In this document: in pieces, positions 1 through 64,000 of the stretch | Layout of the letters: each line of letters starts with the position of its first letter | Position numbering within the stretch: position 1 is the first letter of the stretch | From: Pseudomonadota bacterium | GTDB taxonomy: Bacteria > Pseudomonadota > Alphaproteobacteria > Puniceispirillales > Puniceispirillaceae | NCBI GenBank assembly: GCA_027620495.1 | Contig: JAQCEA010000005.1 | Span: forward strand, 62,001 to 126,000 | DNA length: 64,000 nucleotides | Direction of reading: 5' to 3' | Notes under the pieces: generated by a model | Seen by the model: the letters and a program-made list of their open reading frames with translations, nothing else | Told to the model about the DNA's origin: nothing | Databases searched by the model: none | Position numbers and translations under genes: made by a program

Positions 1-237
1 ATCTGGACGTTGTTGATCTATATCGGCGTTGGGTGGCTTGTTGCGTTTCGCATCGTTAACCCATGGCAGCCCGTTGTGCGCATGATTACCGATCTATTGG
101 CCCGTATTCATGAACCGCTGCTGCGTCAGGTACGGCGGTTTTTACCTGATCTAGGCCCGGTCGATATCAGCCCGATTATCTTGTTTCTGGCGGCGCAATT
201 TATCCGCAATCTGTTAATCAGCAGCTTGTCTGGCTAG
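1..237 (+). CDS. YggT family membrane protein (5' end outside window)
   Basis: The reading frame is open to the left edge, so the start codon lies upstream; a TTG at 10 is only an internal codon. The visible 78 residues contain a hydrophobic segment (LIYIGVGWLVAF), an amphipathic linker with ITDLLARIHEPLLRQVRRFLPDLG, and a second hydrophobic segment ending in FIRNLLI. NP, EP-R-RRFLP-LG-D-SPI and the spacing are typical of YggT/YlmG proteins, small inner-membrane proteins linked to cell shape, osmotic tolerance or division-site assembly. No SD or promoter is visible. A HIG1-domain gene follows after about 100 bases on the same strand. The family call is sound; its exact role in this organism is unknown. 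Confidence 0.85.
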   Translation: MWTLLIYIGVGWLVAFRIVNPWQPVVRMITDLLARIHEPLLRQVRRFLPDLGPVDISPIILFLAAQFIRNLLISSLSG

Positions 238-341
238 CCCGGCTAGCGGCGGCGGAATGACGCGCTGTAATTTTGAACAAAGCTTGGTAAAAGAGGTGTG
301 TTGCCACATGCCGCAAGCCAGATAATAAGGAATGCAAAAAA

Positions 342-542
342 ATGAGCTTTGATCAAATCATCCTGATGGTGGCGCTGCTTGCCGTGGCTGGCATTTTGGG
401 CTGGGGCGTGCTGACAATGGCGCGTGGCGGCGACTATAATATCAAAAATTCCAATCGCATCATGCGTTACCGTATTATTTTTCAGGCCATCGCCCTGATC
501 ATCATTTTGGGGTTAATGTGGTGGCGGCGTACCGGGTCATAG
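342..542 (+). CDS. HIG1-domain twin-transmembrane protein
   Basis: A 66-residue protein with two membrane segments (about residues 5-25 and 45-61) joined by a short polar loop, ending in WWRRTG. This layout and the RGG...N-KNSNRIMRYRI loop match the HIG1/twin-transmembrane family of alphaproteobacteria, related to mitochondrial Rcf1, which assists cytochrome oxidase. AAGGA lies about nine bases before the ATG, supporting this start. It lies just upstream of the cobalamin adenosyltransferase, a common alphaproteobacterial arrangement. A link to respiratory complexes is known for the mitochondrial relatives only and is inference here. Confidence 0.85.
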   Translation: MSFDQIILMVALLAVAGILGWGVLTMARGGDYNIKNSNRIMRYRIIFQAIALIIILGLMWWRRTGS

Positions 543-602
543 ACCCCTCTTTTTACCGGGCCGCTTGGTCGTGCTGAAAAACAAAAAGCTGGAACAAAAA
601 CA

Positions 603-1172
603 ATGGTAAAACTGAACAAAATCTATACGCGCACAGGCGATTCAGGCGAAACCAGTCTGGTCAATGGCATGCGGGTGTCAAAACATGCCCGCCGCCCATC
701 AGCATTTGGCGAAATTGACGAGGCAAATTCAGTCATCGGTCTGGCCCGGTTGCATTGCACCGACAACGCTGAAGCTGATGACATGCTGGCACGTATTCAA
801 AATGACCTGTTTGATCTTGGCGCGGATATTGCCACGCCGGAAACCGACAAGCCGGCTTTGCGAATCACCGAATCGCAGGTCAGCCGCCTTGAAGCAGAAA
901 TCGATCGGATGAATGATGATTTAGAACCGCTAAATTCATTTATTCTGCCCGGCGGCAGTGCCGCATCGGCATGGCTGCATCTGGCCCGCACGGTCATCCG
1001 CCGCGCCGAACGCCACATGACCGAACTGGCCGCAGAAGAAGTGGTCAATCAAGCGGCGATGCATTATGTAAACCGGCTATCAGATCATTTGTTCGTGCTA
1101 GCGCGGCGGTTGAATAATAATGGCAAAACCGACATTTTATGGCGTCCCGGTGAAAATTCTGGGCAGAATTAG
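603..1172 (+). CDS. Cob(I)alamin adenosyltransferase, PduO type
   Basis: Transfers the 5'-deoxyadenosyl group of ATP to cob(I)alamin to form adenosylcobalamin. At 189 residues it has the family's usual length. The N-terminal ATP loop KIYTRTGDSGETSL (residues 6-19), the GEIDEANS segment and the C-terminal RTVIRRAERH and YVNRLSDHLF motifs are all present, with the conserved Arg and Glu of the ATP site. It is cytosolic and probably a trimer, as in its relatives. It sits between the HIG1 protein and etfBA on the same strand. Adenosylcobalamin would serve enzymes such as methylmalonyl-CoA mutase or ribonucleotide reductase, neither of which is in this window. Confidence 0.93.
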   Translation: MVKLNKIYTRTGDSGETSLVNGMRVSKHARRPSAFGEIDEANSVIGLARLHCTDNAEADDMLARIQNDLFDLGADIATPETDKPALRITESQVSRLEAEIDRMNDDLEPLNSFILPGGSAASAWLHLARTVIRRAERHMTELAAEEVVNQAAMHYVNRLSDHLFVLARRLNNNGKTDILWRPGENSGQN

Positions 1173-1255
1173 ACAGGTTTTTATATGCACGGCCTGCTTT
1201 AACATGGCCATAGACAGTTTGGCTCTGAATCATTTGGCGATATGAGGAGAATGAC

Positions 1256-2005
1256 ATGAAAGTTTTGGTCCCGGTCAAACGGGTGATTGACTATAACGTA
1301 AAGGTGCGCGTCAAAGCTGATAATAGCGGCGTTGAACTTGCCAATGTGAAAATGGCGATGAACCCGTTTGATGAAATTGCTGTTGAACAGGCCCTGCGTC
1401 TGAAAGAAGCTGGTGGTGCCGAAGAGGTTATCGTTGTATCGATCGGCCCAGCGCAAAATCAAGAAACCATCCGCACCGGCTTGGCCATGGGGGCTGATCG
1501 CGGCATCCATATCGAAGCATCGCATGATATCGAACCTCTGGCCGTTGCCAAACTGTTGAAAGCTGTTGTCGAACGGGAAAATCCGGGCCTTGTATTGGTT
1601 GGCAAACAGGCCATTGACGATGATTGCAACCAAACAGGACAGATGCTGGCCGCCTTGCTTGGCTGGGCCCAAGGTACATTTGTATCAGCCTTGGACGTGG
1701 CGGGTGACAAAGCAAAAATCGTACGCGAAGTCGATGGCGGGCTTGAACATCTGGAAATCAAGATGCCAGCGATTGTGTCTGTCGATCTTCGACTGAATGA
1801 GCCACGCTATGCGTCACTGCCAAATATCATGAAAGCCAAGAAAAAGCCGCTTGATAGCCTGACAGTTGATGATCTTGGTGTTGATATCAAGCCGCGGCTG
1901 ACCATCGTCAAGGTCGAAGAACCAGCCGCACGCGAAGCCGGCATCAAAGTAGCAGACGTAAAAGAGCTTGTTGAAAAACTCAAAAATGAAGCAAAGGTGA
2001 TATAA
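1256..2005 (+). CDS. etfB: Electron transfer flavoprotein, beta subunit
   Basis: Beta subunit (249 aa) of ETF, which takes electrons from acyl-CoA and other flavin dehydrogenases and passes them to ETF-ubiquinone oxidoreductase. It begins [20 protein letters not shown] and carries the [16 protein letters not shown] segment, the AMP-binding [12 protein letters not shown] region and the family signature [23 protein letters not shown] strong SD (GAGGAGA) precedes the ATG. The stop is two bases from the etfA start, so the pair is translationally coupled and presumably forms a 1:1 heterodimer. Confidence 0.97.
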
Positions 2006-2007
2006 TC

Positions 2008-2940
2008 ATGAGCATTCTTGTTTTTTGCGATCATGATAATGGTCAGTTTGGTGCCGCGACATTAAACGCGGTCAGCGCCGCCCAGAAAATTGGTGGTGAT
2101 ATTCATCTATTGGTCGCTGGCGATGCGTCAGGCAAAATCGCCGCACAAGCAGCGGCGGTTTCTGGTTTGGCCAAGGTTTTGGTGGCTGATGGTGCCGAAT
2201 ATGCGCATGGACTGGCAGAAAATCTGGCACCGTTAATCTGTAATTTGGCCAGCCAATACAGCCATATTCTGGCACCAGCGACAACAACCGGCAAAAATAT
2301 CATGCCACGGGTTGCCGCGCTTTTGGATGTCATGCAGATTTCCGATATTATCAAAGTTGATGATGCCAATACGTTCCAGCGGCCAATTTATGCGGGCAAC
2401 GCATTATCGACCGTCCGTTCGGATGAAGCCATTAAGATCATCACGGTTCGTAGCACAGCATTTGAAGCCGCCGCCGCCGAAGGCGGATCAGCCGCGATCG
2501 AAACCATTAGCAATAATGGCGATTCGGGTTTGTCATTCTATGTCAAATCTGAACTATCTAGCTCTGAACGTCCGGAATTGACCTCGGCACCAATTGTTAT
2601 TTCAGGTGGGCGCGGTATGCAGGACGGGGCAAATTTTGCCATGCTTGAAAAAGTGGCTGACAAGCTTGGTGCCGCCGTTGGTGCATCGCGTGCGGCGGTT
2701 GATGCCGGGTTTGTGCCAAATGATTACCAAGTCGGCCAGACCGGCAAGGTTGTCGCCCCTGACCTCTATGTGGCCGTTGGCATTTCGGGTGCGATCCAGC
2801 ATCTAGCTGGCATGAAGGACAGCAAGGTGATTGTTGCCATCAATAAGGATGACGAGGCACCAATTTTTCAGGTGGCGGATTTTGGGCTTGTTGCCGATCT
2901 GTTCGAAGCGGTGCCAGAACTTGAAAAGGAACTTGGCTAA
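2008..2940 (+). CDS. etfA: Electron transfer flavoprotein, alpha subunit
   Basis: Alpha subunit (310 aa), which holds FAD. The C-terminal FAD domain is clear: SGGRGM near residue 197, then [20 protein letters not shown] and the [15 protein letters not shown] segment, ending with the [16 protein letters not shown] motif. The N-terminal half is the degenerate ETF domain that packs against EtfB. It follows etfB with a two-base gap and is closed by a rho-independent terminator at about 2979-3011, so etfBA ends the transcription unit. In many alphaproteobacteria a 3-hydroxybutyryl-CoA dehydrogenase gene comes next; none is here. Confidence 0.97.
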
Positions 2941-2978
2941 TCTGATAGCCAGCATGGGCTGGGTATAGGATCAGTATG

Positions 2979-3011
2979 AAAAGGCGGCGTCATTGGCGCT
3001 GCCTTTTTTAT
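2979..3011 (+). terminator. Rho-independent terminator of etfBA
   Basis: An 11-bp stem (2981-2991 with 2995-3005, two G-T wobbles) with a three-base loop is followed by a run of T. It lies 40 bases after the etfA stop and before the convergent tlpA gene. Confidence 0.85.
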
Positions 3012-3076
3012 ATGCCTATATCGCGGTTGGCTGAGACGTTTTAAGATCATTTGGCTTTTGCCGGTTTCGGTTCAGA

Positions 3077-3718
3077 TCATGTGGCCTTAAATAAATTGGC
3101 CTTGGATGATATGCTTGCGGCTGTGACAAACCCGCGGATTTCAGACTGCATCTGGTCTTCATGCCATTCACGCGGCCCCACATATACCACGCAGGTTTGC
3201 TGGTCAGCCGAAAGCAAAAAGCTTGTTGGCAGGCCGGTCACGCCCATTTCGCGTGATAATGCCGCTTTTGGATCAAACCCAAGGCGCGGTGTCGTCACGC
3301 CATTTGCCTGCAATACGGGCAACGCCTTGTTAACGCCGCCACGATCCACCGAAATTAACACCACATCAATCCCGTCAGGATGCAATTGTTCGGCGGCCAT
3401 TTGCAAAGACGGCATCTCGGCAATACATGGGGCGCACCAGCTGGCCCAAAAATTTATCAAAAACGGCCGCCCCCGCAAACTGTCCAGCGTAAATGATTTT
3501 CCATCTTCATCGGTCACCAGTTGGGTCATTGGCGGTGCGGCTTTTATATTTTGCCCAGTTGACACCGCAAGGGTTGCCGCCCGTGCGCTGGCCAAAGGCG
3601 ACATCACGCTGCCCGCATACCAGCCGGCCCAGGCGGCAAGGCCAGCCGATAAAAACCAGCGCCGCGGCGGCTGTGCGGTTTTTGGCTGAAAATTCATCGA
3701 AAGCCGCGTATAAAACAT
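3077..3718 (-). CDS. tlpA: TlpA-family thiol:disulfide redoxin
   Basis: A 213-residue protein with an N-terminal membrane anchor (about residues 21-40 after a basic stretch with RR) and a periplasmic thioredoxin fold. The redox centre is WASWCAPC at residues 91-98, followed by the family's EMPSLQ helix; the cis-proline region is [10 protein letters not shown]. TlpA proteins reduce periplasmic cysteines, for example during cytochrome oxidase copper-centre or cytochrome c assembly. An ATG 21 bases downstream (MNFQ) is an alternative start. It is divergent from argH with only 18 bases between starts, so its promoter must overlap the argH coding region. The family is certain; the client is not known. 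Confidence 0.9.
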
Positions 3719-3736
3719 AGGCCTGTCCTAATCCAT

Positions 3737-5167
3737 ATGGTTGCAAAGATGACAAAACAAAAACCTACATCAAATGATGCCACAAAATCCAGCATCTGGG
3801 GTGGCCGTTTTGCATCTGGCCCCTCGCAGCTGATGCAGGATATCAACGCCTCTATCAGCTATGACCAGCGGCTATACCAACAGGACATCGCCGGATCAAA
3901 GGCACATGCGACAATGCTGGCCGCTTGCGGCATCATTACATCTGCAGATTGTGACGCGATTCACAAGGGGCTTGGGCAGATTGCGATTGAGATTGAACAG
4001 GGAAAATTTGTCTTTTCAGATTCGCTTGAAGATATTCATATGAATATTGAATCACGTCTTGCCGAATTGATTGGCGAACCAGCACGCCGTCTGCATACCG
4101 CCCGGTCGCGTAACGATCAAGTGGCGACAGATTTCAAATTATGGGTGCGCGATGCCATCGATGCGATTGATCACGCACTGGCAGATATGCAGATTGCGCT
4201 GATCGACAAGGCCACCAACCATGCCGATATGGTCATGCCCGGATTTACCCATTTGCAGACCGCACAACCTGTCACATTTGGGTTTCATCTGATGGCCTAT
4301 GTTGAAATGTTGGGACGAGACCGGGGGCGTTTTGCCGACGCCCGCATCCGTCTGAATGAAAGTCCACTTGGCGCGGCCGCCCTTGCTGGCACATCATTTC
4401 CAACCGATCGGCATATGACCGCGGCGGCACTTGGCTTTGACCGGCCAGCGGCAAATGCCATGGACGCAGTATCCGATCGCGATTTTGCGCTTGAATTTCT
4501 GGCCGCCGCCGCCATCTGTGCGGTTCATCTATCACGTTTTGCCGAAGAACTTGTCATCTGGTCGTCAGATCGATTTGGGTTTATCAGCCTGTCTGATGCC
4601 TTTACCACCGGATCATCGATTATGCCGCAAAAGCGTAACCCGGATGCGGCCGAACTTGTCCGGGCCAAGCCCGGCCGCATTATCGGTGCGTTAAATGGCT
4701 TGTTGATTGTCTTAAAAGGCCTGCCACTTGCCTATGGAAAAGATATGCAGGAAGACAAGGAGGGTGTTTTTGACGCCGCTGATTCGCTTGGCATTGCCAT
4801 TGCCGCCACCACCGGCATGATCCGCGATTTGACAGCCAAACCAGATGCCATGTTGGCGGCGTTGCAACAAGGCTTTCCAACCGCCACCGATCTGGCCGAT
4901 TATATGGTGCGCGAACTTGGCATGCCATTTCGCGAGGCACATCATGCCAGCGGCGCGATTGTTGCCACCGCCGCCGCAAAAGGCGTTGATATAGAGGCGC
5001 TGAGCCTTGCAGAATTGCAGGCCGTAGAGCCGCGTATCAAACCAGATATTATCGGACAGCTTTCCGTGGCAAGCGCGGTGGCCGCCCGTACCAGCTTTGG
5101 TGGCACCGCACCAGATGAAGTGCGCGCCCGGATCGCCGATGCCAAACAACGTTTTGGACTGGAATAA
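3737..5167 (+). CDS. argH: Argininosuccinate lyase
   Basis: Splits argininosuccinate into arginine and fumarate, the last step of arginine synthesis. At 476 aa it has normal length. The fumarase/aspartase superfamily signature [12 protein letters not shown] occurs near residue 292, and [13 protein letters not shown] near residue 116 and the [10 protein letters not shown] segment are standard ArgH motifs. The first 18 or so residues are extra polar sequence; an ATG at 3749 is a possible later start, and no clear SD decides. It heads an argH-lptM-lysA cluster common in proteobacteria. Confidence 0.97.
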
Positions 5168-5222
5168 ATGAGTTATGCGCCCGGTAAAGGCCAGCATTGC
5201 CACTGGCGGTAAAGGAGATTTT

Positions 5223-5351
5223 ATGATGCAACGCAAAATAGTGATGGCCAGTTTATGCGCCTTGCTTGTGATCGCCGGATTAAGCAGTTGCGGCAAACGC
5301 GGCGACCCCTATCGCCCGTCTGAAATCCCCACCCAGCAGACCAACAGCTAG
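5223..5351 (+). CDS. lptM: Small lipoprotein, LptM/YifL-like
   Basis: A 42-codon gene. After an ATG ATG start (SD AAAGGAG just before) come a basic n-region (QRK), a hydrophobic stretch, then LSSCGKRGDPYRP: a lipobox (LSSC) whose cysteine is followed by the short G-x-K/R-G-D/P-x-Y-x-P motif that defines LptM (formerly YifL). In E. coli LptM is an outer-membrane lipoprotein that helps LptD fold and form correct disulfides in the LPS translocon. Its place between argH and lysA is the conserved setting for such lipoproteins. The lipoprotein call is direct; the LptM role rests on motif and context. Confidence 0.8.
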   Translation: MMQRKIVMASLCALLVIAGLSSCGKRGDPYRPSEIPTQQTNS

Positions 5352-5405
5352 CCGTGACCGGCCAATCCCATCAGCCCCGCATTATCCGCATAAAGGATCT
5401 TTGAC

Positions 5406-6668
5406 ATGTCTGCATTCTACCGCGATGCCCACAACCATCTGACCATTGATGGCGTATCGCTTGATGGGCTGATGGCAGAATTTGGTAGCCCGCTATATGT
5501 CTATTCAGGTGCCGGGCTAGAACGTGCCTTTACCGCATTTCAAGCCGCCGTTGCGCCGGTTTCCGGCAAGGTGCATTTTGCGCTTAAAGCCAATTCTGCA
5601 CTTGGTGTGATTGCGCTTTTGGCCCGGTGCGGGGCGGGGGCTGATATTGTTTCGGCTGGCGAATTGGCACGGGCATTGGCCGCTGGTATCGCGGCCGGAG
5701 ATGTGGTGTTTTCTGGCGTTGGAAAAACCGCGGCAGATATCCGCGCGGCACTGGCCGCTGGCATCGGCCAGCTTAACGCCGAATCGGCTGAAGAGGTGGC
5801 GCAAATCAGCGCTGTCGCCGCGGCAATGGGGGTTGTCGCACCGGTGGCATTGCGGGTGAATGTGGATGTTGATGCGGGCACCCATGCAAAAATTTCAACA
5901 GGCCAGCGCAGCAACAAATTTGGCATTTCAACCGACCAGCGCGAGGCCGCCAGCCTCTATGCCAGCATTGATGCCGACCCACATATCAAACCGATGGGGC
6001 TGGCCGTTCATATCGGTTCGCAAATTTGCGATCTGGCACCATTTGAGCGGGCATATGCAGCACTTCTTGATGTCGCCAATGGATTGCGTGCCAGCGGGCT
6101 AGATGTGCCTTGTCTTGATCTTGGCGGCGGCGTTGGCGTCGATTACCAGCAGGCAAGCGACACAGATTTCAGCGCCTATGGCGCGCTGGTGACACGGCTA
6201 TTCAAAGATAGTGGTTTTGCCCTTGGTTTTGAACCGGGGCGGGCCATTGCGGCAAATAACGGCGCGTTATTGACCGAAGTCATCTATGTCAAACAAGGCG
6301 ATAACAAAAGATTCGTCATTGTCGACGCGGCGATGAATGACCTGATCCGCCCGACACTTTATGACGCCTATCACCCGATTGTCACGCTGGCCCCACCCCA
6401 AAACACAATCGGCAAGGCCGATATTGTTGGGCCAGTTTGTGAAACAGGTGATTATCTGGGGCTTGACCGGGATATGCCGACACTTGCCGCCGGTGACAAG
6501 CTAGCGGTTTTGTCAGCCGGTGCCTATGGCGCGGTGATGGCCTCTTCCTATAACACCCGTCCGCCAGCTGGCGAAGTGCTGGTACATGATGGCAAGGCGC
6601 ATTTGTTACGCCCGGCCCGGTCATTTGACAGCCTGCTCGCTGAAGAAACCATTCCAGTTTTTGACTAA
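5406..6668 (+). CDS. lysA: Diaminopimelate decarboxylase
   Basis: PLP enzyme that decarboxylates meso-diaminopimelate to L-lysine. The 420-residue protein has the group IV decarboxylase layout: PLP lysine K61 in HFALKANSALG, the HIGSQ segment, the glycine-rich phosphate site LGGGVGV, FEPGRAI, and the substrate-binding CETGDYLG with the downstream GAYGAVMASSYN signature. AAGGA sits eight bases before the ATG. It ends the argH-lptM-lysA cluster, with a short hairpin just after its stop. dapF of the same pathway is at about 58 kb. Confidence 0.97.
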   Translation: MSAFYRDAHNHLTIDGVSLDGLMAEFGSPLYVYSGAGLERAFTAFQAAVAPVSGKVHFALKANSALGVIALLARCGAGADIVSAGELARALAAGIAAGDVVFSGVGKTAADIRAALAAGIGQLNAESAEEVAQISAVAAAMGVVAPVALRVNVDVDAGTHAKISTGQRSNKFGISTDQREAASLYASIDADPHIKPMGLAVHIGSQICDLAPFERAYAALLDVANGLRASGLDVPCLDLGGGVGVDYQQASDTDFSAYGALVTRLFKDSGFALGFEPGRAIAANNGALLTEVIYVKQGDNKRFVIVDAAMNDLIRPTLYDAYHPIVTLAPPQNTIGKADIVGPVCETGDYLGLDRDMPTLAAGDKLAVLSAGAYGAVMASSYNTRPPAGEVLVHDGKAHLLRPARSFDSLLAEETIPVFD

Positions 6669-6690
6669 GCGCTTTTGAATGGGCGCTTTT
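6667..6690 (+). terminator. Probable terminator after lysA
   Basis: A 6-bp stem AAGCGC/GCGCTT with a ten-base loop is followed by four T. It overlaps the lysA stop codon and lies before the convergent zinc-ribbon gene. The stem is short, so strength is uncertain. Confidence 0.5.
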
Positions 6691-6701
6691 AACAAGGCTC
6701 C

Positions 6702-7352
6702 CTAGCGATATAAACGATTGGCAAGCGGCGTCACCGTCACATGCGCCTCGCGGCCAGCCTCAACAGCAAGTTGCACAAAAAACCCGCTTTCAGCCTGGGC
6801 ATCAATAACATCATCATCTGGCCGGATCACCGTTTCCTGCATAATCATGCCATCTGCACCGCGCACCGTCACCCGCAGATCAGCCGCATGCGTGCGCCAC
6901 ATACCGATATTTCGCAACCCGCCAGATAACCGCATCGTATCGCCAACATAGCTGGCATTAAGCCCCACTACCTGAAGCTGGGCCACCGCCGGGCGTATCG
7001 ACAAGCCGATTCGATCAAACCCATTGATCAAAAACGGTAGATAGGCCGTGATCATACCCCGGTTCATAATGACACCGCTGGCAAGGCTGGCCGCAAGCAG
7101 CGCCGCCAAACATAGTTTCCACAGATGTTTCAGCCGATCACGGGCCATTGATAGCGGGGTGACAGCATACCCGGGCGACCCAGCACCCCCGCCATCTGCC
7201 GATTTTTCATCAGGCTGATTGGCAGACGGCAACACCGGCGATGCGATCCAGACATGGTGACATATCGAACAGCGCACAGTCTGGCCATCCTGCGGAATCA
7301 GATCGGCATCAACCCGAAAAATTGTCGTACAATGCGGGCAAGTCAAAAGCAT
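6702..7352 (-). CDS. MJ0042-type zinc-ribbon membrane protein
   Basis: A 216-residue protein. The N-terminus has a small zinc ribbon with cysteines 5, 8, 28 and 31 (CPHC ... CSIC), of the MJ0042/DUF3426 kind. A low-complexity linker leads to a membrane segment at about residues 77-95, then an extracytoplasmic domain with repeated polar beta-strand-like stretches that resembles the FxLYD/DUF3426 domain. Function is unknown. In many alphaproteobacteria this gene stands next to ftsE-ftsX, but here the next gene is a YdcF protein on the other strand. Confidence 0.75.
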   Translation of the reverse strand: MLLTCPHCTTIFRVDADLIPQDGQTVRCSICHHVWIASPVLPSANQPDEKSADGGGAGSPGYAVTPLSMARDRLKHLWKLCLAALLAASLASGVIMNRGMITAYLPFLINGFDRIGLSIRPAVAQLQVVGLNASYVGDTMRLSGGLRNIGMWRTHAADLRVTVRGADGMIMQETVIRPDDDVIDAQAESGFFVQLAVEAGREAHVTVTPLANRLYR

Positions 7353-7508
7353 GCAAACACCCCGGTAAATTAGTATAGTCTAATTGAATCTACCCTGATC
7401 AATGGATCATGCCAAATATCATTGTCGTTCATGGCTGGTAACGGGCATATCTGCTTGGTAAACTAGGGGTTAGGGTATCGATCGCCGGGGCCGGATAATG
7501 CAAAATAC

Positions 7509-8123
7509 ATGGCACAACGCATGACAAACAACGCCAAAACCCGGGTGCAGCAGGCCAAAACCATGCTCATTGGCTGTGCTGTGCTGGCGGCGATTTTCAT
7601 ATCTGGCTTGCAATATTTCGTATTGAATTTACCGCGGCAAATGGAATCCCCGGCCCGTCAAAGCGATGGCATTGTGGTGATCACTGGCGGCCAGCAACGT
7701 CTTGATGCTGGCCTGACGCTATTGGCCACTGGCACCGCGTCAAAATTATTAATATCGGGGGTTGGCACCGGTCTGAGCAAAGTGATTCTGGCCAATGATT
7801 TACAGCTGGATCAGACCCAGCGTGATTTGCTGATCTGTTGTGCTGAACTTGAATTTGCGGCGCATGATACGCGTGGCAATGCACGGGCCGCGCGGCACTG
7901 GGCTGAAACCAACAATCTTGCATCGCTGGTTCTAGTGACGGCCAATTATCATATGCCACGTGCCAGATTGGCGTTTGAACATGAAATGCCGCATATCGAT
8001 TTACACTATTGGCCAGTCAGCCCAGATGATTTGCACATTGATAGCTGGTGGAAAGATCCGGGGCTAGTTCGGCTTTTGGCCCGCGAATATGCAAAATTTC
8101 TGGCAGAATTTATCCGGCTGTAA
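7509..8123 (+). CDS. YdcF/SanA-family DUF218 protein
   Basis: A 204-residue protein with one N-terminal membrane segment (about residues 20-40) and a DUF218 domain: DGIVVITGGQQRLDAGL, the TKLLISG-like TASKLLISGVGTG segment, the DTRGNA acidic-arginine motif and the ANYHMPRARLAF signature. Family members such as ElyC and SanA affect envelope integrity; the enzymatic activity is not established. It is convergent with tyrA, 15 bases apart. A second, longer paralogue lies at 54935-55726. Confidence 0.88.
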   Translation: MAQRMTNNAKTRVQQAKTMLIGCAVLAAIFISGLQYFVLNLPRQMESPARQSDGIVVITGGQQRLDAGLTLLATGTASKLLISGVGTGLSKVILANDLQLDQTQRDLLICCAELEFAAHDTRGNARAARHWAETNNLASLVLVTANYHMPRARLAFEHEMPHIDLHYWPVSPDDLHIDSWWKDPGLVRLLAREYAKFLAEFIRL

Positions 8124-8138
8124 CAGCAAGCCGGGCGA

Positions 8139-9017
8139 TCAATCCTGACCAGCGTCAATGATCGAGCGCCGAATTTCGCGCGTGCGGGAAAATAAATCTT
8201 CCAGCTTATCACCCTCCTGCCAGCGGATCGCCCGTTGCAAGTAAGATAAATCTTCGGAAAAGCGCTGTAACATCTCCAGCACCGCTTCGTCATTATTCAA
8301 AAACACATCGCGCCACATCACCGGGTCCGAGGCGGCAATACGGGTGAAATCCCGAAACCCAGAGGCAGAAAACCGGATCACATCATTTTTCAATTGCTGT
8401 TCCAAATCAACCGCCGTGCCAACAATGGTATAGGCGATCAAATGCGGCAAATGCGAAGTCAATGCCAGCACCTTGTCATGATAATCTGGGGCCATCCGTT
8501 CAACCACGGAACCCAGCCCGGTGATAAATGATTCAAATTGCAACACCGCTGATTCGGGCGCGTCTAATGGCAATATAATCCAATAGCGGCCATCAAACAG
8601 ATGCGCGATACCAGCCTGTGGCCCAGAATGTTCGGTACCAGCCAGCGGATGCGACGGCAACCAGATGATGGATTCATTCAGATGCGGGGCGACATCACGC
8701 AATACCGACCGTTTGGTTGACCCGGTATCGGTCAACACCGCCCCCAGTTTCATATGTGGCGCTATGGTCTTGGCAACCGCCCCCACTGCGCCAACCGGCA
8801 CCGCCATAATCACTAGATCAGCATCGGCAACTGCCGCGGCGGCGGTGTCTGCGACTTCGTCAACAAGCTGCAAGCTGGCAACATCCGCCATAGCCGCCGG
8901 ATCGGCATCATACCCAGCCATCACCGCGGCAAGGCCCGCACGACGGCTAGCAAGCGCAATCGATGCCCCGATCAGCCCCATCCCGATAATCGCAATTTTG
9001 TTATAAATTACCGCCAT
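8139..9017 (-). CDS. tyrA: Prephenate/arogenate dehydrogenase
   Basis: NAD(P)-dependent oxidative decarboxylation of prephenate or arogenate towards tyrosine. The 292-residue protein has an N-terminal Rossmann motif GMGLIGAS (12-19), the acidic residue ending strand two (GYDAD), TDTGSTK near residue 98 and the active-site PSHPLAGTEHSGP at 121-133 with its catalytic histidine. The C-terminal helical dimer domain includes the LTSHLPHL motif. It is last in a methyltransferase-chorismate mutase-tyrA run on the minus strand. Sequence alone does not decide between prephenate and arogenate. Confidence 0.92.
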   Translation of the reverse strand: MAVIYNKIAIIGMGLIGASIALASRRAGLAAVMAGYDADPAAMADVASLQLVDEVADTAAAAVADADLVIMAVPVGAVGAVAKTIAPHMKLGAVLTDTGSTKRSVLRDVAPHLNESIIWLPSHPLAGTEHSGPQAGIAHLFDGRYWIILPLDAPESAVLQFESFITGLGSVVERMAPDYHDKVLALTSHLPHLIAYTIVGTAVDLEQQLKNDVIRFSASGFRDFTRIAASDPVMWRDVFLNNDEAVLEMLQRFSEDLSYLQRAIRWQEGDKLEDLFSRTREIRRSIIDAGQD

Positions 9018-9048
9018 AACGTCACTTACCTGTCACTTTGATGAAGCC

Positions 9049-9720
9049 TTAGCGTGCATAAATACCTAGCAACCGTGCCGCCGGGCCGCAGGCCTCTGGC
9101 AGATGGTCATCAAAATATCCGTCAACAGCCACAATCTGCAAACCGTCATCTGCCCGCGGCACAGCAAACAGGCTTATGTCATCTCCGGATTCATCTGGCA
9201 AGTAGTCAGCCAAAATATAGGCTGGCGTCACTGTTGGAATGGGAAATAGCGGGGTGCGCGCCATGATATATATTTTTGGGGTAGCACAAATGGCCTGTGC
9301 TAGTGCGGTATCATCTGTTGTTGCTGGTACAAGCCCATAACGACAACGCGCCGTATCAAGCAAGGCCAGCACCGCGTCAAAATCATCGCAATGCCGCGCC
9401 GTTAGTGCGCTGCCCATATGCCAGATCGCCGCCGGCAATGCGGCCTGATGCACGGCAAATGTTACATCCTTGTTTTGTCTGGTAAGGCTGGCCGCCATAA
9501 TTTGCCGCCAAATCCCCAGCAATACGGCAGGTGCCATATCGCTATCCATCGCGGCCAACCGCCGGACCAACGCCGCCTCGCGGCCCGGCCGAAACGCAGC
9601 TTCGCCATTTTTCGCTGCAATCACCTCGTCTGAAAGGGTCATACGATGCGCAATCAGTTGCAGAATTTCAGCATCTATTTGATCAATGGCGTCACGTAAT
9701 TCATGCAACTTGTCACTCAT
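9049..9720 (-). CDS. Chorismate mutase (type II) with extra C-terminal domain
   Basis: The first 85 or so residues form an AroQ-type helical chorismate mutase: LRDAIDQIDAEILQLIAHRM, the arginine and lysine of VIAAKNGEAAFRPGREAALV, and the IWRQIMAASL helix. The remaining 135 residues do not match prephenate dehydratase motifs that I recognise; they include GLVPATTDDTAL and end with two short beta-like stretches. The upstream methyltransferase stop abuts this ATG (TGAATG), so the genes are coupled, and tyrA follows 31 bases on. Together mutase and TyrA lead from chorismate to tyrosine. A hisC-like aminotransferase often found between them is absent. Confidence 0.82.
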   Translation of the reverse strand: MSDKLHELRDAIDQIDAEILQLIAHRMTLSDEVIAAKNGEAAFRPGREAALVRRLAAMDSDMAPAVLLGIWRQIMAASLTRQNKDVTFAVHQAALPAAIWHMGSALTARHCDDFDAVLALLDTARCRYGLVPATTDDTALAQAICATPKIYIMARTPLFPIPTVTPAYILADYLPDESGDDISLFAVPRADDGLQIVAVDGYFDDHLPEACGPAARLLGIYAR

Positions 9721-10479
9721 TCACATACATCCTTTACGCGGACCATTCACGGCAATTGCTAATGCTGGTGCGGAACCAGCACGGCGGCGGCGAAGCTTAC
9801 TGGTGTTTCCAGCCGCAGCATAGAGCTTTTTCTCTGCCTCGACCAGCAACACCCCGCCCAATGCTGGCCACCAGCGCTGACCAAGCCGTTCAATCGTTGT
9901 CGCAAAACGCACCATCGCCCGGTTATGTAATGGCGGCAAACACACAGTTCGATAGGTGCGTTTTGGCACAAACCCATGCATGTCAAGAAGCTGGCAAAGC
10001 TGGCGACTAGAATAGGGGCGGCCATGCCCAAAAGGCGTATGTTCAAGCCGGGCCCACAACCCCCGCCGATTCGGCACCACCACCAATAGTCTGCCCGCAC
10101 CATCTAGCACCCGCCAACATTCATCAAGAAGCCGTCCAGGTTCTGCATCAAATTCCAGCGCATGAGCCAGCAATAGCCGGTCAATGTGAACATCCGGCAG
10201 GGGCAGGGCGTGACTGTCAACAAGGCCGCTGCGACCGGGCCCGGATTCTGGCCACGCGATCACCCCGGATCGTGCCAGCATCAAGGACAACAGATTTGCC
10301 GGTATGTGATGATTGCGGGATGTGGGTGGCAACCAGCCAAGGCCATATCCCACCATCACATTGCAACCGCTGGCATCCGCTTGCCAAAACCGGGTCATAT
10401 GGGGGTGCATTTGGCCTGCCACATGCTGGCCAAGTGGGGTTTTATAGAAATCTCGCAATGCAATCACATCATCATACAT
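9721..10479 (-). CDS. SAM-dependent methyltransferase, class I-like
   Basis: A 252-residue protein with a Methyltransf_11-type fold: a strand-like MVGYGLGWLPP in place of a textbook glycine-rich motif I, LPLPDVHIDRLLLAHALEF as the motif II region, LLDECWRVLDGAGRLLVVVPNRRG as motif III, and a C-terminal region with PPLHNRAM. This type of methyltransferase is common beside glyoxalase II or aromatic synthesis genes in alphaproteobacteria. Substrate unknown. The weak motif I means SAM binding is inferred from overall pattern. Coupled to the chorismate mutase gene. Confidence 0.75.
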   Translation of the reverse strand: MYDDVIALRDFYKTPLGQHVAGQMHPHMTRFWQADASGCNVMVGYGLGWLPPTSRNHHIPANLLSLMLARSGVIAWPESGPGRSGLVDSHALPLPDVHIDRLLLAHALEFDAEPGRLLDECWRVLDGAGRLLVVVPNRRGLWARLEHTPFGHGRPYSSRQLCQLLDMHGFVPKRTYRTVCLPPLHNRAMVRFATTIERLGQRWWPALGGVLLVEAEKKLYAAAGNTSKLRRRRAGSAPALAIAVNGPRKGCM

Positions 10480-10569
10480 ATGACGGTTTGCCTTTTATGT
10501 CGGCTGATATGTCCTGATGCAGATGATAGCGCAGCCTTGTGCAAAAATGAATTGCAGATCAGCCCGGAT

Positions 10570-10932
10570 TTAAGATGGCAGATTACTCAACTCATAGGCA
10601 ATCTGCTGACAATCATCATAGGCCTCGGGTTTGGCGGTACGCACCCGCACACACGCAACCTCTGGTAGCGCCAGCAAAGCATCAAAAATGCGCCGTGCCA
10701 GCGTTTCTTGAAGATCGTAATGCATCGCCCCAACAAGGGCGTGAATGGTATCGCGAATCACATCATAATCAATTGTCGTATCAACCGAATCCATTTGTGG
10801 TTCAGTGCCGTCACGCAGCAATAATTCAGCATCAATCAACACCGTCTGTTTGGCTTGTCGTTCGGCATCGTAAATACCGATTGATACCTGACAATTTAGC
10901 CCTTCCAGCAAAAATCTGCGGGTTATGGTCAT
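10570..10932 (-). CDS. folB: Dihydroneopterin aldolase
   Basis: A 120-residue protein of FolB size and pattern: LLEGLNCQVSIGIYDAERQAKQ, where the family has a conserved acidic residue in GxxxxER, then VDTTIDYDVIRDTIHALV, ETLARRIFDALL and a C-terminal VRTAKPEAYDDCQQIAYEL with the catalytic lysine context (KP). It converts 7,8-dihydroneopterin to hydroxymethyl-dihydropterin and glycolaldehyde in folate synthesis. It stands between the methyltransferase and HAD genes on the same strand. Confidence 0.88.
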   Translation of the reverse strand: MTITRRFLLEGLNCQVSIGIYDAERQAKQTVLIDAELLLRDGTEPQMDSVDTTIDYDVIRDTIHALVGAMHYDLQETLARRIFDALLALPEVACVRVRTAKPEAYDDCQQIAYELSNLPS

Positions 10933-10999
10933 TGATTATCATCCCTATTCGATTATCGTTCATCTTGCCCGTACTTAATTTGCCGGCATTTAATTTGCC

Positions 11000-11962
11000 C
11001 TAACTATGCCCCGGCACAATCCAATCTGGCTGGATTCCGGTGGCGGCAATAAATCGTTCAGCCCCGCCATCACGAAACAGGCCCGCCCCAGTCATCAGAA
11101 CCGATTGCAGACCAGCCGCACCGCCGCCCAAGATATCGGTATGCAAGCTATCGCCAACCATTGCCACCCGGCGGCGATCAAGATGACGCCCAGCCAATTT
11201 GTTCAGCCTGTCCAGCGCAAGGTCAAAAGCCGGGCGATAGGGCTTGCCATACCAATGCACTGGCATTTTTCCCGCCTGCATGGCGCGGGCCATCCAATAG
11301 CCCGGTTCTGGCGAAAAATGCCCGGTCTGTGGTGCCGCAACATCTGGATTAGCAACAAATACGGGGCGCGGTCGCGCGTTTAACGCGGCCTCAAAACCGG
11401 CCTGATCCTGATCTGTCCAATCAATCACCCCAAGAAGCGCAAAGGCATCTGCTTTGTGCCAAAAATCTGAGGTTTTGCCATAGGCCAAAATATGGTCGCC
11501 CGGTAACGCTGTGACCACCCCTCCAAGACAACCGATTACATTTGATGGGTCCAGCGGCGCACCCGCGGCGTTCCCACAAAGGGCGGCATGCAAGGCATCA
11601 CGGCTCGACACCACCGCATCCGGCATGATTGGCAAACGCCATTTGGCATATTTTTCTGCCGCCAATGATGATTCAAAACTGCCGCCATTTGTCAGCACCA
11701 CAACTGGCTTGTTGCGATCTGCCGCCAGCTGCAACAAATCTTCAATGCCAGCCACCAGATTGTCGCCTACATTGATCACCCCATAGCCATCTAGAATCAG
11801 CCCGTCAAATTCATCCAAAATATCAATCAAGGCGCGACGTTGGCGACCGGCCCCGGGGACCGCCTGTGGCATCATCGCACGCTGGGTCTGGTAAATATCA
11901 ATAACCGCTGTCAAATCTAGCGCATCTGGCGCTGGAATCACAAATGCCTCACTCACACCCAC
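11000..11962 (-). CDS. HAD-superfamily phosphatase (subclass IIA, TIGR01459-like)
   Basis: A 320-residue HAD-IIA protein. Motif I is LILDGYGVINVG near residue 55, with the nucleophile Asp but an aromatic residue instead of the usual second Asp, as in the TIGR01459 group. Motif II is VVVLTNGGS, the cap contains CLGGVVTALPGD, and motif III/IV is KPYRPAFDLAL ... RRVAMVGDSLHTDILGG. Relatives act on small phosphate esters; the substrate is unknown. The first codon shown is GTG; a second GTG at 11956 lies eight bases after AAGG and may be the true start. Confidence 0.85.
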   Translation of the reverse strand: MGVSEAFVIPAPDALDLTAVIDIYQTQRAMMPQAVPGAGRQRRALIDILDEFDGLILDGYGVINVGDNLVAGIEDLLQLAADRNKPVVVLTNGGSFESSLAAEKYAKWRLPIMPDAVVSSRDALHAALCGNAAGAPLDPSNVIGCLGGVVTALPGDHILAYGKTSDFWHKADAFALLGVIDWTDQDQAGFEAALNARPRPVFVANPDVAAPQTGHFSPEPGYWMARAMQAGKMPVHWYGKPYRPAFDLALDRLNKLAGRHLDRRRVAMVGDSLHTDILGGGAAGLQSVLMTGAGLFRDGGAERFIAATGIQPDWIVPGHS

Positions 11963-11988
11963 AACCTTACTTTTTTAACACGCGATTA

Positions 11989-12486
11989 TTATAATTCAGC
12001 CGCAGTGATAAATTGGCCAAAAGCTTCACACCAAATCAAAACCGCCCGGTAATTTGTCACATCCACCCCATCTGGTAGATCGAGTGAAAAATTCTCAAAC
12101 GCTTTGATCGGCCCAATTTGCAGTGATTGTGCCTTAATCATCTGAAATCCGGGGCCAGTTTCAACATATTTCGGGGTCAGATACAAACGATAATCAGGCC
12201 CCGGCGCAACCTTGCCATCGAGCCAGATACGATCTGCATTGACCATAATCACCCCATCACCCCAATGCAGCCCATCTGACCCCGGCAAATCCCGGACAAA
12301 TGTGCCGCGACGCAACGCGCTGTCGGACAAAGCCGCAATCGACGCTGAATCAAGACCCTTTTCAGCGATCAGAATGGGCAGAAAATATACCCCTAACCCA
12401 AATCCAACGACCAACCCCGCACAAAATTTCACAACCCCAAACATCACAATATGGCGGCGCAGGAAAGCCATAACAGATGCCATCAT
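11989..12486 (-). CDS. Membrane-anchored DM13-domain protein
   Basis: Start set at 12486 because a near-perfect SD (AAAGGAGG) lies five bases before this ATG; the open frame continues upstream but reads as leader. The protein has one N-terminal membrane segment (about residues 14-36) and a DM13 domain: GTFVRDLPGSDGLHWGDGV, LDGKVAPGPDYRLYLTP, and the closing strand YRAVLIWCEAFGQFITAAEL with the single conserved cysteine. DM13 domains are proposed to carry electrons or bind a cofactor through that cysteine. The stop codon is 26 bases from the HAD gene start. Function in bacteria is unproven. Confidence 0.85.
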   Translation of the reverse strand: MMASVMAFLRRHIVMFGVVKFCAGLVVGFGLGVYFLPILIAEKGLDSASIAALSDSALRRGTFVRDLPGSDGLHWGDGVIMVNADRIWLDGKVAPGPDYRLYLTPKYVETGPGFQMIKAQSLQIGPIKAFENFSLDLPDGVDVTNYRAVLIWCEAFGQFITAAEL

Positions 12487-12580
12487 ATAGGCCTCCTTTT
12501 TTTGCCTGCAACACCCCCAAACCAAAACTGGATCAGCACTGGTGCATAATGGTGAATAGATCAATGAAAAAACATAACAC

Positions 12581-12596
12581 TGATAACAGCTTATCA
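12581..12596. promoter_or_regulatory. Palindrome in a divergent intergenic region
   Basis: TGATAA and TTATCA form perfect 6-bp arms around a four-base centre. The site lies between the divergent DM13 and enolase-superfamily genes, 95 bases from the former and 112 from the latter, in an AT-rich stretch. It looks like a dimeric regulator's operator, but no regulator gene is adjacent. Confidence 0.4.
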
Positions 12597-12707
12597 CAGA
12601 TTATACTTGTTTTTTTATGATATTTTGCGCCAAGCTGACAAAGCGTGAAACGGTCTGTAACAGACGCGGTGCCAAGACCGCGTCGCATTGGCGAGGAAAG
12701 ACGCATC

Positions 12708-13928
12708 ATGAAGCTGGCGACCTTTGATAGCTATATTGTGAAAAACCCGCCGCCCGGTTTTGGTGGACGCTATTTTATTTTTGTTACCCTAACAACATCT
12801 TGCGGCATCACCGGCACTGGCGAAATCTATGCCGCCAGCTTTGCCCCAGAAATCATCACCGCCATGGCAAGCGATATATTTCAGCGCTATCTGGAAGGTC
12901 AAAACCCGTTTCAGATCGAACAATTTTGTCGGCGCGCGCATGGGTCCGGCTTTTCGCATCGTCCAGACCCATCGCTTCAAGGCGTTGTCAGTGGGCTGGA
13001 AATGGCCTGTTGGGACATAATCGGCAAAGCCCTAGACCGGCCAGTTTATGATTTGCTTGGTGGTCAGGTGCATGACAGGCTGCGTACCTATACCTATTTA
13101 TATCCGCGGGCTGATCAAGATGCCGGGCGATTTTACAATGACCCAGTGGCCAGCGCCGAAGCAGCATTATCCTATGTCAAACAAGGGTTTACCGCGGTGA
13201 AATTTGATCCGGCTGGCCAATATACGGTGTTTGATGGCCGCATGCCAGATTTGCCAGCACTTGACCGGTCTGCAGCTTTTTGCGCGGCTATTCGAGACGC
13301 TGTCGGTGATCAGGCTGATTTACTATTTGGTACACATGGTCAATTTACCGCGGCTGGTGCGATCCGGCTTGCCGAACGATTAGCCCCCTATGACCCGCTG
13401 TGGTTCGAGGAACCAACACCGCCCGACATGCCCGAAGAAATGGCCAAGGTCGCCGCCCGTAGCCCGGTGCCCATTGCCACTGGCGAACGGCTTTGCACCA
13501 AATATGAATTTGCCCGGGTATTGCGCTGTGGGGCAGCGGCCATATTACAACCGAATCTGGGCCGGGCCGGGGGTATTTTGGAAGCCAAGAAAATAGCCGC
13601 CATCGCCGAGACCTATTATGCGCAGATCGCACCGCATCTCTATTGCGGGCCAGTGGTGGCGGCCGCCAATATTCAGCTGGCCACCGCGACCCCAAATTTC
13701 TTGATCCTTGAATCAATTCAGAAAATGGATGGGTTTCACGCCAGTTTGCTGCACACACCCTTAAGCTGGGAAGATGGCTATATCATACCGCCAAAAACCC
13801 CGGGTCTGGGCGTAACACTGAATATGGATGTTGTTGCCAAACATCCATGGGATGGCGATAAATTGCATCTGGAAATGGGGCAAAATCCCTATGATCCGGT
13901 GCACGATGGTGATTTTGCTGGCGGTTAG
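12708..13928 (+). CDS. Mandelate racemase/muconate lactonizing enzyme-like (enolase superfamily)
   Basis: A 406-residue enzyme; the ATG at 12708 follows GAGGAAAG, so the longer upstream frame is not used. It has the N-terminal capping domain (GITGTGEIYAASF) and the signature GLEMACWDIIGKALDRPVYD. The barrel motifs are FGTHGQF, WFEEPTPP, ATGERL, QPNLGRAGG and IAPHLY. The two glutamates of the Mg site (FEEP, GERL) and the late histidine are present. The usual first metal ligand Asp (D-x-H-G in galactonate dehydratase) is Gly here, and the usual QPD is QPN. It is probably a sugar-acid dehydratase or cycloisomerase relative; substrate unknown. Confidence 0.85.
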   Translation: MKLATFDSYIVKNPPPGFGGRYFIFVTLTTSCGITGTGEIYAASFAPEIITAMASDIFQRYLEGQNPFQIEQFCRRAHGSGFSHRPDPSLQGVVSGLEMACWDIIGKALDRPVYDLLGGQVHDRLRTYTYLYPRADQDAGRFYNDPVASAEAALSYVKQGFTAVKFDPAGQYTVFDGRMPDLPALDRSAAFCAAIRDAVGDQADLLFGTHGQFTAAGAIRLAERLAPYDPLWFEEPTPPDMPEEMAKVAARSPVPIATGERLCTKYEFARVLRCGAAAILQPNLGRAGGILEAKKIAAIAETYYAQIAPHLYCGPVVAAANIQLATATPNFLILESIQKMDGFHASLLHTPLSWEDGYIIPPKTPGLGVTLNMDVVAKHPWDGDKLHLEMGQNPYDPVHDGDFAGG

Positions 13929-14006
13929 GGGCCACATGATGCGCGCCATATCATAATGGCCGTGGAAAAACTGGCTGTTTAACCATGTGCAAACACACGC
14001 AAACAC

Positions 14007-14034
14007 TTGACAGTTCACCCGCAAAGCGTATAGT
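14007..14034 (+). promoter_or_regulatory. Sigma-70-type promoter for rplU-rpmA
   Basis: TTGACA (14007-14012), a 16-base spacer, then TATAGT (14029-14034). This is close to consensus and the best promoter seen in the window. It implies a leader of about 175 bases before the rplU ATG. Confidence 0.7.
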
Positions 14035-14214
14035 CCGCCGCATTGTCGCGTACGGACCGCTGGACGGGCGCGGATTGGTGCGGGCAAACTATACCGCATT
14101 TCTATCACCGGCAACGGTTGTAAAAGTCGAATTACGCTGACGATAGCGGCACACCCAAAAGCCAAACTGGCTGGGGTGCGATGTCGTCACATTATTATGA
14201 TAAGGAAGATCGCC

Positions 14215-14691
14215 ATGTATGCTTTGGTGAAAACAGGTGGCAAGCAGTATCGCGTAGCAAAGGATGACACCATCCTAGTTGAGCGCATCGCCGCAGAAGA
14301 AGGCGCTGAAGTCATTTTGAATGACATCGCTATGCTTGCCGATGGTGATAAAGTGACGATTGGCACGCCAAAGGTAGATGGCGCGGCAGTCAGTGCCACT
14401 GTCATGCATCAGACACGTGGCCCAAAAATCATTATTTTCCGCCGCAAGCGCCGGAAAAACCATCGCCGCACGCAAGGCCACCGGCAGGATCTGACGTTAC
14501 TGAAGATCAATGACATTGCTGAAGATGCAAAGAAACTTGCACCAGCCAAGCCAGTAGCCAAAAAAGCCGCACCAAAAGCTGATGATGCCGCGAAACAGCC
14601 AGCCGCAAAAAAGGCCGCAGCCAAAAAATCCGCGCCAAAAGCTGCAGCCGCGAAAAAGCCAGCCGCAAAAAAGGCCGCAAAAAAAGACTAA
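14215..14691 (+). CDS. rplU: 50S ribosomal protein L21 (bL21) with basic tail
   Basis: The start is [14 protein letters not shown] at 14215, with AAGGAAG six bases upstream. The first 102 or so residues are the normal bL21 fold, including [21 protein letters not shown] and the closing [11 protein letters not shown]. The rest, about 55 residues, is a low-complexity Lys/Ala/Pro tail ([10 protein letters not shown] repeats), as seen in several alphaproteobacteria. Such a tail probably binds rRNA; it is not needed for the fold. First gene of rplU-rpmA, transcribed from the promoter at about 14007. Confidence 0.97.
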
Positions 14692-14739
14692 TTACCGCGC
14701 CGCGCCGCGGCATCAAAATAGATAAGAGGGTGTTGAACT

Positions 14740-15009
14740 ATGGCACATAAAAAAGCAGGTGGTAGCTCCAGAAACGGTCGCGATTCGGCTGGACGTCGTC
14801 TTGGTGTAAAGAAATTTGGTGGCGAATCGGTTCTGGCCGGCAACATCATCATGCGCCAGCGCGGCACAAAAGTGCATCCCGGTGACAATGTTGGCATGGG
14901 CAAAGACCATACCCTGTTCGCGCTGACCGAAGGTCAAGTTGCCTTTCGGCAAAAATCTGGCGGTAAAATGTTCGTGAATGTTGTGCCGATGGCAGAGGCC
15001 GCCGAATAA
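14740..15009 (+). CDS. rpmA: 50S ribosomal protein L27 (bL27)
   Basis: An 89-residue protein starting [20 protein letters not shown], the family signature; its N-terminal arm reaches the peptidyl-transferase centre. [14 protein letters not shown] and the beta-rich C-terminal region are also typical. AAGAGGG lies eight or so bases before the ATG. It follows rplU by 48 bases and is closed by a terminator at about 15080-15119. Confidence 0.97.
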
Positions 15010-15079
15010 AACCCGTTGTCATCACCAGCAGGTGATGTGACTGACCGGGGTTAGATTCAACTGGCCTGAAACAGATTAC

Positions 15080-15119
15080 AGGGGAATGACATGCATGTTG
15101 TTCCCCTCTTGTTTTTTTT
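15080..15119 (+). terminator. Rho-independent terminator of rplU-rpmA
   Basis: AGGGGAA pairs with TTCCCCT and the stem continues inward through two wobbles and ACAT/ATGT to a small loop, followed by eight T. It separates rpmA from obgE. Confidence 0.85.
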
Positions 15120-15156
15120 AAACATGTGTTTTGTCAGCATCAGCCAGACAGCGTGA

Positions 15157-17330
<2,174 letters not shown>

Positions 17331-17381
17331 GGCCATGGCAACAGGGGCTTGGCTTGCAAACAAAGCCGGACCGGAAACAAA

Positions 17382-18662
17382 ATGACAGAAATCACCGCGC
17401 AAACTGAAACCGCAACGCGCTTGATCGACCGCTTGGTCACCGCCGCTCGCAACGCGCAAATGGCGCTTGGTACCAGCCATTTTACCGCCAGGCAAATGGC
17501 CCTGCGTGAAGCAGCACAACACATTCGGGCAGAGCGATCAGATCTGCTTGCCGCCAATAAAAAAGATCTTGCTGCCGCAGTGAAATCTGGCCTGAGCGAT
17601 GCCTTCATTGACCGGCTGACACTCACCGAATCGCGTATCGAGGATATGGCCGTTGGTCTGGAAACCATTGCCACACAGCCAGATCCTATTGGCGCGGAAC
17701 TGGCACGTTGGCAACGTCCAAATGGTCTCGATATTACCCGTCAATCAACACCGCTTGGCGTTATTGGCGTAATTTATGAATCGCGCCCTAATGTAACAAT
17801 TGATGCTGCTGGCCTATGTGTACTGGCCGGAAATGCGGTGATTTTGCGCGGCGGCAGTGATAGCCAACATAGCGCGGCGTTGCTTGGTGATATCATGACC
17901 CGCGGGTTAGAGGCCGCCGGTTTGCCGCGTACGGCTGTGCAAATGGTGCCCACAACAGATCGCGCCGCGGTTGGTGCCATGCTTGGCGCGGTTGGCGGGA
18001 TTGATGTCATTATCCCGCGTGGTGGCAAATCACTGGTAGAGCGTGTCCAACGCGAAGCACGGGTGCCGGTATTTGCCCATCTAGAGGGCATCTGCCATAT
18101 CTATATCGACAAATATGCAAATCTCGATAAAGCCAGAACCATTGTAGTCAATGCAAAAATGCGACGCACCGGTATCTGTGGTGCTGCCGAAACCTTGCTT
18201 GTGCATCAGGATGTGGCGGCTGATATGTTGCCAGCCATTGCCGCTGACTTGCAAAAGGCTGGCTGTCTGTTACGCGGCGATAGCGCGGCAACATCACTGG
18301 TATCTGATATGCAACTTGCCAATGATGATGACTGGCGCACCGAATATCTTGATGCCATTTTGTCGGTGCGGATTGTCGATAGCATCGATATGGCGATTGA
18401 TCATATTGCCCACTATGGGTCTGGCCATACCGAATCGATCATTACCGAATCGGACGAGGCTGGTGAAGATTTTCTAACCCGGGTCGACAGCGCCATTGTG
18501 ATGCGCAACGCCTCAACGCAATTTGCTGATGGGGGTGAATTTGGTATGGGCGCCGAAATTGGCATTGCCACCGGTAGATTGCATGCGCGCGGCCCAGTCG
18601 GTACCGCCCAATTGACAAGTTTCAAATATGTTGTGCGCGGCGATGGCCAAATCCGCAGTTAA
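17382..18662 (+). CDS. proA: Gamma-glutamyl phosphate reductase
   Basis: NADPH-dependent reduction of gamma-glutamyl phosphate to glutamate semialdehyde, second step of proline synthesis. ATG at 17382 (MTEITAQTE) is preferred over an upstream TTG in frame; length is then 426 aa, normal for ProA. Motifs: [32 protein letters not shown], the catalytic cysteine in [15 protein letters not shown] and the C-terminal [20 protein letters not shown]. The nadD start lies inside its 3' end. Confidence 0.96.
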
Positions 18663-19320
18663 CCGCGCCCGGCACCATCGCCCGCAGCTGTTTCACAGCC
18701 GGACAAAGCTGAAAATTGGTTTGGTTGGCGGATCATTTAACCCCGCACATGCCGGCCATATGCATATGAGCCTTGAGGCCTATCACAAGCTAGGACTGGA
18801 TCAGATCTGGTGGTTGGTCAGCCCGCAAAATCCGCTAAAACCATCTGCCAATATGGCCAGTTTACCAGACCGGCTGGCCGCCGCCCGCGATATCACCGCG
18901 GCGACACCGTTCATACATGTCATTGCGCCCGAAGCTAGATTGCCAAGTAATTTCACCTATGAAACCTTGAAATATCTCAATGAAACCATGCCTTTAGCAC
19001 GGCTTGTTTGGATCATGGGGGCGGATAATCTTGTACAATTTAGGCAGTGGAAACGCTATCAAGACATAGTAGACTTACTACCCATTGCCGTAATCGACAG
19101 GCCGGGCTATTCTTATCAGGCTATAAGCGCTGGTCGGCATCTATTTACGCGCCGCTTCACCGCTCGTCAGTTGCGGCGCAGACTTGTGAACACCAGAATA
19201 GATAGGCCGGGGTGGTGTTTTATAGCTGGACAACGGCATCACGCGTCGGCAACCGATATTCGGAAAAACCGCGATGAATGCCAACCGCGTAAGGATGAAA
19301 CGCAAAGGCTGGATATTTGA
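18628..19320 (+). CDS. nadD: Nicotinate-nucleotide adenylyltransferase
   Basis: Adenylates nicotinate mononucleotide in NAD synthesis. The nucleotidyltransferase motif [13 protein letters not shown] is near residue 34 and [10 protein letters not shown] and [14 protein letters not shown] follow as in NadD; the C-terminal motif is SATDIRKN. Two ATGs, at 18628 and 18643, both lie within the proA end and either may be used. About 28 residues precede the first strand, which is longer than usual. It is followed without gap by rsfS, as in most bacteria. Confidence 0.93.
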
Positions 19321-19712
19321 AGGAGACACCCATTTCTAAACCACATACTGCATGTGATGCAGACCAGATCCTTGAATTAATCACCACCTCATTAGACGAT
19401 GACAAAGCCGAAAACATCCTGACAATTCCTTTGCAGGGTAAATCGACTATGGCCGATTATATGGTTGTGGCCAGCGGTACATCATCGCGCCAGGTTGCCG
19501 CTATGGCGGAACATATCGAATTCAAGCTGAAGCAAAATAAAATTGCCATTTTGGGATTAGAGGGCCTGCGTCAAGCGGACTGGGTGCTGATCGACGCGAA
19601 TGATGTCATTGTGCATTTATTCCGTCCTGAAGTGCGCGAATTTTACGGCCTTGAACGTATGTGGGCCGATGATGCGGCTGAAGAAATCGTCACTGTTGGT
19701 ACCGACGGATAG
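19317..19712 (+). CDS. rsfS: Ribosomal silencing factor RsfS
   Basis: Binds L14 and blocks subunit joining when nutrients are scarce (RsfS/RsfA/DUF143). Motifs: ITTSLDDDKAENILTIPL, MADYMVVASGTSSRQVAAMAEH, EGLRQADWVLIDANDVIVHLF and EVREFYGLERMW. No ATG or GTG opens the conserved region. Candidate starts are TTG at 19317, overlapping the nadD stop and eight bases from AAAGG, or ATT at 19332, six bases after a perfect AAGGAG. Up to 131 aa. Context nadD-rsfS-rlmH is standard. Confidence 0.93.
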   Translation: MKETPISKPHTACDADQILELITTSLDDDKAENILTIPLQGKSTMADYMVVASGTSSRQVAAMAEHIEFKLKQNKIAILGLEGLRQADWVLIDANDVIVHLFRPEVREFYGLERMWADDAAEEIVTVGTDG

Positions 19713-19750
19713 CGCGTGACCAAACTGTCATAACCCCAAGGACACCGACC

Positions 19751-20209
19751 ATGCAGCTTTTTATTGTCGCCGTTGGCAAAGCGCGTGGGTCAGCAGAACA
19801 CCGGCTTGCCGAAGACTGGCTAGGGCGGCTTCCAGATGGTGGCGGTATCCATGAAATCGAATCCAAACTGCCAGCCGGTGCCAAACGCACGGATGATGAA
19901 GGCATGCGGCTTTTGCGGGCGGTGCCGTCAGGTGCGGCGCTTGCCATTCTTGATCCGCGCGGCAAGGATCATTCTTCCGAGGATCTGGCCGCACTGATCG
20001 GCGCGTGGCGTGACAGCGGCTATGGATCAGCCGCATTTGCGATTGGCGGTGCGGATGGTCATGCAGCGCATATTCGTCAAAAAGCGTTGCGTACCATTTC
20101 CTTTGGACGTGCGACATGGCCGCATATGTTATGCCGGGCGATGCTTGCCGAACAGCTCTATCGGGCCAGCATGATTTTGGCTGGACACCCCTATCATCGC
20201 GGCAATTAA
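19751..20209 (+). CDS. rlmH: 23S rRNA pseudouridine-1915 N3-methyltransferase
   Basis: SPOUT methyltransferase of 152 aa that methylates pseudouridine 1915 in helix 69 of 23S rRNA. Begins MQLFIVAVGKARGSAE; the SAM-binding knot is formed by AILDPRGKDHSSEDLA, FAIGGADGHAAHIRQKA and the C-terminal TWPHMLCRAMLAEQLYRA with LAGHPYHRGN, the RlmH signature. It follows rsfS by 38 bases, the usual neighbour. Confidence 0.96.
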   Translation: MQLFIVAVGKARGSAEHRLAEDWLGRLPDGGGIHEIESKLPAGAKRTDDEGMRLLRAVPSGAALAILDPRGKDHSSEDLAALIGAWRDSGYGSAAFAIGGADGHAAHIRQKALRTISFGRATWPHMLCRAMLAEQLYRASMILAGHPYHRGN

Positions 20210-20260
20210 CGAAACGGGTTTGCACTATACTTCAGCCCGGCACAACAGTATAAAAACGCC

Positions 20261-21805
20261 ATGAAAAAAACAGCATATCATCCGGCAAAGGGGCCTGTGG
20301 TTCTGTGTATTATGGATGGGTGGGGACATCGGACCGACCCTGCCCATAACGCGGTCGCACTCGCAAACACGCCGGTATTTGATAGATTATGGGCTGGCTG
20401 TCCACATAGTTTTTTGGCGGCATCTGGTGCAGATGTTGGATTACCAGACGGACAGGTTGGCAATTCTGAAGTTGGCCATATGAATATTGGTGCTGGGCGG
20501 GTTGTCCAACAAGATTTGCCGCGGCTGAATGACGCCACCAAAGATGGGTCATTAACCGCGCACCCGGCCCTAAAGGACCTTGCCAGTAACCTTGCATTGA
20601 CTGGTGGGGCCGTCCATGTGATCGGGCTGGTTTCGCCGGGCGGCGTGCATGCCCATCAAGATCATATGCTGGCGGTTATCAGAGGGCTGGCAGATGCCGG
20701 GGCGCCTGTGGTGATCCATGGATTTACCGATGGCCGTGATGTGTTGCCGCGCGATGCCGGGATCAGCTTGCCGGACTTTTTGTCGCAATTGCCGGAAAAT
20801 GCCACACTTGGCAGCCTCACTGGACGCTATTTTGGCATGGATCGCGATCACCGCTGGGGTCGCACCCAAAAAGCCTATGATGCCATCGCCCTTGGACACG
20901 CAGAGTTTCATGCAGATGGCGGTTTGCAAGCCTTGCAGGCCGGTTATGTTCGCGGCGAAAGCGACGAATTTCTGCAGGCGACAATTGTCGGTGGCTATAC
21001 CGGCATGCGCGATGGTGACGGGCTGGTGATGATGAATTTCAGAGCCGACCGGGCGCGGCAGATTCTCGATTGTTTCTATCGGCCAGAAACAACATCTTGC
21101 AAGACCCAGCCAATTGCCCTACGCCCGGCTTTAGGCATGACGAGCTATTCTGCTGACCTTGATGAATTTGTCACCCCGCTTTACCCACCAGTTGAATTGG
21201 CCGACACCTTGGGCGAAGTTGTCGCAGCAGCAGGGCGCCGTCAGCTTCGGCTTGCTGAAACCGAAAAATACCCACATGTCACATTTTTCTTTAATGGAGG
21301 TGACGAAACCATGCGCGATGGCGAAGATCGCGCCTTGGTGCCATCGCCAAATGTGCCGACCTATGACCAGTTGCCGCAAATGAGCGCCAGCGGGGTGCTG
21401 GCCAAAGCCGTGGCCAGCCTCAAAGCCAAATCGCATGACTTATTGGTGATTAATTTTGCCAATCCCGATATGGTCGGTCATACAGGCGATCTTGCGGCGG
21501 CTATCACCGCGGTTGAAACCGTTGATGCGTGCGTTGGTGAATTGGTCGCGGCGATCAAAGCGGCAGACGGACAAATGCTGCTTACCGCCGATCATGGCAA
21601 TTGCGAGGTAATGTGGGACAGTAAGGCGGAGTCGCCGCATACCGCCCATACCACTAATTTGGTGCCGCTGATTCTGGTCAATGGCAATGATGGGGCATCT
21701 CTTACCGATGGAAGATTGGCTGATTTAGCCCCCAGCCTGCTGGCCATGATGGGCATTGATCAACCGGCTAGCATGACGGGTAAATCGCTGTTTGCGGCGG
21801 TTTAA
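20261..21805 (+). CDS. gpmI: 2,3-bisphosphoglycerate-independent phosphoglycerate mutase
   Basis: Interconverts 3- and 2-phosphoglycerate in glycolysis and gluconeogenesis. The 514-residue Mn-dependent enzyme of the alkaline-phosphatase superfamily shows LCIMDGWGHR near residue 15, the phosphoserine site GQVGNSEVGHMNIGAGR (Ser 69), HGFTDGRDVLPRD, FRADRARQI, NFANPDMVGHTGD and the metal-binding LLTADHGNCE. It ends 198 bases before ctpA. An envC-type peptidase gene that often lies between gpmI and ctpA in this class is absent. Confidence 0.97.
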   Translation: MKKTAYHPAKGPVVLCIMDGWGHRTDPAHNAVALANTPVFDRLWAGCPHSFLAASGADVGLPDGQVGNSEVGHMNIGAGRVVQQDLPRLNDATKDGSLTAHPALKDLASNLALTGGAVHVIGLVSPGGVHAHQDHMLAVIRGLADAGAPVVIHGFTDGRDVLPRDAGISLPDFLSQLPENATLGSLTGRYFGMDRDHRWGRTQKAYDAIALGHAEFHADGGLQALQAGYVRGESDEFLQATIVGGYTGMRDGDGLVMMNFRADRARQILDCFYRPETTSCKTQPIALRPALGMTSYSADLDEFVTPLYPPVELADTLGEVVAAAGRRQLRLAETEKYPHVTFFFNGGDETMRDGEDRALVPSPNVPTYDQLPQMSASGVLAKAVASLKAKSHDLLVINFANPDMVGHTGDLAAAITAVETVDACVGELVAAIKAADGQMLLTADHGNCEVMWDSKAESPHTAHTTNLVPLILVNGNDGASLTDGRLADLAPSLLAMMGIDQPASMTGKSLFAAV

Positions 21806-22003
21806 CCCAGCCGGCCCTGAAACGATATGAAATTTTAACGTGGGGTTGAATCAAGCTGTTTTGACTGGCAACATGAAGACGCCTTAAAGAAACGTTAATA
21901 CGGTGTATCACTATGGTCAGAACGCGCGAAGCATATTATCTTTAACAGACCAGCCGACCCATTCTGACAGTGATATTTTGTGATGTCCGCACAGGAGCAA
22001 CCA

Positions 22004-23353
22004 ATGAAGCAACTCATCACCGGTTTAATACCAGCAGGTAATCGGGCAAAGCGGGTTATGGTGCCGTTTCTTTGCGGGATATTGGTGGCTGGCGTTTTTG
22101 CGGTACCGTCACTGACCTCGGCTGAGTCTAACAAGAACGAAGAAATTTACCGCCAGCTTGGGTTATTCGGCGATATTTTCCAGCGGGTGCGCGAAAATTA
22201 TGTTGACGAAGTGGACGAAAAGGCCCTGATAGAAGCGGCCATTAATGGCATGCTGACCTCGCTTGACCCGCATTCATCTTTTCTAGATACCGAAAATTTT
22301 TCCGATATGCAGGTCCAGACAAAAGGTAAATTTGGTGGGCTTGGCATTGAAATCACCATGGAAAATGGCCTGATCAGAATTGTGTCGCCGATCGATGACA
22401 CACCGGCGGCCAAAGCTGGGTTGCAACCTGAAGATTACATCATTGGCATTGATGGCGAAGCCGTTCGGGGCATGGCGCTGGCGGACGCGGTTGATAAATT
22501 GCGCGGCAAAGTCGGTTCAGATGTCACCGTTACCATCCAGCGCGCAAAAAATGACCCGTTTGATGTGACCGTTACCCGAGATACCATCAAAATCCGTTCG
22601 GTACGGTCTGATGTATTTGATAACATTGGCTATTTGCGAATCACTACATTTTCCGAACAAACCAGCCCCGGGCTGAATGATGCGGTAGAGAAAATTTTCA
22701 CCGAACATGGCGATCGCGTAAAAGGCTTTGTTCTTGATTTGCGGAATAATCCGGGCGGGCTTTTGAACGAGGCCATTGCGGTGAGTGACGCGTTTCTTGA
22801 TGCTGGTGAAATTGTGTCAACACGTGGTCGCGATGAAAAAAATGCCAGCCGGGCCTATGCCAAGCCCGGCGATATCGCCCGCGGATTGCCACTTGTTGTG
22901 CTGATTAATTCTGGATCAGCATCGGCATCTGAAATTGTTGCCGGGGCGTTAAAGGACCATCAGCGCGCCGTGCTTCTTGGTACCCGGTCATTCGGCAAAG
23001 GGTCAGTACAATCGGTGATTCCAGTATCGGGCACTGGGGCGATGCGGCTGACCACAGCACGCTATTATACCCCATCAGGTGTGTCGATTCAGGCGACCGG
23101 CATTACCCCCAATATTGAAGTGGCGCTGGCACGAATCGAGGAACTGGAAGGCGGCAATACACGTGAAGAAAATCTAAAAGGCGCGCTTGATAAAGATGCA
23201 AATGGACAAAATACATCTGGATCAGACAGTGACGCGGCCGCCAAAGACACCCCGAAAGAGCAAGACCAGTCAAAAATTGACTATCAATTGGCCCGGGCGC
23301 TGGATTTGATTCAAGGCGTTGCCATTTTTACCAAGGATAAGACCACCCCATGA
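22004..23353 (+). CDS. ctpA: S41 carboxy-terminal processing peptidase
   Basis: Periplasmic Tsp/CtpA serine protease, 449 aa from the ATG at 22004, which has AGGAG six bases upstream. A signal/membrane segment spans about residues 21-40 and ends near LTSAES. A PDZ domain (GGLGIEITMENG to about residue 190) is followed by the S41 core with FVLDLRNNPGG, the catalytic serine in NSGSASASEIVAGAL and the lysine in SFGKGSVQSVIP. The C-terminus is a polar tail. Its stop overlaps the rppH start (ATGA). Likely role: trimming periplasmic or peptidoglycan-hydrolase proteins. Confidence 0.95.
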   Translation: MKQLITGLIPAGNRAKRVMVPFLCGILVAGVFAVPSLTSAESNKNEEIYRQLGLFGDIFQRVRENYVDEVDEKALIEAAINGMLTSLDPHSSFLDTENFSDMQVQTKGKFGGLGIEITMENGLIRIVSPIDDTPAAKAGLQPEDYIIGIDGEAVRGMALADAVDKLRGKVGSDVTVTIQRAKNDPFDVTVTRDTIKIRSVRSDVFDNIGYLRITTFSEQTSPGLNDAVEKIFTEHGDRVKGFVLDLRNNPGGLLNEAIAVSDAFLDAGEIVSTRGRDEKNASRAYAKPGDIARGLPLVVLINSGSASASEIVAGALKDHQRAVLLGTRSFGKGSVQSVIPVSGTGAMRLTTARYYTPSGVSIQATGITPNIEVALARIEELEGGNTREENLKGALDKDANGQNTSGSDSDAAAKDTPKEQDQSKIDYQLARALDLIQGVAIFTKDKTTP

Positions 23354-23847
23354 ATAAAATGTCACATGCCACCACCACGCCCTATCATGATCGTCCCTAT
23401 CGACCTTGTGTTGGCATTTTTTTGTTGAACAATCATGGCAAGGTGTTTGCCGGGCGGCGTATCGATAGCCGCGCCGAAGCTTGGCAGATGCCACAAGGCG
23501 GCATTGACGCCGGGGAAAGCCCGCTTGATGCCTGTATGCGGGAAATGCGTGAAGAAATTGGCACAAATGCTGCCGAATTAGTTGGTCAACATGACGATTG
23601 GCTATATTACGATATTCCGCTTCCTCTGGCTGACCGATTGTGGCAGGGGCAGTATAAGGGACAAAAGCAAAAATGGATGGCATTGCGGTTTACCGGGCAT
23701 GACGATGATATCAACATCGCCACCGAAGAACCTGAATTTTGCGAATGGAAATGGCTGTCGCCGCATGATCTAGTTGATCTGGCGGTGCCTTTTAAGCGTG
23801 ATGTTTACCAAAATGTTTTAACAGCTTTCGCGCCAATTCTGGTCTAA
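23350..23847 (+). CDS. rppH: RNA pyrophosphohydrolase (Nudix)
   Basis: Removes pyrophosphate from 5' triphosphate RNA, or cleaves dinucleoside polyphosphates, starting mRNA decay. The 165-residue protein begins with the RppH-type YRPCVGIFLLNNHGKVFAGRR and contains the Nudix box GGIDAGESPLDACMREMREEIG near residue 50 (two arginine-Glu pairs intact). The QKWMALRFTG motif is also present. Overlaps ctpA by four bases and is closed by a bidirectional terminator. Confidence 0.96.
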   Translation: MNKMSHATTTPYHDRPYRPCVGIFLLNNHGKVFAGRRIDSRAEAWQMPQGGIDAGESPLDACMREMREEIGTNAAELVGQHDDWLYYDIPLPLADRLWQGQYKGQKQKWMALRFTGHDDDINIATEEPEFCEWKWLSPHDLVDLAVPFKRDVYQNVLTAFAPILV

Positions 23848-23856
23848 CGCGCCAAT

Positions 23857-23898
23857 AAAAAATCCGCCTTGGACGAGCTTGTCAACGGCGGCTTTTTT
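23857..23898. terminator. Bidirectional terminator between rppH and atpC
   Basis: A hairpin CCGCC ... GGCGG with a partly paired inner stem is flanked by six A on the left and six T on the right. It can therefore stop both the rppH transcript and the convergent atp operon. Confidence 0.85.
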
Positions 23899-23914
23899 AT
23901 ATCTTTATAGCGGT

Positions 23915-24268
23915 TTATAATGCCGCAATTGCCGCATTTAAAAAATCTGCTTCTTCGTCGCTGGCATCAGCCACTTTTGTTTTTAATTGCGCGGCATCAG
24001 CACTGCCAAGATGAATGGCACGTTCGGCAAGGATGGTAACACTCTCACCAGATACGTCCGCCAAGCCGCCATCAATCATATAACGATCAGTGACTTTGCC
24101 ATTTTGGTGCAGTTCGACAACACCGCGGGTGAGATCAGCCAATAAAGGAGCATGCCGTGGCAGCACCCCGAACAGGCCTTCAACACCCGGGGCAACTACC
24201 ATTTCAACAGCCTGCTGCGCCATGATACGTGCCGGTGTGACAAGTTCTAATTGCGTTGTTTCAGCCAT
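23915..24268 (-). CDS. atpC: ATP synthase F1, epsilon subunit
   Basis: A 117-residue epsilon subunit of the rotor stalk; the N-terminal beta-sandwich shows the VAPGVEGLFGVLPRHAPLL signature. The C-terminal helical part is short compared with E. coli, as is common in alphaproteobacteria, so the usual inhibitory helices may be reduced. Last gene of atpHAGDC, ending 17 bases from a bidirectional terminator. Confidence 0.96.
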   Translation of the reverse strand: MAETTQLELVTPARIMAQQAVEMVVAPGVEGLFGVLPRHAPLLADLTRGVVELHQNGKVTDRYMIDGGLADVSGESVTILAERAIHLGSADAAQLKTKVADASDEEADFLNAAIAAL

Positions 24269-24313
24269 AATTATTGCCTATCCCTTGCTGCCAAATCCTG
24301 TCAGCACTGTTGC

Positions 24314-25789
<1,476 letters not shown>

Positions 25790-25830
25790 TTAGGTTTGTT
25801 TACTCTTCACATATTTGGCCGCTAAGCTAA

Positions 25831-26712
25831 CTAAATCGCTTCGGCACCTGAAATAATCTCGATCAATTCACTGGTAATGTTGGCCTGCCGCGTCCGGTTA
25901 TAAACCAGCGTCAAGCGGTCGATCAGCTCACCAGCGTTGCGTGTGGCGTTATCCATCGCTGTCATACGTGCCGCCAATTCAGCAGCTGATGATTCAAGCA
26001 ACGCACCATAAATTTGTGTCGACAAATTGCGCGGCAATAAACTCGCCAGCAATTCATCTTCTTCTGGTTCATATTCATAGCTCACCGCAGCGGCGTCACC
26101 ATCGCCAGCTTCACTATTGTCCACTTCGGCTGGGATCAGCTGGGTCAAAGTGATTTCCTGTGTGATGGCATTTTTGAATTTGTTGAAAATCAATGTGCAT
26201 ACATCAAATTCGCCAGCTTCAAACCCGGTACGGATCGCGTCAGCAATTTTTGCCGCATCGCTGTAATTCACTGAGGTACCCTGCAGGCCTTCATATCGGT
26301 CGATATAAAGATCACCAAATTCCCGCCGCAGGGCGTCAGCTGATTTACGCCCGACCATCAACAGCTTCACGTTTTTGTTTTCTGCCCGCAACCGCGTAAC
26401 TTCGGCGCGTGTCTGGCGGGTTACTGTGCCGTTAAAACCGCCACACAAACCACGGTCAGCTGACATCACCACCAGCAAATGTGTCTTGTCTTTGCCATTA
26501 CCAACAAGCAATTGCGGGGCAGATGCGGCATCCGCCTTGCTGGCAAGATTGCCAATCACCTGCCGCATGCGGGTCGAATAGGGGCGACCGGATTCGGCGG
26601 CATCTTGCGCACGCCGCAATTTTGCCGCTGCCACCATTTTCATGGCAGCCGTAATTTTCTGCGTGGACTTGACGCTATTAATGCGCGTCTTTAGATCCTT
26701 CAAAGATGCCAT
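25831..26712 (-). CDS. atpG: ATP synthase F1, gamma subunit
   Basis: Central rotor shaft, 293 aa. The N-terminal coil MASLKDLKTRINSVKSTQKITAAMKMVAAAKLRRAQ type sequence, SADRGLCGGFN in the middle domain, and the C-terminal coil with AARMTAMDNATRNAGELI are all typical. A stretch rich in Glu and Asp near residues 205-225 (EPEEDELLAS) is usual for this class. Lies between atpA and atpD. Confidence 0.97.
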   Translation of the reverse strand: MASLKDLKTRINSVKSTQKITAAMKMVAAAKLRRAQDAAESGRPYSTRMRQVIGNLASKADAASAPQLLVGNGKDKTHLLVVMSADRGLCGGFNGTVTRQTRAEVTRLRAENKNVKLLMVGRKSADALRREFGDLYIDRYEGLQGTSVNYSDAAKIADAIRTGFEAGEFDVCTLIFNKFKNAITQEITLTQLIPAEVDNSEAGDGDAAAVSYEYEPEEDELLASLLPRNLSTQIYGALLESSAAELAARMTAMDNATRNAGELIDRLTLVYNRTRQANITSELIEIISGAEAI

Positions 26713-26764
26713 TTACCGAACTCCAATAGACGACTCAAAAACGTCTTCGACCTATCCTACCGTC

Positions 26765-28300
26765 TTATGAAAAGCTCTTGGCAAATGCCGCGATGGCCTT
26801 GCCCAGTTTTTCTTCAGTTTTGTCAGACAAGGCTTTTTCGTCACGAATGGTGTCGAGAAGCGCCTGCTCGGAACTACGCAAATGATCCAGAAGACCCGCT
26901 TCGAACCTACCGATATCGCCAACGGCGATTGAGTCGAGATGGCCTTTCACACCCGCAAAAATCACCGCAACCTGTTCTTCAACAAGCATCGGGCTATATT
27001 GTGGCTGCTTCAAAAGCTCGGTCAAACGCTCACCACGTGCCAAAAGCGCCCGTGTCGAGGCATCCATATCTGACGCAAATTGCGCAAAGGCGGCCATTTC
27101 ACGATATTGGGCAAGTTCCAGCTTAATGGTGCCAGCGACCTGTTTCATCGCTTTGATTTGTGCGGCTGAACCAACGCGGCTCACCGACAGGCCCACATTC
27201 ACCGCTGGCCGGATACCTTTATAGAACAATTCTGTTTCAAGGAAGATCTGCCCATCGGTGATCGAAATCACATTTGTCGGAATAAAGGCCGACACGTCAC
27301 CGCCTTGTGTTTCAATAACTGGCAGGGCGGTCAATGACCCTGAACCGTTGCTTGCGTTCAGTTTCGCTGCACGTTCCAACAGCCGTGAGTGCAAATAGAA
27401 CACGTCACCTGGATAGGCTTCGCGTCCTGGTGGGCGGCGTAGCAACAAGCTCATCTGGCGATAGGCAACGGCCTGTTTTGACAGATCGTCATACACCACC
27501 AGCGCATGCATACCATTATCACGGAAATATTCACCCATGGCACAGGCTGAATAAGGTGCCAAAAACTGCATTGGGGCTGGGTCAGATGCGGTTGCCGCAA
27601 CAACGATCGAATATTCCATCGCGCCTTGTTCTTCAAGCGAACGCACGATTTGCGCCACTGTCGAACGCTTCTGGCCAACAGCCACATAAATACAAAACAG
27701 CTTTTTCCCATCATCCTTGCCAGCTGCGTCATTGACTGACTTCTGGTTGATAAAGGCGTCAATCGCAATGGCTGTCTTGCCAGTTTGGCGGTCACCAATG
27801 ATCAATTCGCGCTGACCACGGCCAACTGGGATCAAGCTGTCGATCGCTTTCAAGCCGGTTTGCATTGGTTCATGCACGGACTGGCGCGGCATAATACCGG
27901 GGGCTTTGACTTCAACCCGGCTCCGCTTGACGTTTTTCAGCGGGCCCTTGCCATCAATTGGGTTGCCAAGCGCGTCAACAACGCGGCCAAGCAGGCCTTT
28001 GCCAATTGGCGTATCCACAATAGAAGCTGTACGGCGAACCACATCACCTTCACGGATTGACCGGTCATCGCCGAAAATAACGATACCAACATTGTCCGCT
28101 TCAAGGTTCAGGGCCATGCCCTTTACGCCGCTTTCAAATTCGACCATTTCACCAGCTTGCACTTCGTCAAGCCCGTGAACGCGGGCGATACCATCACCTA
28201 CTGACAGCACACGCCCAACTTCGGCGATTTCTGCTTCACTACCGAAATTGGCAATTTGTTCCTTGAGGATAGCTGAAATTTCAGCCGCACGAATATCCAT
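26765..28300 (-). CDS. atpA: ATP synthase F1, alpha subunit
   Basis: Regulatory nucleotide-binding subunit, 511 aa from the ATG at 28300, which overlaps the atpH stop as TGATG; AAGGG lies about nine bases upstream. P-loop [11 protein letters not shown] near residue 170, [14 protein letters not shown] and the [20 protein letters not shown] region are standard. Coupled translation with atpH is likely. Confidence 0.98.
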
Positions 28301-28854
28301 CACGCAACACCCTTCATGGCCGTTTCCAGCCGGCTAAGTTTGGTTTTGATTGAGGTATCAATCATACGAGATCCGATACGCACAACAAGCCCGCCAATCA
28401 AAGACGGGTCTACACGCATCGAAAGTGACAATTTGTCGCTACCGGCAAGCCGGGCGACTGTTTTTTCTACAGATGCCTTACGGCTGTCATCAAGCGGCAC
28501 TGCCGAGATGACTTCTGCAGAGATCTGACCGCGCCGCCGGGCATGTTCTTCTAAAAAGGCCCGGATAACACGAAGAAGCGCACTTAAACGTCCATTTGCG
28601 GCCAGCGTTCCAACAAATTTAACAGTCAGCGCATCAGTGCCGGCCTTTTGTAAAATTGCAGTGATCGCAGCTTGCTGCTCATGGCGCGATAAAATCGGAG
28701 ACTCCACAAGTTTTTTAAGATCCTGATGTTCAGAGACAAGTCCGGCCAATGCGGTCAAATCCGCATGGATTGCGTCAATTTTTTTGCTTTCAACAGCCAA
28801 CGCATAAAGCGCGCCAGCATAACGTCCTGCAAGACCTGTAGCGCCTGAACTCAC
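28300..28854 (-). CDS. atpH: ATP synthase F1, delta subunit
   Basis: Peripheral-stalk subunit linking F1 to Fo. A GTG start at 28854 is chosen: GAGG lies eight bases upstream and the protein is then 184 aa, the usual length, beginning just before [14 protein letters not shown]. The frame stays open upstream to an ATG at 28965, but that would add a 37-residue extension with no family counterpart. The C-terminal motif [23 protein letters not shown] is clear. First gene of the atp operon, 211 bases after the priA stop; the promoter must lie in that gap or further upstream. Confidence 0.94.
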
Positions 28855-29065
28855 TGAACTAACCTCGTTCTGAAAAAACCATTTTGTGGCTGCACGGCCC
28901 GGCCCAGCGTCAAACGCGCTGTTCGCTGTTCCTTGCAGTGACGTCATGGGTGCTATCATAGCCATGGCCGAAAGGCAAGCAGTCAGACGCCGAAAATTTG
29001 ACGTTTTCGTGATGTTTCCGGCACTAGCAGACCTCTGCCAAAGAAATATACAAGTTCAAACGCCG

Positions 29066-31288
29066 CTAGAGAAAACTATAGGGGTCAATATCAATATGCA
29101 GCCGCACTTGTGCCGGTAATTTTACATCTGCGATCCAGTCTCGCAAAATGCGTTGTAAATCAATGGTTTTTTCAGCGCGCAACAAAAATCTGGCACGATG
29201 ACGCCCCTTTAAATAGGCCAGAGGCGCCATCGCCGGGCCAAAACAATCAACATGATCAAATACTGGTCGGCTGGCCGCCAGCAACCGCATGGCTTCATGC
29301 AGTTTGGTGTCGTCGGGCGAAGATAAAATGACTGCAGCCAGCTGGGCAAAGGGCGGCATGCCAGCTTCTGCCCGCGCCGTCGCCTCATTGGCCAGAAATT
29401 GGTTCCGGTCTCCGCCAAGCAAACTTGTTAGAACCGGGTTTTCCGGATCAAGCGTCTGCAATAATGCCTCGCCAGTGCGCGATTCGCGGCCCGCCCGGCC
29501 AGCCACCTGCGACAGCATCTGAAATGTGCGTTCGCTGGCACGCAAATCACCGCCAGCAAGGCCAAGATCCGCATCCACCACGCCAACCAAGGTCAAATTT
29601 GGAAAATGATGTCCTTTCGCGGCCATTTGCGTGCCAACAATAATATCCACCTCACCAGCTTGTACCGATTCAATGAAATTTTGCGCGGCTTTTGGCGTGC
29701 CAACCGTATCACTCGACAACACCGCAAACCGGGCTTCTGGAAACCGCCACAATACCTCTTCAGCCAGTCGTTCAACACCTGGGCCGCAAGCCTGCATACT
29801 GTCGCTTTGGCCACATTGCAGACAATCTTGGCGGGGGCGTGTTTCATGGCCGCAATGATGACACCGCATCCGGCCAGCCAGACGATGCGCCACCATCCAA
29901 GAATCACAATGCGGACAGTTCACTTTCGCACCGCAGGCCCCGCATAAGGTGAGCGGGGCATATCCACGCCGATTGAGGAACAACAGGCTTTGTTCACCAT
30001 CTTCTAGGCGTTGCCGCATTGCCGCAACCAGCGGGGGGGCAAGCCAACGGCCACGCTCAGGCGGCGTTTTACGTAAATCAATGGCTCTGATTTGTGGCAG
30101 GCTGGCACCATGCACCCGGTCTGACAGCACCACATGCCGATAGCGGGCCGCCCCACCTGTGGCACCAGCATTCACCCAGCTTTCAAGCGATGGGGTCGCA
30201 CTGGCCAGAATAATTGGACAGGTTTCGATTCGAGCCCGCAAGACAGCCATATCACGGGCCTGATAAATCACTTGGTCTTCCTGTTTAAAAGCATGTTCAT
30301 GTTCTTCATCAACAATGATCAGCCCTAGATTTTTAAAGGGTAAAAATAATGCTGACCGGGCGCCAACCACCACCGATAGCTTGCCTTCCAGCGCAAATCG
30401 CCACGCGCGGCGTTTCTGTGCGGCAGTCACATCTGAATGCCATTCCTCCGGCGATACCCCAAAACGCGTGGCAAACCTGTTGCGCCACGCCGCCGATAGG
30501 GCAATTTCCGGCAATAGGATGAGAATTTGCTGGCCAGCCTGCAGCGCGGCTTTTACCGCTTCAAAATAGACTTCGGTTTTGCCAGACCCGGTGACCCCAT
30601 CAAGAAGCGTTGCCGAAAACCCCTGGCCAATCATTGCCGATAAATCACTAGCCGCAGCGGCCTGTGTCGAACTGAGCGTCAGCCCGGGCAGATCATGGCG
30701 GGGGGACGGGGGCGGCTGGTCTGCCGCCACATGTTCAACCGCAAGAAGCCCCTGTGCCACCATGCCAGTGATCACCGCTTGGCTGACATTGGCCGCGGCA
30801 GAAATGTCGCTGGCACTGCGCCGTAGCTGGTCAGCCATCAGGTCAAATACACGCTGGCGCGCTTTTGTCAGGGGTTTGTCAAGCTGTGTAACTTTCGGCA
30901 GGGTATATTGCTTTTGCAAGGCCGGCGGAGCCAATGCAGATGGTTGACTGAGAATCATTTTGGCAACCGCACCTAGCGGCGATACCGTCCAATCGGCAAA
31001 CCGCTTCATAAAAAGCAGCAAAGACTCTGGCAAAGCGGCGACAGCGGCGACATCTTCCAGACTACGCAGTTTTTCCGCCGCCACATCGCCATCCCCAGCC
31101 CCCAGCACAATGCCCGGCAAGCGCCGATTACCAAAAGGCGCAATCACCACACTGCCAATACCAACAGATAATTGCGGCGGTACCAGATAGTCGAAACATC
31201 CCGGCACCGGCGTTGCCAAAACCACCGAGACACGGTCATGCCGCACCGCATCTTTCGGCAAGGATGGTTTTGACAGGGACAAGGACAT
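29066..31288 (-). CDS. priA: Primosomal protein N' (PriA helicase)
   Basis: Restarts stalled replication forks; 740 aa. The N-terminal DNA-binding domain is followed by the superfamily-2 helicase core: P-loop GVTGSGKTE at 231-238, VDEEHEHAFKQ as motif II, and SLLFLNRRGYAP. The zinc-binding cysteines are CGACGAKVNCPHC and CHHCG ... CLQCG. VSVVLATPVPGCFDYLVP near the N-terminus is the PriA start region. The start codon lies within bases that also form the SD region of a putative small gene on the opposite strand. Stands upstream of atpH as in many alphaproteobacteria. Confidence 0.96.
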   Translation of the reverse strand: MSLSLSKPSLPKDAVRHDRVSVVLATPVPGCFDYLVPPQLSVGIGSVVIAPFGNRRLPGIVLGAGDGDVAAEKLRSLEDVAAVAALPESLLLFMKRFADWTVSPLGAVAKMILSQPSALAPPALQKQYTLPKVTQLDKPLTKARQRVFDLMADQLRRSASDISAAANVSQAVITGMVAQGLLAVEHVAADQPPPSPRHDLPGLTLSSTQAAAASDLSAMIGQGFSATLLDGVTGSGKTEVYFEAVKAALQAGQQILILLPEIALSAAWRNRFATRFGVSPEEWHSDVTAAQKRRAWRFALEGKLSVVVGARSALFLPFKNLGLIIVDEEHEHAFKQEDQVIYQARDMAVLRARIETCPIILASATPSLESWVNAGATGGAARYRHVVLSDRVHGASLPQIRAIDLRKTPPERGRWLAPPLVAAMRQRLEDGEQSLLFLNRRGYAPLTLCGACGAKVNCPHCDSWMVAHRLAGRMRCHHCGHETRPRQDCLQCGQSDSMQACGPGVERLAEEVLWRFPEARFAVLSSDTVGTPKAAQNFIESVQAGEVDIIVGTQMAAKGHHFPNLTLVGVVDADLGLAGGDLRASERTFQMLSQVAGRAGRESRTGEALLQTLDPENPVLTSLLGGDRNQFLANEATARAEAGMPPFAQLAAVILSSPDDTKLHEAMRLLAASRPVFDHVDCFGPAMAPLAYLKGRHRARFLLRAEKTIDLQRILRDWIADVKLPAQVRLHIDIDPYSFL

Positions 31289-31291
31289 GGG

Positions 31292-31417
31292 ATGATTATG
31301 CTTTCTTTCTTTCTTAGCCGGGCTTTCTTAGCCGGGGCGTTCTTCGCTTGGCTGGGCTTAGCTTGGCTGGGCTTAGCTTGGCTGGGCTTTTACAGCTTCA
31401 ATAGTTTATCTGGCTAG
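31292..31417 (+). CDS. Putative 41-aa hydrophobic microprotein with AWLGL repeats
   Basis: A short open frame not listed by usual length cut-offs. AAGGA at 31281-31285 lies six bases before ATG 31292; a second ATG is at 31298. The product starts MIMLSFFLSR, continues hydrophobic (AFLAGAFFAW), then carries three in-frame copies of a 15-base unit that encode A-W-L-G-L/F, and ends YSFNSLSG. It would form one membrane helix with regularly spaced Trp. The repeat length (a multiple of three) keeps the frame open while the other frames hit stops. It is divergent from priA by three bases and about 150 bases before tal. I recognise no family; it may also be a non-coding repeat tract. Confidence 0.4.
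   Translation: MIMLSFFLSRAFLAGAFFAWLGLAWLGLAWLGFYSFNSLSG
31309..31390. repeat. Short tandem repeats between priA and tal
   Basis: Two adjacent 14-base units (CTTTCTTAGCCGGG, 31309-31322 and 31323-31336) are followed after a short gap by three adjacent 15-base units (GCTTGGCTGGGCTTA, 31346-31390, last base changed). The rest of 31289-31568 is unique sequence with no gene other than the putative microprotein. Confidence 0.9.
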
Positions 31418-31568
31418 TTGCCGGGGGCATCATAACATGGCTTGACCCAACACCGAGCATGAAGGTTATAGATTTGCAAGACCGGTTACGGTAAACTGGC
31501 CCTCTCATTTATGCGATGCTTTATCAAAAAGTGCGCAGAGCCATCTGTCCATAGCAGGATTATAAATA

Positions 31569-32222
31569 ATGAAAATTTTTCTTGATAGCGCAGACCTTGA
31601 TGAAATCACCGCGCTTCGTGATACCGGCTTTGTTGACGGTGTGACAACAAACCCCTCACTCATTGCCAAATCGGGCCATAATATTCTTGATAGAATTGCT
31701 GAAATTTGTGCGATTGTTGACGGGCCGGTTAGCGCCGAAGTTACCGCGACTGATTATGACACAATGCTTGCCGAAGGCCGTAAATTGGCCGCCATTGCAC
31801 CAAATGTTGCGGTAAAAGTCCCGCTGACCAAAGCCGGATTGCAAACCTGCCGGACGCTCAGTGATGCGGGAACAAAGGTCAATGTGACGCTGTGTTTCAC
31901 CGCTGGTCAGGCGTTGCTAGCGGCAAAGGCCGGGGCCACATTTATTTCACCTTTTGTGGGTCGGCTTGATGATATTGGCAAAGATGGCATGGGATTGATC
32001 GAAGAGATTTGCACGCTCTATGCAAATTATGATTGCCCTACCGAAGTGTTGGTCGCATCTGTGCGTAGCACGCAACATGTTGTTGATGCCGCGCTGATGG
32101 GGGCGGATGTGGTTACCTTGCCACCAAAAATTCTAACGGCCTTGTATCATCACCCGCTAACCGATAGTGGGCTTGACGCCTTTTTAAAAGATTGGGCAAA
32201 AACCGGGCAGTCAATCCTCTAG
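31569..32222 (+). CDS. tal: Transaldolase, short TalC/FSA type
   Basis: A 217-residue single-domain transaldolase of the pentose-phosphate pathway. It opens [13 protein letters not shown], has [13 protein letters not shown] near residue 24, the Schiff-base lysine K83 in [42 protein letters not shown] and the closing [10 protein letters not shown]. The short length groups it with TalC/fructose-6-phosphate aldolase rather than the 317-residue TalB; transaldolase is the likelier activity in this subgroup. Followed by DUF484 and xerC. Confidence 0.94.
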
Positions 32223-32281
32223 CGTGATGATCGGCGGTTCAGACAGCGTCAGCTAAAAGCACCCAAAGGTGGGAGCCGGAA

Positions 32282-32998
32282 ATGACCAAGGATAAATCAG
32301 CAATTTCAGCAGATGATGTTGTGGCCTATATCACCGCACATCCAGACTGTCTGGCGCATCATCCCGATCTTCTTGCCCAATGTCTTGATGCGGCCAAATC
32401 TGTATCGGGTGATAACGCCCATGATCAAGCCAACATTGTGGATTTAAGCCCGGCATTAGCGGCACGGGCGCGTGATGAAGCACGGCGCGCCGGGTTAGCG
32501 CATAAATCACTATTGCATGTGGCAGCTGAAAATATGGTGAGTTGGCGGCGCTTGCATCATGCGACGTTGGGGCTTTTGGCAAGCACTGATCTAGCTGGAT
32601 TATGCCATGTAATTTCAGCCGAATTTCCAGTTATTTTTGATGTCGAAAAATCTGCTTTAATTATCGAATCAGAAACCAGCCATTCCGGCATGGTTGCCGC
32701 CGGGCTTGATGTCCGGCCTGCCGCGCAAATTGCCGCCGCCCTGCATGATCGCACGCTCTATCTAGGCACGCCAAACGAGGCAGGTACAGCGATCATGGGA
32801 CAGGCCGCACCAAGCATGGCCTTGATCAGATTGCCAGACCGTTTGCCAGCACCAGTATCAAATTGCGTGTTACTCCTTGCCGGGAAACATGCGACAAGTT
32901 TTCAACCCGACTTGGGAAGTGATTTACTGGTATTACTGGCGGAAATGGTCGGTGTGACATTGGCAGCCCGGCTTGAATCTTTGGCGGAACCAACATGA
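32282..32998 (+). CDS. DUF484 family protein
   Basis: A 238-residue protein typical of the DUF484 partner of XerC: the N-terminal DVVAYITAHPDCLAHHPDLLAQ motif, a coil-like middle, and a GAF-like C-terminal half ending in LLVLLAEMVGVTLAARLESL. Its function is unknown, but it is coupled to xerC in many proteobacteria. A GGGAGCC stretch lies before the ATG. The stop overlaps the xerC start (ATGA). Confidence 0.9.
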   Translation: MTKDKSAISADDVVAYITAHPDCLAHHPDLLAQCLDAAKSVSGDNAHDQANIVDLSPALAARARDEARRAGLAHKSLLHVAAENMVSWRRLHHATLGLLASTDLAGLCHVISAEFPVIFDVEKSALIIESETSHSGMVAAGLDVRPAAQIAAALHDRTLYLGTPNEAGTAIMGQAAPSMALIRLPDRLPAPVSNCVLLLAGKHATSFQPDLGSDLLVLLAEMVGVTLAARLESLAEPT

Positions 32999-33888
32999 TT
33001 GACGCCGCGCATCGTTCGGCATGGCTGACATGGCTGGCAACTGAAAAGCGCTATGGAGACAACACGCTCGACGCCTATGCCCGCGATCTGGATGATTTTT
33101 CGGCATTTGCCGCCACCACGCCAGCGGCACCCAGCATGATTGACCGACAGATTTTTCGCGGCTGGCTCGCCAATATGGCGGCGCGGCAATTGGCCCTAAC
33201 CACCATCGCAAGGCGGGTGTCGTCCCTGCGCGGCTTTTACCGGTTTTGTGGCCGCCGCCAGCTTCTTGATGTACCCGATCTTAGCTGGCTTCGGTCGCCA
33301 AAACCCAACCGGCCCGTGCCCAAATCACTATCTGCTGATGACGCCAAATCTCTGCTTGCGGCGATTTTTTACCGGCGCGGTGCTGATTGGGTGAAACAAC
33401 GCGATTTTGCCGTTTTGATCCTGCTCTATGGTGCCGGGCTTCGCATTTCCGAAGCACTAGGATTGCGCCGCGGCGACGCCCCACTTGGCGACTGGCTGAC
33501 AATTATCGGCAAAGGCAACAAAACCCGCGAGGTGCCGGTACTTGCCGCGGCGGCCGAAGCTGTTGATGACTATTTGGCAGCCTGTCCGTTTGATGATGGC
33601 CCGTCTGCACCTTTGTTTGTCAGCAGCCGCGGCAGCGCATTAGGCCCGCGGGCGGTACAAAGATTGGTCGAAGATTTGCGGGCCAGCCTTGATTTGCCAG
33701 CGCATGTCACACCGCATGCGCTCAGACATGCCTTTGCCACACATCTTCTTGGCAATGGTGGCGATTTACGGGCGATTCAGGAACTGCTTGGCCATGCCAG
33801 CCTATCAACAACCCAGCGTTATACGCAGGTTGATGAAAGCCATCTGATCCAGATTCATCGTGACACCCACCCCCGGGCGCGGCGCTAA
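32995..33888 (+). CDS. xerC: Tyrosine recombinase XerC
   Basis: Resolves chromosome dimers at dif together with XerD, under FtsK control. The 297-residue protein has the SAM-like N-terminal domain and a full catalytic set: R150 in GAGLRISEALG, the beta-hairpin lysine at about 173-176 in IGKGNKTREVP, H241 and R244 in PHALRHAFATH, H267 in LLGHASLSTTQ and nucleophile Y276 in QRYTQVD. Placement after DUF484 favours XerC over XerD. Its TAA abuts the lpdA stop on the other strand with no bases between. Confidence 0.93.
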   Translation: MIDAAHRSAWLTWLATEKRYGDNTLDAYARDLDDFSAFAATTPAAPSMIDRQIFRGWLANMAARQLALTTIARRVSSLRGFYRFCGRRQLLDVPDLSWLRSPKPNRPVPKSLSADDAKSLLAAIFYRRGADWVKQRDFAVLILLYGAGLRISEALGLRRGDAPLGDWLTIIGKGNKTREVPVLAAAAEAVDDYLAACPFDDGPSAPLFVSSRGSALGPRAVQRLVEDLRASLDLPAHVTPHALRHAFATHLLGNGGDLRAIQELLGHASLSTTQRYTQVDESHLIQIHRDTHPRARR

Positions 33889-35298
33889 CTACATATGAAT
33901 GGCGCGGCCATCAACGGCCAATGCCGCCTCTTTTACCGCTTCATTCAATGTCGGGTGGCCATGACAGGTACGGGCGATATCTTCGGCCGAAGCGCCAAAC
34001 GCCATCGCCGCGGCGCATTCATGAATTACCGTACCAGCCTCATGCCCGATAATATGCACGCCAAGCACCTTGTCGGTGCGGCTACAAGCCAGGATTTTAA
34101 CAAACCCATCGCTATGGCCTTGGGCGCGAGCGCGGCTGTTCGCTGAAAACGGAAAGACGCCTTTTTTATAGTCAATATTGGCGACTTTCAGCGTCTCTTC
34201 ACTTTGCCCCAGCGTGGCAATTTCTGGGGCGGTATAAACGATGCCGGGTACCAGACTATAATCGACATGGCCAGCTTTACCCGCCATCATTTCAGCCGCA
34301 GCCACCGCATCTTCTTCAGCCTTGTGCGCCAGCATTGGCCCCTCGATCACATCACCGATGGCATAGACATCATCTAGGCTGGTTTCAAATCGCGAATCAA
34401 CTGCAATCCGGCCGCGTTCGGTCAAGACAATCCCGGCCGCCTCTAGACCAAGACCATCGGTTGCCGGATGCCGACCAACCGATACCAATGCAATGTCAGC
34501 GCTGATCAATTCAGACCTGCCGCCATCTGCAGGTTCCACAGTCAGCGTGACCCCAGTTTTTGATGATTTTGCCTGTTTTACCGCTGTACTCAAACGGAAA
34601 GACAATCCCTGTTTTTTGGCAATCGCCATGAATTTTTTAGCAATTTCATCATCCATGCCAGGCAGGATGCGCGGCAGAAATTCAATCACTTCAACTTTGG
34701 CACCAAGCCGGGCCCATACAGTGCCAAGCTCTAGCCCGATATAACCTGCACCAATCACCACCAATTTTTTTGGACATTTGGTCAGACTTAACGCGCCAGT
34801 AGAACTGACGATGTGTTTTTCATCAATGGTGATGCCGGGCAAGCTAGAGGCGTGACTGCCGGTGGCAATCATAATTTTTTCCGATTTGTAGCTGCCTTTG
34901 TCTTTGCCATCGACAATCGTCACGGCACCAGAACCATCAATCCGCGCGGTGCCTTCAAGCCGGGTGATTTTGTTTTTCTTGAACAAAAAATCAATGCCTG
35001 TGGTCAGCCCCGACACAATATCTGATTTGGACTGCATCATCGCTGCCAAATCAAGTTTGACCGACCCAATGGCCACACCCATGCTGGCCAAATGGCCGGA
35101 TGCCGCATTGGCATAATGTTCAGATGCATGAAGCAATGCCTTTGACGGAATACAGCCAACATTCAGGCAGGTGCCACCAAGGCTAGCGCGTTTTTCAATA
35201 CAGGCAACGCGCATGCCTAATTGTGCCGCACGAATGGCCCCCACATACCCACCAGGGCCAGCCCCAATGACAATTAGGTCAAAATTTTCATTGCTCAT
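33889..35298 (-). CDS. lpdA: Dihydrolipoyl dehydrogenase (E3)
   Basis: FAD enzyme of 469 aa that reoxidises dihydrolipoyl groups with NAD. Motifs: the FAD site DLIVIGAGPGGYVGAIRAAQLG, the redox disulfide C44-C49 in GGTCLNVGCIPSK, the NAD site VVIGAGYIGLELGTVWARLG, YAIGDVIEGPMLAHKAEEDA and the C-terminal CHGHPTLNEAVKEAAL with the His-Glu pair. It is third in sucA-sucB-lpdA, so it serves the 2-oxoglutarate dehydrogenase complex. Confidence 0.97.
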   Translation of the reverse strand: MSNENFDLIVIGAGPGGYVGAIRAAQLGMRVACIEKRASLGGTCLNVGCIPSKALLHASEHYANAASGHLASMGVAIGSVKLDLAAMMQSKSDIVSGLTTGIDFLFKKNKITRLEGTARIDGSGAVTIVDGKDKGSYKSEKIMIATGSHASSLPGITIDEKHIVSSTGALSLTKCPKKLVVIGAGYIGLELGTVWARLGAKVEVIEFLPRILPGMDDEIAKKFMAIAKKQGLSFRLSTAVKQAKSSKTGVTLTVEPADGGRSELISADIALVSVGRHPATDGLGLEAAGIVLTERGRIAVDSRFETSLDDVYAIGDVIEGPMLAHKAEEDAVAAAEMMAGKAGHVDYSLVPGIVYTAPEIATLGQSEETLKVANIDYKKGVFPFSANSRARAQGHSDGFVKILACSRTDKVLGVHIIGHEAGTVIHECAAAMAFGASAEDIARTCHGHPTLNEAVKEAALAVDGRAIHM

Positions 35299-35356
35299 GA
35301 CTGCAGCCTATCATCTGTTATTATTTTTTCTATGCGCCGCTGCCAGCGTTGTCAGT

Positions 35357-36643
35357 TTATACACCAAGCAATAAACGGCGCGGGTCTTCAACCACATCTT
35401 TGATACGTTTCAAGAACGATACCGCCTCGCGGCCATCAATAATGCGATGGTCATAAGATAATGCCAGATACATCATTGGCCTAATCACAATCTGATCATC
35501 AACCACAACCGGGCGCTTATCGATCTTATGCATGCCCAAAATAGCGCTTTGCGGGGGGTTTAAGATCGGCGTCGACATCAGCGAGCCGTAAACACCACCA
35601 TTCGAAATGGTAAAGGTGCCGCCAGCCATTTCATCAGGTGCGATTTTACCGTCACGCGCACGGGTGCCAAAATCAGCAATGGCTTGTTCGGTTGCGGCCA
35701 GACTCATCGCCCCCGCATCTTTAATCACCGGCACCACAAGCCCCTGCGGCGTGCCAACGGCAACACCAATATTATAATAATTTTTGTAAATGATATCATC
35801 GCCGTCAATTTCGGCATTCACCGCCGGAAATTCACGAAGCGCCTGAATCGCCGCCTGTACAAATACCCCCATGAATCCCAAACGGATATCATGCGCCGTT
35901 TCAAATGCTTCTTTAAAATCGGCGCGCAATTTCATCAGCGCCGACATGTCAACTTCATTGAATGTGGTCAACATGGCCGCGGTGTTTTGTGCCGATTTCA
36001 ACCGGCTGGCAATGACCTTTCGCAATTTTGACATTGGCACGCGTTCTTCGCGCGCGGCATCGACATCACGTGATGGTGCCCGTGATGGCGTGGGTGCTGG
36101 CGCCAATGGCGTGGGTGTGGCGGCGGCAGGTATTGTTGCTGATGGGGCTTTGTTGACCGCATTCAATATATCAGCCTTGGTCAACCGGCCGCCAACACCG
36201 GTTCCGCTGATCCTTGCCGGATCAAGATTATGTTCCGTTACCAAGCGGCGCACTGCTGGCGACAAATGATCATGGCTGGCTGCGGCTGCTGGTGCCATGG
36301 GTGCCGCCGCATCTTGCACAGCTGGTTTTTCAGCCGGCTGTTGAGCTGGCTTTTCAGCAGATGCTTTCGCCTCACTTTTTGCTGGCTTGGACGGGGCGGC
36401 ACCAGCACCTTCTTCCAACCGGGCAAGGATCGCACCCACCTCAACTACAGCGCCTTCAGCCGCCACAATTTCACCAATCTGACCCGCCGCTGGGGCAGGC
36501 ACTTCAAGCGTGACCTTGTCAGTTTCAAGTTCGACAACCGGTTCATCTGCCGCCACATTATCCCCGGTGGTTTTGATCCAGCGCGCCACAGTGGCATCGC
36601 TGACCGACTCACCTAAAGTTGGAACGATAATTTCAATGGCCAT
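35357..36643 (-). CDS. sucB: 2-oxoglutarate dehydrogenase E2, dihydrolipoyl succinyltransferase
   Basis: 428 aa. One N-terminal lipoyl domain with the modified lysine in [17 protein letters not shown], an Ala/Pro/Lys-rich linker, a peripheral-subunit binding domain ([22 protein letters not shown] near residue 130) and the catalytic domain with [29 protein letters not shown] and the active-site [14 protein letters not shown]. Moves succinyl groups to CoA. 72 bases after the sucA stop. Confidence 0.97.
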
Positions 36644-36715
36644 TTCCAGCGCCCTCCTTGCGGTGCCTTCACTTTACGCAAGTCATTATAATAATGACCG
36701 TTTTTAGGTTATGCC

Positions 36716-39631
36716 CTATATCTTTGACTTGGTTGGCAGGTCTAATGCTGCCTCGACCAGATCTTTTTGTTCACGATTATGGCGCGATAATGTGCCGGTT
36801 GCCGGTGATGCGGCGGCGGCCCGACCCACATATGCCAGCCGTTGTTGCGTCATGCCAATCTCGGCCATGATGTCTTCAATGAAATCGCGGACAAATGTCC
36901 AGCCACCCATATTTTTTGGTTCTTCCTGACACCATACGATGCTGGCTTTTGGGGTTTTTTCTAGCATCTCTTTGACAGCTTTGCTGGGGAATGGATATAG
37001 CTGTTCAACACGCAAAATTTCAATATCCCAGGCCGCGGCCGCGTCACGTGCGGCGGCCAGATCATAATAAACTTTGCCGCTACATAAAACGATCCGCTTG
37101 GCCTTGCCATGATTGACCTTGGTATCGCGTTCATCAAGCAACCGATGAAAAGTTGTGCCCGGCCCCATATCGGCCAGATCAGACACACAGGCCTTGTGGC
37201 GCAGCAATGATTTTGGCGTCATCACAACAAGCGGCTTGCGGAAATTACGCCGCAACTGGCGCCGTAACACATGAAAATAATTGGCTGGCGTTGTGCAATT
37301 GACGACCTGCATATTATCTTCGGCGCATAGTTGTAAATACCGTTCAAGACGCGCTGATGAATGTTCTGGGCCTTGGCCTTCATACCCATGCGGCAACAAC
37401 AAAACCAGCCCGTTCATCCGCAACCATTTGGCCTCGCCAGATGAGATAAACTGGTCAACCACTACCTGCGCGCCATTGGCAAAATCACCAAACTGGGCTT
37501 CCCACATCACCAGTGCATTTGGTTCAACAAGGGAAAAGCCATATTCAAAGCCCATAACCGACGCCTCGGAAAGTGGCGAGTCAATCACCTCAAAATAGGC
37601 TTGATCATCGGCTAAATTATTAAGCGGTGTGTAGCGATTTTCCGTGACTTGATCGACAAAAACAGCATGGCGCTGGCTGAATGTCCCACGGCGTGAATCC
37701 TGCCCAGACAATCGAACCGGGTTGCCTTCGATCAAGATAGAGCCAAACGCCAGATGTTCAGCGGTTGCCCAATCAATGCCACTGCCCGTTTTAATGTTAT
37801 CAGCACGGGCGTTGATAATGCGAATGAGCTTTTTGTTCAGCGTCATGTCATCTGGCAAGCTGGTCATGCTGGCGCCAATTTGCCGCAATAAATCGAGATC
37901 AACAGCGGTTTCCCCGCGCCGATCATCGCCATGTGCTGTCACCATGCCCGACCAGTGACCTTCGAGCCAGTCTGCCTTGTTCGGCAGATAATTTGTGCCG
38001 GCATCAAACTCGGCATCCAGATACGCGATACGGTCGTCAATGACCTTTTGCGCTGCGGCTTTATCGATAAGCCCTTCATCAATCAATTGCTGGGCATAAA
38101 GATCGCGTGTTGATGGATGCCTACCGATGGCATCATACATCAAAGGTTGGGTAAAGGCTGGCTCATCACCCTCATTATGACCAAATCGGCGATAACAGAA
38201 CATATCAATGACAACATCCGTGCCAAATGCCTGACGAAATTCTGTTGCGATCCGCGCCACATGTACCACCGCTTCTGGATCATCCCCATTCACATGGAAA
38301 ATCGGCGCCATCACCATTTTGGCGACATCGGTCGGATAGGGTGACGACCGTGAAAATGACGGGCTGGTGGTAAACCCGATTTGATTATTGATGATGACAT
38401 GAATTGTGCCGCCGGTGCGATATCCCCGTAGGGCAGAAAAGGCGAATGTTTCGGCAACAACACCCTGTCCAGCAAATGCCGCATCGCCATGCAGCAAAAT
38501 ACCTAAAACCTTTGTTCGGTCATGATCCTCAAGCTGTTGTTGTTTGGCGCGCACCCGCCCCACGACAACCGGATCAACAATTTCTAGATGCGATGGGTTC
38601 GGCGCTAGTGACAAATGCACACCGGCATTGTCAAAATCTCGATCCGCAGATGCCCCCATGTGATATTTGACATCACCTGATCCACCCGCATCTTCTGGGT
38701 TTGCCGGGTTGCCAAGAAATTCCGAAATAATCGCACGAAACGGCTTTTGCAGGACATTATGCAACACATTCAAGCGACCTCGGTGTGCCATGCCAATCAC
38801 CGCTTCACGCAGGTCAAGTTGGCTACCACGCTTTAAAATTTGTTCCAGCGCCGGGATGACCGCTTCGGCACCATCCATGCCAAACCGCTTGGTGCCAGTG
38901 TATTTTTTATGGAGATAGCGTTCAAATTCTTCGGCATCAACAAGGCGTTCATAAATCGCCATTTTGCCTTTGACGGTAAAATCTGTGTGATTACCGATGG
39001 CTTCAATACGTTCTTGGATCCATGCTTTTTGCGCGGGATCCTGAATATGCATGAATTCAACACCGATTGTCCCGCAATAGGTTTGGCGCAATCGGTCAAT
39101 AATTTCAGTGAGCGTGGCTGTTTCTAGACCCAATACATGATCAATGAAAATAGGGCGGTCCCAATCATCATCGCCAAACCCATAGCTTTTCGGATCAAGT
39201 TCTGGATGAAGCGGCTTATCCTCTAGTGCCAGCGGGTCAAGGTTGGCAATGAGGTGACCACGAATACGATAAGCCCGGATCAGCATCACCGCCCGCAACG
39301 AATCAAGTGTCGCTGCGCGCATGTCGGCGGCATTGATCATCCGCCCCGATACATGGCCTTTGGCCACAGCCTTTATCGACGCATCTGGATCAACCGCTCC
39401 AATAACGCGGCTTTGTTCACGTCCCCAGCTTGGGCCAGCCTCGATATCATCGCCAGCCTGGGCCAAATCACCAAAGGCTTGAAAATAGGCGTTCCAATTT
39501 TGATCAACAGATTTAGGATCGGCCCGCCATGCCCGGTTCATTTCCGCGATAAAGGTCGCATTTGCCCCTGATAACAGGCTGAAATCAATTTGCGCACCAG
39601 CGTCACTCAAAGTCGAAGCAGCATCATCCAT
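36716..39631 (-). CDS. sucA: 2-oxoglutarate dehydrogenase E1
   Basis: Thiamine-diphosphate decarboxylase of 971 aa. The N-terminal FLSGANATFIAEMNRAW and DPKSYGF segments are typical, as are GMAHRGRLNVLHNVL, the HGDAAFAGQGVVAE motif, the ThDP motif region HVNGDDPEAV with NEGDEP, and the C-terminal EQLYPFP and WCQEEPKNMGGWTFV. The gene heads sucA-sucB-lpdA and is preceded by its own promoter-like site. mdh lies upstream with a terminator between; sucC and sucD, usual between them, are missing. Confidence 0.97.
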   Translation of the reverse strand: MDDAASTLSDAGAQIDFSLLSGANATFIAEMNRAWRADPKSVDQNWNAYFQAFGDLAQAGDDIEAGPSWGREQSRVIGAVDPDASIKAVAKGHVSGRMINAADMRAATLDSLRAVMLIRAYRIRGHLIANLDPLALEDKPLHPELDPKSYGFGDDDWDRPIFIDHVLGLETATLTEIIDRLRQTYCGTIGVEFMHIQDPAQKAWIQERIEAIGNHTDFTVKGKMAIYERLVDAEEFERYLHKKYTGTKRFGMDGAEAVIPALEQILKRGSQLDLREAVIGMAHRGRLNVLHNVLQKPFRAIISEFLGNPANPEDAGGSGDVKYHMGASADRDFDNAGVHLSLAPNPSHLEIVDPVVVGRVRAKQQQLEDHDRTKVLGILLHGDAAFAGQGVVAETFAFSALRGYRTGGTIHVIINNQIGFTTSPSFSRSSPYPTDVAKMVMAPIFHVNGDDPEAVVHVARIATEFRQAFGTDVVIDMFCYRRFGHNEGDEPAFTQPLMYDAIGRHPSTRDLYAQQLIDEGLIDKAAAQKVIDDRIAYLDAEFDAGTNYLPNKADWLEGHWSGMVTAHGDDRRGETAVDLDLLRQIGASMTSLPDDMTLNKKLIRIINARADNIKTGSGIDWATAEHLAFGSILIEGNPVRLSGQDSRRGTFSQRHAVFVDQVTENRYTPLNNLADDQAYFEVIDSPLSEASVMGFEYGFSLVEPNALVMWEAQFGDFANGAQVVVDQFISSGEAKWLRMNGLVLLLPHGYEGQGPEHSSARLERYLQLCAEDNMQVVNCTTPANYFHVLRRQLRRNFRKPLVVMTPKSLLRHKACVSDLADMGPGTTFHRLLDERDTKVNHGKAKRIVLCSGKVYYDLAAARDAAAAWDIEILRVEQLYPFPSKAVKEMLEKTPKASIVWCQEEPKNMGGWTFVRDFIEDIMAEIGMTQQRLAYVGRAAAASPATGTLSRHNREQKDLVEAALDLPTKSKI

Positions 39632-39677
39632 AACAGATCGCGTTCCAATAATTGGCTAATAAAATGATTACAATGAC

Positions 39678-39705
39678 AGTCTATGCGGTAATTTTTGTAT
39701 TTCAA
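39678..39705 (-). promoter_or_regulatory. Candidate sucA promoter with inverted repeat
   Basis: On the minus strand TTGAAA (39705-39700), a 16-base spacer and TAGACT (39683-39678) give a plausible sigma-70 site about 45 bases before the sucA ATG. Arms TGCGGT (39684-39689) and ACCGCA (39711-39716) surround the -35 box and could be an operator. Confidence 0.45.
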
Positions 39706-39750
39706 GTTAGACCGCACATAAAATCAATAATCAGGCAGGTGTTTGATACA

Positions 39751-39796
39751 GAAAAAGCCGGTTTAAAAAGGTAATATCCCTCTTTATACCGGCTAT
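39751..39796 (-). terminator. Terminator of mdh
   Basis: On the minus strand AGCCGGT pairs with ACCGGCT, with AAAGAGGG/CCTTTTT pairing further in, followed by TTTTT. It lies just after the mdh stop, so mdh and sucA are separate units. Confidence 0.75.
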
Positions 39797-39821
39797 AATT
39801 CGTAATGATCACAATGGGTTA

Positions 39822-40775
<954 letters not shown>

Positions 40776-40927
40776 TTACTTCCATTGTTGCTTTATCCAG
40801 ATGACGCCGCTTTGGGGAATCACAATCTCGCAGCAACGGCGTGTTGCTGTGGTGTAGCGAACTATCCAAAAACATACAAGGGCAATCACCCAAAATCTGG
40901 AAAAACTCGGCCGCCGCAAAGACCCGT

Positions 40928-42040
40928 CTATGACCCTGTTGTTTGACCACGGGCCACCATCTCACCAAGCCGCGATGCCGTACGGTCAAATTCAAACTGC
41001 CATTGGTGGCCTGCATATAAGTCATCTATATCGGTTGCGGCTGACGCAACCAAAAATCGGCCACGGTCATAAAGCGCATCGATCAACCACATAAATCGCC
41101 GCGCCAGATGTTCATCACTCTCAGTAAATTGCGGTATTTCGGCAAGCACCACCCCAGCAAATCGCCCGGCAATGGCCAGATAATCGCGCGCCGCCAGCGG
41201 TGCATCACAAAAACTGGCAAAACTGGCATAGCCAATATCACCCGCCACTTTTTCGATGGTAATATCACGCCCCGCCACCCGTATGGTCTCGCTGGTCACG
41301 ACCTTGTCATCGGTCACATGCCGGAATGCCACATCAAGCGCGGTTTTTGTGGCCGCATTCAATGGATGATACCAGGTTGGTATTGATGCCAGAACGGTAC
41401 TACGCCAATCAATCCCAGCGCCCAGTTCGACCATATCGCACCGCGATTTCAGCAATTCGATAAAGGGCAAAAAGCGATCCCGATGCAGCCCGTCTTTATA
41501 TAAATCATCCGCATGCCGGTTTGAGGTGGCAACAACGGTGATACCGCGTGCTAGAAGCGACGAAAATAACCGCGCCAAAATCATTGCATCGGCAATATCA
41601 CGCACTTCCATCTCGTCAAAACAGATCACCTGACCGCGCGCCGCCAGCATCTGTGCGGCGGCCTCGATCGGGTCATCATCATCAGCTTGGCGGGCGGCAT
41701 GGATATTGTCTTGGGCCAGCACCATAAAATCATGGAAATGCAACCGCCAGACCGTTGGCGCCGTTTTATGATGCGGCAAGCTGTTGACAAACATATCCAT
41801 CAGCATGGTTTTGCCGCGGCCAACCCCGCCATAAAAATACAGTCCCATCACCGGTTGGGACGGTCGGAGGATTTTTTTGACCCAGTTTTGCGACTGGTGC
41901 CAACAAAGCTTGTCAATCAAATCATCAAGACGTCTGGCCGCCGCCATTTGCGCCTGATCTTCGGTAAAATCACCAGCCGCAATTTTCGCGGCTAATTGAC
42001 GGCTAGGGTATGCTTGCTGGTGGTCTGACGGGTTGGTCAT
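40928..42040 (-). CDS. zapE: ZapE/AFG1-family ATPase
   Basis: A 370-residue AAA-like ATPase with the AFG1 layout: P-loop GGVGRGKTMLMDMF near residue 74, the Walker B CFDEMEVRDIADAMILARLF, and ATSNRHADDLYKDGLHRDRFLPFI. ZapE associates with FtsZ in E. coli; mitochondrial AFG1 helps turnover of respiratory subunits. Its place between sdhB and mdh is the usual alphaproteobacterial setting, which hints at a respiratory role. The precise function here is not shown by sequence. Confidence 0.94.
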   Translation of the reverse strand: MTNPSDHQQAYPSRQLAAKIAAGDFTEDQAQMAAARRLDDLIDKLCWHQSQNWVKKILRPSQPVMGLYFYGGVGRGKTMLMDMFVNSLPHHKTAPTVWRLHFHDFMVLAQDNIHAARQADDDDPIEAAAQMLAARGQVICFDEMEVRDIADAMILARLFSSLLARGITVVATSNRHADDLYKDGLHRDRFLPFIELLKSRCDMVELGAGIDWRSTVLASIPTWYHPLNAATKTALDVAFRHVTDDKVVTSETIRVAGRDITIEKVAGDIGYASFASFCDAPLAARDYLAIAGRFAGVVLAEIPQFTESDEHLARRFMWLIDALYDRGRFLVASAATDIDDLYAGHQWQFEFDRTASRLGEMVARGQTTGS

Positions 42041-42107
42041 CGCAACTTGCCACCTTTACTGGCGTGGTTATCTGCGCGGTACCACCTCGCCAGTGGCGGC
42101 CATACGC

Positions 42108-42884
42108 CTAACGTTGAGCCATCTCACTTTTTATGCTTGCAATCGCTTTGCCCGGGTTCAGGCCCTTTGGACATGTTTTGGCGCAATTCATGATGGTGTG
42201 ACACCGATAAAGGGCAAAACTATCATCCAGCGCCTCCAGCCGTTCTGCTTTGTGGTCATCACGGCTATCGGCAATCCAACGATAGGCCTGCAGCAAAACC
42301 GCCGGGCCAAGATATTCATCACTGTTCCACCAATAGCTTGGACAAGCTGTTGAACAGCTAAAGCATAAAACACATTCCCACAGCCCATCGAGCTTTTCGC
42401 GTTCGGCCGGAGATTGCCGGCGCTCTTCACCATTTGCCGGGGCGGTTTCAGATTTTAACCATGGCTCAATAGAGGTAAGCTGCCGATATGGTTGGCTGAG
42501 ATCTGGTACCAAATCCTTTACCACCGGCATATGCGGCAATGGATAGATTTTGACTGTGCCTTTCACATCATCAATGCTTTTAAGGCAAGCCAGCGTGTTG
42601 GTGCCATCAATATTCATTGAACAAGACCCACAAATCCCCTCGCGGCAAGACCGTCTAAAGGTCAGGCTGCTATCTTGTTCGCTTTTGATTTTGATCAGCG
42701 CATCCAGCACCATTGGCCCGCAACGATCAAGATCAACTTCGAAACTATCAATTCGCGGATTGGCATCATCATCAGGTGACCAGCGATAGATTTCAAAGGT
42801 CTTTACATTTTGTGCCGCACTATCAGCTTTATGCGTTACGCCCTTGGTCAGGGTTGAATTTTTAGGCAATTTAAATTTGGCCAT
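42108..42884 (-). CDS. sdhB: Succinate dehydrogenase iron-sulfur subunit
   Basis: 258 aa. Holds three clusters: [2Fe-2S] in [15 protein letters not shown] with the later Cys of LAC, [4Fe-4S] in [16 protein letters not shown] and [3Fe-4S] in [15 protein letters not shown]. Passes electrons from the SdhA flavin to ubiquinone. Last gene of sdhCDAB. Confidence 0.98.
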
Positions 42885-42906
42885 GATCGTCCTCTTTCAC
42901 TTCTGC

Positions 42907-44697
42907 CTAATAGACACGCTGGGCTGGTGGAATAGGTGCCACATCATTGCTCAGCGTATTCATGGCCACCTTGCGGTAGGCGAGCTTTGATTTGTTGTTT
43001 TCGTCAAGCCACATCACCGTATGTTTCATCCAATTTTCATCATCGCGTTCGGGCCAGTCTTCATGTGCATGCGCCCCGCGTGATTCCTGCCGCTGATCCG
43101 CAGACCGAATGGTTACCAGCGCTTGCCCCATCAGATTGTCAAGTTCCAGCGCCTCGATCAAATCGGTATTCCAGATCAATGATTTGTCGGCAACGCCAAG
43201 CTGTCCCATGCGGCTTGCAATTTTATCCATGCTTTGCACGCCAGTTGACAAAGACTCGCTTGACCGGAACACCGCGGCATGACGTTGCATCGCGTGTTGC
43301 ATATCAAGCCGAAGCTGGGCCACTGATTCACTGCCATTGGCATGACGCATACGATCAAATCTATCGAGGGCTTTGTCAGTGGCCGATTGCGGTGCCTTGG
43401 CAACCGCCGCACCAGCGGTCACCGTTTCGCTGGCACGATGCGCCGCCGCCCGGCCAAACACCACGATATCAAGAAGTGAATTGGTGCCCAACCGGTTGGC
43501 ACCATGCACCGACACACAGGCGGCTTCGCCAATGGCCATCAACCCCGGCACCACGGCATTTTCGTCACCATCTGTCGGTGACAACACTTCGCCATGATAA
43601 TTGGTTGGGATACCGCCCATATTGTAATGCACTGTCGGCAATACCGGAATCGGTTCGCGGGTTACATCCACCCCGCAGAAAATCCGCGCTGTTTCGGTAA
43701 TGCCGGGCAAACGAACATGCAGCGTATCTGGATCGATATGTTCCAAATGCAGCATGATATGGTCTTTATTTGGACCAACCCCGCGACCTTCGTTAATTTC
43801 AATTGTCATGGCCCGGCTTACAACGTCGCGGCTGGCCAGATCTTTTGCTGTTGGGGCAAACCGTTCCATAAAACGTTCGCCTTCGGAATTTGTTAGATAT
43901 CCGCCTTCACCACGCGCCCCTTCGGTGATCAATACACCAGCGCCATAAACACCTGTGGGGTGAAATTGCACAAATTCCATATCCTGTAGCGGCAAACCTG
44001 CCCGCAACGCCATCGCGTTGCCATCGCCGGTGCAGGTATGCGCTGATGTACAAGAAAAATACACCCGCCCATAGCCACCTGTTGCCAGTACCGTTTGCTG
44101 GCCCCAGAACCGGTGCAATCTGCCGTCTTCCATGCACAGCGCAATCACCCCGGCGCATTCACCAGCATCGGTCATCAACAGGTCAAGCACATAATATTCA
44201 ATATGGAAATGCGCCGCATATTTTAAACATTGCTGATAGAGGGTATGCAAAATAGCGTGGCCAGTCCGGTCGGCGGCGGCACAGGCGCGCCGCGCCATTG
44301 ATTTGCCATGGTCCAGCGTATGACCGCCAAATGGGCGCTGATAAATTTTACCTTCTTCGGTGCGGGAAAATGGTACCCCATAATTTTCCAGTTCAATAAC
44401 CGCCGGAATCGCATTGCGGCACATATATTCAATGGCATCCTGATCGCCTAGCCAATCAGAGCCTTTGACAGTGTCATACATATGAAACTGCCAATTATCG
44501 CCTTCACCCATATTATTTAACGCCGCACCAATGCCACCTTGCGCCGCCACCGTATGTGACCGGGTGGGAAAGACCTTGCTGATACAGGCGGTTTTCAATC
44601 CAGATGCCGCCATCCCGAGTGTCGCACGCAATCCCGCGCCACCCGCACCAACAACAACAACGTCATATTGATGGTCAGTAATTTCATATGCAGTCAT
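42907..44697 (-). CDS. sdhA: Succinate dehydrogenase flavoprotein subunit
   Basis: Catalytic subunit, 596 aa. FAD motif [17 protein letters not shown], covalent FAD histidine in [14 protein letters not shown], the active-site [21 protein letters not shown] with catalytic arginine and the [19 protein letters not shown] signature. Oxidises succinate to fumarate on the cytoplasmic face of complex II. Confidence 0.98.
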
Positions 44698-44741
44698 GAC
44701 AAACCTTCCGGTGCTGGACAGATCAGACCAACAGACCCAAT

Positions 44742-45095
44742 TTAAAATGAAATGCGCGCCAGTGCGATAAGACTGACGAGCGCGATTCCCCCCAACGCAA
44801 CTCTTGCAAACATAATCAGACCGTTACGGCCACTTGCCAGCGGCACATAATCTTCAATAATCACCTGCACACCAAGCGCGGCGTGATAAATACCTACACT
44901 GATCAGCACTGCCAGCGGCAAGGATGTTGTCGGGGCAGCGACCAACTGCCGAGCCGCTTGATAATCAAGCGTCGCCAACCCACCCAACAGATACACACAA
45001 TAGACCATCAGCGGTAAGGTCATGATCGCGCTGGCCCTCTGCCACTTCCAGTGCGGTACAGCCGATCCATGCGGTTTATTTGATTTTCCACCCAT
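44742..45095 (-). CDS. sdhD: Succinate dehydrogenase membrane anchor subunit
   Basis: 117 aa from the ATG at 45095, 14 bases after the sdhC stop; a longer open frame upstream lies inside sdhC and is not used. Three membrane segments follow the amphipathic [10 protein letters not shown] region; the helix with [15 protein letters not shown] has the family histidine and Asp-Tyr pair near the haem and quinone. Confidence 0.92.
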
Positions 45096-45109
45096 CACCC
45101 AACCCGCCT

Positions 45110-45496
45110 TTACAACCACACGGCCCATATCAATGCGGTGATCACAATCGTCAACAGCAACACAATCTGCCCGCTTCGATAGACCGCAGGAATGGTCAAC
45201 CCGATGCCGCGATCCCACGTTAAATGCCGCAACCCATTCAGCGCGTGATAGACAAGCGCCACTGAATAGCCAAACAATATGAATGTGCCAATTGGATGGC
45301 CAATCACCGTTGCTGCCAATGCGTACCAAACATCACCCGCCGCCAATGCCACAAGCCATAGGCATAACAACAATGTGCCAGCCGCCAAAGCGGCACCGGT
45401 CGCCCGGTGCGAAATTGACATAATCGATGTCAATTGTGGTCGATAGATCTGCAGATGCGGTGATAACGGACGCGGTTTCGCCATTACAGCCCTCAA
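45110..45496 (-). CDS. sdhC: Succinate dehydrogenase cytochrome b556 subunit
   Basis: 128 aa, three membrane helices. The signature RPLSPHLQIYRPQLTSIMSISHRATG at the N-terminus (quinone-site Ser and Arg) and the haem ligand histidine region YHALNGLRHLTWD are clear. First gene of sdhCDAB; the promoter lies in the 111-base gap shared with pdxY. Confidence 0.95.
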   Translation of the reverse strand: MRAVMAKPRPLSPHLQIYRPQLTSIMSISHRATGAALAAGTLLLCLWLVALAAGDVWYALAATVIGHPIGTFILFGYSVALVYHALNGLRHLTWDRGIGLTIPAVYRSGQIVLLLTIVITALIWAVWL

Positions 45497-45568
45497 TTAT
45501 GCAACGATAAGACTGATATTTTATATGAGACGTTCAGGCAAAATAGTCAATGTGAAAGGCCAAATGCC

Positions 45569-45595
45569 TTTTGTCCTGCGGCGATTTGGACAAAA
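45569..45595. promoter_or_regulatory. Inverted repeat between sdhC and pdxY
   Basis: Perfect 8-bp arms TTTTGTCC and GGACAAAA with an 11-base centre, in the divergent gap. It may be an operator acting on either gene or a hairpin in the pdxY leader. Confidence 0.5.
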
Positions 45596-45637
45596 ATATT
45601 TTGATGTTTGCGTTTTTTGGAAAAGCACGGCACAACA

Positions 45638-46477
45638 ATGCCAATGAAACAAATTCTGTCGATACAGTCAGCCGTGACCTGTGGTTTTGTCGGCAATAGT
45701 GTTGCTGCACCGGTGATCACAACATTGGGTATGCAGCCGTTACGGATCGACACCATTTCACTTGCGGCGCATCCCGGCTATGGCACAATTGCTGGTGGCC
45801 CCGCCGACCAAGCGCAATTTAGCGCCATCTTAGAGGCACTTACCACGCTTCATGTTTTGCCGCAGATCAACAGTGTTGTGACCGGCTATCTTGGTGATGC
45901 CAGACAAGCTGATCCGATTCATAGCATGATTCAAAACTGGCAAGCGGCACGGCCTGATGGGGTCTATGTTCTTGACCCGGTGCTTGGCGACGGGGGCCGA
46001 CTTTATGTTGATAGCGCTATTGTCGACCAGATCCGGCAAAAGCTTTTGCCAGTGGCGCATATTGTCACACCTAATCAATTTGAACTGGGATTGCTAACAG
46101 ATAGCCATATTGAGACAGCTCATGAGGCCGCCAAAGCCGCCGAAACAATGCTGCAACAAAACCCAAACTTGCGGGCTGTCATTGCCACCGGCATTGCCAA
46201 TGAAGACCGTGGCATCAGTGATATCAAAGTGACCCGGCATGATGTGACCAGATTAGATTATGCAAAACGGCCACATGGTGTTGCTGGGGGGGGCGATTTA
46301 CTCACCGCTATTTTGGCCTGCTGGCTTACCGCCGGACATGACCTTAACGCCGCCTTTGCCGCCGCCAGCCATGACGCCCACCGCATGATAGATGACAGCG
46401 CCACGGCCATTGATATTGCACTGTTTGACAATCTACACCGGCTGACCGCCTGTAAATCGGCTGATCACGCCAGCTAG
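45638..46477 (+). CDS. pdxY: Pyridoxal kinase
   Basis: Phosphorylates pyridoxal in the vitamin B6 salvage route. The ATG at 45638 (MPMKQILSIQSAV) is preferred to an upstream TTG; product 279 aa. Ribokinase-fold motifs of PdxY/PdxK: SIQSAVTCGFVGNSVAAPVI, VTGYLGD, YVLDPVLGDGGRLYV, HIVTPNQFELGLLT and the anion-hole AGGGDLLTA, where the more usual form is G-[ST]-G-D. The stop shares the bases CTAG with the asd stop on the other strand. Confidence 0.9.
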   Translation: MPMKQILSIQSAVTCGFVGNSVAAPVITTLGMQPLRIDTISLAAHPGYGTIAGGPADQAQFSAILEALTTLHVLPQINSVVTGYLGDARQADPIHSMIQNWQAARPDGVYVLDPVLGDGGRLYVDSAIVDQIRQKLLPVAHIVTPNQFELGLLTDSHIETAHEAAKAAETMLQQNPNLRAVIATGIANEDRGISDIKVTRHDVTRLDYAKRPHGVAGGGDLLTAILACWLTAGHDLNAAFAAASHDAHRMIDDSATAIDIALFDNLHRLTACKSADHAS

Positions 46478-47517
46478 GCGCGCCCGAACAGGCCGCGTTC
46501 AGCAATGAGTTCGGCAATCTGTACCGAATTCAGCGCGGCACCTTTACGCAAATTATCTGACACGCACCAAAACACCATCCCATTTGGCACGGTTGGGTCT
46601 TTACGAATGCGGCTGATATAGACAGCATCCTCGCCAGCCGCCTCATGCGGTGTGACATAGCCCTCATTCGCCCGGTGATCGACCACCACAACGCCCTCGG
46701 CATCATCCAATAAGGCCCGCACACCCGCCTCTGTCATCGGCTTTTCAGTTTCAATAAAGACAGCTTCGCTATGGCCCACAAACACTGGGATACGCACACA
46801 ATGCGCCACAAGCTCGATCGCCGGGTCCAAAATCTTTTTGGTTTCGACGGTCATTTTCCATTCTTCCTTGGTAAACCCATCATCAAGGAACACATCAATA
46901 TGCGGAATGGCATTAAAGGCAATCTGCTTGGTAAATATTTCTGGTTGAACTGCATCATTGACGAAAATCGCACGGGTTTGATTGAATAGTTCATCCATCG
47001 CTGGCTTACCAGCACCCGATACCGCCTGATAGGTAGAGACCACTACCCGGCGTACGCAAAAAGCGTCATGGAGCGGCTTCAACGCCACCACAAGCTGGGC
47101 GGTTGAACAATTTGGGTTGGCAATGATATTGCGCCCTTTATTTTTGATCAAACATGATTCGACCGTATCAGCATTCACTTCAGGCACAATCAACGGCACA
47201 TCATCATCCATGCGAAAGGCTGATGAATTGTCGATCACAATGCAACCGGCCGCACCCGCCTTTGGTGCAAACGCCTTTGCCGTGTCGCCACCAGCCGAAA
47301 ACAGCGCGATATCGGCCGTGCTAAAGTCAAATTTTTCAAGCGGTTCGACAATCAGCGTTTGATCTTCGCCATAAGACACTTCGCGGCCAGCTGATTTTGC
47401 CGAGGCCAGCGCATAAACTTTATCTGCCGGAAACCGGCGTTCGGCTAAAGTTTGCAGCATTTCACGGCCAACTGCACCAGTTACCCCCACTACAGCCACT
47501 CTGTATCCCATGTTCAT
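46474..47517 (-). CDS. asd: Aspartate-semialdehyde dehydrogenase
   Basis: Reduces aspartyl phosphate to the semialdehyde for lysine, methionine, threonine and diaminopimelate. 347 aa with VVGVTGAVGREML, active Cys137 in IIANPNCSTAQL, AVSGAGKPAMDEL, and the catalytic histidine in VRIPVFVGHSEAVFIE. It follows leuB, and feeds lysA and dapF in this window. Confidence 0.97.
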   Translation of the reverse strand: MNMGYRVAVVGVTGAVGREMLQTLAERRFPADKVYALASAKSAGREVSYGEDQTLIVEPLEKFDFSTADIALFSAGGDTAKAFAPKAGAAGCIVIDNSSAFRMDDDVPLIVPEVNADTVESCLIKNKGRNIIANPNCSTAQLVVALKPLHDAFCVRRVVVSTYQAVSGAGKPAMDELFNQTRAIFVNDAVQPEIFTKQIAFNAIPHIDVFLDDGFTKEEWKMTVETKKILDPAIELVAHCVRIPVFVGHSEAVFIETEKPMTEAGVRALLDDAEGVVVVDHRANEGYVTPHEAAGEDAVYISRIRKDPTVPNGMVFWCVSDNLRKGAALNSVQIAELIAERGLFGRA

Positions 47518-47530
47518 ATCCTTTATTGAC

Positions 47531-47562
47531 GGGCGGTGGCCTGACCCCTGTCAGACCCGCCC
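47531..47562 (-). promoter_or_regulatory. Two-tier hairpin in the asd leader
   Basis: GGGCGG pairs with CCGCCC and inside it CTGAC pairs with GTCAG around a four-base loop. It sits just before the asd SD (AAAGGA) and is not followed by T on the minus strand, so it is not a simple terminator. Confidence 0.45.
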
Positions 47563-47607
47563 CAGATTGGATGGGTTACCCCACCCGGGTTATCGTGAAA
47601 AATACGC

Positions 47608-48720
47608 TTAGCGCGCCAAACGGTCCATTTCGTCAAGCACAGCCTTGGTCATGCCATCAGTACCGGTCTGTTCGCATCCCGGTGCCATAATGTCGCCGGT
47701 GCGTTTGCTTTGCAGCGCATTATTCACCGCGGTTTCAACCAAATCTGCCTCATCCGCTTGGTCAAAGCTGTAACGCAGCATCATCGCAAAACTCAAAAAC
47801 TGTGCCAATGGGTTGGCCAGTCCCTGACCAGCAATATCCGGGGCCGATCCATGCACCGGTTCATACATTGCCTTTGGCAAGCCTGTTTGCGGGTCTGGCG
47901 TGCCAAGCGAGGCTGATGGCAACATGCCAAGCGAACCTGTCAACATGGCAGCACAGTCTGATAATAAATCGCCAAACAAATTATCGGTCACAATCACGTC
48001 AAACTGCTTTGGATTACGAACCAGCTGCATTGCACAATTATCTGCATACATATGGCTCAACTGGACGCCGTCACCTTCGGCCGCATGTAAAGCGGTCATC
48101 ACTTCGCGCCATAAAACGCCCGAATGCATCACATTGGCTTTTTCAACTGACGTCAGTCGGCCATTGCGTTTGCGCGCCAAATCCATGCCAACACGCCCGA
48201 TACGCTGAATTTCCGGCGTTGTATAGGCGTTTGTGTCATAGCCGCGCTTGATGCCATCGCCAAGGTCATCAATGCCCCGCGGTTCAGCAAAATATGAACC
48301 GCCGCATAATTCACGCAAAATCATAATGTCGAGACCAGAAACAACCTCTGGCTTGAGTGTTGAGGCCTCTACCAGTGCCGGAAATACCATCGCCGGGCGC
48401 AAATTGGCAAATAAATCCATTTCTTTGCGCAACCGAAGCAGCCCTGCCTCTGGGCGCAGTTCGAATGGCACCCCATCATATTTTGGTGTGCCAACAGCAC
48501 CAAATAAAACCGCATCACTGGCCATTGAGTCAGCAAGTGTTTCTTCGGTCAGCGGCACGCCATGCACATCATACGCCGCCCCGCCAACAAGCCCTTCTGA
48601 TATGTCAAAGCCCAGGCTGCGATGTTTCACCAGCCAGTCAATCAGCTTCATATTTGCGGCCATGACCTCGTTACCGATACCATCGCCCGGCAACACCATT
48701 ACTTTGCGGTTAGACGCCAT
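47608..48720 (-). CDS. leuB: 3-isopropylmalate dehydrogenase
   Basis: Third step of leucine synthesis. ATG at 48720 has GGGGAAG seven bases upstream; product 370 aa. Motifs: [30 protein letters not shown] with catalytic arginines, RELCGGSYF, the [32 protein letters not shown] signature with metal-binding Asp residues, and [13 protein letters not shown]. Follows leuC and leuD. Confidence 0.97.
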
Positions 48721-48739
48721 ATTTACACTTCCCCTATGC

Positions 48740-49345
48740 CTAGAGCCATGGTTGTTGTTGTGTGCGGTTTGCCTCAAAATCGTCTATTGAGCCGCTTTTT
48801 TCCATGGTCAAGCCAATATCATCCAGCCCTTCAAGAAGGCATTTTTTACGAAATGCATCTACCTCAAACGAAATCGTCACGCCATTTGGCCGCCGGATCG
48901 TCTGCGCTACCAAATCAATAGATAGTTCTGGGTTTTCCGTATCTGCCGCATCTGCCAGCAACGCATCACGCTCATCTGGCGAAACCACAATTGGCAAAAT
49001 GCCATTTTTGAAACAGTTATTATAAAAAATATCGGCAAAGCTTGTCGAAATCACGCAGCGAATACCAAAATCAAGAAGCGCCCATGGGGCATGCTCGCGG
49101 CTGGACCCACAGCCAAAATTGTCACCAGCTACCAAAATTTCTGCCTGCCGGTACGGTGCCCGGTTCAGCACAAATTCAGCCACCTCGCCGCCATTGCGGT
49201 CAAAGCGCATTTCGTCGAACAAATTTTTACCAAGGCCCGACCGTTTGATCGTTTTCAAAAATTGTTTCGGGATAATCATATCGGTGTCGATATTCAGAAT
49301 ATCCAGCGGCGCCGCCACGCCGGTCAATTGATCAAATTTTTGCAT
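48740..49345 (-). CDS. leuD: 3-isopropylmalate dehydratase small subunit
   Basis: 201 aa; the swivelling domain of isopropylmalate isomerase. N-terminal [20 protein letters not shown], the [17 protein letters not shown] motif and [13 protein letters not shown] are diagnostic. Pairs with LeuC from the adjacent gene. Confidence 0.97.
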
Positions 49346-49362
49346 CTTGTCGCTCCGTTCAC

Positions 49363-50766
49363 TTAAATGTCGCGCACATCGGCAAGGTGACCTGTTAATG
49401 CCGCTGCAACTGCCATTTGCGGGCTAACCAGATGGGTGCGTCCACCACGGCCCTGACGACCTTCAAAATTACGGTTAGATGTTGACGCGCACCGCTCACC
49501 CTCGGTCAGCTTATCGGCATTCATTGCCAGACACATCGAACATCCCGGCTCGCGCCATTCAAATCCAGCCGCGATAAACACCTGATCCAGCCCTTCGGCT
49601 TCGGCCTGTTCTTTGACAAGGCCAGACCCCGGCACAACCATGGCCCGCATGCCAGCCGCCACCTTGCGACCATCGGCCAATGCCGCCGCCGCCCGCAAAT
49701 CTTCGATACGGCTGTTTGTGCATGATCCAATAAAGACTGTATCAACTTTGATATCAGTCAGTTTCTGACCAGCTTCAAGCCCCATATATTCAATGGCACG
49801 CTCAATCTTTGCGCGTTTGCTTGGATCTTTTTCTTTCGCCGGATCAGGCACGCACCCATTGATCGAAATTGCATCTTCCGGGCTGGTACCCCATGTTACG
49901 GTCGGGGCGATATCTTCAGCCGCCATGGCAATTTCTCTATCGTAACGCGCGCCTTCATCAGATGGCAGGGTCTGCCAATAGGCAACCGCCTTATCCCAAT
50001 TGTCGCCTTTTGGCGTCATTGGACGATCTTTTAAATAGGCAAATGTCGTTGCATCTGGGGCAATCATGCCAGCACGGGCGCCAGCTTCAATGGCCATGTT
50101 ACACACCGTCATACGGCCTTCCATTGACAGGCTGCGGATCGCTGAACCAGCGAATTCGATCACATGACCAGTCCCACCGGCGGTGCCGATTTTGCCGATA
50201 ATCGCCAAAATCACATCCTTTGCCGTAACCCCATCGGCAAGCGTGCCATCAACGGTGATGCGCATATTTTTTGCGGGCTTTTGAATCAATGTCTGGGTGG
50301 CCAACACATGTTCAACTTCGGATGTGCCGATGCCAAATGCCAAAGCACCAAAGGCACCATGCGTTGCGGTATGCGAATCACCACAAACAATTGTCATGCC
50401 GGGCAGGGTAAATCCCTGTTCTGGGCCAATCACATGGACAATGCCTTGGCGCTTGTCATCCATTGCAAAATAAGGCACGCCGAATTCGGCAGCATTTTTT
50501 TCCAGCGCTTCAACCTGTATCCGGCTTTCTTCATCTTCAATACCGGCAGAGCGATCTGTTGTCGGGATGTTATGGTCAGCCACCGCCAATGTGCGGTTTG
50601 GTGCCCGTACCGCGCGTTTGGCGTTACGCAACCCTTCAAAAGCCTGCGGACTTGTGACCTCATGCACCAAATGGCGATCGATATAAATCAGACAGGTGCC
50701 GTCATCTTGGCGATGCACAACATGCGCATCCCAAATCTTGTCAAATAAGGTTTTTGGAGCCGACAT
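49363..50766 (-). CDS. leuC: 3-isopropylmalate dehydratase large subunit
   Basis: 467 aa aconitase-family subunit. Cluster ligands lie in [16 protein letters not shown] and [24 protein letters not shown] and [20 protein letters not shown] are typical. AGGAGA precedes the ATG. Starts 55 bases after rplS, a standard alphaproteobacterial order. Confidence 0.97.
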
Positions 50767-50821
50767 ATCATTCTCCTGATTGCTGCCGGCGAGGAGATCG
50801 TCTCAAAGCCGGTCAGGCAAT

Positions 50822-51202
50822 TTAAGAAGACGATACCTCGCGATGGGTTGTTTTTTCAGCGATACGCGCCGCTTTACCTGTACGGCCACGCAAATAATAG
50901 AGCTTGGCCCGGCGTACCCGGCCGCGACGCATCACGGTGACACCAGCCACTTGCGGCGCATGTGTTGGAAATACACGTTCAACACCTTCACCATAAGAAA
51001 TCTTACGAACAGTGAAAGATGAATTGACACCGTCACTGCGGCGCGCAATGCAGACGCCTTCAAATGCCTGAATACGTTCACGCTCGCCTTCAACCACTTT
51101 CACATCGACCCGCACGGTATCGCCGGGGGCAAAGTCTGGTAAGCTGCGCTGAGCCAGCACTTTTTCAATTTGTTTTTTGCCAATACGATCAACGATATTC
51201 AT
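50822..51202 (-). CDS. rplS: 50S ribosomal protein L19 (bL19)
   Basis: 126 aa. [22 protein letters not shown], the [26 protein letters not shown] signature and [23 protein letters not shown] identify bL19, at the 30S-50S interface. Follows trmD. Confidence 0.98.
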
Positions 51203-51296
51203 CGTCCGGTTCCCTTCATCAATGGTCTGTCATCCACCAGCTATTTGTCATTTTTGTCCCGCAGTTTTGATCCTGCGACACAGCTATGTGGCTGAC

Positions 51297-52073
51297 TTAC
51301 GTCTTACCTTTTTGCAGTTGCTGCCGGGCTAGATAGCGTTGCCACATATCTGGTCGGCGGGTCTGCGTCTCCTTTTCTGCCTCCGCTTGCCGCCATTCGG
51401 CGATTTTGCGGTGGTGGCCCGATGCCAGTATAGCTGGCGCTTCGATGCCATTCCAGAGCCGAGGTTGCGTATAGTGCGAATGCTCTAGCAACCCAGTCTC
51501 AAAACTTTCTTCTAAATGGCCAGCCTCTTTACCCATCACCCCGGGCAACAGCCTGACCACCGCATCCATCACCGTCAACGCGGCAACTTCACCGCCTGAC
51601 AGCACATAGTCGCCGATACTGACTTCCATCATATCGGCCGTGTCGATCACCCGTTGATCAACACCCTCATATCTGCCACACAAAAACACCGCTCCTTGTG
51701 CTGCCGCCAGTTCACGTACCAGCGCCTGATCCAGAAGCCGCCCGCGGGGTGACAGATAAATCCGCGGGCCGGGACATGATTCGGCGGCAGATAAAGCGGC
51801 CGCCACAACATCCGGTTTTAACACCATCCCAACGCCGCCGCCAAGCGGGGCATCATCAACAGTTCGGTGCTTATCGCGCGCAAACTCGCGAATGTCCAGT
51901 GTTTTCAGCGTCCAAATGCCGTCATTCAGCGATTTTCCTGCCAAAGAATGACCAAGCGTCCCCGGAAACATCTCTGGAAACAAAGTTAAAACGTTAGCCT
52001 GCCATAAAGTTTTCGGACAATCTGACACTGATCCTGCGGCTTTTTGTGCTGTCTCACTGTCACTATCGTTCAT
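51297..52073 (-). CDS. trmD: tRNA (guanine-37-N1)-methyltransferase
   Basis: Methylates G37 of tRNAs to prevent frameshifting. ATG at 52073, ten bases after the rimM stop, with AAGG in the overlap; 258 aa. An N-terminal 25-residue polar extension precedes [21 protein letters not shown]. The SAM knot is [34 protein letters not shown] and RLLPGVMG. Longer frames upstream fall inside rimM. Confidence 0.95.
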
Positions 52074-52083
52074 TTTGTCGGCC

Positions 52084-52632
52084 TTATCCGTCGTTTTGAT
52101 CAGCCCGGTCGTGGTCTTTGGTGTCATCATCCAGAAACCCAGCTGGCGGTGCCAGCACCACCCGCCGATTTGGGATATCAACCGATACCACCGATTCGCC
52201 TGCAAATGGCAGCATAACACTGGTACCAGAAGCAGGTTTCACCTCGATAATTTCGCCAGCGCCAAAATTATATAACGCCACCACCTCGCCTAGATTCGTT
52301 CCATCTTCATGAAACACGGCCGCCCCCAGCAGATCTGCATGATACAGCTCATCTTCAGCCGGATCAGGCAGGCAGGCACGTGATGTTGACAGCAACATCC
52401 CGCGCAATGCCTCGGCAGCCTCGCGGCTGGTCACGCCAACAGCACTGACAATCACCAACCCTTTGCTATTAACAGATTTGACCGTCAGCTTTAGCGTACG
52501 ACCATCGTCAATCTGCAAGGCACCATATTGTTCCAAGGCCGCTGGGGTTTCGGCAAATAATTTTACCTTAAACTGCCCGCGGACACCATGTGGACCAGCG
52601 ATGGCACCTACAGCAAGATGGTCTGTTGTCAC
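52084..52632 (-). CDS. rimM: 16S rRNA processing protein RimM
   Basis: 182 aa, assists maturation of the 30S head. A GTG start overlaps the rpsP TAG by one base (TAGTG). N-terminal [22 protein letters not shown] and the PRC-barrel [19 protein letters not shown] with [13 protein letters not shown] and LLPFA-like LPFAGESVV are typical. Stands between rpsP and trmD as usual. Confidence 0.95.
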
Positions 52633-53168
52633 TAGCTGTCTGCCTTTTCCTCTTCAGCAGCTGCCTCTTCAGCCACGGCCTCTTCAACTGGCGCCTCTTC
52701 AGCTACAGCCTCTTCAGCTGGGGCGTCAGCTACAGCCTCTTCAGCTGGGGCTACATCTTCAGCCGCATCTTCGGCTGCGGCGGCTTCAGCAGCAGCGGCT
52801 TCGGCGGCTTGTGCAGCTTCGGCTTCTGCGGCAGCAGCAGCGGCAGCGGCGGCTTCACGGTCGGCGCGCTTCTTGCCAGGGGCTGATTTCTTTGGTTGGT
52901 CGCGCAGGGCCGGTGCCGCCATCAAACCGGCAGAGGCCAACATTTTATGCACACGATCGGTTGGCTGTGCTCCTTTGCTCATCCAAAAACTGATACGCTC
53001 ACCATTTAACGCCAGACGCTGTTCATGATCCTTTGGCACCATTGGGTTATAGGTGCCTACACGTTCAACATAACGGCCGTCACGCGGTGCTGATGCTTCG
53101 GCAACAACGATTCTGTAAAATGGGCGTTTTTTGGCGCCCCCACGTGCAAGTCTGATTTTCAAAGCCAT
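52632..53168 (-). CDS. rpsP: 30S ribosomal protein S16 (bS16) with acidic tail
   Basis: The first 80 or so residues are bS16: [31 protein letters not shown] and [16 protein letters not shown]. The rest of the 178 residues is an Ala/Glu-rich low-complexity tail, first with Lys, then strongly acidic ([17 protein letters not shown]). Such tails occur in several alphaproteobacterial S16 proteins; function unknown. Encoded partly by exact DNA repeats. Confidence 0.97.
52700..52751. repeat. 25-base direct repeat within rpsP
   Basis: The same 25 bases occur at 52700-52724 and 52727-52751, two bases apart, a 27-base period that adds nine residues to the S16 tail. Shorter related units flank it. Confidence 0.85.
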
Positions 53169-53209
53169 GATTTAAATCCTCTCATCGGCAATAGTCACAT
53201 GATTAAAAA

Positions 53210-54742
53210 CTACTTCTTTTTCCCGCTAGGCTTAACGCCTAGACCCGGCAATCCATTTGGCGGCCCACCGCCTAACAAACCACCCAATCCTTTTCCAAAT
53301 CCGCCAGCACCAAGCCCGCGCGATAATGCGTTCAAATCCGGCATGCCCGCGCCCGGCACACCTGCACCTGGCCCGCCGCCCATACCGCCGCCCATACCAC
53401 CTAGGCCGCCGCCCATCATCGCTTTCATCGCCGCGGCACCGGTTTTGCCGCCCAGCTTTTTCATCATACGCGCCATATCTTGATATTGTTTGACCAGCTT
53501 ATTGACATCTTGAACGCTGGTGCCTGATCCGGCAGCAATACGTTTGCGGCGTGACGCATTCAACAGGCCAACCGACACCCGCTCTTTCTTGGTCATCGAT
53601 AAAATGATGGCTTCTTGGCGTTTGATCATCGAATCATCAATGCCAGCGGCGGCGATCTGTTTTTGCATTTTGCCAATACCCGGCAACATGCCCATCAGCC
53701 CGCCAAGACCGCCCATTTTTTGCAATTGACGAATTTGCGTCAGAAAATCATTCATATCGAACTGGCCTTTTGCCATACGGCGGGCCATACGCTCGGCTTC
53801 TTCGGCCTCAATTGCCTCGGACGCTTTTTCAACAAGGGCGACAACATCACCCATATCAAGGATGCGGCCAGCAAGACGGGCCGGGTCAAATTCTTCCAGC
53901 GCGTCTTGTTTTTCACCAACACCTCCCAGCTTGATCGGGCATCCGGTGATATGCCGCATCGACAGCGCGGCACCACCGCGCGCATCACCATCAAGCCGGG
54001 TCAGGGCAATGCCGGTGATCCCAATGGCTTTGTGAAAAGCTTCGGCGGTATTCACCGCATCTTGGCCAGTCATTGCGTCAGCTACCAGCAAGATTTCATG
54101 CGGGTTGGTGATGGTCTTGATATCACGCAATTCCGCCATCAAGGCTTCGTCGATGCTCAGCCGTCCAGCCGTATCCAAAATCAAAACATCATAGGCCTGC
54201 AGCTTGGCAACTTGCAGGGCGCGTTTTGCAATTTGTGCCGGGGTTTCTGAATCGGCTTCGGGCAAAACACCGGCTTCTGCTTGTTCCCCCAAAAGGCGCA
54301 ATTGTTCACGCGCCGCTGGCCGCGTCATATCAAGCGAAGCCACCAAAACTTTTTTGCGTTCACGGGTTTTAAGGCGCAACGCCAGCTTACCAGCAGTGGT
54401 TGTTTTGCCCGACCCTTGCAGACCCGCCATCAAAATTACCGCTGGGGGGTTGGTCGCAATATTTAATGGCGCCGCATCACCACCAAGCATTTCAACCAGC
54501 GCATCATGCACAATCTTAATGACTTGCTGGTCTGGCCGGACTGAACGCAAACTGGCAACGCCAACCGCGTCATTGCGCAATTTTTCAATAAAGCTTTTAA
54601 CAACGGGCAGGGCGACATCCGCGTCAAGCAATGCCAAGCGGACTTCGCGCAACGCGGCGTCAACATCGGCCTCGGACAGCGCGCCACGCTTGGCAAGCCC
54701 GTCAAAAACCGTCTGTAATTTGCCTTTCAATGTTTCAAACAT
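53210..54742 (-). CDS. ffh: Signal recognition particle protein Ffh
   Basis: 510 aa SRP GTPase. N domain, then G domain with P-loop GLQGSGKTTTAGKL near residue 107, DTAGRLSID, TRLDGDARGGAALS. The M domain contains methionine-rich helices and the RNA-binding SKKERVSVGLLNASRRKRIAAGSGT-type motif. The last 70 residues are Gly/Met/Pro-rich (GGMGGGMGGG), as in other alphaproteobacteria. First gene of the ffh-rpsP-rimM-trmD-rplS run. No 4.5S RNA gene was seen nearby. Confidence 0.97.
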   Translation of the reverse strand: MFETLKGKLQTVFDGLAKRGALSEADVDAALREVRLALLDADVALPVVKSFIEKLRNDAVGVASLRSVRPDQQVIKIVHDALVEMLGGDAAPLNIATNPPAVILMAGLQGSGKTTTAGKLALRLKTRERKKVLVASLDMTRPAAREQLRLLGEQAEAGVLPEADSETPAQIAKRALQVAKLQAYDVLILDTAGRLSIDEALMAELRDIKTITNPHEILLVADAMTGQDAVNTAEAFHKAIGITGIALTRLDGDARGGAALSMRHITGCPIKLGGVGEKQDALEEFDPARLAGRILDMGDVVALVEKASEAIEAEEAERMARRMAKGQFDMNDFLTQIRQLQKMGGLGGLMGMLPGIGKMQKQIAAAGIDDSMIKRQEAIILSMTKKERVSVGLLNASRRKRIAAGSGTSVQDVNKLVKQYQDMARMMKKLGGKTGAAAMKAMMGGGLGGMGGGMGGGPGAGVPGAGMPDLNALSRGLGAGGFGKGLGGLLGGGPPNGLPGLGVKPSGKKK

Positions 54743-54934
54743 GAAACCCGTTCCAGATTGTACCCAGCCTTATGATTTACCGCTTGCCAGCACTTCATGA
54801 CGTGAAAGACCGGCGGCACCCGTGCTCGAAAACTTCAAGGACGCGTGGAACCCGTTAAGGTCTTGATGACTGGCAATGGCCTGATTTGTCAGACAGCTAT
54901 TGCGCTTTTTGCGGTGAATTGTCAAGAATAACCC

Positions 54935-55726
54935 ATGTTTTTTGTTTTATCGAAAACGCTGGGGCTGTTGCTAGAGCCATTAATCATTCCCTATTTGTGC
55001 CTGATTTGCGCGGTGCTGGCGTTTTGGCGGCGGCGGCGTTTGCTGGGCCGGTTCTCTGTGATGACGGCGATTTTATTGCCCTTGCTTTATGGGGTCATCC
55101 CCCTATCAAGCCAGCCATTGCGGTTCCTTGAAAACCATATCAAACCAGCCGATCTAGCCGAACGCCAAATTGACGGTATCATTGTTCTTGGCGGCTTTAC
55201 CGGTGATGGCGTTGTTGCAGAAAGCCGCAATCAACCCAGTTTGGGGCCAGCCGCCGAACGATTCACCGCAGCATTGCAATGGCATCTAAAATTTCCTGAT
55301 AAGCCAATGGTATTTAGCGGTTTTTCTGGACGCTTGGTACCAGATGGTGCCAGCGAAGCCGAGATTGTCAGACAATTGCTGGATGATTTGGCTGTCGATC
55401 GCACCCATATCCTATTCGAGAATAAAAGCCGCAACACCTATGAAAACGCCCGATATAGCTATGATCTGATGGCACCGACCCCCGGGTCACATTGGATTTT
55501 AATCACATCAGCGGCGCATATGCCGCGCGCAATAGGCAGTTTTCGTGCCGCTGGCTGGAGTGGAATTTTAGGCTATCCGGTCGATTACCAAACGCCAGAG
55601 ACAGGCTATAGCCGCTATTGGGATATCGGCCATGGCACCGGCCTTGTTGGCAGAGCGCTCCATGAATATGCCGGGCTGTTGGTCTATTGGCTTAGTGGCC
55701 GCAGTTCAGATTTTCTGCCGTCTTAG
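54935..55726 (+). CDS. YdcF-family DUF218 protein, two membrane segments
   Basis: 263 aa. Two N-terminal membrane segments (about residues 5-25 and 38-58), then a DUF218 domain with DGIIVLGGFTGDGVV, PMVFSGFSGRLV, ILFENKSRNTYENARYS and the SAAHMPRAIGSFRAAGW signature. This form matches the ElyC-like envelope proteins. The stop shares TTAG with the ftsY stop on the other strand. The 192-base gap upstream (54743-54934) shows no other gene. Confidence 0.88.
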   Translation: MFFVLSKTLGLLLEPLIIPYLCLICAVLAFWRRRRLLGRFSVMTAILLPLLYGVIPLSSQPLRFLENHIKPADLAERQIDGIIVLGGFTGDGVVAESRNQPSLGPAAERFTAALQWHLKFPDKPMVFSGFSGRLVPDGASEAEIVRQLLDDLAVDRTHILFENKSRNTYENARYSYDLMAPTPGSHWILITSAAHMPRAIGSFRAAGWSGILGYPVDYQTPETGYSRYWDIGHGTGLVGRALHEYAGLLVYWLSGRSSDFLPS

Positions 55727-56667
55727 TCCTGACGATCTGCAACGCCGGTCAAGGCATTTGCAAATTCTTGTGCATCGAATGGCTGCAGATCGTCAGCCCC
55801 TTCGCCAACCCCGACCGCATGAACAGGCAGGCCGAATTCCTCGGCAAGCGCCACCACGACGCCGCCTTTGGCAGAACCATCAAGTTTGGTCACAATAAGC
55901 CCGCTTACATCGGCCGCCTGTTGAAAGGCTTTGACCTGACTCAGCGCGTTTTGCCCCACAGTGCCATCTAAAACAATCACCGAATCATGCGGTGCAGACT
56001 GGTCCAATTTTCTGATCACCCGCACAATTTTTGCCAGCTCATCCATCAATTCAGTTCGGTTTTGCAACCGTCCTGCGGTATCGATAATCAAAATATCGGC
56101 CTGTTCTTTTTGTGCCTTTTCAAGTGCCGTATAAGCCAGCGCCGCCGCATCGCCGCCCTGGTCGCCAGCAATCACCTTTGTGCCTGTGCGCTCGCCCCAG
56201 ATTTGCAATTGTTCAATAGCGGCGGCACGAAAGGTATCGCCAGCCGCCAGCATGACGGATTTACCTTGCTGATGCCATTGCTGTGCCAGCTTGCCAGCCG
56301 TTGTGGTCTTGCCCGAACCATTCACTCCAACCAACAGCAAAACATGTGGCCGATGCGCCGAATCAAGCACAAGTGGTGTCGCAACGGGTCGCAAAATTTC
56401 GGCAATTGCATCAGCCAATGCCGCCGCCAGACTATCTGATGTCACTGGCCCATCAAATTTATGTTTGCGCATAGCTTCGGCGAGCCGGGCGGCTGATTTT
56501 GTCCCCAGATCGGCGCCAATCAGCGCATCTTCAACCTCTTCAATCGATGAGGCGTCAAGTTTCGAAGCCCCCATCAAAGATGATAGGCTGGTAAGTGATT
56601 TTAGCGAGTCGGCGACTTTTTGGCTCGATTTGCTCAGCCCTTGTTTCAGTTTTTGAAGCCAACCCAT
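55723..56667 (-). CDS. ftsY: Signal recognition particle receptor FtsY
   Basis: 314 aa. Short N domain without the long acidic A domain of E. coli FtsY; P-loop GVNGSGKT at 114-121, GDTFRAAAIEQL, DTAGRLQNRTELMDEL, TKLDGSAKGGVVVALAEE and the closing GVGEGADDLQPFDAQEFANAL. Docks Ffh-ribosome complexes at the membrane. Follows mtaB by 15 bases. Confidence 0.97.
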   Translation of the reverse strand: MGWLQKLKQGLSKSSQKVADSLKSLTSLSSLMGASKLDASSIEEVEDALIGADLGTKSAARLAEAMRKHKFDGPVTSDSLAAALADAIAEILRPVATPLVLDSAHRPHVLLLVGVNGSGKTTTAGKLAQQWHQQGKSVMLAAGDTFRAAAIEQLQIWGERTGTKVIAGDQGGDAAALAYTALEKAQKEQADILIIDTAGRLQNRTELMDELAKIVRVIRKLDQSAPHDSVIVLDGTVGQNALSQVKAFQQAADVSGLIVTKLDGSAKGGVVVALAEEFGLPVHAVGVGEGADDLQPFDAQEFANALTGVADRQD

Positions 56668-56682
56668 ACTCTCTACCCTGCT

Positions 56683-57948
56683 TTAAACGGCATGTGCCAA
56701 CAACATATCCTGATCGCGCCGGTAAATTTTCACATCAACCAAACTAGAGGCTGGCACGAAAGGCTGATCAAGTCGAATTTTTGCGAAATTTCTGCCATGG
56801 CCGACATTGCCAGATTCGACAAGCATCCTGTCTGTGTTGCCAATGGCTGTGTCAAGATGCTGGTGAAGCTGGGCCTTGCCAAGTTCCCGTAATTCGCCAG
56901 CACGCTGTTTTATCACCGCGCCATCGAGCTGCGGCATATCAGCCGCTGGTGTTGACGGGCGCGGGGAATAGGGAAACACATGTAAATAGCTGATACCGGC
57001 ATCTTTGATCATCGCCATCGTTTGCCGGTGGGCCGAACAGTTTTCGGTTGGAAACCCGGCGATAATATCCGCGCCAAACGCCACATCTGGGCGGCGGCGG
57101 CGGGCTTCGTTACAAAACCGTATGATATCGCGGCCAAGATGGCGACGTTTCATGCGGCGTAAAATCAAATCATCACCATGTTGCGCAGAAATATGCAAAT
57201 GCGGCATCAGGCGGGACTCGTCTGCCAACACATCCATCAATTCAGCGTCAGGTTCGGCCGGGTCAAGCGAAGACAGGCGTAGCCGGGGCAAATCTGGAAC
57301 CTCGCGCAACAATCGTCTGACCAAATTGCCAAGACGCGGTCGACCATCCATATCGCCGCCCCATGACGTGATATCAACGCCGCTTAGCACAATTTCCTGA
57401 CACCCATTGGCCACAAGCTGCTGCGCCGCCGCAATGATATCTGTGGCAGGTGATGACCGGTTGTTGCCGCGTCCATAGGGAATCACACAAAATGTACAGC
57501 GGTGGTCACATCCTTGCTGTACCTGGAGAAACGCGCGGGTATGGCCGATAAAATGATCAACCATATGTGATGCCGTTTCACGCAGTTCCATGACATCGCT
57601 GACCAGCAAACGCGATACCGCACCATTGGCAAGTTTCGTCCAGCTATGCGGTTGCAATTTATCGTGATTGCCAATGACATGAGACACTTCGGGCATTGCC
57701 GCCCACCCATCTGGGTCAATTTGTGCGGCACATCCTGTAACAATAATTTGTATATCGGGGTTTTCGCGGCGGGCTTTGCGGATGGCTTGGCGTGCCTGCC
57801 GTTCTGCTTCGGCAGTTACCGCGCAGGTATTAAAAATAATGGCATCTTGCAGACCGGCGGCTCCAGCCTGTTCGCGCATCACTTCGGATTCCCAAATATT
57901 TAATCGGCAACCAAATGTCTGAATTTCAGGATGATTGCGCCGGGCCAT
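56683..57948 (-). CDS. mtaB: tRNA t6A37 methylthiotransferase MtaB
   Basis: Radical-SAM enzyme that converts t6A37 to ms2t6A37. 421 aa from the ATG at 57948, which overlaps the dapF stop as TGATG. The N-terminal MTTase cluster cysteines are in TFGCRLN, NTCAVT and TGCAAQ; the radical SAM motif is CDHRCTFCVIPYGRG; SGVDITSWGGD is typical of MtaB. A shortened TRAM-like C-terminus ends the protein. Confidence 0.94.
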   Translation of the reverse strand: MARRNHPEIQTFGCRLNIWESEVMREQAGAAGLQDAIIFNTCAVTAEAERQARQAIRKARRENPDIQIIVTGCAAQIDPDGWAAMPEVSHVIGNHDKLQPHSWTKLANGAVSRLLVSDVMELRETASHMVDHFIGHTRAFLQVQQGCDHRCTFCVIPYGRGNNRSSPATDIIAAAQQLVANGCQEIVLSGVDITSWGGDMDGRPRLGNLVRRLLREVPDLPRLRLSSLDPAEPDAELMDVLADESRLMPHLHISAQHGDDLILRRMKRRHLGRDIIRFCNEARRRRPDVAFGADIIAGFPTENCSAHRQTMAMIKDAGISYLHVFPYSPRPSTPAADMPQLDGAVIKQRAGELRELGKAQLHQHLDTAIGNTDRMLVESGNVGHGRNFAKIRLDQPFVPASSLVDVKIYRRDQDMLLAHAV

Positions 57949-58808
57949 CACACCGCTCTTAGGCATTGGTCGAGTTCATCAGACAGCTGGCCGCGGCAAA
58001 CATAGGCAACAGGCCCCTGCATAATCACCCGGCCTGAATCTGTGCCATCATCCTGCCAATCGATGGTCACCATACCGCCATCCATAACAATGTCATTTAC
58101 CCGCCCAGACAACCCCGCCCGGTGCGCCGCCACGCCAACCGCAGATGCCCCACTGCCACAAGCCAGCGTGATGCCGCCGCCGCGTTCCCATACCCGCATA
58201 CGAAAGCGATTTGCACCAAGATGATGCACAAAGGAAATATTCGCCCGATCAGGAAATAACGGATGTGTTTCCAGCGCCGGGCCAATCTTGGCAAGATCAA
58301 TCGCCTCGGCATCATCGACAAACAGCACCGCATGCGGGTTGCCAATTGAATGGCAAATGGCTGGTACCGGTGCCAACGGGCCGAGGTCAACCGCCAATGT
58401 ATCCATTTTGCTGGCCAGCGGTACATCCTGCCAGCCCAAATGGGCCGGTCCCATATCAACCGCGATATGGCCAGTTTTTGCATCACGCCGCGCCATTAAC
58501 ACACCAGCGGCGGTCTCTATCGAGGTGCTAGAACCGCCAGCTGGCATAACATAATCTGCAACACAGCGGGTGCCATTCCCGCAGGCCGCCGCCTGAGAGC
58601 CATCGCTGTTCAGAATCTCCATAAACACATCAGCCTTGGTCGACCGACGGATCACCAGAATCTGGTCGCAGCCAATGCCAAAATGCCGATCAGCCAGCCA
58701 CCGCGCAGCTGCCGGGCCGATTTTATCGGGTACCGCATTTGCCGGGTCACGGGCATCAAAGACAATAAAATCATTGCCAAGGCCATGCATTTTCAAAAAT
58801 TCAGTCAT
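57948..58808 (-). CDS. dapF: Diaminopimelate epimerase
   Basis: Converts LL- to meso-diaminopimelate. ATG at 58808 (MTEFLKMHGLGNDFIVFDA) gives 286 aa, the usual length; no SD is obvious. The two catalytic cysteines are in AACGNGTRC and TLACGSGASAVG. Product is used by lysA and peptidoglycan synthesis. Heads dapF-mtaB-ftsY. Confidence 0.96.
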   Translation of the reverse strand: MTEFLKMHGLGNDFIVFDARDPANAVPDKIGPAAARWLADRHFGIGCDQILVIRRSTKADVFMEILNSDGSQAAACGNGTRCVADYVMPAGGSSTSIETAAGVLMARRDAKTGHIAVDMGPAHLGWQDVPLASKMDTLAVDLGPLAPVPAICHSIGNPHAVLFVDDAEAIDLAKIGPALETHPLFPDRANISFVHHLGANRFRMRVWERGGGITLACGSGASAVGVAAHRAGLSGRVNDIVMDGGMVTIDWQDDGTDSGRVIMQGPVAYVCRGQLSDELDQCLRAV

Positions 58809-58881
58809 AACTGAGCATATAGCTTGTTTTAGCGCCGGGCGAAAGTCCCTAGCATCCCACATCTGGTCGGGCAGATGCCAA

Positions 58882-59661
58882 TCATACAGTGATTACCACT
58901 GGCACATGATCAGATGGTTTTTCGGCACTGCGCCAGCCGCGGTGGATCGACACTTCCTCTACATCATCAGCAAGATCATGGCTCACCCAGATATGATCGA
59001 GCCGCCGCCCACGATCGCTTGCCGCCCAATCTCTGGCGCGATATGACCACCAGGAATAAAGTTTGGCATCGGCCCCAAAATAGCCGCGTACAGCGTCATG
59101 CCATCCGCCATCGGCGATCAGTTTTTTCAGCGCGGCTGTTTCCACCGGCGTATGGCTGACAACTTTTAATAATTGCTGTGACGACCAGACATCTTCGGCA
59201 AGTGGCGCAATATTCAGATCGCCCACCAAAATCTGTCGCTTCGGCGGTTTGGCCATAAAATGCTGGGTCATTTCATCAATAAATTGCAATTTATGGGCAA
59301 ATTTTGGATTTTCATCGGGATCAGCAATATCACCGCCAGCTGGCACATAAAAATTATCAATCCGCACACCATCAGCAGTGACAGCCGCGATATGCCGACA
59401 ATCTGATTTGCCAGCCCAGTCATTATGCTGACCGTCAGTTAATGCATGGCGGGAAATGATCGCCACACCATTATAGCTTTTCTCGCCGCGAAACACCTGA
59501 TGCGGCCAGCCAGCCTCGGCAAATGCCGCCGCCGGGAAATACTGATCCTCGGTCTTGGTTTCCTGAAGGCACAACACATCAATATCGGCCTCTTGTAAAA
59601 ACTGAAGAACAAGCGGAAAGCGCAACCGCACCGAATTGATATTCCAAGTTGCAATTCGCAT
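58882..59661 (-). CDS. xthA: Exodeoxyribonuclease III
   Basis: AP endonuclease and 3' exonuclease of 259 aa, starting at ATG 59661 (MRIATWNINSVRLR). Catalytic residues appear in LCLQETKTED, GDLNIAPLAEDVW, and the C-terminal SDHVPVVI; RRLDHIWVSHDL is also present. Next to lolA and ftsK in most relatives, but here separated from lolA by about 3 kb of AT-rich accessory DNA. Confidence 0.95.
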   Translation of the reverse strand: MRIATWNINSVRLRFPLVLQFLQEADIDVLCLQETKTEDQYFPAAAFAEAGWPHQVFRGEKSYNGVAIISRHALTDGQHNDWAGKSDCRHIAAVTADGVRIDNFYVPAGGDIADPDENPKFAHKLQFIDEMTQHFMAKPPKRQILVGDLNIAPLAEDVWSSQQLLKVVSHTPVETAALKKLIADGGWHDAVRGYFGADAKLYSWWSYRARDWAASDRGRRLDHIWVSHDLADDVEEVSIHRGWRSAEKPSDHVPVVITV

Positions 59662-59691
59662 TGTTTTTTGTTTGTCCCAATTTTGTCCCAA

Positions 59692-60200
59692 TTAGACCGC
59701 TAATTTGGCTCTTTCAAGCTGTTCAGAATATTCCTTTTTTAGTCTATCTGGACTTTCAATTTGAACAAAGCCCAACCAATCAGGATGCATCAATTCCCAA
59801 ATTAACTCACGATGCCCTCTGCATCGCAACTCCATCACTAATGAGCCATTTCTGCCATGACTGACTTTTTGCGATGGGTGAAACTGGACTTTCTCAGCTC
59901 TCTTGGCAACTTCTTTTGCAAATCTGATTTTGATGCTCCATAGCGCATCGCCATGAAAACGCCAAAACTTTCACTCGCCCATTCTTTGAAATTCCAATCC
60001 TTTTTTGGCTCAAAATACTCACCAGCTAATTCCGCATTTTACAATAGGTCTAAGCGATAGGCAATCGGCGCACGATTGCCTGTAGACGCCACCACATAGG
60101 CGAAGCGTCCGAATGCAATCCAAGCGGTCTAACCTGTCTCAAAACGGCAGAATTCCCCTTGTGGGGTCGATGCTTGAACAAGCCGTTGCGCTTGGCAAGA
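59692..60200 (-). pseudogene. Decayed WYL-domain transcriptional regulator
   Basis: Reading the minus strand across frames recovers the C-terminal half of a WYL regulator: KHRPHKGNSAVLRQVRPLGL, then (after a one-base loss near 60115) FGRFAYVVAST ... PIAYRLDLL, an in-frame TAA at 60041-60039, NAELAGEYFEPKKDW and WASESFGVF. After a further one-base loss in the run at 59956-59959 come GDALWSIKIRFAKEVA, FHPSQKVSHGRNGSLVMEL, the HRELIW helix and VQIESPDRLKKEYS before the TAA at 59694. No helix-turn-helix domain was found upstream. At least three lesions mean it is dead. A 9-bp perfect hairpin (60059-60081) lies within it. Confidence 0.8.
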
Positions 60201-60477
60201 AAATTCAAATGAACATCAAACACCAATTGGCTGTACAACAAATAATATGATTTTTTGAACACTTGCAAATATTGCTGTGGCAAGAACAATACTTATCAAC
60301 AAAAATAAAAGTTTTTGCGCACGCGTTTAAATTGCCCTCATCGTAGTCTCAGTAGTATTATTCTATCTCGTTTATAATATAGGATTATTATAGAAACGAA
60401 GAAATTTGTTGCTGAATGGGAGACAGCAAATATGCCTGTGTAAAAGTCATGTTTGCACCTCCGTCTGATCAAAGTCA
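60201..60477 (+). promoter_or_regulatory. AT-rich leader of the TPR-sulfotransferase gene
   Basis: No intact gene. A good -10 box TATAAT lies at 60373-60378 but without a clear -35. A small hairpin TTGCTG/CAGCAA stands at about 60411-60431. Base composition is visibly more AT-rich than the flanking core genes. Confidence 0.4.
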
Positions 60478-61365
60478 GTGAAACGCAAAAGAAAAAATAA
60501 CATGACAAAATTACTTGGTGAAGTGAGATCTCAACGGCTACTAATGCTTTATAGAGAGCGAAGGTATCGCGAATTAAATTCTGAAATATTTACCCTTGCC
60601 AAAAAGTTTCCAAATGATTTTTTCTTACACAACTTAGGCGGTATCGTAGCGGCGCAAACCCAACTTACCGATCGTGCAATTAAATACCTCAAGCGCGCAA
60701 TGAGCCTCAAACCTGAAGCAAGCGAACCGTTTGTTAACATCGGATATTTGTATTTAAACACCAACAAGCCGAAAGAAGCGCTGAATGCATTTTTGCGCGC
60801 TCAATCTCTCGACCAAAAGAATGTTGAAGCTCAGATTGGCAGAGGACTAGCGTTACAGAGCTTAGAGCAATACCCTAAGTCCATTGAGGTATTCAGAACC
60901 ATTCAAAAAACTACGCCAAACGATTCCCGCATTTGTTACCACATTGGAAACACTTATCAAAAAATGGGACAACTAGACGATGCAATTGTTGCACTCAAAA
61001 AATCGGTCGCACTTAACCCTAACTTTTTTGAAGCACAAAACAACCTTGGTCATGTTTTTTTGGATAAAGGGGTTTACCAGGACGCCAGCATTGCATTCAA
61101 AAACGCTATTAAAATCAGACCTCAAAGTGCTGGTGCACACTGCAACCTTGGGAATGCTCTGACTAACATAGACACAAATGAGGCAATCAATGCCTACAAT
61201 AACTCGTTAGCTATTGAACCCAAGGATATGAACGTTCATGTCAATCTCATCTCTTTGTTGATTGAAAAAAATCGACTCCACGATATTTTTCAAGCCTTTA
61301 GAAAAGCAATTAAGATAAACCCCCAAAGTCAGCGATTTTGTTTAACAACATCGGCATCTCAATGA
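60478..61365 (+). CDS. TPR-sulfotransferase, N-terminal TPR part (frameshifted)
   Basis: Residues form about seven tetratricopeptide repeats, for example NLGGIVAAQTQLTDRAIKYL, NIGYLYLNTNKPKEALNAFL and NNLGHVFLDKGVYQDASIAF, each ending in a Pro-containing turn. GTG at 60478 or ATG at 60502 (MTKLLGEVRSQ) may be the start. The TPR series is cut at about 61336: the frame runs into a stop at 61365 while the same TPR pattern carries on in the next frame. One extra T in the run at 61336-61339 would restore a single protein of about 690 aa. TPRs would recruit the acceptor. Codon use is AT-rich, unlike neighbours. Confidence 0.8.
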   Translation: MKRKRKNNMTKLLGEVRSQRLLMLYRERRYRELNSEIFTLAKKFPNDFFLHNLGGIVAAQTQLTDRAIKYLKRAMSLKPEASEPFVNIGYLYLNTNKPKEALNAFLRAQSLDQKNVEAQIGRGLALQSLEQYPKSIEVFRTIQKTTPNDSRICYHIGNTYQKMGQLDDAIVALKKSVALNPNFFEAQNNLGHVFLDKGVYQDASIAFKNAIKIRPQSAGAHCNLGNALTNIDTNEAINAYNNSLAIEPKDMNVHVNLISLLIEKNRLHDIFQAFRKAIKINPQSQRFCLTTSASQ

Positions 61366-62555
61366 TGCAGCAGGGACAGATCAGTAAAGCCATGGCGTAT
61401 TTTCAACAGGCAGTTAAATCTGATGCAAATTTTGCGTATGCATATGCTAATTTGGGGTTCATTTTCCAGAGCCAAGGCGATTTCACAGCAGCTAAAAAAA
61501 GCTTTAAACAAGCCATAACAAAAAAAACAGATTATGCTCTCGCACATCGTATGGCTATTAATCTTCAACGATCAAAAGTGAAAAATCTTTGGATCAATCA
61601 AATGTTGAGCGTTTACCAGTCAGCAAATCTAAAAGCCGACGACAAAGCCCAAATTTGCTTCGCTTTAGCAGTTGCTCATGAAAAAAATTTAAAATTTGAT
61701 CTTGCTGCAGAATACTACGAAAAGGCCAACAAACACCGTTATCAAGCGCTAAATTACGACTTTCGAGACGACCTCAAAAAGTTTGACGCAATTAAAGAAA
61801 TCGTCGGCAAATTCTCAACAATAAAATTTTATCCAAAGAGTCATGCACCGACTATACCAATATTTATTGTTGGGATGCCACGCTCTGGCACGACATTAAC
61901 AGAGAACATAATCTCTGCGCATTCAAACGTTTTTCCAGGCGGTGAACTTGAACTGTTTTTCAAACTAGCAGATAAGATAGTTTCAAAAGCGCTTGTCCCT
62001 GAAAGTTCAACGCTACAAAGAATTCGTGACTCTTACTTTGAGAATTTGAAAAAAATTGCTCCTCATTCAAAATTTATCACTGATAAACTACCTCACAATT
62101 TCATGCATGTCTGGCTAATTGCACTCTTACTACCAGAGGCAAAAATAATCGACATTAGCAGATCGCCCGCTGCGGTGTGCTGGTCGAATTATACAAATTA
62201 TTTCTCAGGTTCATCTCATGGTTACAGTTGCAATCTCTCCAACTTGATTGAATATCACAGACTTTACGCAGAATTAATGGAGTCTTGGCGGCAAAAATTT
62301 CCACATCAAATTTTTTCAATAAAGTACGAGGCCCTAGTAGAAAACTTGGAGCAAAACGCCAGAAATCTTATCTCTTTTATAGGCCTGAATTGGGAAGATG
62401 CTTGTTTGAAGCCAGAACTCAATGACAGGCTAGTTCTAACCGCTTCCAGTCAACAAGTCAGGCAAACTGTTTACTCAGGCAGTTCGGAGAAATGGAAGCA
62501 CTTTGAGCCTTATCTGGATAGGAAATTTGATATTTTCTCTCAGTCAGGCAAATGA
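61338..62555 (+). CDS. TPR-sulfotransferase, C-terminal part with sulfotransferase domain
   Basis: Begins in the middle of a TPR (FNNIGISMMQQGQISKAMAYF), adds two more TPRs, then a PAPS-dependent sulfotransferase domain (Sulfotransfer_3 type) from about residue 170. The 5'-phosphosulfate loop is FIVGMPRSGTTLTENIISAH, the 3'-phosphate site IIDISRSPAAVCWSNYTNYF, and the acceptor-region motifs GGELELFF and FITDKLPHNFMHVWLIALL follow. The first codon here is TTG and not a natural start; it is the continuation of the frame before. TPR-sulfotransferases are common in marine bacteria and may sulfate surface glycans or peptides. The acceptor is unknown. Confidence 0.85.
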   Translation: MFNNIGISMMQQGQISKAMAYFQQAVKSDANFAYAYANLGFIFQSQGDFTAAKKSFKQAITKKTDYALAHRMAINLQRSKVKNLWINQMLSVYQSANLKADDKAQICFALAVAHEKNLKFDLAAEYYEKANKHRYQALNYDFRDDLKKFDAIKEIVGKFSTIKFYPKSHAPTIPIFIVGMPRSGTTLTENIISAHSNVFPGGELELFFKLADKIVSKALVPESSTLQRIRDSYFENLKKIAPHSKFITDKLPHNFMHVWLIALLLPEAKIIDISRSPAAVCWSNYTNYFSGSSHGYSCNLSNLIEYHRLYAELMESWRQKFPHQIFSIKYEALVENLEQNARNLISFIGLNWEDACLKPELNDRLVLTASSQQVRQTVYSGSSEKWKHFEPYLDRKFDIFSQSGK

Positions 62556-62615
62556 CTTTTTTCTTCCAAGTTGCAAATTTCACAAAACAGTTCTCAGACC
62601 CCAACATGATTTAAG

Positions 62616-63230
62616 TTAATTGTCGATATAATTTGGCAGGCTAAATTCGGCATTTTCGACAGGCAGGCCAAAAGCCATATTTTGCAATGTCACGCTGGTT
62701 TGTATGCCGGCCACATCCTCTACAATCCATCGGCGTAGCTGAAACGGGCTGTCGGTAAATTCCAATGTCAGACGACCCGCCCCTTCGCCGCTGTCTTTAT
62801 GAATGGCAATCTGCGTGATACCGCCAGCGCGCTCTGTCACAATCGTTTCATAGCCAGCTGGCCGCAAAGATACAGGGTCAGCCAAAATGAGCGAAAGCGG
62901 CGTTTCACTGATCGGATAGCTGGTGACACGGCGTTCATCTGGCTGGTCGACATGAAGCCATACAGGCGTGGTGATCAAATTAAGTGCTGGTTCACTGTTA
63001 TAGGTGATTTTTAGGCGGCTTGGTCGGCGCATAACCATTTTGCCTTCTGCGGCCGACCCGTCCGACGCAATCTGAGTAAAATCAGCACGCATCGTTGTGA
63101 CATTTGCAAACCAGCGTTCAGCCTGTTGCACAGCATCAGCGCCAGCTACCGGGCTATAGCCGATCAGCAGCCCCAACATGATCGTCACGAGGTGCCACCG
63201 GCGGTGTATCAACCGGGCCATTATGGTCAA
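62616..63230 (-). CDS. lolA: Outer-membrane lipoprotein carrier LolA
   Basis: 204 aa periplasmic chaperone that ferries lipoproteins to the outer membrane. A signal peptide (about residues 1-31, LVTIMLGLLIGY, cleaved near VAGADA) precedes the LolA fold: FANVTTMRADFTQIASDGS, KMVMRRPSRLKITYNSEP, TPVWLHVDQPDERRVTSYPI and the C-terminal LQNMAFGLPVENAEFSLP. The start overlaps the ftsK stop (ATGA), so the two are coupled. Confidence 0.95.
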   Translation of the reverse strand: MTIMARLIHRRWHLVTIMLGLLIGYSPVAGADAVQQAERWFANVTTMRADFTQIASDGSAAEGKMVMRRPSRLKITYNSEPALNLITTPVWLHVDQPDERRVTSYPISETPLSLILADPVSLRPAGYETIVTERAGGITQIAIHKDSGEGAGRLTLEFTDSPFQLRRWIVEDVAGIQTSVTLQNMAFGLPVENAEFSLPNYIDN

Positions 63231-64000
63231 GACATCCCCCCTTGATCAGCGTCATTGCTGATCAACACATCGCGCTTACCAACATGATTGGCGGCGCTGA
63301 TCACCCCATTGCTCTCCATGTCTTCAATGATCGTGGCGGCGCGGTTATAGCCAATTTTCAAATGCCGCTGGACAAAGCTTGTCGAGGCTTTTTGTTCACG
63401 CACAACAAGCTGAACCGCCTGTTCATACAAGCTGTTACCTGTTGGCATCTCGCCACCAAAAGATATTTCGGCTTCTTCGGCTGGGTCTTCAACCACCCGG
63501 TCATCATATTCCGGCTCGCCCTGTTGGCGCAGGAAATTTGCCACCGCTTCGACCTCGCCATCATCGACAAATGGGCCATGCACCCGCACCACCCGGCCAC
63601 CGCCTTCCATAAACAGCATATCACCGCGGCCCAAAAGCTGTTCGGCACCTTGTTCACCTAAAATTGTGCGGCTATCGATTCTAGAGGTAACCTGAAAGCT
63701 GATGCGGGTTGGAAAATTCGCCTTAATGGTGCCAGTGATCACATCAACTGATGGTCGTTGCGTGGCCATAATAACATGAATGCCAGCCGCCCGTGCCATT
63801 TGTGCCAGACGCTGGACCGCGGCTTCAATTTCCTTGCCAGCCACCAGCATCAGATCAGCGACTTCATCGATAATCACAACAATGAACGGCAACGGCGCCA
63901 GATCCAGCACCTCTTCTTCATGCACAGGCTTGCCGGTTTCCGGGTCAAATCCAGTTTGCACACGCCGGGTCAGCACTTCGCCTTTGGCGCGGGCTTCGGC
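63227..64000 (-). CDS. ftsK: DNA translocase FtsK, C-terminal part (5' end outside window)
   Basis: The frame is open to the right edge, so the membrane domain and Walker A are not seen. Present are the Walker B IVVIIDEVADLM, RLAQMARAAGIHVIMATQRPSVDVITG, FQVTSRIDSRTILGEQGAEQLLGRGDML and the DNA-reading gamma domain with QRHLKIGYNRAATIIEDME. FtsK pumps DNA at the septum and activates XerCD at dif; xerC is at about 33 kb. A GTG at 63976 is internal, not the start. Confidence 0.96.
   Translation of the reverse strand, partial: AEARAKGEVLTRRVQTGFDPETGKPVHEEEVLDLAPLPFIVVIIDEVADLMLVAGKEIEAAVQRLAQMARAAGIHVIMATQRPSVDVITGTIKANFPTRISFQVTSRIDSRTILGEQGAEQLLGRGDMLFMEGGGRVVRVHGPFVDDGEVEAVANFLRQQGEPEYDDRVVEDPAEEAEISFGGEMPTGNSLYEQAVQLVVREQKASTSFVQRHLKIGYNRAATIIEDMESNGVISAANHVGKRDVLISNDADQGGMS

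Follow-up and report, generated by a model that had tools for sequence, protein, structure and literature searches.

Fusions of an N-terminal TPR array to a sulfotransferase domain (PF13469) are found among the alphaproteobacteria, and the gene described here resembles them in domain order, motifs and 34-residue repeats, with about 30-42% identity over the enzyme half; what sets it apart is a frame that breaks off between one TPR and the next. The tyrosylprotein sulfotransferases of human and tick (3ap1, 3ap3, 8w5z) have in common with it the PRSGTT loop and the conserved glutamate of the G-E motif, but identity is only about 20% and the eukaryotic enzymes lack a TPR array. The chromosomal setting of the gene has its own described counterpart in the dusA-targeting islands, in which the 5' end of a housekeeping gene is replaced, the original 5' end is displaced to the far side, and short direct repeats are present (PMC4482086). 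The insert that carries our gene likewise replaces a 5' end, with a displaced original and direct repeats, but its target is xth, only 2.9 kb is left, and an integrase was not found among its ORFs.

The window, by which we mean the whole stretch of 64,000 nucleotides that was analysed, comes from a marine SAR116 bacterium (Candidatus Puniceispirillum) and contains a gene for a predicted sulfotransferase whose reading frame is broken. We consider, with a probability of roughly 70%, that this locus reflects a recent frameshift inactivation of a nonessential gene of horizontal origin. On this reading it is an ordinary accessory gene of a known family that was inactivated recently; an earlier note on this DNA saw the lesion but mislocated it. 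Because relatives have the whole gene, the locus looks like ordinary gene decay and not like a new mechanism. If so, the locus adds to the examples, within a major marine clade, of genes that were gained horizontally, may serve in surface modification and turn over rapidly.

One protein in two reading frames

Two plus-strand frames that overlap from 61314 to 61362 share between them a single TPR array and a single sulfotransferase domain (PF13469), with the following features:

60502..61365, plus strand: upstream ORF, first ATG at 60502 and a possible GTG start at 60478; about seven TPR units; TGA stop at 61363-61365
61314..62555, plus strand: downstream open frame, opening after the TAA at 61311; two TPRs and PF13469; stop at 62553-62555
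61362..61365, plus strand: ATGA overlap, in which the upstream ORF stops and the downstream ORF has an ATG that might serve for re-initiation, read from the sequence
61857..61901, plus strand: PAPS-binding motif region PIFIVGMPRSGTTLT (predicted 5'-phosphosulfate loop), intact

A Pfam search identifies the upstream half as a TPR array and the downstream half as two TPRs followed by Sulfotransfer_3 (E 4e-40), the match covering the whole domain (profile positions 1-216) at 138.8 bits against a curated cut-off of 27. These domains, and homologues in which they are fused in one frame, bear out the proposal in the earlier note that a single TPR array and sulfotransferase domain are split over two overlapping frames. 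Its description of both halves as stop-free with their motifs kept is also accurate: there is no other stop or shift in either half, and both retain their repeats and motifs, the PAPS loop included. The 1.2 kb downstream of the break contains no further stops, which fits a very recent event but would equally fit an error or a functional split.

Within the PAPS-binding PRSGTT loop, residues G183, P185, R186, S187, G188 and T189 are invariant or nearly so across 21 homologues. In searches against solved structures the best sequence matches of the enzyme half are tyrosylprotein sulfotransferases (E 2e-6), and its predicted structure (pLDDT 90) has the same enzymes as best matches in Foldseek, with an E value of 5e-7; the conserved loop and the matching model indicate a PAPS-binding loop and the sulfotransferase fold. 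A PF13469 search of the organism's own genome revealed no second gene of this family.

Position of the frame break

Any shift within 61314-61362 rejoins both frames, and the position of the break must therefore be judged from the protein. Two sites within the overlap, where the longest homopolymer is five bases, have to be compared:

61320..61324, plus strand: C5 tract, the likeliest break site, at the junction of two TPR units, with two surplus bases in the 34-residue register (alignment, repeat register and repeat scoring)
61336..61339, plus strand: T4 run, the break site proposed in the earlier note, less well supported (sequence and repeat scoring)

When aligned with homologues, the downstream frame matches gap-free from 61323 (PKSAILFNNIG against PNYAEAYNNLG). 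In five of the nine homologues compared, the alignment starts at P-K-S-A-I-L-F-N-N-I-G (proline codon at 61323) and continues unbroken to the conserved N-x-x-G; in the remaining four the local alignment begins at or beside N-N-I-G. This gap-free alignment argues for a break in the C5 tract and not in the T4 run.

According to a TPR repeat profile derived from ten homologues (69 units), the last complete unit before the break lies at 61222-61323 and the next starts at 61326, such that the two abut in the 34-residue register with two bases to spare in or beside C5. Adjacent units are spaced 34 residues apart in 53 of 53 cases in the ten homologues, with one double interval of 69, whereas the R-F-L-F-N-N-I-G join that was proposed at the T4 run would create a 35-residue repeat. 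Scored against the profile, a join in the C tract is superior to one at T4 by 5.6 bits with a two-base model and by 2.6 bits with a one-base model. The repeat register and the repeat scoring thus both make the C tract the likelier break site; the T4 run exists as described, but alignment and scoring favor a break outside it, and the loss of one T is not supported as the exact lesion. A one-base loss requires an exceptional 35-residue TPR unit, and the lesion may be either a two-base gain or a one-base loss from an ancestor with such a unit. If this placement is right, the locus also shows that repeat register can outperform inspection of homopolymers in locating a frameshift.

Homologues and the ancestral state

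A survey with the enzyme half covered 61 relatives, 136 genomes of the order and 385 of the class, and yielded about 95 alphaproteobacterial homologues, as a rule in a single frame of about 470-1340 amino acids and in no case as a natural two-gene version. The short homologues that we checked are either cut by contig ends (G206, G258 and G035:C55) or are broken copies (L227 and L018); because the first three end at contig edges, they do not count as evidence for split genes. With nearly all of the homologues examined in one frame, the fused form is ancestral and the split derived, and the window's copy, in two frames, has the character of a pseudogene formed by frameshift. The relatives' gene is fused, albeit at another chromosomal site, and does not take the form of the two separate genes that the earlier note had named as evidence against its proposal. 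Among the explanations offered there, very recent loss is the best supported.

No close homologue was found in the surveyed relatives, order and class, where the best match has 41% identity, and neither protein pattern scans of genome and viral contigs nor DNA comparison with phages revealed a close relative. We found nothing specific in the literature on the TPR-sulfotransferase family in SAR116.

Other TPR fusions in the order are also interrupted. A TPR-sulfotransferase homologue in a genome from another family of the order (G090; L227:1230-1420, minus strand, reverse-complement coordinates) has an in-frame TAA (KPDYA*AHINLG) in the TPR unit that corresponds to the window's break, and likewise is left with two TPRs plus the enzyme domain. 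A second homologue (G041; L018:1470-1530) is broken at an A10 run within the sulfotransferase domain, and a TPR-methyltransferase-like fusion in the same genus as the window (G009; L273:700-720) is interrupted between two TPR units by an in-frame TAG. Single disabling lesions seem to be frequent in TPR fusions of the order, in keeping with decay of the window's copy.

Sequencing error or genuine lesion

The organism's gene could be intact and the deposited consensus could contain a local indel in the C tract, introduced during sequencing or assembly. The break lies in or beside the longest homopolymer of the overlap, the rest of the gene is intact and the homologues are fused, all of which such an error would explain; however, the tract is only five bases long, and homopolymer errors do not usually have the two-base size that the 34-residue register demands. 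As an indirect check, a census set 345 kb of this assembly against 1.2 Mb from a complete genome in the same genus (G003). There was no credible frameshift in 228 reference frames at 50% identity or above (65,800 aligned residues), some of the 228 being antisense shadows, such that the effective number is smaller. The candidates that did appear were judged to be spurious: one that was inspected is crossed by longer ORFs on the opposite strand, and the remainder look like paralogues arranged in tandem or like a frame antisense to an adjacent gene. The census indicates that the assembly is not generally indel-prone and that systematic sequencing error is unlikely. The possibility of error, which the earlier note had raised, is thus weakened, and we regard a single local error as rather unlikely; the cell's own DNA presumably carries the indel.

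Separate halves, recoding and phase variation

The two halves could also be made separately, through termination and re-initiation at the ATGA at 61362-61365, with the products either associating or the two-TPR sulfotransferase acting alone. The overlap is present, the downstream half keeps all of its motifs and on its own models well (pLDDT 90), and the L227 homologue is interrupted in the same TPR unit, leaving two TPRs and the enzyme domain. However, an A before TGA is expected by chance in about one third of cases, there is no apparent Shine-Dalgarno-like sequence upstream, the L227 lesion is an in-frame stop and not a gene junction, and a two-gene version is absent among the approximately 95 homologues. 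A functional split is thus improbable. On the main reading, of an inactivated gene, re-initiation at the overlap may still yield the sulfotransferase half. More improbable than a functional split is that selection for a two-TPR sulfotransferase made on its own lies behind the interruption of one and the same TPR unit in two lineages of SAR116, by frameshift in the window and by in-frame stop in L227, the long TPR array being a separate or dispensable partner.

The earlier note's suggestion of programmed slippage is considered here as -1 ribosomal frameshifting at A_AAC_CCC (61317-61323), aided by downstream hairpins. This heptamer is in the correct frame and is followed at a spacing of about 9 nt by two small hairpins, with a z-score of -2.0 in one of the three windows tried, but heptamers of this type occur in 29% (upstream ORF) and 15% (downstream ORF) of windows of equal size, and equal or greater folding stability is reached by about 7 of 200 windows across the gene. 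Furthermore, the homologues are in one frame and require no shift, and the product would contain a 35-residue unit. Neither a slippery site beyond chance expectation nor a shift site conserved in the homologues is seen, and the background counts of heptamers and folds leave programmed shifting unsupported and very improbable. The shift-prone heptamers of E. coli listed in a review include C_CCA_AAG (PMC5009743). This heptamer is present at the locus, although its frame is the other one, in which slipping by -1 would be of no use.

Phase variation at a short homopolymer was also among the explanations put forward in the earlier note. It would proceed by slipped-strand mispairing, and a surface-modification enzyme would be a plausible phase-variable gene. 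Known contingency loci have tracts far longer than four or five bases, and here the longest tract in the overlap is five; pattern scans of genome and viral contigs revealed no alternative allele. With neither a long simple repeat nor alternative alleles, and no positive evidence otherwise, phase variation is barely credible.

The insert at xth and a proposed history

The broken gene lies, beside a truncated WYL-type regulator, within an AT-rich insert of 2.9 kb by which the 5' end of xth was displaced. The GC content of the insert drops to about 0.39 (range 0.37-0.41), compared with 0.50-0.58 in the surroundings, and in the closest relative (JADHLR010000030.1, Candidatus Puniceispirillum, SAR116; Xth 83% identical) the gap between lolA and xth is 48 bp, with no insert. 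The sequence of the insert and its edges contains the following:

59642..59654, no strand: left copy of the 13-bp direct repeat TTCCAAGTTGCAA, inside the present xth 5' end, attachment-site-like
59692..59970, minus strand: truncated WCX domain (the C-terminal part of a WYL-type regulator), the second decayed gene of the insert
62564..62576, no strand: right copy of the 13-bp direct repeat, in a displaced start of xth (minus strand, GTGAAATTTGCAACTTGGAA)

The displaced GTGAAATTTGCAACTTGGAA resembles the ordinary xth start of relatives (ATGAAAATTGCAACTTGGAA). The direct repeats together with this ordinary-looking displaced start suggest that the insert entered at the 5' end of xth and brought a replacement for that end, and direct repeats flanking an insert that is lacking in the closest relative are what is expected of a genomic island. 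The attachment-like repeats, the displaced xth start and the truncated WCX gene indicate a decaying element, apparently the remnant of one that targets xth. No integrase was recognised among the ORFs of 59692-62615, and there is no Rfam match or tRNA near the insert. As a side result of the analysis, the element's choice of xth as its insertion site may prove the more useful finding.

We propose that the ancestral gene would have encoded a single fused protein, with about nine TPR units in front of a PAPS-dependent sulfotransferase domain of tyrosylprotein-sulfotransferase-like type. It would have reached a Candidatus Puniceispirillum (SAR116) genome by horizontal transfer, as part of a small AT-rich element that inserted itself at the xth 5' end. 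The frame would then have been broken, recently, by a small indel where two TPRs meet, most likely within the C5 tract (61320-61324). Translation would now end at 61365 and give a TPR-only fragment, so that the full enzyme would be lost, and the broken protein is presumably non-functional. In the intact protein the TPR superhelix would, by analogy, hold the acceptor while the enzyme domain transferred sulfate from PAPS, a model that draws on knowledge of the family and on TPR glycosyltransferases such as OGT. The substrate is probably a surface glycan or protein.

The lolA-xth spacer varies across the order and contains AT-rich cargo in several genomes (L092:1088-5598, L095:873-11447 and L190:670-5469). 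With names assigned by reading the translations and not by family search, the L092 spacer contains a carbamoyltransferase-like gene, and TPR and glycosyltransferase-like genes are found in those of L095 and L190 (GC 0.26).
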